The notes beneath the pieces were generated by a model. That model did no database searches. It was not told where the DNA came from and was given only the letters and a program-made list of their open reading frames with translations. Position numbers and translations under genes: made by a program. From contig NC_088300.1 of NCBI RefSeq assembly GCF_032854445.1, positions 56,952,984 to 57,016,983 on the forward strand: a stretch of 64,000 nt of DNA. Direction: 5' to 3'. Below are positions 1-64,000 of this stretch, one piece after another (the first letter of the stretch is position 1; each line of letters starts with the position of its first letter). The DNA is from Liolophura sinensis. Taxonomy: Eukaryota; Mollusca; Polyplacophora; Chitonida; Chitonidae.

Positions 1-290
1 AGGAATTTTCGCTAATGTACGGTTACAGCAGGGTTTGTGGTGGGGGAAACCAGAGTAGGGCCTACCATACAAGGACAGCCCCTTGTGCATAAGAAACAGG
101 ATTAAAGCATGGTCATCATTTATTTATTTATTGCAGTATATTTGAGCGTTATCTTGTTTTAGGGAATTTACACCGGCGTTTGTATTGAGTGTGGTCTGCC
201 TGGACGAGTTTCGTATTTCTGCATGGCCATGGTTTTGTGCTCTTCCGTTTGTACTGTAGGTTAGGTATTTTAGTTGTCTGTCAAAGAAAC
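1..290 (+). promoter_or_regulatory. Upstream region / 5' UTR of the ZDHHC17-type gene
   Basis: Non-coding stretch directly before the ATG at 291. No TATA box is evident. The start codon context is AAACATGGCGG, a strong Kozak context that also resembles a YY1-type ATGGCGG element, which is common at TATA-less housekeeping starts. The transcription start cannot be placed from sequence alone. The long reverse-strand open frame across 124-492 shows no family resemblance and overlaps exon 1. Confidence 0.4.
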
Positions 291-3200
291 ATGGCGGAGA
301 GAGACCCGAGTTGCAACCCAGTTCAGCCAATTCTGTATGGTGATGTATGTAAACCTTAACATTATTCTTGCTGACATTCTGGTGTGTAGTGTCTCGGGCC
401 TCCATGCCTTTAATCTTTAACAAACGATGATGTCTCAGGTCATTCCACACATTGAGTTTACTAGTGATGTTGTTGTTGTGATCAGGTTTCAACTTGTTGC
501 CTTTGGCGTGAGGATGTTGGCTGTCAGTTGTTGCGAAACTACTGCCACCACTACTGCTTTATTTTTCTCTTAAGTTTTCCTTTACTTATTCGTGTTTTAC
601 GCTGCATTCATAAACGTTTCATTTATGTGACAGCGGTAATTTTTTTACTGAGTCGTAAATTTAGCATTGATCACTGAGCTTTTTGTTTTAATAATTCTGC
701 TGCCTCAACGTTTCACGACTTCAATATGCTTTGATCAAAAGGATAATTGACTGTTTCTGTGTTAGTTTCAGGTCAGATTATCATTCTTTATGTCACCGAT
801 TATCACAAGTGTCAAACTTACACATTGTTACAATTCTCTGGGTTTCATTGATTTCGATCTTGTGAAAATCTTGGAAAAGGTGTTTAGCTTTAATTTCTGT
901 GGTACTTTGTGGTAATCTTATGTCTTTAGAATGAAGAATAACCAGTTGTATATCTAAATGTGTAAATATTCTGAATTTGTGGTTTTGATACATTTGTCTG
1001 ACTTTAATACACTTGTCTGAATTTTGTCAGGGTTGTACAGATGGGACATCACCAAATGCTCAGGCAGATGTGAACCCAGCATACCAGGCCAATCAGCCAA
1101 CCAGCCCCTCAGTTGAGGATGTAAAGACATTTGACATTGTTCGAGCTACACAGTATGGGGTCTTGGAGCGATGTCAGGAGCTGGTCGAGGGAGGCTTCGA
1201 TGTCAACCTCATGGACAAGGAAAATGTTAGCCTCCTTCACTGGGCAGCCATTAATAATAGAGGAGATATTGTTAGGTATGAACAAGTAATAAGACTTCAG
1301 GGGCCTCAATGGCCGAGGGGGTTAGCATGCCAACACGGCGCATTGACCCAGTCCCTCTCACCAATGATGTCGCTGTGAGTTTAAGTCCTGCTCATGCTGG
1401 CTTCCTCTCTGGCCATAAGTGGAAAGGTCTGCTAGCATAATGCTGGCCACCATCGTTTAAGTGAAATATTCTTGAGTACGGCATAAAATACCAGTTAAAT
1501 AAATAAGTAAATAAATACTGACACTTTATAAATGGCATCCAGCTGTTGCTGTTTCAGTTGCAAGTTAAAGCCAAGAAGTTTGTTCAATATCTGGCAAAAA
1601 TGGGTAGTTTACCCTGAGTGTTTTGGTTTCTCACCCACCACAAACCCTACCGCATTCATAGAAGTGAGAAATTATTGATCACAGCCTTGAACACCAGTCA
1701 ATCAATCAATGAATCAAGCAGTCATCATAATGTCTTTTCATGAATGAATGAATGAATGATGTGTTTAACGTCGTACTGAAGAATTTTTCAGTCGCTTGAG
1801 GACGAGGTGTGATTAGGTGTGCGTACATATATGTGTCTCTTTGTGGCAGGACCAGTACACCCCACCAAGTTACATTGTGACGACACCAGGCCAACAAGTC
1901 CTGTTCCTTGCTCTAACTTCTCACTGCTGAGCGCCAAGAGAGGCAGCTATAAGTACCATTTTTAAAGTCTTTGATATGACCCGACCTTGGTTTGATCCCA
2001 GGTCTTCCGACGCTCTAACCATTAAGCCACCGAAGCGGTCCATCTTCTTGCGAAATATTTTGGTCTGAAATAGTATACCTGATATGTTGATATTACTTTT
2101 TCAATGAAAGAATTAGATTTGATACTCTTATTCTATTTCTGTTTATTGCAGTTTTCTTATGCTCTCATATTCATTATCTTTTCAGGTACTACATTGACAA
2201 AGGAGCCATTGTGGACAGGTTTGGAGGTGACCTGAATTCTACTCCATTGCATTGGGCGACCAGGTTTGATAAACATATGTGTGAATTTATAGATATGCTC
2301 CTTCCAAAAATGTTGATTAATGAAAAATAATCTGAGAGATATTTAATGTGTGAAGTGATTTTTAACTTTGGCGCTTCAAATAACTCTCTGTTAGATTTAA
2401 AAATGGGGCATAGGGCAACTTAAATATGGTGTGGTGAAGTAAGACTTGTGGGGCCTCCTTGGCTCAGTTGGTTAGCGCGCTAGCGTAGGGTAATGACTCA
2501 GGAGCCTCTCACCAATGCGGTCTCTGTGAGTTCGTCGAGCTCATTCTAGCTTCCTCTCCAGCAGTACGTGGTTCTGGTAGCAACATGCAGATGATCATGG
2601 GTTTCCCCCGGGCTCTGCCCAGTTTCTTCCCTGCATAATGCTGGCCGTCGTTGCATAAGTGAAATATTCTTGAGTACCTCGTAAAACACCAATCAAATAA
2701 ATCAAATAAGTATGTCTTGAATAACCCCAAATTAAGATGAGATTAAAAAATATGGAGGACATATGTTGGGATTTGTGGGACCAGTCAAATATTTTTGGAT
2801 TGTTAATATGTTACTGATGATCATGCTCACCCATTTCCAAACTTTACAGGGTGGCGGGGAGTCCTCCTTAGTACAGGGATGTTAGGGAGCTGTATTGTGT
2901 GCTGTCATGCTCTTAGTGCTTTATATGTAGCTGTTTGTTTATGCATGCTTGAATCATTCTGTTAATAGTCTGTGATGTTATGATGTTTCAGACAAGGGCA
3001 CCTGCCGATGGTTGTCATGCTGATGTCATATGGAGCTGACCCCTCACTTAGAGATGGAGAGGGTAAGCTGTGTAGAGAGGAATGAAATGTGTAGAATATA
3101 TGGAGTATTGGCTGTGTGAACTGGGTGCTGAGTGTTACTTTGTGTGTTTATATGATAACTATCTCGGGTGGGCATAAAAAAATGGGCCGTTCTTTGATAG

Positions 3201-6200
3201 TACATTGCTTCTTTATCCTTTGTTCAAAGCCTTGCAAACTTTAAACATTCAAATGGCTTGATTTTGTTAAAATAATGACAAATTTTAAAGGTCATAGCTT
3301 GAGTAGTCTGTACATAGGGTTTAAAACGAAAACAAAGCCTTCAAAACGCACGTTCCGGTGACCCACATTGCGTCACCTGTCAGGTGTCGGGCGCGCGCTG
3401 CACCTGTGTAACATGCATCAAGCACTGCTGGAAAAAAATTACTTTTAAGGAGATTCGGGACTCAATCAGTTCATGGAAGAAACGTTTGGGCGCTGTTTGC
3501 CGAGAAGATGGAGGATCAATTGATCACCTTTTCAAGTAAAACCAGGTAGAACATCATTTTGAAATGCCTGGAACGTGTCTTTGACTCTATTTTGATTTTG
3601 GTCCCATGAACAGAAATCTTAAGGGATGAAATAGAAATTTGGTCTGTATACTTAGGACGTAATGGCTTTTGAGTGTGTAATTTTTTAGAAGCTGACGTAA
3701 GAGGGTTTTGGAGATATTGAGTGTCAGAGAACGGCCCATTTTTTTATGCCCACCTAATATATTACCTAACTAGACTTTTATTACTATTCTTGTATACCAT
3801 GATAATATATGTGTAATATATACATAGCATGTTTTGCACACCAAAGAGAGCAACGCAGATTGAAACACCTTGGTGATGGATGAATTAGTACATTTTTCCC
3901 ATTATGTACAAACTCTAAACATGGCCAGATAATGTTTTATATCCATCTGTATGTTCCAGGCTGTAGCTGTATACATCTGGCTGCTCAGTTTGGCCACACG
4001 TCCATAGTAGCCTATCTCATAGCCAAAGGGCAGGACCCAGACATGCTGGACAAGAATGGAATGACTGCGCTGATGTGGGCAGCCTACAGAGTGTTCTCGT
4101 ATGTGCCCTCCCATAATGACATTGTTTTTAAAGTTACCAGTATTATGTATGATTGCCATGAAATTATTTTCAAACAAAAGATTCCTAAAAGACCATTGTG
4201 GTTCGTAGGATGGAAGTAGTTTAATGCCTAGTGTTGGACAAAACTTTACATTGTTTTAATAATCACAGAGTGTTTGGGATACTCATCATTAAAGTCTTAA
4301 ACTTTTCTTCCAAGTCAAACATGGATGAAATCACGTGGTCATTTATTTTAATGATCTTCCAGGGTTACCTGTCTAAGTTGCTGGAGAACTTTTTATACCT
4401 TTGGAAATTTGGTCTCTAATACCATTATGCACCTATAAAACTGCTACTGAGTACATCAGCTTTTGTATTCACAGTAGTGTTTGTTAAGGTTTGAAAACTG
4501 ATCATGAGGTCTTTATTTGGTACTTTATTACAGGTATGACCCCTGTCGTCTTCTCCTTACTTTGGGTGCCAATGGAAACAAGGCAGACAAACTGCAGGGT
4601 AACACGCCGCTTCACTGGGCATGTACATCAGAGAATACTGTCATCATCAGGCTGCTGCTAGAGACACCAGGCATTGAAATTGACAAGCTCAACAACAATG
4701 TAAGCTTTTCTATGGAACTTATGAATGTTCATATGTTGTCTTTCTAGTTTTAACAGAACATATGGTGACATTCACATCTTTTATAGGCTTTTTTCTAGAT
4801 TTTTCTTCATCAAGACTTTACAACTTTCTTGAAATTTTGAAATCTTAGCCATATATTTGGAAAAGCATTGTTTGTGAAAAGAAATGTATATTGCAGATTT
4901 GCATATTATGTTTTTGTAGTAAATATGGCACTACATTAAGCCCCAAGCATTCATTCATTTATTAAATACGTTTCATGCACTTGCTGGTTTTACATGACCA
5001 GATTGAAGCACGATTCATTTTGCCTTCTTTGAAGAGCAGCCATGTGTTACAGCTGTCACAAGAAAAGATGTCCAGGATTTAATGTAATGAGATTTAATAT
5101 ATACCAGAGAAGTTTGAACACGTGACAAAAATGAACACCAATAAGATATATCAGTTAAGTACTGCAGTGTTAATTTAGGGTGCTAGCTATAATGGTTTTG
5201 TTGTTTTACCTTTTTTAGGGTCAGACCCCAATGGACATTGCTGTGTCTAAGAAGAGCACAGGTGTGGTGAAGCGCTTGTGGCTGGAGAGGTCACAGAGAG
5301 GCCTGGACCAGAAACACTGCCTGAAGGGCTTCACATCTAATAAGGTCAGTGACTAGCCTTGCTGGGTACCTAACAGAGTTGTCATCTTCTAGAATATATC
5401 TTCTGTCCTGTTGATATCTAACTCATCTACTTACAGAAGCACGTCCAAATCTTCTGAAACCAGGGTGGATGAGATGAAAGATTTTTCAGAAGGCTTTCTT
5501 GTCATTCCACAAGCTGCAATTCAAGTTGCCCTGCTGTTCTGTAAAACAGCTGGGTACTGTTTGTTTCAGAGTTCTCAACATGTGCCTGAACAGGCAACAA
5601 TGAAACAAAAACATAGACTCGCATTAAATGTAGCATACGGAGATCCTGGTCATAGATCAATGATGTGGCCCTAAACTGTACCCCAAAAGGTTGATTCTAA
5701 GGTGGGGAGTTTAAGGGAAACAATTGTATTTTAATAGAATTCATTGCTTTTTAATCATTTTAGGTTAGGTATGTCCTTCTTGATGAATGAAATGACTTAA
5801 TCATTATGCCAGTGTGGTTATGCCTGGGTATTTAACACTGTACTTTTATGAAGTTAGAATGAAGATCAAAGGTTTCTTTTAGTTAAAAGGTTTTTGTTTT
5901 ATTGTGTATACTTACGGATCAGTTTTGCATTGTGAGTGATGATCAGAGTTGTCTCCACTTGGTGTGTTACAGGCGTTCCGAAACAGAATCATGTGGCTGT
6001 TCCCCTTCTTCATGATATTCACCATCGGCTATGCCTTTGAGTTCAAAAGTCCATGGTGGATGAAAATTCTTGTTATAGTCTCCTTGTTTTTTATTGTCAG
6101 AACAGTCACTAGGTAAGTGTCTTCACTGTTAGATACCATGTCTAGGGGGGAGATCTGAATAACCTTAGGAGTACAGATGAAAACATTGAAAAAAAGCCAA

Positions 6201-9200
6201 AGAAAAAAAAAACAAAACAAATAACTAACATGCATATTTGAGAAAACTTGTAACCTGGGGCAGTGACATTCCACAATTCACAGACAGATGAACTTGGATC
6301 TACAGATACATAGGATTGTTGCTATAATTCTGTAAAGAGAGAGGACATGCCTGGTTTGTAAATTTTTGCATTACCTCCTTTCTTGTTGACCCGAACATTT
6401 TCCTTGAGATGATTTAGATCAGTAATCCTGATATCCAGAATATTACTAAAACTGTGAATCTCTTATTATGGTGCAGAAGAATGTAAAGCTGTTCTTAAGA
6501 TATAGATTTATTTATTTATTTGATTGGTGTTTTACGCCATACTCACAAAGGGTATAGTTAGGGTATAGAAGAATGCATAGCTGGTCTTGGGGGGATAGAA
6601 GAGTATAAAGCCGCTCCTATGGTATGGAAGAGTATAAAACTCTTCTTAGAGTATAGAAGAGTACAAAGCTGCTCTTAGGATACAGAAAAGTATTAAGTTG
6701 CTCTTAGGGTATGGAAGAGTATAAAGCTGCCCTTAGTGTATGAAAGTTTATTTCTACACGCGGTAGATTCTAGGCCCACCATTGGTTTAGAGTGGTCATA
6801 TGCAGTGTGGTGAAATGTTTTCCTCACACCACACTCGCATGACTCGCCAAGTGCAGCTGTCATGTAGATCTGATGAAAAGCAAGTCAAATATGCCGCTGC
6901 ACTGATTACTGTCATTTTACTGTTATTTTTTTTCTTATTTTTGACCATGTAGTGACATCAGATTTGTCTGTGATGACCCCAGCTGAACCCAGGCCAGTCT
7001 AGAAATCCGACAGAAATCTCTCTATCACGCTCAGATATCTAGCAGCAATAGTTACAATTTACATTTACAACAACTTTGCACTCGACCTAATTTCACTGCA
7101 GAGATTTATTTATTTATTTATTTGATTGGTGTTTTATGCCGTACTCAAGAATATTTCACTTATATGATGGCGGCCAGCATTATGATTGGAGAAAACTGGA
7201 CAGAGCTCGGGGGAAACCCACCACCATCCGCAGGTTGCTGACTGACCTTCCCGCCAGAGAGGAAGCCAGCATGAGCTGGACTTGAACTCATAGCGACCGC
7301 ATTGTTGAGAGGCTCCTGGGTCCAACTGAGCCACGGAGGCCCCCCACTGAAGAGAAGTGGACGAAACGACCTTTTTGTTACTTTCAATTGCTATTGAGAC
7401 AACTTAATCTGTTGCTGATATTCTCTGGATGTAACATCATCAAGTTAAATATCCATTGTTAAAAAATTATAAGTAAAATAGAGCACAATTGTTTTATATT
7501 TATGCCATGCAGAATTTGCGCTTAGAAGTCAGGAGACTCAGGATCAAGCTTGGGTTGGGTCATACCAAAGATACCAAAAATGGTACTTGTTGCTGCCTCG
7601 CTTGGCACAGAGCACTGAGACGTTAGAGCAAGGAAACAGTGTCATGTCTGGTGTTTTCGGCATCAGTGGCGGCAGCAATTTAACAGCATGGACTTTCCTT
7701 GCTACAGGAAGACACAATATCCGTACATACACCTAATGACTCCTGGTCGTCATGTGACTGAAAAATTGTTTAGCTTGACACATATGTATATATCTACATA
7801 CATATACACACATACAGAAGTTAAACTTTCCAAAGTTAGTCTCCGGTTGACCTGCATGTAGGTCTATATTTGATGTCACACTTTGACCTGATTTCGCACA
7901 ATCTTTCTCAATTTCTTTTCTAATTTTTATGAAAATCTGGTTAGTCCTGGGGAATACTACACTCCCGCTTCGCATAATTTTTTTTTGCAAGATCGAGGTT
8001 ATCAGTAATTCTAAATGCCCTTATATCAGGAGAATGTTTGTTTGGAATGTTGAAGTTAACGGTATTGTGTGTATTGCACTTGCCATCACCCCTGTGGAGT
8101 ACCTCTGTACTAACCCCCCTAACTTAGTCTCTCACTGTTCATGATTCTCCAGGTATTTCTTTGACCAGACCGTGCAGGAGATTCTACCCATATCACTCTA
8201 CCTGTCCACCAAATTTTGGATGTACTGGACCTGGTTTGTCTACTTCTGGCCCTGTATCCTTTACCTAGACATGCCTACCAGGGATGTCAATAATGTGGGA
8301 ATTGTAAATCAGGGTTTTGTATTGCCGTGATTGGGTGTACCTCATAATTGATCACAGATGGACAATGATATTGACAATTTAGAAAAAAATTATAAAGATA
8401 TTACTGGTATATTATTGTTTTGTTGAAAGAAATGAGGAACTGAGTATAGTCACATTTTTAGGTGATAAAATCTGGGTACGGACTAAATTGGCTGCAAGTC
8501 ATGCATTGATCGGTACTCTTAAGTTTGTGACAGGAGTAATATTAAGTATGCTAATCACCTTTATATGTACTTGTATGCTAAATATGACCAGATAACGTTT
8601 AAAACATCACGCTCTGCTTCTTGTTTAACCATTGATAAATCTCATACCTTCTTAACCAAGCCCAGATGTGTCTGATTTCACAACTCAGCTGCTGTTTGGG
8701 ATAAACACCATTCTGTTGATGTATAATTTTCTCAAAGCCTGGAAAATGGACCCTGGATATGTGAAGGTTGCCAGGGAGGAGAAAATCCAGGTACGGTTTA
8801 TGTATTTTTTTTAACAGTAAATATTGTTCTTGAAGAGTTATACATATATTCAAAAAGCATCACACACATGTATGTACCAGAAAATGTTGTCATGCATGTA
8901 TCCAATTTCTCCAATTTTAAAACATTTGTGCCAAAGAGTGGATGATCATGCTCCACCTGTGGTTTGTTTGCATACATGTACTTTTGTTAGTACATAATGT
9001 CCAGGATATGTTAAGATGCACCCTAACTGCATCTTAAGAAATAAAAACGGTACGTTTCATGAATCCTTTGACTTGTAATATTTGTGGGATATCCATGTAA
9101 ACAGGTACTTTTGTTTGTATAGAACATCCTGGATTTAGCTGAGAATCAGTCCATGACCCTGGAACAGTTCTGTAGCACCTGTCTGACACGCCGACCCATC

Positions 9201-12200
9201 CGCTCCAAACACTGCTCCATGTGTAACCGCTGTGTGGCCAAGTTTGACCATCACTGCCCCTGGGTGGGCAACTGTGTAGGTGAGTAACTTTACCCTGACT
9301 GCCTCAGTTCATGTCTTCAACTGTGTTGGTGGATGGGTTATTTAGTTCTTATTAACACTGTCCCTAAGCTTGGCAATTGTGTGAATGTGGAACTTGACTC
9401 TTAGCATCAGAGCACTGGCTATGCACAATCATGGTAGGGTAACTTGACTGTAAGCATCACTGGCCTGGGTGGGCAACTCTATGGGTGTGCCTCTTTATGA
9501 GTGGGTAACTCCTAATGGGAGCATCACTGGCCTGGGTGGGCATCACTGGCCTGGGTGGGCAACTCTGTGAGTGGGTAACTCTCACTGGGGGCATCACAGA
9601 TCTGGATAGGCAATATTTGAATGGGTCACTGTAATGGTGAATAATTTTATTCTGGGTATCAGGGATTTAGGTGGGTAACTGTGTAGAAGGGTAACATTAA
9701 TCTAAGTATGAGAGACATGGATGGGTAAATATGTGGGTAGGTACCTTTACTCTGAACATCACAGACCTGGATGGGTAAATATGTGGGTAGGTACCTTTAC
9801 TCTGAACATCACTTACTTGATTTAGGTAACTTAGCTTTTATTACCACTGACCCATGAATGTGTTTATAGATGACTTAGATCTTTGTATTTAGTATGACTG
9901 ACCCTAAGTTGGCAACTCTGTGGGTGGTTAAGTATTACCATCCCTGACCACGGGTGTGTCTTTTAGTGTTGGTGGGTAAGCGTGCTCTTATTATTACTGT
10001 GGGGTGTTTGTTGGTTTTCGGTGCATCTTGTAATAACTGCTGACATCTTTGAAGGGTCAAACTCAGTTTACACAGCTGGATGAGATTTCCATCTTACATC
10101 TAGCTGACATCGTCTGTTAGGGTCAAAGTATTAAATTTGTGTTACGTTTTTCTTTATAGTAAATATAAACAGTAAATATCTATATTTTTTAGATATATCT
10201 ATATCTAAACAACTTTATGATTAATGATATGTCTTTCATTATTTGTTTTTATATTTTCTTGTGTTTCAGGTGCAAACAGCTGCAAGTACTTCATAGGATA
10301 TCTGTTTTTTCTTGTGTTTCAGGTGCAAACAACCCCAAGTATGTCATAGGATATCTGTTTTTTCTTGTGTTTCAGGTGCAAACAACCCCAAGTATGTCAT
10401 AGGATATCTGTTTTTTTTCTTGTGTTTCAGGTGCAAACAACCACAAGTATGTCATAGGATATCTGGTTTTTTTTCTTGTGTTTCAGGTGCAAACAACCAC
10501 AAGTACTTCATAGGATATCTGTTTTTTCTTGTGTTTCAGGTGCAAACAACCCCAAGTATGTCATAGGATATCTGTTTTTTTTCTTGTGTTTCAGGTGCAA
10601 ACAACCACAAGTACTTCATAGGATATCTGTTTTTTCTTGTGTTTCAGGTGCAAACAACCCCAAGTATGTCATAAGATATCTGTTTTTTTCTTGTGTTTCA
10701 GGTGCAAACAACCACAAGTACTTCATAGGATATCTGTTTTTTCTTGTGTTTCAGGTGCAAACAACCCCAAGTATGTCATAGGATATCTGTTTTTTTCTTG
10801 TGTTTCTGGTGCAAACAACCACAAGTATATCATAGGATATCTGTTTTTTTCTTGTGTTTCAGGTGCAAACAACCACAAGTACTTCATAGGATATCTGTTT
10901 TTTCTTGTGTTTCAGGTGCAAACAACCCCAAGTATGTCATAGGATATCTGTTTTTTTTCTTGTGTTTCAGGTGCAAACAACCACAAGTATATCATAGGAT
11001 ATCTGTTTTTTCTTGTGTTTCAGGTGCAAACAACCCCAAGTATGTCATAGGATATCTGTTTTTTTCTTGTGTTTCAGGTGCAAACAACCACAAGTACTTC
11101 ATAGGATATCTGTTTTTTCTTGTGTTTCAGGTGCAAACAACCCCAAGTATGTCATAGGATATCTGTTTTTTTCTTGTGTTTCAGGTGCAAACAACCACAA
11201 GTATATCATAGGATATCTGTTTTTTTCTTGTGTTTCAGGTGCAAACAACCACAAGTACTTCATAGGATATCTGTTTTTTCTGTTTGGGCTGATCATGTGG
11301 TTTATGCATGGATGCTTCACGTGTATGTATGATTTTCTTTTCATTAAAATCAATTAACCATAGATTTTAATGTTGTACTGAATTTGGCTTCAGAATGCTA
11401 GGAATGAAAAAGACCACCAGATAATTTGATTTTCATACACGTATTTCTTACCTGTGTAGTGACATCACCTTATGAAGTTCAAAGCCTATTTATTTGTTGT
11501 GAGATAATTTGCATTTGATGTATGTATTTGTGTGTAGATCAAAACAACCTTAAAGTAAACAGCAGACAGAAATCAAGTCTACTTATCTCAGCTGTCTCCC
11601 CTTAAACAGATTGGGATGCGAACTGTCCCTGGTCTTTCTACGAGGAGGGAATTACAGGTGTGCTTTGGAAGATCTGCAGTCACTCCCCCTGGGTAGGCTG
11701 GATGGGGCTGAATGGTCTGATTCACCTAGGCTGGGTGGCAGCTCTTCTTTGCTGTCAGCTCTACCAGGTAAGCATTAAGCCTTGGATCATGCTCAGTTTC
11801 TATTGACTGGTGAACACTCTTGCTTTTTTTTTTAATATGCTCAATGTTGTGCTTCATTCAATTTAATGTAACAAAATCAACACGAACACAGTGTGGCAGC
11901 AGTTTAGTCTAATGGGATCAGAGAATAGCTTGATTAATTAGAAAACAAAGGAAAATCAGGTAACATGATCTGACATAGTTTTATTATTATCCAGTAGGGC
12001 TTCACTGAATTGCCTCCCTTGGGATCAATCGCCATTTAAATCTTTTGTGTGTTTAGGAGTAAACTGTCGTTAGGTGGGACCTCTAAGTGTAGGTAATAGC
12101 GAGTTACAAAGTGCATGTGGAACAAGCTAGGTGAAGATTTCCTTCATCAGATATTTTAATTTTGTTAAATTATGTCTTAAAGCCCAGGATAAACAATTTA

Positions 12201-13918
12201 TGTTGCTTTTAAGCCATTGATTTATTTATTTATTTGACTGGTGTTTTACGCTGTACTCAAGAATATTTCACTTATACGACGACGGCCAGCATTGTGGTGG
12301 GAGGAAACCGGGCAGAGCCCGGGGGAAACCCACGACCATCTTCAGGTTGCTGGCATACCTTCCCACGTACGACTGGAGAGGAAGCCAGCATGAGCTGGAC
12401 TTGAACTCACAGCGATTGCATTGGTGAGAGACTCCTGGGTCGTTACGCTGCGCTAGCATGCTAACCAACTGAGCCACGGAGGTTCCTTTAAGCCATTGAA
12501 AGGAAATTTAAATATCCTCTGATGAAATATATATGTAAATGTAAAACAGATAACTTTGACAAATTCCATAATATATGTTCCAAAGCTGAGAATGAACAGC
12601 TTAAAACCTCTTGAAATTTCAGCGACATTTCAATGGCTGATATCATGATTTTCTACATTCTGTCACCTATAAAATAATTGTCACTGTTGTGACATAACTG
12701 CATAGGCCGACTTCAATAGTCAAGTTCCTACCTGTTGTAGTGTCATTCCTCAAAAAATAACTTCACATTACATCGTAGCTATTATTGCGTGGCATGGGAG
12801 GTAATTCAGAGGATGCCTATACAGGCTCTAAGCATCCTTTTTTTTCCGTATGTATGCATGTACAGGTATACAGTGCAGAAGATTTTTGTATAATGTAGAT
12901 CGTACCTTTGAAGTTCTCATTGTTATAATGGCATGTATTGTCATTCATACATATCAGCTAGGGAGATGATCTGTTGTCTGTTAAATGATTTATTTTCTGA
13001 ATAAAACTTGTATATATGACGGTTCTGTAAGATTATACTTTGTTTCTACTTAACCAGTATTTGTTGAAATTTTGCAGTTGTTTTTCCTTTCTGTTGTCAC
13101 CATCAGCAAACATTTCCTTTGCTTTCTGACAGGTGATTTTCCTAAGCATGACCACCAATGAGAGACTCAATATTCACAGATACTCACACTTCAATGCTGG
13201 AAAGCCCAACTCTCACGCTAGTCCATTCCAGTATGTTGTTTTACTGGTCATAATTGACTTATCAGTGGTTTAATAATTGATGTATCTTTGTGTTCATTTT
13301 GCTAAAACTTTCACTGTATGATCAGGATTTTTTTTTTTGGGATGTTATCATTGCATTTAAGTTCAATCCGTAATCTAACAGTACCAGAAATTAAATATGT
13401 GTTCAAGGAAATTTGATAACTGAGCAGAAAGAAAGTTTAACTAAAAGTGATCTTTTTTAATTTAAATGTAACATTTGTGGCCTACACCAGAGTTTGGAAA
13501 TAACTTTTTAGATAGATTTAAATTAAACTTGGATTTTTTTGTTTTGGTGTCCAGTCAGTAAACCTCAATGAAATAAGAAAAAACTTTTTATTTTTTACTT
13601 AGTCGTGGATATCTGAAAAACTTGGTGGACTTTTTCGGCTGGCGCTGTTGTGGGTTATGTCGTCCTAACAAAGTGGACTGGACCAAGGAATTTGAACTGA
13701 ATGATTCCACCCTGTCTAATGTCATCAGCAGCTTGGATGAGTTCAAGAGGTCACAGACCTATCAGCATTCCAAGACAGGGTACAGCAGTCACCATGGAGA
13801 CGGCGGCCATGGTCATAGCCACACCCACCAACATAGTTCTAACTGTAAACATAATCAGCACAGCCACCAGGCAGGCAGTGGGCCTCAGCAGGGTCGCGAG
13901 AACTTTCAGTTTGTCTGA
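291..13918 (+). CDS. ZDHHC17: Palmitoyltransferase ZDHHC17/HIP14-like (ankyrin repeats + DHHC), complete
   Basis: Exons: 291-344, 1031-1275, 2186-2263, 2992-3062, 3960-4098, 4534-4699, 5219-5344, 5973-6112, 8153-8253, 8666-8790, 9123-9279, 11239-11322, 11610-11767, 13133-13230, 13603-13918. All introns are GT-AG and every phase matches, giving 2058 nt and 685 aa (human HIP14 is about 632). The product S-acylates cysteines of neuronal and vesicle proteins at the Golgi. The N-terminal half (residues about 50-290) holds ankyrin repeats with signatures such as [36 protein letters not shown] and LMWAAYR. Hydrophobic segments follow. The cysteine-rich domain is at about 432-466, with catalytic DHHC at about 457-460 inside [16 protein letters not shown]13 has DQHC, so this is the 17-type. 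GCFTYWD, TTNER and CCGLCRP further match HIP14. The C-terminus is an unusual His-rich tail ending FQFV. Intron 11 carries splice-site arrays at both ends. The first coding exon ([10 protein letters not shown]...) is chosen because its donor is phase 0, as exon 2 requires. Confidence 0.94.
1300..1516 (+). mobile_element. tRNA-headed SINE (family A), diverged
   Basis: Starts GGGGCCTCAATGGCCGAGG (degraded tRNA-like A-box region), has a B-box-like GAGTTTAAGTCC, the family tail 'GTGAAATATTCTTGAGTACGG', and ends in an AAATAAATA run. Lies in ZDHHC17 intron 2, just after exon 2. Confidence 0.8.
1738..2042 (-). mobile_element. tRNA-headed SINE (family B)
   Basis: On the minus strand it begins with a tRNA-like head (GGTGGCTTAATGGTTAGAGC, then GGGATCAAACC as B box) and ends in the tail motif read on the plus strand as TTTAACGTCGTACT, flanked by GAATGAATGAATG repeats. 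Related copies lie at 7505-7770, 31128-31322 and 59950-60265. Confidence 0.65.
2450..2709 (+). mobile_element. tRNA-headed SINE (family A), full length
   Basis: Begins GGGGCCTCCTTGGCTCAGTT, has the body ending GTGAAATATTCTTGAGTAC and a CAAATAAATCAAATAAG tail. Inside ZDHHC17 intron 3. Confidence 0.85.
3167..3754. mobile_element. MITE-like element with 27-bp perfect terminal inverted repeats
   Basis: The left end starts GGTGGGCATAAAAAAATGGG and continues CCGTTCT (3167-3193). The right end (3728-3754) is its exact reverse complement. The 588-bp interior has no open frame of note and a GC-rich core near 3350-3420. It sits in ZDHHC17 intron 4. No convincing target duplication was seen. Size, lack of coding capacity and perfect inverted ends fit a non-autonomous DNA transposon; the superfamily was not identified. 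Confidence 0.75.
6471..6745 (+). repeat. Minisatellite, about 29-30 bp unit, interrupted by a SINE fragment
   Basis: About seven degenerate copies of a unit like GTATAGAAGAGTATAAAGCT followed by GCTCTTAG, in ZDHHC17 intron 8. The array is split at 6506-6548 by a family A SINE 3' tail, so the array predates that insertion. Confidence 0.7.
6506..6548 (-). mobile_element. SINE family A, 3'-end fragment
   Basis: Contains TTTATTTATTTGATTGGTGT and TTTACGCCATACTC, the reversed tail of family A. Lies inside the minisatellite at 6471-6745. Confidence 0.7.
7105..7345 (-). mobile_element. tRNA-headed SINE (family A), near full length
   Basis: Reversed family A copy: T-rich tail complement, then GATTGGTGTTTTATGCCGTA, ending in the complement of the tRNA-like head (GAGCCACGGAGGCCCC). 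In ZDHHC17 intron 8. Confidence 0.85.
7505..7770 (+). mobile_element. SINE family B copy
   Basis: The head contains TCAGGATCAAGCTTGGG (B-box-like). The body shares TGGTACTTGTTGCTGCCTCG and the CCTAATGACTCCTGGTCGTC tail region with the copies at 1738-2042 and 31128-31322. In ZDHHC17 intron 8. Confidence 0.6.
9400..9830 (+). repeat. Degenerate tandem array derived from the 3' end of exon 11 plus its splice donor
   Basis: Exon 11 ends CATCACTGCCCCTGGGTGGG then CAACTGTGTAG|GTGAGTAACTTTACCC. The intron just downstream repeats this: CATCACTGGCCTGGGTGGGC + AACTCTATGGGTG (near 9455), the same motif twice near 9520-9570 with AACTCTGTGAGTGGGTAACT, then weaker copies to 9830, for example CCTGGATGGGTAAATATGTG and GGTACCTTTACTCTGAACAT. 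Isolated echoes occur near 9340-9450 and 9890-9970. The copied segment encodes the HHCPWVGNC active-site motif. The copies are diverged, and reading through the true donor gives an immediate stop (GTGAGTAA). Confidence 0.75.
10270..11238 (+). repeat. Tandem array of 18 extra splice acceptors plus exon 12 heads
   Basis: Units of 53-57 bp, each made of a T-rich tract, CTTGTGTTTCAG, then GTGCAAACAACCACAAGTA and CATAGGATATCTG, i.e. the 3' splice site and first about 41 nt of exon 12. Copies start at 10270, 10323, 10376, 10431, 10487, 10540, 10595, 10648, 10702, 10755, 10809, 10863, 10916, 10971, 11024, 11078, 11131 and 11185; the genuine exon is the 19th, at 11239. Sub-types alternate (CCCCAAGTATGTC, CCACAAGTACTTC, CCACAAGTATATC), giving a partly dimeric order. 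Copy 11 has lost its AG (TTTCTGG). Each unit encodes [14 protein letters not shown]. Confidence 0.97.
12221..12486 (-). mobile_element. tRNA-headed SINE (family A), full length with target-site duplication
   Basis: Complete reversed copy in ZDHHC17 intron 13. TTTAAGCCATTGA stands on both sides (12208-12220 and 12487-12499), a 13-bp target-site duplication that proves retroposition and fixes the boundaries. Confidence 0.93.
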
Positions 13919-14930
13919 CTTGTTGGCGGTTGTGTGTGTTTGTTAAAGATGTATGGCAAGTCTGGTGAAGAATCCTATGAAAAGTAAAGTTGAAACACAT
14001 CCACCTAAATTGAGCTGTGCCTTTGGGTATGGAGACATTGTGATATACATGTTTATTGATATAGGAAGACATTTGTTCATAAGTGTGTATGATGATCCAT
14101 TATTTGGCTTATGTGAAGCGCTTTTTTAAATGAATTTATATTTTCCTGCACCATTTCTCGTTAGTGATTTTTTAAGGGCAATCAGCCCCTATTCTGATAT
14201 GATTTTCACGATAATGTTTGTTAATGAAATTTCTCTTAACTTATTTTGCCTCCGCTCAATAGGCCAATGTGATTTATGGGAAAAGTTTTAAAAATGTATT
14301 TAATAACTTGTGTGAAAGTGAGTCCTGAACTGTTTTCCATACATTGTGCTAGTTCAGATGGTCAAAATTGTAAAGCGAGTCCATCTTGTTTACTTCCTCC
14401 GGGCAGATGGCAGTCCTGAGTCTTACATATCAGGTAGTGAAAGTGTTATTCCTGAGTTGGTGAGTCTGTAGTTCATTCACTGATCATACATGAAAAAAAA
14501 ATGGTATCATCATGTGACCTGTTTTATCAAGTGAAATCCAGATGATAATGACATACATTTTTGGCTGATATGAAGATATATTTTCAACATTTGTACATAC
14601 GTTATAGAATCCACTAGTTAATTTATTACTGCCGTCTGCAGGCCAAGCTGATTTGTTGTATCCACAACCTTAGATGACTAGGCCATATAACTGAGGATGC
14701 CATGACATGGTTATTGGGTTATTTATATCTACTTTATATTTCATACTGTAAGACTGAAATGATTTTCTTATCATGAGACTGTTTGATCTTCAGAGCCTGT
14801 AGCCTCAGTATAATTGTCAATCGGTAATTTTGAGGATGAACATATTTATAATTTATAACAGAGAGCTTCAGTTCAAAATAAGCATTCAGTGTTGTAACAT
14901 TAATCATTCAGAATAAATCAAATTAGATGG
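13919..14930 (+). other. 3' UTR of the ZDHHC17-type gene with poly(A) signal
   Basis: Non-coding sequence after the TGA at 13916-13918. The first canonical AATAAA downstream is at 14912-14917, a plausible cleavage signal; another lies near 16281. The actual 3' end needs transcript data. Confidence 0.5.
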
Positions 14931-15127
14931 AAAGCAGGAGTAGGTTTTCTCGTAGGTTTTCCCAAATCTCCTTTATCCTCACAATAGGAACTAGCTCATA
15001 ATTGTGTACATGTTACAGTAGAGTAGAACTTGGGGGAGCCGTATCAGACTATCATGTAAATCCCTATCATTCTTTATTTTGCGCTCTTGAAGATTGGAAA
15101 ATCCAAGTGGTGGTAAATAAGTTATCT

Positions 15128-15187
<60 letters not shown>
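15128..15187. repeat. (GT)n(AT)n microsatellite
   Basis: A GT run followed directly by about 24 AT dinucleotides, in the spacer after the ZDHHC17-type gene. Confidence 0.95.
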
Positions 15188-15193
<6 letters not shown>

Positions 15194-16410
15194 CATATAG
15201 TCAAGCTGTTCTTATGCTAGCTGTAAGTACCACATGTACGGCATGTATGATGAGGTAACAACTGGCAGGGTTTGTTCCCTTTTGTATGGTGTAGCTTTTG
15301 TACAGGGATTTTGTACTTGTTGATGTGAATCAGTGGAATATATAACTGTTGTACAGTCTGTATATTGTACCTGAGATGACGGTTTGAGTTTTAATGCAAC
15401 ATCATTGGACAGATCAGTATTATTTGAATATACATTTACTTCAAAAGTCATTGGTCTTCCTCAGTAAAATGTAAGTATGTGTATAAGGCTTTACCCTGTA
15501 AGACATATCTTTGACCTGGAACTAATATTAAATTGTTAGTTTCAGCTTTGACCAAAAAAAGCAGTGCTTGAAACACTGGATGTCTAAGCTTTCAATATCT
15601 GTCATTAATCTGTATGACCAGTCATCGTTGTCTTCATTCAGTGTATCTGTCCATCTGTCATGTGTATATGTAGCCACAGATTGTAAAAATTGGTACACAC
15701 TTAGGGTATCAAAACAACAGGGGCCCATCAGTTACAAATTCATAGGCTTTGTTGTTGTTGTTTCCCAGCTGTGAAAACGGCTTGCCCGTCAAATATGGGT
15801 GCTAGGAAGCTTGTCCAGGTTGTTTGCTTTAGTTTCCATTTATGAATACTTAGGTGATACCCCCACACTACACCAGACTGAGATTGGAGACTTGGAGTGA
15901 TCAACATTCTGCAGAATTGATACTCATCCATGTATGCCGTTATCTGATCATTGCGTATCAGTGTGACAAGGTTACATTACACTAAACCAGATCACGTCTA
16001 CAGGCATGCTTTGTTTACCATTTGATTCAGTTTAGATCTGGAAGCTGATGTTAACACGAGACCTGGAAAAAAATTGTGCGACTGCAGCTACAGTTGCATC
16101 ATTGCAAATGGGAACCCAGCAAACACCCGAAAATAGGACTGTTGACAGGAAAAGGGGAAACTCGCAGACAGGCTACACAAAATGGTTCAAATCGCTGTAC
16201 ATTGTCGTCTGCTTTGATGCAGCAATGTTTGTTACTACCTAGGTATGTTATGACCACACATACACCTATAATTGTGATGTAATAAAGGAAAGAACGAAAG
16301 AGTTTATAGCTTTGGACCTATTTGTTTACGAATGGCAAGGAGCTTTTTGGGTTCCCCATTGATATCAAATGTTTCTACTCAGCTGATTATGATGATGTCA
16401 CATTCATGTA

Positions 16411-16535
16411 TTTATTTATTTGATTGGATTTTTGCATCTTGCTCAAGATTATTTCACTTTTATGACAGCAACCAGCATTATGGTGGAAGGAAACCGGCGA
16501 CCATCTGCAGATTGCTGACTGACCTTCCCACATTT
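16411..16535 (-). mobile_element. SINE family A, diverged 3' part
   Basis: TTTATTTATTTGATTGGATT, then ATTATTTCACTTTTATGACA and ACCGGCGACCATCTGCAGAT, truncated before the tRNA head. Confidence 0.7.
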
Positions 16536-19500
16536 GAGTGTCACATGAAAGATAGCAAAATTTAACTATCGGTACTGATTCATTGTAGCATTGTAAACGT
16601 TCATTCAGTTTTTGAATATGCAACCTCCCCAAAACAGATTCTGATTGCATATCTCCTGAGAGGAGAACATTGCTCTTTCCAGATATCTCTTATGAAACAA
16701 GACATCAAAATATAGCCTACTGTAGGCATTTTGAGGCTTCAGTAAATAGTCTTGAGCAGATGAGAAGTCGATTAAAAACCTTTGATGTCTAAAATAACCC
16801 TATTAAATACATTTGTGTTTTACATTGAGCCAGGACTATAAAATTTTATAGGGCACTCTTGTCATACTGTATAGGGCTACGTGTATGTCCGGATATACTT
16901 AGTGGAAACCTAAACTGCTGCTACTGGGTGGTTAATATATCTAGCTCATGTGCACATGAAAATATATATGTAAACTGTGTTGTTTGGCACAGTACATGAT
17001 GAAAGAAAACTTTGGTGAAGTAGCGTTATGCAAGAGTGCTAAATGTTCAGGCTGTTAATTGTATACTCCAGCACCAACCCTCACAATCCTGTCATTCAAT
17101 CCGTTCTATGGTGAGAAATGGTAATATATCAATGAACAGAGCTGTTAACACAGCTGTCCAGCTAACTGATAGGCTTTTGTGTGGCTTTGTGCGCAGTTTG
17201 AGTACAGTCTACCTCAACACAATGTTCCTGAGGGTCATCTAAAGTCACGAGCAACAGAGACTTTTTCAAAGTGCGTGGAGGGGGACCTGGTAGGGCTTTG
17301 GATGCAACCGACTTTCAAATTAGGTAAGGGTCCAGATAGCTGCTCGAAAAGAAAGCAGTGGTGGGGCCGGAAAGGGGGAGCATAGACACCGCAAAGCAAA
17401 TGATTGATATGACAGCCATTTCAATCCGGTTTCTGTTGTGGATTGTTGATCTAGAATTGAAACTGTTGTCAGAAGCTGTTTTTAAATTTTTCGGTCTTAA
17501 ATTTGGAACCAGGGTAATAAATTTGTAGGAATTCCCAGGAATTCTGACTGCTACCTCTCTCCAGAAAAGTGGGAGAGCAGAGAGCTTTTTTTTCTTTTCT
17601 TTTACTTTTAATCCTGGGTAACTGAATATTTCAATGCAACCACAACATCAACTGCTTTAGTATTCATCTGTTAACTTATTGGGAAGAATGGAAATAGGTA
17701 TGTTGTGCAGTGATGTCTCATTTAAACACATGTACATACCTGGTACCATACATCCAGAGTATATATTGTCCCAACATCTGCAAGCCTGTGTGTATGTAGG
17801 TCTAAATAAAAATGTTTGTAGATCACATTGAAAAGCTGATTTATTGTCACATAAGGCCATACTTATGCTAAATCACAAACATAAGTGCAGGGAGTGTTTT
17901 GTCTGAAGCACACAAATGTTAATGCAGGGGGTGTCTCCTATTTATGTATCTACCATAACTAAATCCATGGCAAGAGAAAAAGTGTGGGTGCATGCCTTTG
18001 TAGCATCATGTCAATACTGTGCCTATGGGACATAACATGTATTTGGGATAAGGTCAGTTTTGAGATTATCTTGTTGTATGTGTTACAATAACACACCTGG
18101 ACTCCTTGTGAATTTGTGGAGGGAGCTACATGTGGATGAAGGATTCTGATGAAGATCTAAAATTTGTCAGACTCGCCACTTCTGATGACCACTTTTTCTA
18201 AATTAAACCATTAACTGTCTGTGCACATAACTGAAATTTTTATTCTGACTAGGCCTATGTACTTGGAACTTCGTAAGAATTCTACTTGTCTGGCCCAACA
18301 CATGGATCGGAAAGTCACATGGATAGATATACATGATTTAAAGAATACTCTCAGTTGTTATCTTTTACAGTGGTGAAAATGAGAAGAAAGTTGTATATGA
18401 GATCAGAGCTGTATTGTAAAAATGATATTTTTTTTCACCAGCTTTTATTGTCCTAGTGCATAGTTTACTGTTTAAAATAAAAAAAAAACAATCCCACAGA
18501 TTAATAATGATTTAAGCTTTTTTGGAGTAATCATTTAATATTTTACCAGTATCTTTAAATCTAAGAAATTCACCAGTAACTTGTCAAAGGTCAGTACCCT
18601 CAGGGGCGTGTGTGTGTGATTCCCAGCAAAAAAGGCGAGGGTCCAGAAGCCGCCAAGGCCCCGGAAGCTCTGAAGGAGCTATATCGCCTTAGAGATGACT
18701 TGCCGTATCATAGATATGCCAATTGAGGTGTTGTCGACCATTTAAGCCTGCCTGAAAAAATTGAAATAGACGTTTAACTCAGTTGTTGACGTTTTTGCCT
18801 GGAGCTCCATGGGTCAGCAAGAACATAATTTATCCTGAATTCAACATTAAATTTATGCATGTTGGAGAAAGGTTGGTGTAGATTGACTGATACAAGCATT
18901 TAACTTGTATGGAGGAGATTCGGTGGAAAGAAACATCCATGTTTTTGCTGGGCCTTGGGGGTAAACTTGCCGGCCTGTTCGTGCTGACTTGCTTTAGACT
19001 GAAATCAATGTCATTCACATTTATACATACACTTTTTGATCAGGCCTTTGGCTTAGAAAAAAGGCGTGCGTCTGATTTAGGGGAATTGTCAGTAACACGC
19101 CAAAGTCGGTGGTTACAACGGCTACTTATCTTTCCTTCACTGATAAATCTTGCAACCTATCCTATGTGAAATGATCTTGGAATGACGATAAACCGTAATG
19201 GAATAAATAACACCGATGAGTGCATATACTGTACAAATATGTTATTAATTCTGCTTTTTGGGCTGAATAGAACTGCAACGTCATCGCATTGAAACAGTCA
19301 TTAAATCAGAAAAACAGATTTTGTTTGGAGACAAATGAGTCCACTTTTTGTCAAATTACACTGAAGATGATTTGCCCTTCCATGGGAGAATTGTATATAT
19401 TAATATATGCTACTTCTATATGTGTACTGAAAGTTAAAACAAGCAAACCTACATAAACCTTTATAATTTTGGCACATTATTAGGTTGGAAAACCTGTTAA

Positions 19501-20042
19501 ATATAACTTCGTGACACTACATCATGTGATCTGGAAAAGCAAAATCTTTGAGATATAATCAAAATTCACAACCTTATGACAATTGCTGCCATGCATGGTT
19601 GCATGGTTGCATGGATGCAGAAAATACAGAACCGACGTTGCAGAAAAATTGTTATTAAAAAAAGGCCATTATTTCAGTACATGTGGCATGAACATTTGTA
19701 CTTAAAAAACCGCCTACGCTAAGTAACTCTCATAAAAAGAAAGGAAAACAATAAAATGAACTATGTGTCAAACTCCATGAGAAATGTCCAGGCGGTTGGA
19801 TTTATTTTAAAGTTGAACTCGATGAAGTTTGTCAGGTGTTTTCATTTCAATCGACTGACAAGTCCCATCTAAGGGAGAAATCTCATAAATTTTACGTTTT
19901 ATGAAAACTCATAAACATATATAAATATGTAGGCCTAAGGACGAAAAAAAACATGTAGGCCCTATATTAATAGTAATGTGTACTGGGAAAATTGCAGTTT
20001 ACCATGTTTACAGAGAAAATATATTTGCAATAGTGTTGAGTT

Positions 20043-20115
20043 ATAGTAAAACAATCTACATTCTCTTGAACCTTTTTTTTCAAAATGTAAAAGGCTTTAA
20101 AAGTGGAGTAACTCC
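20043..20115. repeat. 73-bp dispersed repeat, copy 1
   Basis: ATAGTAAAACAATCTACATT through GTGGAGTAACTCC. An almost identical copy, with one visible mismatch and in the same orientation, is at 22710-22782. Not a recognised family. Confidence 0.9.
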
Positions 20116-20180
20116 CTGTTTGTGTTACAAGTATATATAATTTCCAGAACCTGAAAAGTGGGAGGCCAAAATATATGTTG

Positions 20181-20211
20181 CCCCCCCCCCCCTTTTGAAA
20201 GGGGGGGGGGG
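20181..20211. repeat. C12-TTTTGAAA-G11 inverted repeat
   Basis: Twelve C, TTTTGAAA, eleven G: a near-perfect palindrome able to form a very stable hairpin. It lies about 70 bp beyond the 73-bp repeat at 20043-20115. Confidence 0.95.
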
Positions 20212-22167
20212 CATGGCCCAACTCATTGCTTGTGAGGCCGTGGTGAAAACAAGTTGTTGATGCCACTTGTCTTTCAATAATTTGGACCCGCTTTTGCAAA
20301 ACTACAGAAATCAGTTGTTCGTCTTTTACAAAGGAAGTTGAAAGAAATATGACTTAAGATGTCTTGTGAAAGTGACCACAGCTTGTAATCTTCGACAATG
20401 ACACATTTCTCACTGTAAAACAAACACTGTTGTCCTGGGCCAGTTTCACGAAACTTCAAAATCAATTTTTTGTAATTCTGAATGATTTCATCATAACATG
20501 ATGCTATAACCTAAACACGTCTTTAACAAAAAAATTACAAGAAACACGACTTACAAAGTTTTGTGAAAGTGGTCCATAGTACACATGTCTGTATGTCACA
20601 TGTGGAAAAGTTAGTAACTTGCCAGTCAGTGGTTTACACCATGCACTCCAGTTTCCTCTCGCCAAAATGCTCACTGCCACCATATAAGTGAAAAAGTGCT
20701 GCAAAAATTAAGCAACAATCAAATAAAACACTTAATAAATAAATACACTTTAAAATATAACACGAAGTTTCCCGTACAGAGTTGAAGACGGCTTCATGTC
20801 TATAAGGAAATAAAACAACATGAACACTTCAGATCAGAGAAAATAAAAGCTTGCATGATTTATTATGATTATTTTAAGCATATATTGCTTATTACATGTA
20901 CTTATCTTGCCTGTAAAGTTCTGATTACATTATGACCTGTATATAGTGTAAACTGTCAAGATCGTATATGATATGAGGTTAATATACATCAGTCTGATTT
21001 TTACAACCATATTGGACAAACCTACATTCAAACAATTGTCTTCCTGATCAATGGCTAAGGGCATTTTCAATATAGGCCTACTCAATCAGGCTTCAAATCT
21101 ATTTAGCACAAGGTCACCTCAGGTGCCTTGCATTTTTTATCATTCTGTGTTTACATGTCCTAGTATTTTCATTGCAAGACTCACTAAAATTTACGGATGT
21201 CTGCAAATGAAATAAAACAGTTAACATTTGAACGATGTAAAATACCTGTAAATGGCGGATATAACAAGTGAGAAAATCAAACCAACAGAATATTACCAAA
21301 GTAAGGATAAAAAAGCATATACATGTTCCCATTTCCCAAAATAAATAACACCTCACCAATAAACACCCAAGAAAGTTAGATCAGATGTCTTTTGAAGGCA
21401 CTTCAACAACTTGAATAAAAAGTGTGATTAAATACTTGATTTGCAAACAATCATTTCTCATACTAGCACCTAGCATACAAGCAAGTTATACAATTTTTCA
21501 TACAGCTAAATCATTTTGAAAAATATTTATTAAACTTCTGAAGAAAGTTATTACAAGGCACATTAAAAAATGGAGGGAAGCTTTGGAATATAAACATACA
21601 TTCTGTCAATTACTTCTAAATCCCAATACTCCTGAAAGCTGTACATCTTTAGAATATAAAACCTCTTACAACACACTTTCAGTTTTATCTTTCTATACTC
21701 TGTATGTAGCACCACAGATGCAATTTTCATGTAGGCTTAAGGCACATGAGGATGTACATGTACATTTAAACATAAGCCCAGTTGCATGCACATAGATATG
21801 AAATTGTATGATCACATACTATGACATACAAGTATCTATGACCAATCCAAGAGGATTCCTTACACAGGTTTTACATTTGAAAAGATACGTGTTCATATAT
21901 CACCTGGCCATAATTTATAACATGGCACTGCTCTACTCGAGAAGGAACTAGAAGAGCTACATGTGCTTAGCCTAGAAAAAGAGTTGCCAAAACTCTACAA
22001 CTCTATAGACAATATTTTTAACAACAGTGACTCCCAGGAAAAATATGTCTCAATTAATATATTTACTTAAATACATTTTTCTTATATCACAGATAAATTT
22101 TCTGTGAAGACCTCAAGAAGACTAAACTGACTTTCATATTATATAGATTTACGAAAGCCGAGCAGCA

Positions 22168-22311
<144 letters not shown>

Positions 22312-22709
22312 TTAAAACCTGTGGGAAGGGTTAAACCAAACAGTGATAAAGCATCTAGAGACTGAACAGCTGCTCCAGTTCCAAGAAAAAATAGACTGTT
22401 TTTAAATTTATATCAGGGATGCTTTATGGAAAAACCATCCACTGGGTTTAACTGCAGAGTGGTAAAAAAACTCTAACATGCATGTACATTGTATGCGGTG
22501 GCTTCTAGATGTACTTGATGCTGTTAAATCAGAGTCGCTATGGATAGGTCGTCCAGTGAGGTAATATTGCTGGATCAACCTCAAATGCCTTGATACTGTA
22601 TCATCTGTGACTGAACATCACTGCTCGGTGACACTGTGTTTATATTACCTGGCATAACACCGGGTATGAACTTGAAATGTGAATCATTATCGTGCAGATT
22701 GCTTATGTC

Positions 22710-22782
22710 ATAGTAAAACAATCTACATTCTCTTGAACTTTTTTTTTCAAAATGTAAAAGGCTTTAAAAGTGGAGTAACTCC
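22710..22782. repeat. 73-bp dispersed repeat, copy 2
   Basis: Near-identical to 20043-20115. Located about 430 bp upstream, on the gene strand, of LITAF exon B. Confidence 0.9.
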
Positions 22783-24183
22783 TTAAACAAATGCGACAAG
22801 TACAGGTGAATATACAGTAACAGAAAACAGAAAATTTGTAAATTGAGGAAGATATTGAGACTGTGACAGGTAACAGCTCTACACCTGATGAAAATAAAGT
22901 GAAGGAAATGGGTAAAATCAGCAACATGAAGAAGTAACACTACAGGGCTATGGCATTACATATATCTCTCTCAATCATCTGATGTCTTGGTTTAACATCA
23001 GATCAAATCAAGTCAATCAACTGGGGCCAATTCCACAAATTCATTTCTCACTCACATCAAAATACTAAAACTTTGATCATCACAATGACTAGTTTTTCGT
23101 ACTGGAAGTTGCAATTTCGTTACACTTATCTTCAAATAACACTTAAAAGGTTTATATTTAATTTATAGGGTCAAAAAATAAGTGTATTTCCAATTTTAAC
23201 TTAAGTCAGTCGTGGTTTCGTGGAACTGGTCCCTGGCCTTTGGTGAAAGAGGACATGAGGCATATATTAAACAGCACCTATACATAAATGTATTTAACAA
23301 AGAAAACATCATTTTCTGAGAGCAGACACTAGAGAATTCAGAAGGGCACAGGCACAGCAAACACCTTAACCCGTAGCCCTCATGCTGGAATTTGACACAT
23401 ACATGTAGGTCATAGGATCAACTTGTCCATAAGTACATGCAACAAAGATGACTTCCCTGGCATCTACTTTAAACTTGGCGTCAAGCTTTTTTGTCTATTT
23501 TCAGCAAACAATGTTACTGACATAACCTCCCGGTCACATTCCAGAATAATCATGACAGGGACGTGAAACAGTACACTAACTGTGAAGAACAGCCCTGTGG
23601 GGTTGAAAGATCAAAACTGGAAATTAGAAACTGAAGTAAAAATTATAAGGGAGAAAAAAATGACCACACACATACCACCATCCCCAACATGAACAACAAA
23701 GTCATCTTCCCAGAAGACTCAGAGGTGCAAAATGCAACAAACAATGCCTAATTCCGACCACCATCAAAACCTGAACATAAACTGCATTAAGCTCTTTTGT
23801 TAAATACATTTAAAGACTTTAATCCTTTTACCACTTCAAATGTTTATTTGTCCTCATCCATATTCAGACAAACATTCCAAAAGTGTAATTTCAACAACCA
23901 GTTACCATTTTAATTCTGAACTTTACAAAACTAGTGAGCAAACAAAATAATGCATTTCCTTTTCTTTTCAAAATATATATATATATTTTTTTTTTCGGAG
24001 GAAGGCAAGGGGAGGAGGTAGAGTCAAAGGTTTAGAACCCTACTATGACACAATGCCTGACAATGTTGAATAATTGACCGTGTAAACTTTGTCCAAGGGG
24101 ACTACAAACAAAAGGTCATGTGCATAAATAAACATTCCAAATCTCGCAGAAACACCACTGACTTCTGAGCGACCACTGTTAGA

Positions 24184-27153
24184 CTAAGACAGCCTTCTGA
24201 ACATTCCCACAACACGATAACAATTTGGGCATCGGTGTTCCACATCCTGTAGCTCTGGGATACAAAATGGTATGAGACAACAGCCTAGCCAACATCTGAA
24301 ATATGATGAATTCAGATTGTGGTTACCACTTTATTATGAAGAATACATGTACATGTATACAGCTTTTCTATTACATGTACATACGGTGGAAAGTCTGTCA
24401 GTAACCAACAGAGGGTCAAGGGTCTCTGGTTTTCTCCCACCATAATACTGGCTGCCATTATACAATTTAAAGTGTGTTAAGCATGGCGTAAAACACCCAT
24501 CAAATAAATACATAAATATTTATTTTATTTATTTATTTGATTGGTGTTTTACACCGTACTCAAGAATATTTCACTTACACGACGGCGGCCGGCATTATGG
24601 TGGGTGGAAAGCGGGCACAGCCCGGGGGAAACCCACGACCATACGCAGGTTGCTGGCAGACCTTCCCACTTACGGCCCGAGAGGAAGCCAGCATGAGCTG
24701 GACTTGAACTCACAGCGACCGCACTGGTGAGAGGCTTCTGGGTCATTACGATGCGCTAGCGCACTAACCGACTGAGCCATGGAGGCCCCAATACATAAAT
24801 AAATATTATATCTACGGCTTCATATTTTCACCTATACATCTACCTACAACATTAGCTGGCAGTGTGCCAAGCAATCGGTGTTTTGATACTTTATAGATGG
24901 CAGCTGTCTTATGTGGCTGAGCATTTGTTCTTGGATGAGGCCACTGAATTAACTAATTCCAATACAAACATGATACTCTAATTCCTCAACCTTTTCGCTT
25001 ATGAAAGATCAACTTTCAGTTCCAGTACAATTTATGCATATTTTTAATTTGATTTTGGAGACAAAACTGCATCAGTTGGATTAGTCAGTTTCACCACTTC
25101 ACAAAAAGTGCAATTTTATTGGTCAACACAGAATAATGCCTTTAGAATATGCTTGAGAAAACACCTTGCAAACATATGAAAAGGTGAAAGACATACAGCA
25201 TGTACGATTTCCAAGTGAATGGGAGTGTGGATGAAATAGAAAACATTTAACTTTGTGCAACTGAAAATCCTGCTTGATAAAATGGTGCATCACCATAAAG
25301 TTGCTTGGCTTTGAGTAGAAATACTATTGGCAAAAATTTGAGAGAAATTTTTTCGGAAATTACCGGGTTAGGAAAAAAAAGCATGCTATCTGCCTTCTGA
25401 AAAAAGCTAGTATACTGAAAATAGATTACCATTCTTGTTGGAAAGTGGGAGATGAATTTTGTTTCCCCTTTCATTGGGATTTATTCATATTCCAGTCAAG
25501 CAGTATATCACATCACAATCGAAAGATGCATAATGCTGCACACAAAAAAACAACGAAACAAATTACAATATCTCTAATTTAGCATCATCAGCTGTGGGAC
25601 TTTAAAGCTGTAGATAATTTGAACGACTTACCCAAAGAGGCAAAGCACTCCTGAGACAATCCAAGTCAGAGCTCCTGTCTCGTAAACCAGGGATGTGGTC
25701 ACATGATTCTGGCAGTGTGGGCAGTTTATGGTGACAGGGCTGGGGCCATAACTCATCTGTATCACAGTGACAGGCTGAGGCTGAGAGTACACTACCCCAC
25801 CAGACTGATACCCTGAAACACAACCAGTCTTCATTAAAGGTATGCACTGATGGAAGCTTAAATAAGGGTTCATACAGTAATGGGGTTTTAAAATTCTATG
25901 ATTTTCCAGTCCAATATTACTAAAATTCCAGGATGTTCACCAGTTAAATTCTGTCGAACATTGTCGAACATTGACGGAACACGCAAGTTTGCATGGCTAT
26001 TTCTCTAGGCTTTCAACATTATTTCGGTCACATCACATAATTTGATTAGTGTTTGATGTCGTATTCCAAATCACATGACTATGGACTGTTGGTTCCTGCC
26101 TGTGGTACCAAAGCTGCTATATTTAAATTGAGTATCATGCTACATATCACACAATTTAACAATACACTTGTTCTATTTTTACCGAAAACAAGACACAAGC
26201 AAGTAACGTTAATACAAGTAATACCAGTAACTGAACCTCCTCAATAATTACAGACGCATTTTCAGAAACTGTATACCATATAGTGCCTTGCGTGGACTGT
26301 TGTCTTAACATAAGTAGTAAACTCTCTGTGAGGAGTAAGTGATTACAGGTATCAATCAGTGACAAGCTGTCTACACCTCCATGATGCCTCAGAGAGCCTC
26401 ACCAGCTTGGCAAGAGGGGTAAAAACACACTGCCCGTTTTCTAAAAATTCACTTTTTTTGATTGAACGGTTGTAAGAGGCAGGATGGACTCAAATGTTGT
26501 GATGAATGTCAAGATTAAAAAAAAAAACAAAAAAAACAAGAAACAAAAAAAAAAAATGGACTAAGCATATAAGTTTGTGATTACCAGTACTGTTCCAGAA
26601 ACAGTACGATTACCGGTATTTTGAAAGATGAAATCCTGCCTCCAGAAACTGTCGTAGGCCTTTTTTGGGCATATCCAACATATTCAGTTTTGTATTTTCC
26701 TTAGGTATAGCTACTTATATAGAGAATCAAGAAAATTATGCTATTAACATTTAAAGACTAAATACATACACTAGAAGGTACTAGAGTGGAAACCTCTGTC
26801 CCATCTAAATTTAGAAACAAGACTCATCACTGTCCAATCATGAATTTTTAAAGAATCTTTGAAGAAGTTCTTGCATCAAGTACTCCAGATATATCAACCA
26901 TGTGTTATACATGTATACAGACACTCATTCCAAGATATCAAGATAATGATCACTGTAATCCAATATTATACACATGTACATGTATTTGGGGCAAGTGTAA
27001 CCACATACCTTGTGGTGGATAAGCAGGCTGCGGGTAACCCTGTGGCCCTTTTGGGGGCTCATACTTTGGGGGTGGATCCTGTGGGTTATGTCCTGAGTCA
27101 GCTCCACCCTGGTATGGTGGGGGAGCATCCTTTGGGGCTGAAGTGCTACTCAT
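24184..27153 (-). CDS. LITAF-like (LPS-induced TNF-alpha factor/SIMPLE) zinc membrane protein
   Basis: Exons on minus: 27153-27009 (ATG), 25812-25632, then last exon A 24295-24184 or last exon B 22279-22168. Either choice gives 438 nt and 145 aa; human LITAF is 161. These proteins sit on the cytosolic face of late endosomes and lysosomes, bind zinc, and recruit ESCRT and WW-domain ubiquitin ligases. N-terminus: MSSTSAPKDAPPPYQGG, with a PPPY motif, then a Pro/Gly/Tyr-rich stretch (PPPKYEPP). Exon 2 has the first zinc pair, CPHC, in ITINCPHCQNHV, then the start of the hydrophobic segment, ALTWIVSGVLCLFG. The last exon supplies [11 protein letters not shown] and the second pair, CPNC. The A product ends RCPNCYRVVGMFRRLS. 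A 5' UTR exon must lie upstream, since an acceptor (CCTTTTCAG) precedes the ATG at 27167. A plausible donor for it is near 28743. Exon A has its own AATAAA at about 23843-23848. Confidence 0.92.
24415..24512 (+). mobile_element. SINE family A, old 3' fragment
   Basis: TCCCACCATAATACTGGCTG, then GCATGGCGTAAAACACCCAT and a CAAATAAATA tail, in LITAF intron 2. It served as the landing site for the next copy. Confidence 0.7.
24519..24789 (-). mobile_element. SINE family A, full length, inserted in the tail of another SINE
   Basis: Reversed full-length copy ending GAGCCATGGAGGCCCC. AATACATAAATA occurs at 24507-24518 and 24790-24801, a 12-bp target-site duplication inside the A/T-rich tail of the older fragment at 24415-24512. 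Confidence 0.9.
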
Positions 27154-29821
27154 GATAGAGGGATTCACTGAAAAGGAAAGATGCAGACAGATGAATATTA
27201 ATAACATGGGCATGAATAGCAATAGGTACATGGTTCAAAAATCGTGGTTAACATTAAATACATGGTATTTTGATTCGTCTGATGATATTTGTAAGATAAT
27301 GTACATGTACTATTAAATGCAAGTCTGACGTGGATTCACTAAGACAAAATAGGTAAAAATTAACTTGTTTTCTCTTTTCAGATTTACTACCTGTCATTCC
27401 ATTTAACATTTAAAGGCCCCAAAGAATCTGATCAATTCTGTGTCTGTAATAATGACCTGTGTGCAGTTTATTCTTAGTACATAGAGATGCAAATCAAAGA
27501 CACTTCGTAATATTCTATTTCAGATAGTGCTTTGGGCATATCCAACATTTCAAACCATTCCATTTATATATGCACAAAAGCTATAATATCCAGAACAGGT
27601 ACAGTCAATAGTGATTTCTGCAACTCAAACCTATGACATTAAGCTGAACAGTGAGCATCTGTTCGCATTACCTAAAAGGTATAACCAAGCAAACTTCACC
27701 AATGTTAGCTGCATCTGTGTGGCTCAACTGATCTGACAATGTACTAACGTACCAAGCTATACACAGCTACGTTCACAGATTCCCGTGAGATACGCCATTA
27801 ACTGTTGAGCAATAATAATGGAAGTGGCTTACATAGTAGCTAAGACATATTCAGGTATTCAGGTGATTTGCACTTGATTGCACCGTGCTTCTGTCACCTA
27901 ACATGGCAGGGAGCATCAATTTTCAGCATCAGTCCAGAAACTGGCATGCCAACGATAAATGGAATAGCTCTAAACTTTATGGTTACATGTTGTTTCAAGA
28001 CTGTTTAATATCTGAAAAACTTTACCCTTACCTTTCCTCAGCAGATAAATTTAATGTATGCCAAAGGAAAATTGAGTGATGTTGGCATTCACAAATTGAT
28101 GCTCCATTAAAATAGCAGGAAAATGTGCATGCCGGGATGTAAACAGCAGTGCTTGATGGAAGGAAAGGCTGACTGAGATCAATGCCTTAAGTGCCATTTT
28201 CGATTTACCCCCAGTACCAAATTCACGATGCCATTATCGTATGGGTGATATCCTGAGGGCCTATGTTCTTGGCGTTGAGAGTCTGGGAGTTTTTGTGCAG
28301 ACCAAGAGATTAGACTGTATGTCAAATCAGAACTATAAAACACACAGACATGTTGAATATAGGACTAATTTGAAACAGAGGTTCAGAACCATTAATGGTT
28401 GACCGAACCAGAACGGGAAAATTTAGACCAAAAAACACAGTTCAAGATCACAAGTGACAACTATGTCAACACGATTTTTTTTCCTCGTGTGTAATTAAAT
28501 ATACTGACAGTGAGTTTTGTAAGTTTCAAAGCCTGAAGATTCACAGTCTTCCCGGGTACTGTCCATAGGCCTCTAAAAAGCCCGTTGTTGTTGCACAGTT
28601 CATTCGCCACAACTCACGAGAGGAAAAAAGAACATTTTAAGACAAGACAGGCAATTGTATCGTGCGATCTACATACTCAAAATAAGACTGAGATCCACTG
28701 TAACCCTAATGAACAATACACTTCATATTCAAACGCTTCTTACCTTCGCACACGAAATAACTTGCGAAATCGGCCAAAACAGATTACAATGTACATGTAT
28801 GTCAAACGATTTATTGACAATTCTTATCAACTCCACATAGAGCGCGTCAATAACAAAATATAGTTCTTTGGTAAACTGCAGATCAACGTGTAAAATTCTC
28901 AACATTGCGCTCAATTTTCATATGCAGTACATTGTATTGATAATTAAAAGAAAAAAGAATATTGTAAACCAAACTGATTGTATCTCGCTACAAATTAAAC
29001 TTTGACCCCGGCTAATAAGTGTGTCCTTGCGCGATCATGTGAGCAGAACCGGAAGTGGTATTTGAGAATGAAAACGAAGATTATCTGAGCTCACAGTGGA
29101 AAGGTTTCAATTTTAGTGATTGCAGAGTGACAGACACTGGTACATAGTTTAATATCGGTTTACCCCAAGACAATAACAAGAGGAACTGGTAATCGAAAGG
29201 ATACTGACACTGGATAAGCTACATTTGTTTTTTAAGGGCAGCGTTTTGACATTTTGGATGACAGCACTGTAGTTTACTGTGTAGGCCTACACAGCCCATC
29301 TACGAACACAGTGCGGCTTGTTTGATGTCCTACTATTTTAATGTCTGTGTCAATGTTTTAAAAAGCGTCACGTTGTTTAGTTTGATATTTACATCAAATT
29401 TGTAAAGTGGGCTACACTGTAGCCCAGTTAAGTGAGTTCAGTTAAATCCCATAACCGTCGATTGAGGCGATATTTTACCATTTGATCTTTGAAAGTCACA
29501 TTGATGATATGATTGTCAACTATCACATCATCAGATATGGCCATGATCGACATTTAATTTAATTGAAATAATCTCAAGTCTGCATGTTACATAATGTAGA
29601 TCACAGGCGACCTGTAAACCCTATTTGTGCCATCTACAAGTCTCGAAGATAAGAAATACTGTGCTGCAGATGCATGTTCTGTAATGCAGTAAGGCATAAT
29701 AAAAAAAACACTTCACAATGCAGTTAACTCAAGTTGCAACTCCATAAAGATCTGTTCTATGTAAAGTTGTATAATGTTTGAATGTTCAGGTATGTGTTCT
29801 GTTTCAGACTGACTAGCTGAG
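27154..29821. promoter_or_regulatory. Head-to-head promoter interval of LITAF-like and syntaxin genes
   Basis: No coding sequence seen. On minus, a good donor at about 28743 (GCGAAG|GTAAGAAG) could end a LITAF 5' UTR exon near 28.75-28.9 kb. On plus, an ETS-type ACCGGAAGTG (29048-29057) lies next to TCATGTGA (29035-29042), a MiT/TFE-like E-box. The syntaxin coding exon has its own acceptor (GTTTCAG at 29807), so its 5' UTR is spliced. The transcription starts are inferred. Confidence 0.45.
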
Positions 29822-32800
29822 ATGTCGTGGAACCAGGGAGGCGGAGGGTATGGCTCTACAAAGGCCTACACTGATGAGCCGGGTATGGGAGAGTACAGAG
29901 ATGACCCTGGGGGAAGAGGAGGATACCAGGACCAAGGCAAATCATTGCATGAATCATAGATGACAAGTGTTTCTTTTCCTAATATATACCAGACAGTCTT
30001 TTTTTTTTATACTCCCACTATGAAGTTTAGGGATAGGGGAGGGGTACCCTGGAATCACTGTGTCTGTCTGTAGACATGATATTTTTTTAGATATAGATCC
30101 TTCTAAAGTACTGCAGCAGTTTCTGTGAAAATTTGCATAATTTTTTTCCATGATAACTTGTGCATGCATACCTAACTTTTATGTTGTTTGCATCATTATT
30201 TACAAAGTTAATCATGATGTACACATTCATAGTTTTGATTTATTTGATTGGTGTTTTAGACTGTGCTTCCAAAGTGTTGAGTTACATAGATTTCTGTGAC
30301 AGTTTTGTATGTATCTTTCCTATGACCTGAAATTGTGCTTTCTTAGTGTTCCTGACAACATTTTCAGAGTTTACAGTTATTCCCATCTAGTTCTTTTCCT
30401 TTACATATATGTATATCCAAAAGGCAGGGAATGGTGGGTAGTCTGGGTGGAGAGGCAGAAATTTTGGAAAACTGATCTGTGTTGGTCTTTAGATATTTTG
30501 CTTTGAATTAAACACATTTCTCATGGTATCTCAAGAATTGTCTTTAACCATGATAATTGTGGTGAACTATACACAAAGATTGAAACAAAAAGAACACCAG
30601 GTGTTAAATCAAAAGAGCATAAAAATGTTGTCAATGTTAAGGGGATGTGTTGTTTACTTTGATGTAGATTATAGTACCTGTTCATATTGTACACTGCAGG
30701 CTATGGTAACTTCACCAAGTTGTGCGACCAAATCAGCAGCAACATTTTTACCATAAATTCAGGGGGTAAGTCAGTTATAGTTATTTATTTATTAAATCTT
30801 TCTGATATTGTCTGTAATATGTTTGATTCATCATTGGCGTATACATGACCTTTTTTAAAATCAACATTTTATTTGTTTTCATCAACTTCATCAACTTTTC
30901 ATCATAATTGATGGTGATATAGTTCTTGGGAATATCGGTAAATGACATGTTAAGATCAGGACGAATATTTCAAAGCACCTGTAAAGTGTGTACATGCAGT
31001 TATGTTTCATTAATGTACTTTATTTTTCAGCCAATAATATTGACAAAGCCATGAAAAGTATTGGTACCCATAAAGATGGAGTGCAGTTAAGAGATAAAAT
31101 GTGAGTACAAACTATGCTACAAAGCAGACATGACTGGTTGACCCTGTGTCAGTATAATGTAACTGTTAAGGGAGTCATGTTTAGTGTTTTCAGCATGATA
31201 CTTCAGTGGCAGCAGCACTTTGGTGACGTGGACTTGCCGTGCTACAAGAAGAGACTGTATGTGTGCACACACTTGATGACTCCTCATTGTTATATGTCTG
31301 AAAAACTATTAAGTATGATGTAAACCCTCAAGCATATATACATGTACATCCTGATTCAGTGAAGCAGTTTAAAGAGGGATGGGAAACTTCTACAGATATT
31401 CTGATGAACAGTATTTGGGTATGCAAGCGTGCCTGGTTTGATCTGTTGATATGTTACTTTTACAACCAACCTTCAATGTAATGTTTTAATACAGATCATC
31501 TTGAGTGATTTGAATCGTGTGTGGATTTAACATTGAAAGTTTAGGCAATTGTTCCACTGGGCTGTGTTTGGTTTCTGTGTTCATAAAGCTGACTGCAATA
31601 GTATGAGTGAAATATTCTTTGTTCATAACCAAATTATATGGTGAACAGCATGCACAAGCAAAATAAGGTGGTTTAAATCTACCTGATGTTTTTTTTATTT
31701 TTTTTGTTTGTGATTACAGTCATGATATATCTACCAGCACGCAGAAGGTGGTCAATGAAACCATGAGATTATTTAAGAGGATGGCCTCACAAAGAAATAT
31801 AGATAAGGTAAGTTGTTCATGTTATGCAAGGAAGTCATCCTAGATAAAGTAAGTTGTTCATATTCTCTAAAGAAGTCATCCTAGATAAGGTAAGTTCATA
31901 ATCTGTAAGGAGGTCATCCTGTATAAGGAAAGTTGTTCATGTTCTTTGAGGAAGTAACCCTAGACAAGGTAGCTTGTTCAGGTCCTGTAAGGAAGTCGTT
32001 ATAGATAGGGTAAGTTAATACTGTGTTCTGAAGTCATCCTAGATAAGGTTAGTTGTTCATGTTTTGTTACAAAGCCATTCTTGATAAGGTAAGCTGTTCA
32101 TATTCTGTACAGAAGTCACCCTAGATACTGTAAGTTCTTATTCTCCAAGGAAATTGTCCTGTTTGCCTGCAGGAAGTTCACTCAGTGCAATCAGAAAGAA
32201 TGGTGTAGTTTTGAGTGCAAACTCTTGTATCGTTAAAGATAAAAAATAGTACTACTGTATTATGTGACCTGTTAGAAATATTATGCAACTATTTTGGGAT
32301 CACATTTACTATAACATGGGTGTCTGAATAAAGTTTCGCAAACAGTTATTTAGAGTCAAACGTTTGTGAACTTGAGAAGTTTCTGAACGAAAGTTGTTTC
32401 TTCTGTGCCGCTGGAACATGATGAGACAAGTAATTGGTAAATTAATATTTACAGAGGTTGCCTTACATATTTCGCAGATCACATGATTCAAGACGGCTAT
32501 TTTTACCTTCAGGGACAAAAGAGTTCGAATACAAAACACCTCTATTGGGTTATGTAGAAATGAAATCTTGGGAAAATTATGGCTAAAGTCTGATAGTTTT
32601 CCTTTGATAAAATAATCTGCAGCTCACATGACTGATCTCTAGTGTCTAATTAAATAGAATTGTCGATGGGGAGTGGGCCATGACCAAGTGGTGAAGGTGC
32701 TTGGCTCGCAATTCTTCGGTCACACTGGGCGGACTCAATCCTGCTCATGTGTGGTCTTCCACAATTAAAACTACAAGTAGCTTGCATCGTATAAGTAAAA

Positions 32801-35800
32801 AAATCTTGGTTAGTTTGTTTAACGGCAACCAAATAAGTAAATACAGCTGTCAACTCAAACATGTATCCGATGATCAAGAGGAAAGGAGAATATTGTCAGT
32901 GAATCAAACAAGTACTTAGCCATTACAGACGTGCTGTATTAGGCTTGTGATTTTGATGCTGTTGAAGTGCAATGGTGTCTCTCTATTTGTTAATAGCGCA
33001 ACAGAATGCAGTTAGACAGACTCAAGAGCCAGTTCCAGGAAGCAGTGCAGAGATTCTCTAGGCTACAGAAGGTAAGATTTAAACATTTGAAAGGTGGGTA
33101 TTAAATAAAGGTTATCTGGGTTGATATTAAAGGAAAAGTCCGCAGAAAAATAATGAAAGCACCAATAGAACAACCATTGAATACATGTAGGCTACAATAT
33201 GGTTCATAAAGATCATCTTACAATCACCAAGCTGTTGATCGCATTTCATTATGTGAAAAAGAAAATCTAGAAAACATGTAAAGATATTTCCAAATACAGT
33301 TTTCAGTTGTCTATCTATTGGTGCTTGCTTCAGTGTTACATTTCCCTGTAATAATAGTCCCTTAGGGCTAAGGTTCTCAGGGTGGATATTCAAAATGCAC
33401 TAAAGATGGATATTAAATGGTATTGTAAATGGCTTAAAATGACAAAAAATATCATTTTAAGGCCTTCTTGAGCTTTTTAGATACCAAACTGTAGGTGAAA
33501 TGTAGTGTTTAAATTTGAAGAAGACATAGTGGTTAGGTAATTTTTCAAGTGATGATAATTTTAAAGATAAAGAATATGCAGTGGCTGAAGCAGATGTGTG
33601 AATTCATTGCTTTTTGTTTTGCAGACAGCAGCAGAACGTGTTCGATCAACTACAGCACTGGGGGACAGAGAGGTCAAGCCCAAAAAGACATCAGACTGGC
33701 TGGTAACTGTGCATAGTTTCTGATAGCTGCAGTAGTTGTGCGGGTGTTGAAATAATGTATGAACACATCTCAAAGCACAAGAAATGGACACTTGAAATCT
33801 TCATCCTTAATTTGATATACATGTATATATGATATAAAAGATGTTTTGGACGTGAATGCTGTAGAAATATAACTTTTCACCTCCATATTTCTTGTGTGTA
33901 TTCTTAATTGGCTTTGTATAAAGTTCTTAGTGCTGTAGGGTTGATTATTGGCCCTAAATGGTTTGGTCCACAATACATGTTCGACTTTGTGAAAATTTGA
34001 ACAAAACTGAAACCCCAGATGAACAGTGACTTATATCTGGCATAAAACATTCCACAAATACATGATTCTTTCAAGAATGGCTAGTGAGTGACAAGAGTGT
34101 GTTAGGCCAACATTAAAAATGTGTTTGTTTGACCAGGCCAACACTCCAATGAAAGGCCTTAAGGGTTTATTGAATGTTATATTTGAATGTTAATTTCTTT
34201 ATAAATACTATCTTTTTCATTAGTGTGAATAATAAAAAGTACTGACTTTATATTTTTTCTGATAGGGTCAGTTTGTATCTATCATAATTTGGCCTTATCA
34301 TATACATGTATAAACATTGCAGGATGACGAGGACTATACCAGCCACACAGGAAACTATGTGGAGGGAAGTGGGGCCCCAAACCAGCAGCTGTTAGAGCAG
34401 GAGCTAGTCATAGACAATGACCTTAACCTGATCAGGGAGAGGGAGGACAGAATACGACAGCTAGAGGTGGGTACAGCTGACATGTACAGGTTATCGTCCA
34501 TCCCATGCCCCCATCAGCTGAGGAGTCTCAATCTTACAATACTTTAAAAGCATAACTGAATGGAGGCTAAATTATGATTGCACACGGAAGATTCAGTGAT
34601 AAGAGGTTAAACATTTTTGGCCCCTGATAAATGAGATTGCAGGTTCAAATCCAGCACTTGGTGGTTTGCGTTTGGTGTAAAGTCAAGAGGTTTATCAAGC
34701 ATCTGACATAGGGTTATGGTTTAGTCTGGGTGCCCTGGTTTCTCCACCCGTAAACCTCACTGTTGTATTGCCACATATCAAATAAATAAGTTTCAAGATT
34801 AAGGGCAAAATAATAAGCCTTGGATACTTCTAATTCTCACCTGTTGTTGTAGATTGATGTAATTCTATAGTTGTTCTTTTTTAAGACTTTTTTTTATGCA
34901 TGTATAACTATTATAAAAGTAACGATAGTAAATAATTGATTTCAAAACTAACTGATTTGAATGGCATACATCTGCAAATTTCAGTTTTTATTTCTCTTTG
35001 TGATTACCACAATAGCTTTCAGAGACGTTTTTGGGCTTAGCATGGAGGTCAGTGTTGTGTGTAAGTAGTTTATAATTTTGTCTCTGAATTGCTATTGTTA
35101 CAGTCAGACATTCTGGATGTAAATGAGATATTTCGGGACTTGGGGGCAATGGTTCATGAACAAGGGGAGGTAATAGGTAAGTCAATCCTCCAGCTTCTAG
35201 AAGTATTGAAAGGCAGCAATAGTTCATGCCAAGGTAGTGTTCTAAATGTCCTCACCTCTTCCTATATGGACAATTTTCAGATCTTATATGTTCATCATGT
35301 GAAAGGTGTATGAGCAAATATTTTATGACCTAACTTACCCAGCACAGTATAGTCAGTCTTAAGGAAAATACATGTGAAAGGTAATGACTTAATGGGTTAT
35401 TTATGGTTGTATGGTCACAAGACTGTTACCAAACTTTCTTTTAGGAAAAGACAACATTGATTGTAAGTGTAATTTTATACAAGGCAAATGTACTTAAAAA
35501 AAGTGTGATCTTTATACCCTTGAAGAATTAAAAGAGCCATCATTGTGTGCAGATTGATTAGCTTAAAGTTGCTCAACTGAGACACTGCCATGTTTTTTAT
35601 ACATGGAGTGATCGTGAGCAAAAAATTGAATCTTGAGACCCCATTTTAGACAGACAGAATGTTATTTTTGAATAGTAGGCCTACATACATGTAGCTGAAA
35701 TGCATACATCTGCTTTATTGCCTTTTCAATGTGTAAGGCACACCAGTAAATGTATATTGCACGTTAGGCTCACTTTACACTCTTTAAAGTAAGTTCAAAT

Positions 35801-36925
35801 GCACAAAAAATCTGAAGGTACCCAAGAACAGGACGTTACTGAGATCCTTATTCTCAATAAAACTTTGGTAAACCTAAGTGCCACTTATGCCCCTACTTCA
35901 CCTCTTGTACTGCCGTACCTGGGCCAGTGGAGGAGAAATTAACTATATGTGGATCATACATCTGTACTTCAACTAATGTTGTATATGCAATATCCTGTCG
36001 TTGCTGCCCATCTGCTATATATATTGTACTAACTGGGCAGTTTCTCCATCGTCGTATAAGTGAAATATTCTTGAGTACGGCGTAAAACACCAATCAAATA
36101 AATAAATAAAATCCTATTCACACATTTGACAAAGACTGTTACATACAGCTGAAAGCAAGAGAAATAATAGGTACTGCGTTTACTTATCTATTTATTGTAT
36201 CAATAGACTGACACGGCTATGTACAAGGTGTTGTTAATGGATTGGGTGTACTTGCTGGCTTTGATGTTTAAACCGCTGACTCAGAGCAAATACTGCGCCC
36301 TTGACCAGTAAGGTTGCATGTCTGAATCAAGCGCTTAATGTTTCAAGACATTTGTCTGCTTCCTGGTGAAGGTTGGTGGCTTACTCCGGGCACTCAGACT
36401 TCGTCCAATCATAAACTGCACAGGTGATATAGGTAAATATGTCCTGAGTAATTTGGCATTAAACACAAATCAGTCAATATTATAAAATTAGTTGCACCAT
36501 TTGCCTTGCAGATTGCATTGAGGGGAATGTGGAGAAGGCCAGTGGTAATGTGGAGTCCGGTGCTGAACAGCTCACGCAGGCCTCAAAGTACCAGGTAAGA
36601 TTCAGAAACACACGAGTATTAATACTGCATCTCTTTTTGGTCTTGCATGTTCTTTTTTCAGTTTGAATAAGATGCAGAAGGTATGCAATGAATTATTTAT
36701 GTTTGCTGTTGTCATTGTTGGAAAAATGTGTACGGCTTGAATCTGACAAAATCTGATTTACTGTGCTTTTTAAAGATTACCCGAGACAACCCAAGTTTCT
36801 ACATGCGTTTTTTCTCCCTTTTTTTTCAGAAAAAGGCAAGAAAGAAGATGTGTATAATATTGATAATATTTGTGATCATCGCAGCCATCATCACTATTAT
36901 TCTCGTAACTCAGCTACACAGATGA
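29822..36925 (+). CDS. Syntaxin-7/12-type endosomal Qa-SNARE, complete
   Basis: Exons: 29822-29936, 30700-30765, 31031-31100, 31720-31807, 32997-33071, 33625-33702, 34323-34466, 35104-35176, 36512-36594, 36830-36925. Phases all agree: 888 nt, 295 aa (human STX12 276, STX7 261). It is a membrane-anchored fusion protein of early and late endosomes. After a Gly-rich N-terminus, the Habc region begins at NFTKLCDQISSNIFTINSG. The SNARE motif runs from about residue 189 to 252 (LVIDNDLNLIREREDRIRQL, then VNEIFRDLGAMVHEQGEVID), with the ionic-layer Gln in HEQGE. A basic KKARKK precedes a C-terminal anchor of about 21 residues (MCIILIIFVIIAAIITIILV), ending TQLHR. Intron 1 appears to use a GC donor (CAAG|GCAAAT), because the frame closes before any usable GT. 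Intron 4 starts with a donor-derived tandem array. It may be STX7 or STX12; the two cannot be separated here. Confidence 0.93.
31128..31322 (+). mobile_element. SINE family B, partial copy
   Basis: Shares GTTTTCAGCATGATAC and the GACTTGCCGTGCTACAAGAA / TGATGACTCCTCATTG region with the family B copies, in syntaxin intron 3. Confidence 0.55.
31799..32163 (+). repeat. Tandem array of about nine copies of the exon 4 donor site
   Basis: Exon 4 ends TAGATAAG|GTAAGTTGTTCAT. This boundary recurs downstream at 38-41 bp spacing, each unit ending in a variant of GGAAGTCATCC: TAGATAAAGTAAGTTGTTCA, TAGATAAGGTAAGTTCATAA, TGTATAAGGAAAGTTGTTCA, TAGACAAGGTAGCTTGTTCA, TAGATAGGGTAAGTTAATAC, TAGATAAGGTTAGTTGTTCA, TTGATAAGGTAAGCTGTTCA, TAGATACTGTAAGTTCTTAT. 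Reading past the first donor meets an in-frame TAG at the start of the second unit, so downstream donors would truncate the protein. Confidence 0.92.
32655..32850 (+). mobile_element. Diverged tRNA-like SINE (third family)
   Basis: GGGCCATGACCAAGTGGTGA then GGTGCTTGGCTCGCAATTC resembles a tRNA 5' half. The tail TCGTATAAGTAAAAAAATCT resembles the common SINE 3' end. In syntaxin intron 4. Confidence 0.45.
34612..34795 (+). mobile_element. Diverged tRNA-like SINE fragment
   Basis: GCAGGTTCAAATCCAGC (B-box-like), then TGGTTTCTCCACCCGTAAAC and a CAAATAAATAAG tail, in syntaxin intron 7. Related remnants are near 36290-36475 and 39672-39975. Confidence 0.45.
36030..36110 (+). mobile_element. SINE family A, 3' fragment
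   Basis: CGTCGTATAAGTGAAATATT, TTGAGTACGGCGTAAAACAC and an (AAAT)n tail; nearly consensus, so young but 5'-truncated. Syntaxin intron 8. Confidence 0.85.
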
Positions 36926-37190
36926 GGAGCTCGTTTTTGCCAGAGTGATACAAATTGTTTTATCATTCCACTGGATGCCTCTGTTATACATGTTATTATG
37001 GGCAGATGTTTGTAAATACTCCAAGTCATTGAGACTCTATCTTTAATTTATGTATTGAGAGGTGAAGACTGGTTGCAGAGAGTGATGTATAATACATGGG
37101 GGTAAAATGACTCCCATATGTCTGCATCTTGTTTACACTTTTGGAGCTTTTTATCCTATATAGCAGTTGTTTAATAAAGTGCGAGGGGAT
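36926..37190 (+). other. 3' UTR of the syntaxin gene with poly(A) signal
   Basis: Non-coding sequence following the TGA at 36923-36925; AATAAA at 37173-37178 is the first good signal. Confidence 0.55.
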
Positions 37191-37811
37191 AAATGGTCAC
37201 ATTTAATAGAAAACTTACTACTGTTTTGAACAAACGAGATATGATAGTGTGACTAAAACATGTTCAGGCCGCAGAATCACAAGCTTTGGCTTGAGTTTAA
37301 ATTTGTTTCACATTACCTCCAGTCAACAAACAGGATTTATTTTCTCATTCATGGAAATTGCTTTGATCTAGCTCAATTACAGTTACCTGTACATCTTCAT
37401 TAAAATAGTCAGTTATAATTTGGATTTAAGTTCTGACTTAAGTTCTGACTTAAGTTCAAGATGGCTTTGAGATCCAAGATCCTGGTAGACTCCTGGTCTT
37501 CAAACATACTAAACTAAATCAGAGGAACTCTTTATCATTTAGTTCATATGTAGTAGAAGAATTGTTTTGTATGTGTTTTGTGTTTTTGCATGTTTTCATA
37601 AAGCGCGAGATAGTGTTCAGGCAACTCTACTTTTATAGTGAGCAGCCGGGTCCTTGCTGGTTCATTGTGGCGAAACCGTTACTGTGGCAACACCAGATCA
37701 GACCCTAACCAATCTGATCATAGGGTATTACCGTGCTGATAGTACCTCTGTCATCACTTTAACCCGGTGGGTTTGTCAGGTACCCATGTTTTTTTTTTCA
37801 CTCTTAACCCA

Positions 37812-37872
37812 GGCTGTTTTTGTATAAGTTAAATGGTCTTTAGTACAGTGTGAAAATCCATTCAAATACATC
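37812..37872 (+). mobile_element. Diverged SINE family A tail at the edge of a minisatellite
   Basis: GTATAAGTTAAATGGTCTTT then AGTACAGTGTGAAAATCCAT and TCAAATACA line up with the family A 3' end (GTATAAGTGAAATATTCTTG, AGTACGGCGTAAAACACCAA, TCAAATAAA). The minisatellite unit begins inside this tail. Confidence 0.55.
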
Positions 37873-38632
37873 CGAGACATTACACTATGATCTGGGTGAA
37901 AGTCAATTCTAATGCACCTGAGATGTTACACTGTGGTCTAGGTGAAAATCCATTCTAATACATCCGAGATGTTACACTATGGTGTGGGTGAAAGTCCATT
38001 CTAATGCATCTGAGATGTTAGACTGTGGTCTAGGTGAAAATCCATTCTAATACATCCGAGATGTTACACTATGGTGTGGGTGAAAGTCCATTCTAATACA
38101 TGCGAGACGTTACACTATAGTCTGGGTGAAAGTCCATTCTAATACATGCGAGACGTTACACTATGGTGTGGGTAAAAGTCCATTCTAATACATGCGAGAC
38201 GTTACACTATAGTCTGGGTGAAAGTCCATTCTAATACATGCGAGACGTTACACTATGGTCTGGGTGAAAGTCCATTCTAATACATGCGAGACATTACACT
38301 ATGGTGTGGGTGAAAGTCCATTCTAATACATGCGAGATGTTACACTATAGTCTGGGTGAAAGTCCATTCTAATACATCCGAGACGTTACACTATAGTCTG
38401 GGTGAAAGTCCATTTTAATACATGCGAGACGTTACACTATGGTGTGGGTGAAAGTCCATTCATATACATGCGAGACGTTACACTATAGTCTGGGTGAAAG
38501 TCCATTCTAATACATGCGAGACGTTACACTATGGTCTGGGTGAAAGTCCATTCTAATACATCCGAGACGTTACACTATGGTCTGGGTGAAAGTCCATTCA
38601 TATACATTCGAGACATTACAGTATGATCTGGT
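37850..38632 (+). repeat. Minisatellite, 17 copies of an about 46-bp unit
   Basis: The unit contains GAGACGTTACACTATGGTCT and GGGTGAAAGTCCATTCTAAT plus ACATGC. Seventeen copies can be counted. Two main sub-types, CTATAGTCTGG and CTATGGTGTGG, tend to alternate. It lies about 0.7 kb beyond the syntaxin poly(A) signal; no gene is seen from here to 41.08 kb. Confidence 0.96.
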
Positions 38633-39671
38633 CTCTTTGTTCCTAAGTTTCAGCTTATTGTAACGTTTTTTAATGTGACATTATAATATGTAAAGCTGGC
38701 ATAGATCAATTTCTCTTCTGGGAGCAACTGGGTTTTGGTGACAGGAAGCAACTGAGAACATTTGGAAGCTGTGAATTGGGAGCATCCCATTGGACGCTGG
38801 TTTTAGTGGAACTATGAGCACTTGCGGTCACCGGCAAATTCTAACTTTGTTAATCAGCACTTGCTTGCACACAGTTGGTTAAAGTGCTAATGACTGCAAG
38901 GATTTGTTAAACTTTTGTCATGCGTATAATGGGGAGTTTGACTTTGTCCAGTAGGATCCAGTTGCTTACAATGCCAAGTTGATAGGGAAAGGAATTGGGG
39001 CAAGAACAGAAGTGTGGGACATCCAGTTGACTGACTAGTATTGATTAGTATTAATCTTGATTGATCAAACTGGTGTCCTTGAATGACAGTTCAGAAAGGT
39101 GTGTTGTTGGCTTGCGAGCCTCACTCTTCCTTTACAGATCATGTTGACATGGGGCTCTACTCTTTAATTTATAATTTTCATGTAATATTGTAAGATTTGT
39201 GGAATTTTAAATGATTTTCTGTTGTTGAATGGGTTTCAAAGGAATAATCTGTCGAAAAGAATAAGTTGTGAATCAGAAATTACATGTATTTGTTTCAATC
39301 TGTCCTGTGACAAACATAAAATTTTAAAGGAGACTGGCCCTGTGCATATCCCTGTTTATGATAGTCCCAGTGAGTATACAAGTAGTTGTTTTTTTTTTTC
39401 ATCAGTCTGGCTTTTGTGCAAGTATTCCAGTTTACTGGGTATGATGAACAAATTTTGAACTTTGGGCTGACATTTGAAGAACTACTCTGTTTGTAAACAC
39501 AAGTCTATTATTGTACAGATTATTAACTCAATAGAAATAGGATATTTAGTAAAATATGTCTTTATTAATATATGTCAGCATGTTGTGAAAATCAGATATG
39601 ATTTCCTCAGAAATACAAGATCTTTACAGACATTCTAATGATTTATTAGATCATTTAGAGCAATTGTTTAG

Positions 39672-39980
39672 AAACGGTTGAGTGGTTAAGATGCTTTGTC
39701 AGAGCCACACAAGGTACAGGTTCAAAACCATTTCTCAGCTCACTCTTTTGTGAAACTTTTCAGTTGATGACACTTGTGTGGATGAACGTTCATTGAGGAC
39801 TGCTTGTCTTCCACAAGCATGGGATGCATACCTGCATGTCGCACATGGGAAAGTTTGGAAGCAACTTCTCAAAGGCGAGTGCTTCACCCTGGGCGCTCTG
39901 GTTTCCTTCACTCTTAGAACTGACTGCCATTGTATGAGCGAATCAGTCTTGAGTACAGCATTAATCAACAATCATTAAAA
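39672..39980 (+). mobile_element. Diverged tRNA-like SINE
   Basis: GGTTGAGTGGTTAAGATGCT (A-box-like), TACAGGTTCAAAACC (B-box-like), then a tail GTCTTGAGTACAGCATTAAT. Explains the overlapping open frames on both strands here. Confidence 0.5.
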
Positions 39981-41081
39981 TATATGAATTATCTAAATAA
40001 AATGAGATAGAAATGATGCTGACGAGACCCCCGCCCCCAAAACAAAAACAAACAAAAAATTAAAGTAAATTGCATCAGATGCAATTTTATATTTCACAAC
40101 AAACTTTTTTTGAGCAATTAGTAGATATGCATAGGAAAAATGCAAATACAAAAATACTCTATCTTGAAGTGGCATATAGTATATAAATACATATATATGT
40201 AAATACAAAAATATCACTACTTTTTTAAAACAGATCTCGAGAATGAAAAATCTTACATGCCTTTATAACTATTAGTATTTAGACCATAAAACAGATTTAC
40301 AAATTGTAGTTTAACATTGCTTATTACCAATTTCTGTCTATGAGAATAGGTTATCACAGTTTGGGCAGAAACCTGAAAAATACTCAAAGGAGCTACAGGT
40401 AAATGAGTTCCATTGTATATCCAATGAAGCAACTAAAAAAGTAATTAAATACACCTGCAATTCCTCTGGTTTGGAATCAACTACTACATGTGAAACTCCT
40501 CTGGTCCAGCATTATTTTAACTGAGCTTGCATTTTATAAGATAATTGTGAGAAAAAAGTTTTCTGAACAATTCAATGAAATAGGGTCTGTGAACATGGGC
40601 CAATAACGAGAGTTCTTTTAAGCACGTCACCCATAAAGTCTCTGTTAATCTGTATGAACCGAAACCAGGTATTACTAACTTAATACATTTCAGGGTGCTG
40701 CATGGAGAAATCAGCACTAGACACCAGTAATCTCAGGCACACTGCAGGACTTATGGTGTTTAAAGGGTTAAGTATACTGCATTCTAATGAGCAATTCTAG
40801 TTTTCAGGATTTGTTATTTTGTCCAAAAAAATAAAGAATAAACACTCAAAATACAGTCTTGATATCTGGGTAAAATGAAATGTGTAAGCGCATGATTTTT
40901 TTAAATACACACACAACACCATATATTCTCAGTGAGAATGAGCAACTTTTATGTGTATGGATAACCATGAAGGTTTATCTTGAGCACGTTCTCTTTTTGA
41001 TGAGAATTCACATCACTCATGATATGTATTAATTTCTTATCCTGTATTTGATTGCGCTAGGTTAGCAGCTTTTTCACAATG

Positions 41082-43129
41082 TCATTTGTTCACAACCATT
41101 TGAACCGGCAGAGACCTTTGCAATGGCTTAAAGGTGACCATCTTCTTCTTGTGCTCAGCTTTCCTCCTCTCCACCTCCTGGCTGACCTTTCCATACTCAG
41201 GGCTACTTAGCTTTGATGTGAGTTTCCACAGGTACGGCCCAGTTTTGACAGCAGGTTTAGTTTTCTGTCCAAACATGTCAACTCTTACCTCATCACCTGA
41301 ACCTTCTGGCTCAGTTAGGTTCACAGGGATGAAGCGGTGGTGGTATTTCTTGAAATTTTCTGGTGGGAGTATCTGACCTGAAACAGCAAAATAAAACGCA
41401 GCAAAATAAAATTTGGCCAGATGATCAGCAAAGTAATTATACATGTCCTTTTTCACAGCTTGTTGAACAATAATATCTGCAGACACCAACATTTACCAAA
41501 ACTTAGATTGAAACAAAAGTTATGAGAAACACATGATAGTTCACTGGTTAGAGACAGAGTTAGAATCAGAAAATGATGGCATCCAGTGAGCCAAAAATTT
41601 TCGGCATACAAATTGATGACGAAGAGTGTGTAATACAGCCTTCAAGATAATCGTCTGACCTTAAACACAACAGGGGCCTCCGTGGCTCAGTCGGTTAGCG
41701 CGCTAGCACAGCATAATGACCCAGGAGCCTCTCGCCAATGTGGTCGCTGTGACTTCAAGTCCAGCTCATGCTGGCTTCCTCTCCGACCGTAAGTGGGAAG
41801 GTCTTCCAGCAACCTGCGGATGGTCGTGGGTTTCCACTCACCATAATGCTGGCCGCCGTCGTATAAGTGAAATATTCTTGAGTACGGCGTAAAACACCAA
41901 TCAAATAAATAAATAAATTAAACACAACAAACAATAAAGCAGTTTAACTATGCACATTAACATAGTATACATGTATGTACATGTATGTATTGTTATATCA
42001 TGTACACTGTATACAACATGGCTTAAAAAGCTGACATTTTCCCAAGCCTTCATGCAACAGTAAGCTAATAAATTCCTTGGCTGACCATGCAAACTAAAGT
42101 CAGACCAGTACCATAAATCTACAAATTAGTCTGATGGCTTTAGGTTTGAAGTCAGGGGGTTGGCTCTGATCTATCTAGCAGTGTGCATTGATTTCCTACT
42201 GTTCGACTTGGTCGGCATCATACATGATTCTTATGCTACCTGTCTGAGGTAACGGGTAAAATAGAAAACTGGTGCTATTTGGACACCCTGTTTTCAGAAA
42301 CTGTAACATGGGAGAGACATGAGAAAATGAAATCTGGACATCCTGCTATAACAAAATGGCCTCAAAAATGGATATTTGGACACCCTCTTTCACATTTCTG
42401 GCTAATCCCAATAATACATTACATGAATGTCTTAATAGCCTGGTAGTATACATCTTTTTACAGTAAACATGGCATGGCATTCGCAGTTTACATATGATGT
42501 CTCTAGGAACATTATTATGTTGGCAGTAACCAACGTATGGGTTGATAATGAAAATGACTGCATGCCAACAAACACTAACCTTGCTCATCTAAGGGTGGAT
42601 TCCTGGCTTCACTTCTGACACGTAACTGCCTGAATTCCTTGATATCTGTTGACGTGCGTTGGACAGCCAAGGCCTTGAACTTTTCATTTCTGAATAGTTT
42701 TGTCTCTGTTATGTATTTTGCAAAGGTATTTTCACCCACCCGAGAAGGAGCAGGGATGTTTAGTGGATACATAGTCGCTATCACCTCAGAAATTGTTCTT
42801 CCATCAGTCTTCACATCAAACCCATACTGCTTACGAAAGTTTCTCCACACATTGCTGTTGTAGTTTGGGTCTGGTTTTTCTGGGAAAGGGGCATCATACT
42901 TTCCAGCTTCCATCCAGAGTCTGTGCTGAACAGACGAATGACCGTGAACACTCTCAGAGGAAGGACATCGCAGGTAATGTTTGCACTCTATATCAAGCAT
43001 GTTATGGGGCTTTTTCTGCACAGCAAGCTTTTGAGAAGGCCTTGGCAGAAACCCTGATGAAAATGGCTGATACGATGTCATCAGCAATTCACGTTCTGCC
43101 AGTGTTGGCAGTTTCATGGTCATGGACAT
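41082..43129 (-). CDS. Conserved-looking 281-aa protein, function not recognised
   Basis: Two coding exons on minus: 43129-42580 and 41377-41082 (stop TGA). The phase-1 junction is consistent: 846 nt, 281 aa. The ATG lies immediately after the acceptor TTTTCCACAG, so a 5' UTR exon is upstream, perhaps near 43.97 kb. No signal peptide or membrane segment is visible. The chain is basic and rich in Pro, Tyr and Arg, with short motifs such as HRLWMEAGKYDAPFPEKP, NYNSNVWRNFRKQYGFD and PSRVGENTFAKYI, and later ILPPENFKKYHHRFIPVNL. Proline/tyrosine-rich, domainless proteins of this size include the sperm and cilia microtubule inner proteins (TEPP/SPMIP8 type), and the style fits. That is a guess from memory, not an identification. 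The divergent neighbour encodes a charged coiled-coil protein that could also be ciliary. Confidence 0.75.
41673..41917 (+). mobile_element. tRNA-headed SINE (family A), full length, near consensus
   Basis: GGGGCCTCCGTGGCTCAGTC head, GACTTCAAGTCCAGC B-box region, AGTACGGCGTAAAACACCAA tail and (AAAT)n. TTAAACACAACA flanks it at 41661-41672 and 41918-41929 (12-bp target duplication). It lies in the single coding intron of the 281-aa gene. Confidence 0.95.
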
Positions 43130-45528
43130 CTGTGGAAAAATATACACACATTTTACATATTTATATACCAGGAGGATTTACGAAAAAAAACAAACAAACA
43201 AACAAACTTGAAGAAGAAACTCAAATCTCCACTGCCATGTTTGACTTTGCTTTGACATTGGTGCGTCTACTCTAAGAAAACGATGAATTCTATCCCATCA
43301 ATCACCCATCCACCCTTCTGTACCAAACGTCTACTAATGCTACTATACTAGACTGTCATGTTCTGTCGAGGTCGGAATTCTGTGAAAAATTATTATGGAC
43401 ATTTGTTGCAGGGGGTAAAATTGTACGTTTTCCCATCGTAGATGTACCAACATCAAAGGTGGAGGAAAACTTTGAGACGGAGTTTTGATGTTTATCTTCG
43501 TGTTTCTTTCTTTCAAGGTAGGCCAACGACCAAAAATATGTGGGATTTACTAAGACTACAAGTACATGTAGGGACATTCACAGCACTCTGACGATACGCT
43601 CTAATCGCTTCAGTGCGATGTGCATTCTTTGAGGTTCAAGCATAGTGATGTGGAAGGGCTATACGGTTATAAGGCTGGTCATATGTGTACATTCAAACTG
43701 TTAAGGCCTATATGAAACCTACAATTTCCTAAACTGAAGATCGTGCCCAAGAATCAATGACGAGAAAGGCTAACATGACAGTTATGTCAGTAATGTGTTC
43801 AGACTTACAAAGCTTATTGTTTGCTAAGTGCTACTTAAATGTTCACTGTTTACCTCCCCAATACACCAGATCAAAGTGCAAACTAAACCAGGCTATCTCT
43901 CTTCTGTCACATCATCGTGTGCTCGTTTTATCCGCTACAGCGGAAACTGCTCACGAAGAGCTGCCGCCATTTTGACGCGCGATGTTGTCATGGCAGTAGT
44001 TTATGTCACGTGACAAACGGGGCTGTTCATGAAGGCGTACTAACTCCCCAAATGTTCCGTAAAAGCATGTTCTTGTACTATCTATCGTTACATATATCTC
44101 GCTGTAGTAACCTCACTTTTTTGCTTTTACAATATTAATGTGTAAATTAGTTCAAAAATGTTTGGAGGGATTCACTTGGAGAATGGTAAATACAAAGGAT
44201 TCCTTAGACAGAGAGGGGAGTGATATGGGTAACTGTAATCGCCAACTTGTCTCAGCGCGTACTCTTTCACGCCGGGTAAATAAGGTATGTTGGCTAGGAT
44301 ACACATACGCAGGTGCGCGCGACAAATGATCATTTGACACATCATAACGAGACGTAAGTTACAGTTTTTGTGAAAGTTATTTATGTTTCTCACACTTTCC
44401 TATTGTGAAATATAAGCTGCCTCCTTTGGTACCCAAAAACTAATAATGGAAAATCGCTTGTCCCGAAATGTTTAATCAACACAGTCTGCCTTAGGCCTAC
44501 AATTTTCATAGAGTAGCTCTTAACTGTTAAGATATACAGAATGTGGTATAAAAATATACCGTAGTCATTAAAATATTTATTGATACATATTGTTCAAATT
44601 GATTAATTCACTTATCAAACGGGGATCGAGGCGGCTGTACTTTCTAGGTTATAAGCCTAGATGTTTGAAAAGACGTGCCTGTTTTTGAGAGGTGTGTCGA
44701 TTGCAGGTCAGTTAGTAGGCCTGGACGGGACCTATTGGTGGCGCTTACACTATAAGTAGTTTCATACATACAGTATGTTTAAGATTTGTAGAAGCTGTTC
44801 ATTTTTGTATGATCATTTGACTGAAATTTTTTGAGTTCAGTTATAATATATATAGGTATACATATATAGGCCTATATATATATAGACATCTACATGTAGT
44901 AGGCCCACATTTTAAAGTGAAAAATGGATACTACGTAGGTGGTTATGATATATTCTAGCACTTGGCCGTTTCATGATCTTTTCCCTTGTGTACTATTTTT
45001 TAAGTTAACAATTTCACTTTATTAAAGTCGATAAGTCTCACCCTGATATGGCTGAAATACTGCCGGTGTGGGATTAAGCCACAATGACCCATTCATTGTT
45101 AAATGTGCACTATATCGATAAATATGAGAAACTTTCTTAGTATAACATTGCCAACAGTTGGTGGCTTACCTTGGGTAGAGGTCTACTCGAGTTTCCTCTA
45201 CCCATAAAATTTATTGCGGAAAATTCTTGACAATGGCTATAGTTTAACAACAGTCAAACAGATTTTTAAAGTATTCACATTTATTGATTCGTTATGACAA
45301 ACATGACCTCCTCACAGTGAAATTAAAGTTGATATTACCTTCTCTCTAGTCATCGCATCTGTTTTTGGCTCGGAAATGATAAAACCATTTGTCTCCTGTA
45401 GGCGCATTGACAAAGGCCACACAAACAGTAGCGGCATTGAAGTGTCATCAAGGCGATTTCTATAAGATGTGTTGTTGAGTCTCAGTGGGGAAGGTTATGG
45501 ATTGAATCTGAGTACATGCCTGGAAGCC
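43130..45528. promoter_or_regulatory. Divergent promoter interval between the 281-aa and coiled-coil genes
   Basis: No coding exon is supported. Near 43.97 kb the minus strand reads AAAATGGCGGC, a YY1-type element (or a short upstream frame, MAAALREQFPL then stop). About 30 bp away is the palindrome GTCACGTGAC (44005-44014), a perfect E-box. This is a credible start region for the minus gene. A weak SINE remnant is at about 45160-45255. The rest is AT-rich. Confidence 0.4.
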
Positions 45529-48347
45529 ATGGCATTACTGAAGCACCTAGTGGTCAGCGAGAGTTATGGCGGGGTCCACTCCACGGAGAGTGAAGGGACT
45601 GTGACCCCCAAACCATCATCACCGGACAAAGGGGAGAGTTCATCAGAGGCAGAGGACAACACAAGAGCAGCCAGACACAGGAGGAACAGGATGGAGGAGA
45701 GAACTGACCTTGAGCATGTTGATGTAGGGAGCCCATCTCCTGATGCCCATGGGTTGGGGCAGAGGAGAAAGGGACAGGGGCTGTACAGAGCGATGGAACT
45801 GCCTGATGTCACAGGTGCAGGGGAGACTGGATCCCTGAGACACAGAGAGGATTGCCACGACAGTGGGAGCAGCAATGCTGGGGATAACCACAAGGGCAGA
45901 AGAATAAGAAGGCCGAGGAAACAAAAGGAATATGTTGATCCCCTAGAGCAAAAGTATTTGGAACTGAATGAACTATTAATGAAAGACTTTGTTGAGAAAA
46001 GGCTATCAGAACACCCTAATGCATACAGGAAGTTGAGTCATTTGTATAAACCATGTGTGCCTCAGACACACAAGCGACCCCCACAAATTCCTTACTCTCA
46101 GCGAATTATGAGTGAGCACATACTACACAATCAGCTCAAGGGAGACAGAATAAGGAGGAAAGGTAAGGTCTAACTAGATACCAAATGACAACTTTACCTG
46201 AAATTACCTGAAAATCTGGGCACTCTGTAAATTTTCAATCTACATGTACAGTAGTACGTTTTCTATAAAAAGAGCAGCACTATCCAACTAATAGGTATGA
46301 CGTAAGGGGAATTGTTTAAGAGGTAACTTTACTGAGACAGAACTTGGTATCCATTGACAGCATATCACCTGAAGATCTGTATATGTTTTTTTTATGAATA
46401 TACATGTAGTAGTGGAATCTCATTAATATGTGCTAGTTTATGGAAAATTGGGTAAGAGGTATATTTACTGAGGCAGAAGACCTATATCATTTCTTGTACA
46501 CAAACGTCTTGAACTTCAAGGTGTGATAATTGTCTTTGTAAAGATGTTGAAGCTTGAAATGTAAGAATTAGTCTTGTATCCAATGGCATGAAATTCATTT
46601 ATTTTTTCTCTCAGGCGATGCCTCAAGTGACACGTCTTCTAATGATGTTGAGAAGAAAATAATCAACCTAAGCAGTCTGAATGTGAGCAGGGATTCAGAA
46701 GGATTCACTGACTCAAAGCCAGGAGTGTTGAGACGTAGACGACCTCTAAGTGCTACGTTGGAGAGAAAGTCAAGGCCAGAGCCTCAAGCAAGAGGTGTTG
46801 GTAATGCAGGGCGAAGGAGCAGAAGTGTTGGTAATGCTGGGCGCAGAAGGCAGGTATCCCCTAATAAATCGAACCGGAGCGAGTCACTGAGCTGTGGAAG
46901 AACAGCAACAGACTCATCTACCTGCACAAGTCCACGCAGAGTCACAGTGCCTGTTGACTGCCATCTGAAAAATACTCAAAATGAAGAAATGAGACGGTGG
47001 TTAGAAAACAAGAACAAGTTGCTAAGACAGGAGAGACAGCAGAGAAGAGCCAAGAAACACCAGGAGCGGATAGAACAAATGGAAAAAGTCACTGCCATGT
47101 ACGAACGCTCGGTGCTTTGCAAGAAGGAAATCCAAGAATGGCGGCGACGAAAACAAAAAGAAGCCTGGCAGAAAAACCAAGAGGAAAAAGTGGTGAAAGA
47201 AATAAAGAATCGTGAAGCAGCCCAGGAGAAGGAATCATTGAAAGCTAACATAAAACCGTTGAAAAGTTGCTTGAAATCTGGAAGTTCCCTGGAAAACCTT
47301 CCGTCTTTCCGTAATGTAAAGGCTTCGACTGATACAAACAATCCCGATAATGATGGTCAGCATAACGACAAGTTTCAGCTAGAGGAAGAAGAGCAAGCCA
47401 GAAAAGCTGCTGAGCTGCGAGAGAAAGGCCCCAATGCACCTAACAGGGCGTTCATGTACAAAAGGCCTGTGACTGGTAAGATTCGATTTAAGATGCCAAA
47501 GGCACCCAAGAGCGAATCGTCAGCTCGTAGAACAAGCAACATGACAGAAGATGAAAGAAGAGAAAAAGCTAGAATGTCGTACGACCAGTGGTTGGTTGGC
47601 AAAAGGAAGGATGAAATTAAGCGAAAGAAAATGGAGGATAAGAAGGAAAATGTTCTGAGAGAGTCGGATCCAATGGTGCATGTTCTCTCTGAGGCTGGAA
47701 AAAGACGGGTCAGTGCAGTGTTTCAGAAAAAGAAGTGTATAGACACAGAGATGAATGAAGCTGGAACTGCTTCTAACAATGCAGGTAGGCCAGCTTCTGT
47801 TAGTTCAACGTGCAAATCCAGACCAAAGCCTTCAAGCAAATCACCTCGCCGAGTGCACAGACGCCTGGAGAATGTGATGGAGAATGATAGCAAGTTAAAC
47901 CCTTTTGTGCTGCCCTTTCCGCCTGAGCAAGGCGTTCCTCGACACGTTGCCGCAAAGCAGAGAGAGATATTTGCAGAGAAAGTCTGGAAGACGAAACAGG
48001 AAGACTCCACACCGGCGGGAGAGATAATCAAGAAAGAGGGACAAGAAAATGGAGAAAACGTGAATTCAAGGACAGGGCGTGGAAATCAAGACACCGGTAC
48101 CGATTCCACGGAAGTCCCTGAGCAATTTAGCGATGGCGGGGATAGTGATGAAGGGAACCTCAGCCCTAGATACGGCTTCAACAGGCGGTCTTCCCCTCTT
48201 ACTACGTCCTCCAGTGACCAGGAGGCTACGGCAGCCGACGGAGGCGATTCTTCAAAGACATCGAGCGGGAAAACCAAGGCACAGAACGATGATACTGATA
48301 TACTAAACACAGATGGCGTCTTCCTAACAAGCCTTCAAACATATTAA
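45529..48347 (+). CDS. Charged coiled-coil protein, 788 aa (CCDC181/MAP9-like style)
   Basis: Two exons, 45529-46162 and 46615-48347, joined in phase 1: 2367 nt, 788 aa. The ATG at 45529 (GCCATGG) is preferred over an upstream GTG at 45469. The N-terminal third is acidic, serine-rich and disordered, followed by a conserved-looking block at about 140-210 (EYVDPLEQKYLELNELLMKD, then PNAYRKLSHLYKPC). Exon 2 opens with Arg/Ser repeats (two GNAGRRSR-like units). A Lys/Arg/Glu-rich coiled coil follows at about 335-410, and a second charged segment at about 525-560. Three W-x-x-K motifs recur: RRWLENKNK (about 340), IQEWRRRKQKE (about 387) and YDQWLVGKRKDE (about 537). Such repeats are typical of CCDC181, CCDC34 and MAP9, microtubule- or flagellum-linked proteins. 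The C-terminus is acidic and disordered. The family assignment is tentative. Confidence 0.85.
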
Positions 48348-50173
48348 ATATATTTTTGTGAATCTTAATTATTTGCATTTGCCTGGTGTCCAGAGATCGT
48401 ACCATATTTAATTAATGTATTCAAGACATGTTATGAAGAGTATAAATTATACCTGGAGACTCCTGTGGGTTTATATTTGACGATCTTGTGCAAGCCCAAC
48501 AGAAAACGGACTATGTAAAACATTTGTTAAAATGATGCAAGCATAACTAGTGGTGCTACCTGGATTTTATGTAATCTTATGGCTGGAACTATATGTGCCT
48601 TCGTTCTGTGTATTTTGGAATCTTGATTACAGCTTAGTATTACTGTGCGTCTTGTAACTTTGCTGGAGTTGCACATGGATCCAATTGACGTATATGTTTT
48701 ATAGCGTGAACACACTGTAGATTTAGATCGGCTATATTTTAAACTAGGGATAACTGTAACTCTTAATTAAAATTTCCGTAAAACACTAAAGAGAATGACA
48801 AATATTTGTACCTGGCATACCCGACTTTATTATAACAAGATAGATATGTCGCGGCATAATTTCATAAATGTAGGTGTAGGGTAAACATTGGTCAGTGTTA
48901 TATGGTAAACGCGCATTGGCGTTGCGTAGCGTTGCTGTGTATGTGTTGAAACTTAGCGACTGCTGTTACATATTTTTACCAACAAGCTATGTTGTAATTC
49001 TCCATAAAACATTAAAAATTGCCCCAATTCATCCTGGAACTAAATTTATGTGGTCTATGCTTGGCTGTGAGTATGTATCATTTAATTTACCATATTATAT
49101 CGGTGTGGCGAAAACCCGTCCACTACTGTTACAACCGAGTGCTCTGTATGACAGTGCTAGCACCATCCTGCATAACCTATGGCCTACTTTTGCACACCTG
49201 TCAAAGCTTTTAATTACATCATAAATGCAGTGACTAAACTGCCTTCCTATCCGGACAGTGTGTACAAGCATTATACATGTAAATAACACTGCATATGGCT
49301 CTTGTACAAAGTGATTGTAGGCTATGTTAATTGTAACTACCATGGCAACAAATTATTTTAACATGTTTCGCCATGCACGGGAGTTACATTCAACATAGTC
49401 TACAAACTATTTTTGCCAGCGGCCACTGAGGGGTGCCGATCGGATTTGAGACAGGTTTTGGTCACACGTTATAACATACTGGATTTTCTTTGAATTTTTA
49501 GGATAATTCTGTACAAATACTTCGTGGCGATGACTGTCATCACAGACAAGTGGACAACGTTCGGCCAATGTTATTCCATAACTGACTTTCGGGCTTTATG
49601 CCATAGCTGAACACGCAAGGCCTGGTTTCGAACCTTTGACCTCACTGGCCAGGAACCGATTGGCTGCTGAGACATCCCTTCTGCCGGGGCATACGTTCCT
49701 CAAGCAGAGACCCGTGACCTGCCGTCGTAGAATCAGTAGATTCAATTTTTTTTATCGTGACGAGTGTAGCTGGAGCATTGATTTTTCAGTGAAGTATATC
49801 TTTGCCAGACGAATTTTCAACAAATACATGCCGGGGGATCAGTTGGTTAGCGAGATAGCTCAGCGTAATGACCCATGAGCCTCTCACTAATGCGGTCGCT
49901 GCGAGTTCAAGTCCAGCCCATGCTGGCTTCCTCTCCGGCCGTAAGTGGGAAGGTCAGCCAGCAACCTGCGGATGGTCATGGCTCCCACCATAATTCTGGC
50001 CGCCGTCGTATAAGTGAAATATTCTTGAGTACGGCGTAAAACACCAATCAATCAAATAAATAAATAAATAAAACAAATACATGCCCACTAAAGGAGGCTA
50101 CACGAGTAAAACAGACAAGAAGTAATTTTCATGAGGGTTTAATTTAAAAGGAGCTACAGAGAGTTGGCGATGT
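48348..50173. other. Spacer between convergent coiled-coil and helical-repeat genes
   Basis: Holds the two facing 3' ends. ATTAAA at about 48766 may serve the plus gene. ATTAAA on minus at 50138-50143, about 30 bp past the stop, may serve the minus gene. A full-length SINE occupies 49833-50071. No further gene is seen. Confidence 0.5.
49833..50071 (+). mobile_element. tRNA-headed SINE (family A) with 14-bp target duplication
   Basis: The family A body and tail are flanked by AACAAATACATGCC at 49819-49832 and 50072-50085. The first bases of the tRNA head are missing or altered (GGGGGATCAGTTGGTTAGCG). Confidence 0.92.
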
Positions 50174-50827
50174 TTAATAGACGGGCGCGTCGTGGCAGTC
50201 GGCAGCGGCGTTGTGCACAACGTGGTTGTAGGTGCACTCAACCTGGGACCACAGCTGTCCTAAATCGTGTTTGTAAGGCTCAAAGAATTCCTTGGCTTGG
50301 GAGACTACTTCCTTGGACTTGGCCTGTGTGGCTGTCAAAAACTGAAAGCAAGAAGATAGATGAATCAGTAAGAGAATGAATACAGATGTAGGCAAGTCAT
50401 GCTTACAGGCGTTCCTCAGTCATTCAGTTGATGTGAGAAAGGTTTAGATATTAGTACCATATTTCAGATTTTAAGAAATGTTTGTATAATATTTCTTCTC
50501 TTTTCTGTTTTTGTTAATGAATATATTATCCTTCGTAAGTTGTTCAAATGTCCGAACTACTGTACAAGTTGGCTTATGTAGAAGAATGATCAGCACTCGT
50601 TACGGGTTTTTCTCACTTACGTTGTGGGCTAGTGTTTTCACGTTGTCAACGACGGGCTTGGCTGCTGTTGTACCCTGCTTGAACAAATCAACGAGGTAGG
50701 CGTTGAAGGCGTGGAATTTGGATCCAACATTAGTGAAGATTTTGTTAAGATCCTCGCTCAGGTGGACAGAAAGCTCCTTAAGGCTGTCCAACAAGAATCG
50801 CTTTTCCTGTAACATAAAATATGGCAA

Positions 50828-50903
<76 letters not shown>

Positions 50904-53900
50904 AGTGCTGGTTAGTCGTTGAGTACCCCTGTGTGTGTCGTGCAATTTTTGGAAAGCCGAAATCACGCTTGAGAGCGAGATTACAGCTTATCAAACAAAT
51001 CCACGTGAAACGAGGACCCTTGTTACCTCCCCTGCTCTAACAACATGTCAATTGGGTCAAGCGTCTGGACTAAGTCTTGTCAGTTTGAAGAGTGTAACTA
51101 TATGAGTTTAATCGTCCTTCAGATTTTTGAGCTTTATGTAACCATTGGGAGTGGCACGCTGTCACGAATATGAGATTACACGGTTTCCACAAGATAAGAA
51201 CTTGACACACTTACCAACTTGGTGAGAAATTCAACACATGGAATAATTTCACCTCTTGCAGAGAACAGAATGATAAAAGTATACATAGGTGACACGATCA
51301 GCGAGTACTGATGGTCGTGTCAAGAGTTTATTTACTTATCTATGTGGGCGTAAACTTTAACTGGCTGAGGTGCAAACGGTTGTAATAAAAATAATAAGTA
51401 TCTCACCAGCTCAGCATCTCTCTTTCCTGAAAACAGAAACATAAAAATATCATTGTAACACATGCTTTGGTAGGACAGTTCTTCTCAAAGCTATTGTAAA
51501 CACATATTGTCCCCAAAAGTTTGACAGTTTGCAAAGTATGAACGAAAGAATTAACTGAAAGTTCCTGTTTTCGGTAGCTTAGTTGCAGTACAACACACAT
51601 CTTACCAAAACTGTTGACAATCTCGTGCCAGAAGCTGCTGGCGGTCTTCAGGAAGTTGGAGAAGATGGTAGAAGCAGCACCGTTCAGTTTGGCAAGTTCA
51701 CCTTTGGCGTTTTGCCAGACCTGACCTCCGGTGACTTTAGCCTGGGCCAGAAGTGTGTGTCCCTTCTCGAGGAGATGGTGGGCAACCTGTGGTCAAGATA
51801 AAGACATTTGCATAGATATGTGTGCTTTTTAAAAATTTTCCCCGCTTGTGGTAACATGGGAATAAACTTTCTGCAAAGAAAATGGAACAGAGCCCACAAA
51901 ATAGGCATCGTGACTGCTTTTTAAGGTTTCTTCACCAATCAAGAGCTTTCAAGATTTGAGACACTGTTACTGTCAAATGCCTAGGCCAGTAAGATTTTTC
52001 TTATGTTGCCCGCTTAATGTACAATCTGGATAGCATGATAGAAAATCAGACAGCGTAACACCACACAATCATTCACTATCTCAGGTATGTAGGACAAGTG
52101 AAAAGCCTACATATGGCTGCCAAAGATAATTTTTATTTTAACCTCAATAAGGTAGGTCACTTAACTTAATACGATGTAATGAGCAGCCGGGCACTTCCGG
52201 GTCACGTTTTTCTCACCATACGCATTGATTGGCTGTGGATTAGGGATATCGATACATAGTTTCGGCAGATATCTGTACTGACCTGTTTGCCGTCATCCAC
52301 GGTGGTCTCAATCTGCTTCAGAACTTCCTTTAACTCAGCCTCGAGCTGGGCTCCAATGGCAGTTTGGGTTTCACGCTTACCTAATAATGAACCCGTCATC
52401 TTCATGCTATATATTTCTTCTTGTTAGTGTTTTCTCTACCTACTCCATGTTGGGGTTACAAAAATCTTTTTTAAAAATCTATATATTCCTTCACCACAGC
52501 TTCAATATAGTTGCCGTTCTCATATATTGTTAGTTTTAGCTTAATAAATGTGCTCTGGTAATAATGTACCTGAAGCAGGAGATGAGAGAAACTCTTAAGA
52601 TGAAGGGCACGCGTAATAAAAAGTCTAAAAGCTCAAATTCTAAATTAAGATTTATTAAATCAGTCAAACAGCCGAAATCATTGTTTAGATTATCTTACCA
52701 AAGCTGTTGACAATCTCGTGCCAGAAGCTGCTGGCAGTTTTCAGGAAGTTGGAGAAGATGGTAGAAGCAGCATCGTTCAGTTTGGCAAGTTCACCTTTGG
52801 CGTTTTGCCAGACCTGACCTCCGGTGACTTTAGCCTGGGCCAGAAGTGTGTGTCCCTTCTCGAGGAGATCGTGGGCAACCTGTGGTTAGCATAAAACACA
52901 TCCCTGTCACAACAAATATGTACATTCTCCAGTGATCGAGGTCACGGCAGCGACGAGAATACAGTAAAATCACAGGAACAGACTAGAACAATTACAAATG
53001 AAGAGCATAAATAACTTGTAGCAATGAAGCTGCGTCATGCATGCGGGATGCACGTAGATATAATAGATAGAAACTGCAGGGATGAAAGAGCCATTGCGTT
53101 GTTCATAACTGGCGATTAATTGTTGCAAAACCTCGTGCCTATATTTTACCTCTGTATAAGAGCGAACTCAAACTGACCTGTTTGCCTTCATCCACAGTGG
53201 TCTCAATTTGCTTCAGAACTGTCTTTAACTCAGCCTCGAGCTGGGATCCAATGCCAGTCTGGGTTTCACGTTTACCTGCAGGTCAATATCGACATGGTAA
53301 AACATGGAAGGGGTGCATCTTTTATTGATCAAAAGCAATTGAGAATATTTACTATTGAACTATATTTTCAGTTTGATTAAAAAATTCATTACAAAAATTA
53401 TACGTGATCTCAATCACTTTCTGGGATCTGAATGCCAGATAGACGCACAGTCTAATCTTGAAAGTAATCTTGAATAACATGTATTGAACATGAGAAATGT
53501 TAACTAGACTGACTAAATCTATAGTCTAAAATTCACACAGAGCAATAACATTACCATATCTAATTTGTGTCAAAGGGAGACGTACCAAAAGCAGAGTGGA
53601 TCTCGGACCAAAGATGGCTGACCCCTTTCAGAAAGCCGGAGACGATGGTCGCGGCCTCGCCTTCCAGTTTGGCTAGCTCGCCCTTGGAGTTCTCCCACAC
53701 CTTTCCTCCTACTGTCTTGGCTTGCTCCAGAAGAGTTTTCCCTTTGTTCAACAGGTCATGAGCAACCTGATGAAGCGCAAAAACATACACGTGCAGAAAT
53801 GAATAAACTTTTTAAAATGTGTATATTGTTACACGAATTGTGCATATTACTGAGTTAGAAAATAAATCTACACAACTCATAAGATAAAAAATCGGATTGG

Positions 53901-56900
53901 CGTCATTTTAAAAAAATCACGAATGGTACATATTACTCATGTTATTTAGAGTGTGCATATTATAAGAAATGCGTCATAACAAGTCATACACAAAAGTGTT
54001 AGCGTTATTTGGAAATTACATTTTTCTGGACACATACATGTATTATAGTCGTGAAATTTGGCTGAGCCTGCTTCGGGTTTCGAACTATGGACCTCAGAGT
54101 CAGGAACTAACTCGCCATCAAAATATGTCAATGACGTAGGCCATTCCGCCATGAGTCCTCCAAATAGGCAGCAGTATAAGACCTGTCATACATGGAGAAG
54201 TCAAACGGCCGGTACGCAGAAGTAGGCCGCGACGCAAGGCCATTTTAAAAAACGCGCCCCCTTGTGAAGAGCAAGAACACCTTTCCAACAACAAAAACAA
54301 CACGATTGTCCTCCCACATAGCTTAACTGCTCGTCATAGCCTTTTGAATTTTTGGACATATTCTTACCTTTCCTCCGGCGGCGACGGTAGACTCAATGTC
54401 TCCTAAAACCTTCTTGATCTCAGCATGGAGATCAGCGGCCTCTCTGCGCCTAGAAATAACGAGACAAACGGAATGAAATATATGATTAAGAATCAGTCAC
54501 ACTGAGCAAAATATAGGCATCAATTTCACTCATTTGTCGTTTGATATTAAATCTGTATATGTGACGCAGGGATTCATGACCTGCTAAGCACCACACACAA
54601 CACCCATGACAGTTTCCTACTTCATTGGGAACGATCTTATATATGTCCCATACAAACGTGTTAAGTTAGTCAAAGTCTTACCCTTTTTATATGGAATCGT
54701 GGGAACGGCATGTTTAAGTTGATAGCAAGATAAGTTCTTACTGGTTACTTAGGTAATTCCGGCTACCCACTACTTACTGGGTTTTGGAGCATGCAGGTCC
54801 AGAATGGGCGACATGCTGATATTCACACTCAATCTCAGTCCACAGTTCTCCCAGATCGTGTTTGTATGGCTCGAAGAAGGTCTGGGCCTGCTTGACTACT
54901 TCCTGGGACTTGGCGGCTGTGGCGTTCAAGAACTACAGCAGATATATGGCCTAGATGATTCTTCTAAGCTCATAAACAGCTCTACATACACTTTACAGCA
55001 GTTCTGCAACATTTACCAAAGTACTTAGCAGATAAAAAAAAAACACCATGGCGCTGATGTCCAAGGCAGTCTGGAGAAGATTTCGGTTAAAACATTTACA
55101 TGAATGTGAACATGCAGGGAGCAACTATGCCTTTAGCTACTAACGTTTCAACCTGCACGGTTTCCATCTACCATAATGCTGGCCGCCGTCGTATAAGTGA
55201 AATATTCTTGAGTACGGCGTAAAACACCAATCAAATAAAAAAAAAAAAATAACTAACGTTTTCGGCGAGTCCTTTCACGTTGTCAATAATCGGTTGGGCA
55301 TTATGAACTTGTTCCTTGAAGACGTTGCCAATGTACTCGTTGAAGTCTCTAAGGTGGGTACCGATGTCATGGAACAGGGCTTGCATGTCCTTGGACAGGC
55401 GGGCGTTGAAGGCTTTGATGTCGTCCAACAAGAAACGCCTCTGAAAATAGGACAATCGGTAACAAGACAATGGTGATGTGAGTGAAATATTTATTTCATC
55501 GGGTCATGTACAAATGACAGCAGATCAACATATTTTAACATGCTAATTTTATTTATTACATTTATTTATTTGTTTTATTTATTAATTTGATTGGTGTTCA
55601 GATGACGATGACGGTGGCCATCATTATGGTGGGAGAAAACCGGGCAGAGCACGATTATTTAGGATCGTTATTAAAAGGGGCAGTATAATATAAATGTTTG
55701 AGGGCAATAGAGGGATATTAACTGTTTTCATAAAGAATACAAATTTAGGAGAAGCCTTCAGAATCAGACGAAACTTTACCTCAGCCGATCTTTTCCCTGA
55801 AAGAATAAAACAAACCGTCAGTTAAGAAGATATAATTAAACAAAGTCTCGCGGAAAAGATGGGAACTAATTGTGCTGACTACTTTACAAGACTTTGGCTT
55901 AAATTTCCTATATTTAAGATGATATTTAAACGCGCATGTATAAGATGTAAGTTGGATATATAATATGTGGTTACCAATGACATGTTGAAGCTCGTGCCAG
56001 AGGTTGCTGATGTTCTTCAGCCAGCCTCCGAAGACAGAGGCAGCAGCGGTGTTCAGCTTAGCAAGTTCCCCTTGTGCGGTGTGCCAAACCTGACCGCCAA
56101 GGGTCTTGGCCTGCTCCAACAGGGTGTGACCCTTGGTGAGAAGGTCATGTGCAACCTGTGAAGCAAGGGAAGGCGACTCTGTAATATGCCACAACAGGAT
56201 AGACAAAATATAATCACCCAGCAACTTACAAATAAATAGCCACAAAAAGACATCCCTTTTGAAATTCATCCTCAAATGTTATTTTATTGTAAAAAGGCAT
56301 ACATTTTTCGCTCAGAAGATGGAGGTAATAGGCCACAAATGGCCACTAATGATCACACGTTCGCTAAGTTGATTGTAACTACTGTCACAATTAACGTTAA
56401 GGTTTCCGTCCTAGTTATAGTCAAATATAGCCTATGATATATCTTTCAGGAACAGGACCTATTACTAAGACATACTTAAAGTTAGTGGACTCCACTGTCA
56501 CAAATGACGTAGCACAACTGAACCATACTACTGACTCATGTTAACTATTGTACTTCGATAAATCTTAACAGACAAGGTAAACAGATATACATCTGCAGTG
56601 TATCAAATTCAGATATACGAGAAAGGGTTTGAAATCATTTTACAGCCGAATGCATGTTAACAAATAACGTGCATTTCATTTTTAAGATTTGTAGAGATTT
56701 AAAGACTATCCGCTCTTGTTCTATGTTGTATATTATGAATATTTTGCTCATACCGCTTTCCCCTGGTCCACTGTTGTCTCGATCTGAGACAAGACTTGCT
56801 TCAGTTCCGCTTCAACCTGGGCACCCAGGTCGGTCTGGGTCTCTCGTCCTGTGGAGGACAAGTAAACGATAAGATTGTAGCTTGTTCAAGTTCATGAATG

Positions 56901-57648
56901 CTTGGTGTTTACAGTGACTTTTAGCATTAAATTTTGAGACATCCAAGCGGTGTATGTCTCCTTGTCGTAGAGCGGTCCCGACGTCGGTTTTGACGCCTGG
57001 ATTCAATGCAGGCATTCGTCATAGAATAAAACCACCAGGTTTATTGTACAACTTGGACTAGTTTGGACTTCTGTTGAACGAAGAAGTACCAAAATTATCT
57101 ACCGTGTTTAAGCTTGAACCCTGGATATGTCGCTTACTCGGTGGGATATGGAGTGGTTACATTCCAGAAATTTCCCCCTAGGATGTTCTAAACATGTTAC
57201 TCTTATAAGCACATTCTACGTGTAAATTCGTGTAACAAAATGTCCCCATATGATAAAGAAAACGATTTCAATGTGGTACCAGCAACCTGCAGATGGTCGT
57301 GGGTTTCCCCAGGGCTCTTCCCGGTTTCCTCTCACCAAAACGCTGGCCGCCGTCGTATAAGTGAAATATTCTTGAGTACGGCGTAAATCATCAATCAAAT
57401 CAATAAATCGATGTGGAAATTTAGAACTGTGTTAGAATTGAATTTCTTATTGTGGTAGAAAATTATATTTCAAACGATGTCGAGATCTTCAGTGCTATGC
57501 TATTGGAAGGTTACCAGGTATATATGACCAGACCCCACTCACTATCAAGATGTGACATCAGACACGAGAAAATGAACTCAAATTAGTACTTACTGATGAC
57601 GGAGGCATTGATTGCAACGAAAAGTGCCAAACAAATCACCAGCTTCAT
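50174..57648 (-). CDS. Secreted amphipathic-helix repeat protein, 626 aa, modular (apolipophorin-like)
   Basis: Minus exons: signal 57648-57594; A 56848-56754; B 56155-55975; micro 55796-55780; C 55440-55258; D 54932-54778; A1 54449-54368; B1 53766-53586; A2 53275-53178; B2 52879-52699; A3 52380-52283; B3 51786-51606; micro 51426-51407; C2 50806-50621; D2 50341-50174 (TAA). All phases agree: 1881 nt, 626 aa. The signal peptide is MKLVICLALFVAINASVI. A modules read RETQTxxGAQxEAELKxVLxQIETT; B modules VAHDLLxKGHTLLxQAK..GGQVW..GELAKLN; C modules RRFLLDDIK..; D modules AKSQEVV..FFEPYKHDLG with two Cys. Every module predicts amphipathic helices, as in exchangeable apolipoproteins, but no family was identified with certainty. 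B exons are all 181 nt. A2B2 and A3B3 are near-identical. The D-to-A1 junction is unusual (see findings), so two genes joined, or two separate genes, remain possible. Confidence 0.85.
50829..50901. repeat. (AT)n microsatellite, about 36 dinucleotides
   Basis: A pure AT/TA run, ending about 20 bp from the acceptor of exon C2 (exon starts at 50806 on minus). Confidence 0.97.
54020..54170 (-). mobile_element. tRNA-like SINE remnant
   Basis: On minus it contains CATGGCGGAATGGCCTACGT and a B-box-like GTTCGAAACCCGAAGC, in the intron between A1 and B1. Diverged tRNA-related sequence; no intact tRNA fold was verified. Confidence 0.4.
55149..55251 (+). mobile_element. 5'-truncated SINE inserted exactly at a splice donor
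   Basis: The family A 3' part (CCATAATGCTGGCCGCCGTC through GGCGTAAAACACCAATCAAA and a poly-A tail) is flanked by ACTAACGTTT at 55139-55148 and 55252-55261. On the gene strand the duplicated target reads AAAC|GTTAGT, the donor of exon C. Confidence 0.85.
55551..55655 (-). mobile_element. SINE family A, 3' fragment
   Basis: TTTGATTGGTGTTCAGATGA then TTATGGTGGGAGAAAACCGG and GCAGAGC, truncated; in the intron between the micro-exon and exon C. Confidence 0.7.
57277..57410 (+). mobile_element. SINE family A, 5'-truncated
   Basis: CAGCAACCTGCAGATGGTCG through TTGAGTACGGCGTAAATCAT and an A/T tail, in the intron after the signal-peptide exon. Confidence 0.8.
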
Positions 57649-58093
57649 GATGTTTTCTACAAAAAAAAATATTAATGTTTTATACTCGGTTGTCAAACTG
57701 TAATCGGATGAGTAACTAATGGGCCCTTGATTTGAATCCAGCAATACCTGTATCGTAAATGATTACAAGAGCCTTGCCGTGCCACTCCTAATATGGCGTC
57801 TTATTTTACCTGTGGAATTATGCATATCATTTGATCAAGAAAAGTCGTGACAGCATTCTTCTGACCAAATCACAATTTCAGCTTAAAATAACGGATATTT
57901 TGTTGCATAACACATTCCAAATATGTCTCTCATACAGGTTAGAACTTTACAAAGATACAAAATAAAATACAAAGTTGCACAAAGAGAATGTTTCGCCATG
58001 AATGTTCACAATATAAAAACAAACTGCTAATAAATAGTTCCTGAATTTTCCAGCATAAAATTCTTCTTTTGTGTTGGTAAATCCATATCTTAC

Positions 58094-58154
58094 CTTATTA
58101 TGCTCCTAAAATGGCTCGGAAAGGCAACCTATTAAGAAAAACTCGCCTTTTATA
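58094..58154 (-). promoter_or_regulatory. TATA box and 5' UTR exon of the helical-repeat gene
   Basis: On minus, CCTATAAAAGGCGAG gives a consensus TATA box (58148-58154). About 55 bp downstream a donor AATAAG|GTAAGATA ends a short non-coding exon at 58094. The next acceptor (TTTTTTGTAG at 57657) precedes AAAACATCATGAAG, which carries the start codon. A strong TATA promoter suits an abundant secreted product. Confidence 0.75.
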
Positions 58155-61100
58155 GGCCCCGGAGATGATGGCTCCACCCCCCCATGTCACGCCAAACAGC
58201 CGGGCATGTTGTCCTGGATTCACGACAGAGACCACCTGGAGTTCCCACACCTGGTCAGCACGATATTGGCTATCTTTGACATTGACGAGTCACGGACTTT
58301 GCCCTCTGTATGACGTGTGACTGTGATACTATGTTACCACTTTCTCTTGTTTATTTGTGATCAGTGATGCTCCTTTCTCCAGTTCGTTTCCAAACGTTCC
58401 ATTTGCCCGGAGACAAACTTTTGAAATAATTTTGCTAATCTATGCTAACATATGATTACAATATCCTGAAACCAATGTTTTTATCTGTGTGTGGTTGGAG
58501 ACGAAAGCTTCTATCTCTTTTGTAGTTTGTTTTGAGGAAATATACATATATGTAATAAACGCTTAAAATAGTTAAAGAGCCACGACGGATTATTCTTTTT
58601 ATTAGTTAGATTGCTTTTGCTGCAGGAAATGCCTGCAGTATATGTTATCTCGGAGTAACCAATATGGCAGGGTCACACAAAAGTACACTATTATGAACTG
58701 AAATATACAAGACAAGCCTGCATGACATTTGGACGATATTGTTTTCCCTTTCACAGGACAGAACGTACTGCGATGACCCCTTAGAATCAGCAGTAATAGT
58801 TCACATTCCTTTGTCAGAGAATATTAGGTTTTGTTATGAGGTCTCATGATGACGACATAAGAGTGTAAGAGGCAGTCTGTGTGTGCAATAGTCAGGACCA
58901 ACGGCCAGCCAACTGAAAACGTTCAGAACCTTCGGACAAAGAACATTACATCTTTTTATCTGACAGCGGGTGCCAATGTTACCAAACTATAATTTCTTCT
59001 TCAAAGTTTTTGACATACGCCTCAACAGCTGTCAAATGGTGCCAAAACTTATACAGGTTTCTGCTCATACTGCCTGATTCTTGAAAACACGAGCATGACT
59101 GGAATGTGTAACCTTACCATAGTTTTTTGTGGCATGTTGTTACATTAATCTACAAATCAGGCTGTATTGTTCCTTCTTACACTAAAGTGTAGTGGAAATG
59201 TTTGGTGGAAAGCCTTGAACATTTTACATAAGACCATATTTTGACCAAAGTTCGGCATATGAATCTGGTCACACGTCATGAAGTCGTGCGTGAATGCGAT
59301 AACGCTTCAGCTCATAGTATGGCTATATTTATCAGCCTGCCTGGTACTTGAAGTATTATTTATCATGCAGACAAACATGTCGACCGCCATAGTGCATGGG
59401 AACTAAGTTGAACTATTTGTTATGCAAATGTTTCCTACTGCTTTGAATGTGTGTTCATTTCTTGACAAACTTCATCTGGAGTCCGTTGTACCAACCAAGC
59501 CCACTTACTATGGTCACGTATGCCATCACTTTATGTTGTCATGGAAGTTATGCATAAGGCATACCGTATCAGATGATTGCTTCATAAAATGGCTTTAATT
59601 GCGTTACTCGGACGTTTCCAATTCATTCCCAGTATGTGTGATACATAACTCAAACTTAGAGATCAGCAAAATTTTTATACATTAAAGAAGTAACATTACA
59701 CAGACATGTGGTGAGAAAAAGTTTAGGTACGGACGTGAGGTACACGTTTGGACGGTTTTTGTTGGCATTAGGGCGCCAACATTGTCTTGAAGATTTAATT
59801 TCATAGATAAAATGCACCAATGCTTCTTTACAAAGGACCTGGTATGGTAAGGCGGGCAATCGGCTACAGTGAATGAAATTCTGCACCTCAAGAATCAAAA
59901 CTGAATTAAGCTGTGATTGACAGCTGTTGACTCACTCTTAAGGTCACTAGTGAGTGAGTGTGTGAGTGCTTGGGGTTTAACGTCGTACTTAACAATTTTT
60001 CAGTCATATGACGACGAAGTAATCCTTAAAGTGCATGCAATGTACCTCCTTAATGCAAGACGGATTTCCACCGCTGCTTCACTGAAACACCTTACCGAAG
60101 GCAAGTAAGCTGCCCCGCCCGAGCCACTATACTGATACGTGTCAACCAGTCATTGCACTATACCCTTCATGCTGAACGCCAAGCGAGGAAGTTACAACTT
60201 CCTCTTTTAAGGTCTTAGGTATGACTCAACCCAGGATTGACCCTGGATCTACCGCTCCCGAAGTAAGGCGACTTGTCTTTCCTGTCTGTTTTACTCCTCC
60301 TTTTCCATTATTTGTCAAGCATGCACAAGTAAAGCTGCATACATGCACTGAAAACATGGTTAGGTCAAAAAATCGAAATTATGACTAGTCACACTGAAAT
60401 ATCTTTTTTGTGTTAGGCCATGTAGAGATGAGAAAATCACTGCACCACAAAAGTAACTTTCTGGAAAATTCTTCAGCAGGTCGTTAAACACCAATAAACT
60501 AAGTAAATAATACATAAAAAATGTAACTTTCAGCTTTATAACTACGCTACATGTAACATATAGCATGGCACGTCACTCATAGACGCCCACACGTTCTCTC
60601 AAGCAGGGTTCGTCTAGGCTTTCCATGTAGTTAACACATGTTACATATTATCATACTTTAACGATTATCGCTTCCATCCCAGGACAACACGTATTTAATG
60701 CAGGATCGCCCATATCTTTACTCACACACACACTGCTAAGATTCGAACTCTTTCTCAACGTACTACATGTTCTCCATGGTGACTCCGTTAGATTGTTGTA
60801 CTATAAAAGACGCTGTACAAACGTCGGTAGAAATGCGGATTTTAAAATGTGCCAACATGTGACAAAACTGATCACATTATACTGTTTAACTTTTACAAAT
60901 GGAGACAAACGTTAACCAGCACGCAGAGATACACACATGAAAATTTCAGTAAAGCTGTCTTTCTAGTTAACGTTCATCTGCATATATGAAATAAAACAGA
61001 CCATGCCTCGTTTGAGCCCCTTTTATAATAATCTCTTTCATGGTCTTATAACTTTTATTGGCGCTTCTAGCAAGATTTATACTTCTGATTCGGAAATTTA

Positions 61101-62000
61101 CAGAATTGTGCTGGGATTCTGAATTTGCACTTTCTCATCGTACCTTTCCGGGGCCTACTCACCGCTTAACGGTACCACGTCCTTTCCTCTACATAGACTA
61201 TATTCTGCCTGAAGAACCAACACAGGAGTGTGACAGATTTACGACTTATCTACCATAATCAAATTCTTGTTTTATGCAATTGTTTTGTCAGTTTTAATGA
61301 TTACGTACTTAATTAGTACATGGAACTTCTATGCATGTAATAATCATTGTACACAATAATTTATCGATGAGAATGAAAAGGTGCATCAAGACATGTACTT
61401 CTACCTAATCAGATACTTGTGGATTTTCAACTAAACAAGCATTAAAAGGCGACATAAAAGACATTACTTTATTTTCAGCTTTGGAACGATTTTTGTGAAC
61501 ACCACACCACACGTACGATTACTTATGAACATGTAGGCCAGCATGCACCAGATGTGTGACACATGGAATCAGCGCATCACTGTTGTGACGTCAAGGCGAG
61601 TTCTGGCATTCTTCAGTGGCCCAATCTCCTTGCAATACCCTCACTTCACCTCACGTGACGTTTACCTGCACCTCACAAAACAGTCCATTGTTAAACCAGA
61701 TGCTAAAGAATTAGTATCACATGTAATACCAAAATTTCTGATCTTTTTCGCCCATATCCATTGTTCGAAGTGTAATCCGGTTTTTCTACACATACATCTA
61801 CAGGTATTCGAATGCAAAATTTCTAATTTTCTTTCATTAAAAAAAATAATAATAATAAATATTTCTGGTACTGGTATTAATTTAGAAATGTGGGAATTCG
61901 TCGTTGTCACAATATTAGAAGAATTTGCAACAGAACTAAGCGATTTAAAGCATATGCTCCATAGATGTGTTATCACAAAATTGAGTGTCGGAAATGAAAA
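58155..62000. other. Gene-poor spacer upstream of the helical-repeat gene
   Basis: No supported gene. It contains a family B SINE (59950-60265) and otherwise AT-rich unique sequence. Two overlapping open frames (153 codons on plus at 61543-62004, and one opposite) have no coding signature. Confidence 0.55.
59950..60265 (-). mobile_element. SINE family B copy
   Basis: The plus strand reads TTTAACGTCGTACTTAACAA, TTTTTCAGTCATATGACGAC, and ends ATTGACCCTGGATCTACCGC (complement of the tRNA-like head). Same layout as 1738-2042. Confidence 0.65.
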
Positions 62001-62851
62001 CTAACCAAAACCCCCGAAAAACTTGTTTAGAAAGTTGGGCATGCTGTATCCTCGTTTTAGCATGCTTGGCGCTGCTCTGATCTGTCCGTCCTCCAGTATA
62101 AGGTCTACTTGTTGGATGGCCCGGGGTAAGTGGTCATCTTCCTGTATTAAATGAAAAGTTTCAGCACTGCATAACATAAGTTATACGTCAAAAAGATTCA
62201 CTTACATGCATTGTATCAATCAGTTAGAATTTTTGTTTTATTTATTTATTTAATTGGTGTTTTACGCCGTACTTAAGAATATTTCACTTTTACGATGACG
62301 ACCAGCATTGTGGTGGAAGGAAACTGGACAGACTCATGACCACACAAGCCCGAGGGAAACCCACGAGAATCCACAGGTTGCTTCCAGACCTTCTCACGTA
62401 CGGCCGAAGAGGAAGCCAGCATGGGCTGGACTTGAACTCACAGCGACCGCATTGGTGAGAGTCTTCTTGGTCATTGCTCCGCGCTGGCGTGCTAACTACC
62501 TTGACCATCTCGGCCCACAGAACTTTTGTTTAAACAGAATCAGGTGATTTGACGTATTCATGACGTAAAATTACACAAGGGTGTCTTTATTCGCTTCTTA
62601 TAGGATCTTGACACACTGACTATTGAACTTACAGCTGTTGATGAGCGATCAGATTTTCATCGTCAGGCAACATCTTTTTGCTATGTATTACATCCCGAAT
62701 GCTGTACGATTGTTTTGAAAACGTTCTAAGGGAATTAAAGTACATCGTATTGGAGAAAAGTCTAATTGACTTCATAACACATTTTACCTTCTCCATCAAC
62801 CCCGGTTGGTCCATCTTCACCAGCGTCTGGTACAGAGCTAAGGAGTCTGAC
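62001..62851 (-). CDS. 3' end of a gene with a neuropeptide-like C-terminus (partial)
   Basis: Two exons on minus. The penultimate, about 62851-62788 (acceptor GACTCAG, donor GAGAAG|GTAAAA), encodes SDSLALYQTLVKMDQPGLME then K. The last, 62141-62001 (acceptor TTAATACAG), has 46 codons and TAG. The junction is phase 0. The last exon gives EDDHLPRAIQQVDLILEDGQ, then IRAAPSMLKR and GYSMPNFLNKFFGGFG before the stop. KR followed by a short peptide with a C-terminal Gly is the classic layout of a prohormone: convertase cleavage and amidation would give a 15-residue amide. No signal peptide was found; upstream exons are presumably past 62.9 kb or outside the window. The family was not recognised, and the acceptor of the penultimate exon is the weakest part of the model. 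Confidence 0.55.
62239..62519 (-). mobile_element. tRNA-headed SINE (family A), near full length
   Basis: Reversed copy from TTTAATTGGTGTTTTACGCC to the head complement CTTGACCATCTCGGCCC. Flanks GAATTTTTGTTT (62228-62239) and GAACTTTTGTTT (62520-62531) look like a target duplication with one change. In the intron of the partial prohormone-like gene. Confidence 0.85.
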
Positions 62852-62899
62852 CTGAGTCGTACCCCGGGAAATACAAAATTTGCCACAAGTACAATATTA

Positions 62900-64000
62900 G
62901 CGCTTAAAACATTAACAGCTCCATGAATTATTATTTGTATAAAGTGTTATGCAGGAAATTCTATACATGTATCAATCGGTTGTGGTTACAAACTGGATGG
63001 TGTGTTTGCTTCGTAAACGGTAGATGAGGGTTTTCAATGGTTTTAGCCTTGGTGCTAATGGGGTTCTCCAGCCCTCTGAAAAGGGAAGCAAATCTCGTTT
63101 CCCAATACCCATAATCATGAATAAGCATATCTCACATTGTGATTCAGATAGGTAGAGGGCACTACTGTTTTCTGAGTTACAAGATTTGCCTCCCCTATGT
63201 AGAGGGCTGGTGAATTCCATTCGCTTTGAACGAACCAAGTACTGCTTGACTCGGTATCAGGACACAGACCCCCATTACAACTTCCGTTTTTCGGTAGGGA
63301 CGATTGTAGTTCTGTGAATTTTAGGGTATAAAGTCTTTTTTTGCTCCCAGGCGTCCATTTTTGGTGCACAGGTGCATGCATGGTATTAAAATGCTGGAAA
63401 CTGTCTAAACTTTGAGGAGGTATGAGCTTTATTGATGAAAGTTTGAAATTCTGGGCGAGAGGACACAAGGTGTGAGGTAGTGATGAGGCTGCGAGTGACG
63501 TCCCCTTGGCGTTGCTAGGCACGCCTCCCAGCTGTCGGCATGGAAAGGTCCAGATTTTGACGGTCAACCTATGTCAAGATTTTTATGGCTTCTTTCTCAC
63601 AGGCTGGGCCAGGTATGCACCAAAGCTTAATGGCCACGGAATGTTTGGGACTGAGCTACAGCGCTAGACGTTAACTTTGTCGCTTATGGAAAATTAATGG
63701 GGGTCCGAGGCCATCAGTATAATGCGACTGGAGGCGGGGGGGGGGAGAGTGGGGGGGGGACGTGTGTGGTGTCTTCGGCTTTGCGTTCGTGTGCATGTGG
63801 CTGCACTATAAATAAGCCAACATTAGATCCGGTGTGCTTTAAGGAGACAAGGTGTTGTGATATGACCGAAATAACGCTGAAGCCACGTTAAACCCCAGTC
63901 GACACTAAGACACTAAACTTGTAACGAGTGCCTTAGAAACACGGGCCATGTAAGAGGGTAGCGGGCCTTGTCATGTAGAAGGCACGGATGAGCAAGCAAG
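62900..64000. other. No supported gene; G-rich tract near the right edge
   Basis: A 150-codon reverse frame at 63115-63567 lacks domain or splice support. At about 63731-63760 runs of 11 and 9 G separated by AGAGT could form a G-quadruplex. Upstream exons of the prohormone-like gene could lie here but were not found. Confidence 0.5.

Follow-up and report, generated by a model that had tools for sequence, protein, structure and literature searches.

Eighteen young tandem copies of an acceptor junction ahead of one exon of a predicted ankyrin-DHHC palmitoyltransferase gene in Liolophura sinensis

How a run of splice acceptors could build up ahead of the one that yields the protein, and how a gene might go on working behind it, is the question raised by an intron of Liolophura sinensis within the 64,000-nucleotide stretch of DNA that was analyzed (the window; positions are counted from its first letter). 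TRF reports an array at 10254-11279/11281 with a period of 53 nt, 19.1 copies, 92% matches, and a score of 1741, a head-to-tail run of many units inside the range of about 10-100 nt that defines a minisatellite. Cutting the array at GTGCAAACA separates 19 intron-exon junctions from 10270 to 11239, the copied junction being TTTTCTTGTGTTTCAG/GTGCAAAC... (a slash marks a splice junction throughout), with 18 copies upstream of the real one at 11239. The junctions are spaced 53-56 nt apart, and 969 nt lie between the first acceptor and the real one. Each unit consists of a 35 nt exon head (GTGCAAACAACCACAAGTACTTCATAGGATATCTG), a T tract of variable length, and the identical intron end TTTTCTTGTGTTTCAG; it thereby spans an intron-exon boundary whose source can be named, the junction of the exon at 11239-11322, as in a tandem duplication. 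AG is present at 17 of the 18 upstream copies and at the real acceptor, and the eleventh junction (before 10809) has TG at 10807-10808, one dead decoy. With AG/GT at 18 of the 19 junctions and TG/GT at the other, the units run GT...AG, and their boundaries have the form of dual-specific splice sites. The upstream copies make up a young acceptor array at 10254-11238 on the + strand, ahead of the acceptor at 11238/11239, inside a modelled intron of 1959 nt (9280-11238, + strand). In a search of the 609 Mb assembly (632 contigs), the array was found at one place only, its exon likewise once, and no other contig carried a second copy of the locus. The preliminary description had spoken of eighteen tandem copies of an acceptor plus exon head, which TRF and the junction splitting confirm, and of an AG kept in all but one copy, as is the case. 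It had also placed the correct acceptor last, and the last copy is indeed the only one that continues into the remainder of the real exon; of its unit size of 53-57 bp, the tandem units stand but the upper bound does not.

The gene that carries this intron was modelled with at least 13 coding exons on the + strand, from 1031 onward to a stop codon near 13917. Its product matches Ank_2 (E = 5.2e-40) and DHHC (E = 1.4e-32) in Pfam and ZDHHC9, 5, and 20 in the PDB, so that ankyrin repeats are combined with a DHHC domain whose motif, FDHHCPW, is encoded in the exon at 9123-9279. The reading frame is unbroken across the modelled exons, one intron boundary of the model (8254, CCT/GTATCC) being doubtful. 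Judged by these matches, the host gene is a predicted intact ankyrin-DHHC palmitoyltransferase of the ZDHHC17/13 type, and the Pfam results agree with the DHHC enzyme gene named earlier. Modelled exons measure 71-245 nt and the shortest modelled intron 287 nt. Upstream of the array, the coding exon at 9123-9279 (+ strand; gene model and Pfam DHHC) ends at the donor TAG/GTGAGT at 9280. Downstream, the real coding exon at 11239-11322 (+ strand, 84 nt) joins the exons at 9123-9279 and 11610-11767 in frame, and at the protein level the array lies just ahead of the hydrophobic stretch after the DHHC region. Two other repeats were seen: a 29-nt repeat of about 6.5 diverged copies at 6558-6746, within the intron at 6113-8152 of the same gene and away from junctions, and a dispersed repeat at 12230-12486 with pieces near 1290, 7090, 24480, 41700, and 62230 of the window, which we take to be of a type typical of molluscs.

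The pattern of differences among the copies bears on how the array grew and how old it is. Four types of unit, A, B, C, and D, can be told apart by the letters of their exon heads; their order is ?BBDABABABCABCBABC, and the real exon head is of type A, identical to units 5, 7, 9, 12, and 16. Two successive 7-unit blocks, at 10487-10862 and 10863-11238 (+ strand), are identical at 372 of 376 positions and share the same series of T-tract lengths, which marks a block duplication as a late growth step. The founding segment may have begun in the T-rich end of the intron (TATTTTCTTG) and ended about 43 nt into the exon, at a T-rich stretch that matches it (TTTTTTCTG); TTTTCT occurs at both ends of this segment, consistent with an origin of the array by T-rich slippage. 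The segment would have been duplicated in tandem and would then have grown by unequal exchange or slippage, with the copying of the 7-unit block as the latest step, and the upstream copies would have become intron because only the last remained joined to the rest of the real exon. The recent expansion that had been proposed is borne out by the identity of the two blocks, and slippage between T-rich stretches, also proposed, is plausible in view of the shared TTTTCT. The further idea that the AGs are held by selection as decoys or alternatives is unsupported, and AG conservation was rejected as a sign of selection: the 18 units contain about five private substitutions, one of which changes an AG to TG (the chance that five random changes strike at least one AG is about 0.17), and the columns of the splice signal show no significantly lower variability than those of the exon head (1 of 16 intron-end columns against 6 of 35; Fisher p = 0.41, computed with 7 rather than 6). 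The youth of the array explains these substitution data, which speak neither for nor against selection. B-type copies encode NNPKYV where the real exon has NNHKYF, so the coding sequence seems not to be maintained in them. Taken as a whole, the preliminary interpretation is partly supported; it did not include the AG/GT geometry, the in-frame position of the last two decoys, a decayed array of donor copies at the intron's other end, or arrays elsewhere.

The decayed donor array lies at 9311-9979 (+ strand), in the 5′ part of the intron, and consists of copies of about 50 nt of the 3′ end of the upstream exon with its donor, the junction CATCACTGCCCCTGGGTGGGCAACTGTGTAG/GTGAGTAACT. Five alignments to this junction score 42.5-60; the scores did not exceed 36.5 among 200 shuffles or 33.5 among other segments of the window, and the autocorrelation peaks at 50, 100, and 150. 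The acceptor junction of the exon at 9123-9279 has one decayed copy, at 8958-9030 (+ strand), within the preceding intron (8791-9122); its local alignment scores 44.5-45, and 60 shuffles reached no more than 33 (z 6.3). When the 24 junctions of the 12 modelled introns were compared with the young array masked, only the donor at 9280 (z = 9.6) and the acceptor at 9123 (z = 6.3) stood out. The exon at 9123-9279 is thus preceded by an old acceptor copy and followed by an old donor array, and the next exon has the young acceptor array. Between the donor array and the young array (9990-10253), no decayed acceptor copies were detected (score 22, shuffle mean 21).

Junction copies also occur at other genes. 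The next gene in the window has a donor-junction array at 31800-32136, with a 41-nt unit in about 8 copies, that starts where an exon-like ORF ends (about 31721-31808, ...MASQRNIDK/GTAAGTTG; array junction GATAAG/GTAAGTTGTTCATG...). On the same strand, syntaxin-7-like exons follow downstream (these exons gave E = 1.2e-11), and the 29-codon exon at the array probably belongs to this syntaxin-7-like gene. On contig C1 (about 8.727 Mb; locus L054, 2910-3105), about four 46-nt copies of an AG/GT acceptor junction lie upstream of an exon of the GH18 (chitinase-like) family (Pfam E = 3.1e-10). Minisatellites number 3 in the 64-kb window, and 27 bystander arrays were counted in 127 kb of loci that had themselves been chosen for arrays; the genome seems rich in units of about 50 nt. 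Two of the three window arrays lie on junctions, a proportion not counted as significant since one of them prompted the choice of the locus. Arrays of the donor word AGGTAAGT and of the reversed word gave 664 and 547 matches, with no enrichment seen at low power, and about 16 and about 15 distinct arrays in C1 up to 67 Mb, counted by hand from lists; for TTTCAGGT the matches were 301 against 231 for the reversed word. None of the other TTTCAGGT arrays (L040, L042, L043, L045, L050, L051, and L053) could be confirmed to border on a clear exon. Donor-word arrays are not clearly commoner than reversed-word arrays, and a general preference of minisatellites for junctions is unsupported. Three further arrays are recorded as observations. 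A 49-nt array of 4.3 identical copies (L049, 4243-4452; C1, about 54.809 Mb) has AAG/GTAAGTGTGATC in its minus-strand unit and could derive from a short exon's donor. A 46-nt minisatellite of 17 copies lies at 37850-38631 of the window, downstream of the syntaxin-like exons, with no exon seen at its edge. A very long minisatellite, with a unit of about 51 nt in about 99 copies, lies on C6 (about 12.00 Mb; L046, 2143-7201), and several other loci have comparable long arrays. One could generalize that in this lineage splice junctions recurrently seed minisatellites, that introns grow from both ends by copying their own donor and acceptor junctions, and that, thanks to AG/GT, the spliceosome can remove the copies through successive rounds of splicing up to the last acceptor; we regard this generalization as doubtful.

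What each acceptor would produce can be predicted by frame analysis. Acceptors 1-10 and 12-16 lead to a premature stop codon that precedes the next exon junction by 168-976 nt, acceptor 11 has lost its AG, acceptors 17 and 18 stay in frame with no stop and add 36 and 18 residues (108 and 54 nt), and acceptor 19 gives the correct product. The exons would measure 299-1053 nt for acceptors 1-15 and 245, 192, 138, and 84 nt for acceptors 16, 17, 18, and 19, respectively, so that against the 71-245 nt range of the gene only acceptors 16-19 give ordinary exons under exon definition. With these predictions in hand, we consider that the array is probably a minisatellite that was seeded at a junction in a minisatellite-rich genome and is tolerated through exon definition, nonsense-mediated decay (NMD) of most misuse, and possibly re-splicing. 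It would then be one of the genome's arrays of about 50 nt that landed on a junction, with selection for decoys unnecessary. Exon definition would disfavor the distant decoys, mRNAs spliced at decoys 1-10 or 12-16 would meet an early stop codon and be removed by NMD, and decoys 17 or 18, if used, would add 36 or 18 residues ahead of the helix that comes after the DHHC region. We infer from the sequence that splicing chooses the last acceptor.

Re-splicing could in principle erase the use of an early acceptor. Because the junctions read AG/GT, splicing to an early acceptor would re-create a donor, TAG/GTGCAA, that might be spliced again to a later acceptor, and since the units are GT...AG throughout, such a chain could end only at the last acceptor and would give the same mRNA once it was reached. 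On a generic matrix, CAG/GTGCAA scores 0.09, within the range of the gene's own modelled donors (-5.6 to 7.2, including 0.04 and -1.0), and TAG/GTGCAA, the donor after a first splice, scores -1.6, which by this measure is weak or marginal. Compared with the shortest modelled intron of 287 nt, one unit (53-56 nt) probably lacks the length needed for removal as an intron, and re-splicing would therefore need to jump several units. In human cells, exon junction complexes repress re-created donors unless these are strong (PMC6224609). The weak donor and the block by exon junction complexes place exon definition and NMD first, with re-splicing as a possible aid that may or may not occur at all.

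The same stop codons could be given a function: the decoys might form a selected poison-acceptor switch that cuts the amount of functional enzyme via NMD, with copy number tuning expression. All 15 AG-bearing decoys with premature stops would serve such a switch, but the AGs show no sign of being preferentially kept, one of the few private substitutions having destroyed an AG, and an array this young has left little time for selection to show. We consider a switch of this kind unlikely. The in-frame acceptors 17 and 18 raise the alternative that the array supplies protein variants longer by 36 or 18 residues, and their stop-free exons of 192 and 138 nt are of ordinary size. However, the varying unit lengths shift the frame in most combinations, the added residues, with NNPKYV or NNHKYI instead of NNHKYF, would come after the conserved DHHC region and ahead of the next helix, which leaves such variants very unlikely as an explanation. 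It is just as improbable that the copy number, especially the repeated 376-nt block, was made or altered by the assembler. Short reads indeed cannot span a 1-kb array of 53-nt units, but the units vary in type order and in the length of the T tract and the two blocks are distinguished by 4 sites, which a simple contig duplication would not produce, there are zero Ns in the window or in the other loci examined, and the older decayed junction copies in the gene would be left unexplained.

A tolerated, junction-seeded minisatellite resembles several known systems in part. Human introns derived from tandem arrays reportedly have their boundaries in direct repeats, with both boundaries matching (the work of Zhuo et al., 2007), whereas here the two ends of one intron carry arrays of two different junctions. 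UBC and VCX3A contain tandem arrays of dual-specific AG/GT sites, whose expansions are argued by the authors to be less harmful because they can be removed by splicing (PMC10809524). As there, the present units lie head to tail, are bounded by AG/GT, could act as donor or acceptor, and form an expansion that splicing could remove; unlike those coding repeats, they are non-coding, made of an intron end and an exon head, and variable in length. UBC units are multiples of 3 that are kept or removed as coding units, whereas units of 53-56 nt have only a potential for dual use. In potato RdRp, one tandem duplication across an intron-exon boundary gave a new intron (PMC4974935, which also describes the AGGT model of Rogers and the ATP2A2 example of Hellsten). 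There too the duplicated segment is the 3′ end of an intron with the 5′ end of an exon, including the polypyrimidine tract and acceptor, but here there are 18 extra copies rather than one and the GT stands at the junction itself rather than being recruited from within the exon. The array and intron gain by tandem duplication thus appear alike in mechanism only. With recursive splicing and RS-exons (PMC6224609) the array shares an acceptor followed at once by GT, so that a 5′ splice site can be re-created; the differences are that GTGCAA makes a weak re-created donor and that a recent tandem array stands in place of a single recursive exon. Searches of an open-access library turned up no account of so large an acceptor array or of a closer molluscan junction minisatellite. 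The array in the DHHC gene would appear to combine features of the potato and the UBC and VCX3A types, with many non-coding copies and traces on both junctions of one intron.

The locus amounts to a natural experiment on the choice of a 3′ splice site, in which up to 18 rival acceptors share the same last 16 intron nucleotides and differ mainly in position. RNA could tell whether the spliceosome takes the first acceptor, takes the one closest to the body of the exon, or chooses at random, and also if it re-splices AG/GT. The array also illustrates how an intron can gain length through copies of its own junctions while the gene survives.
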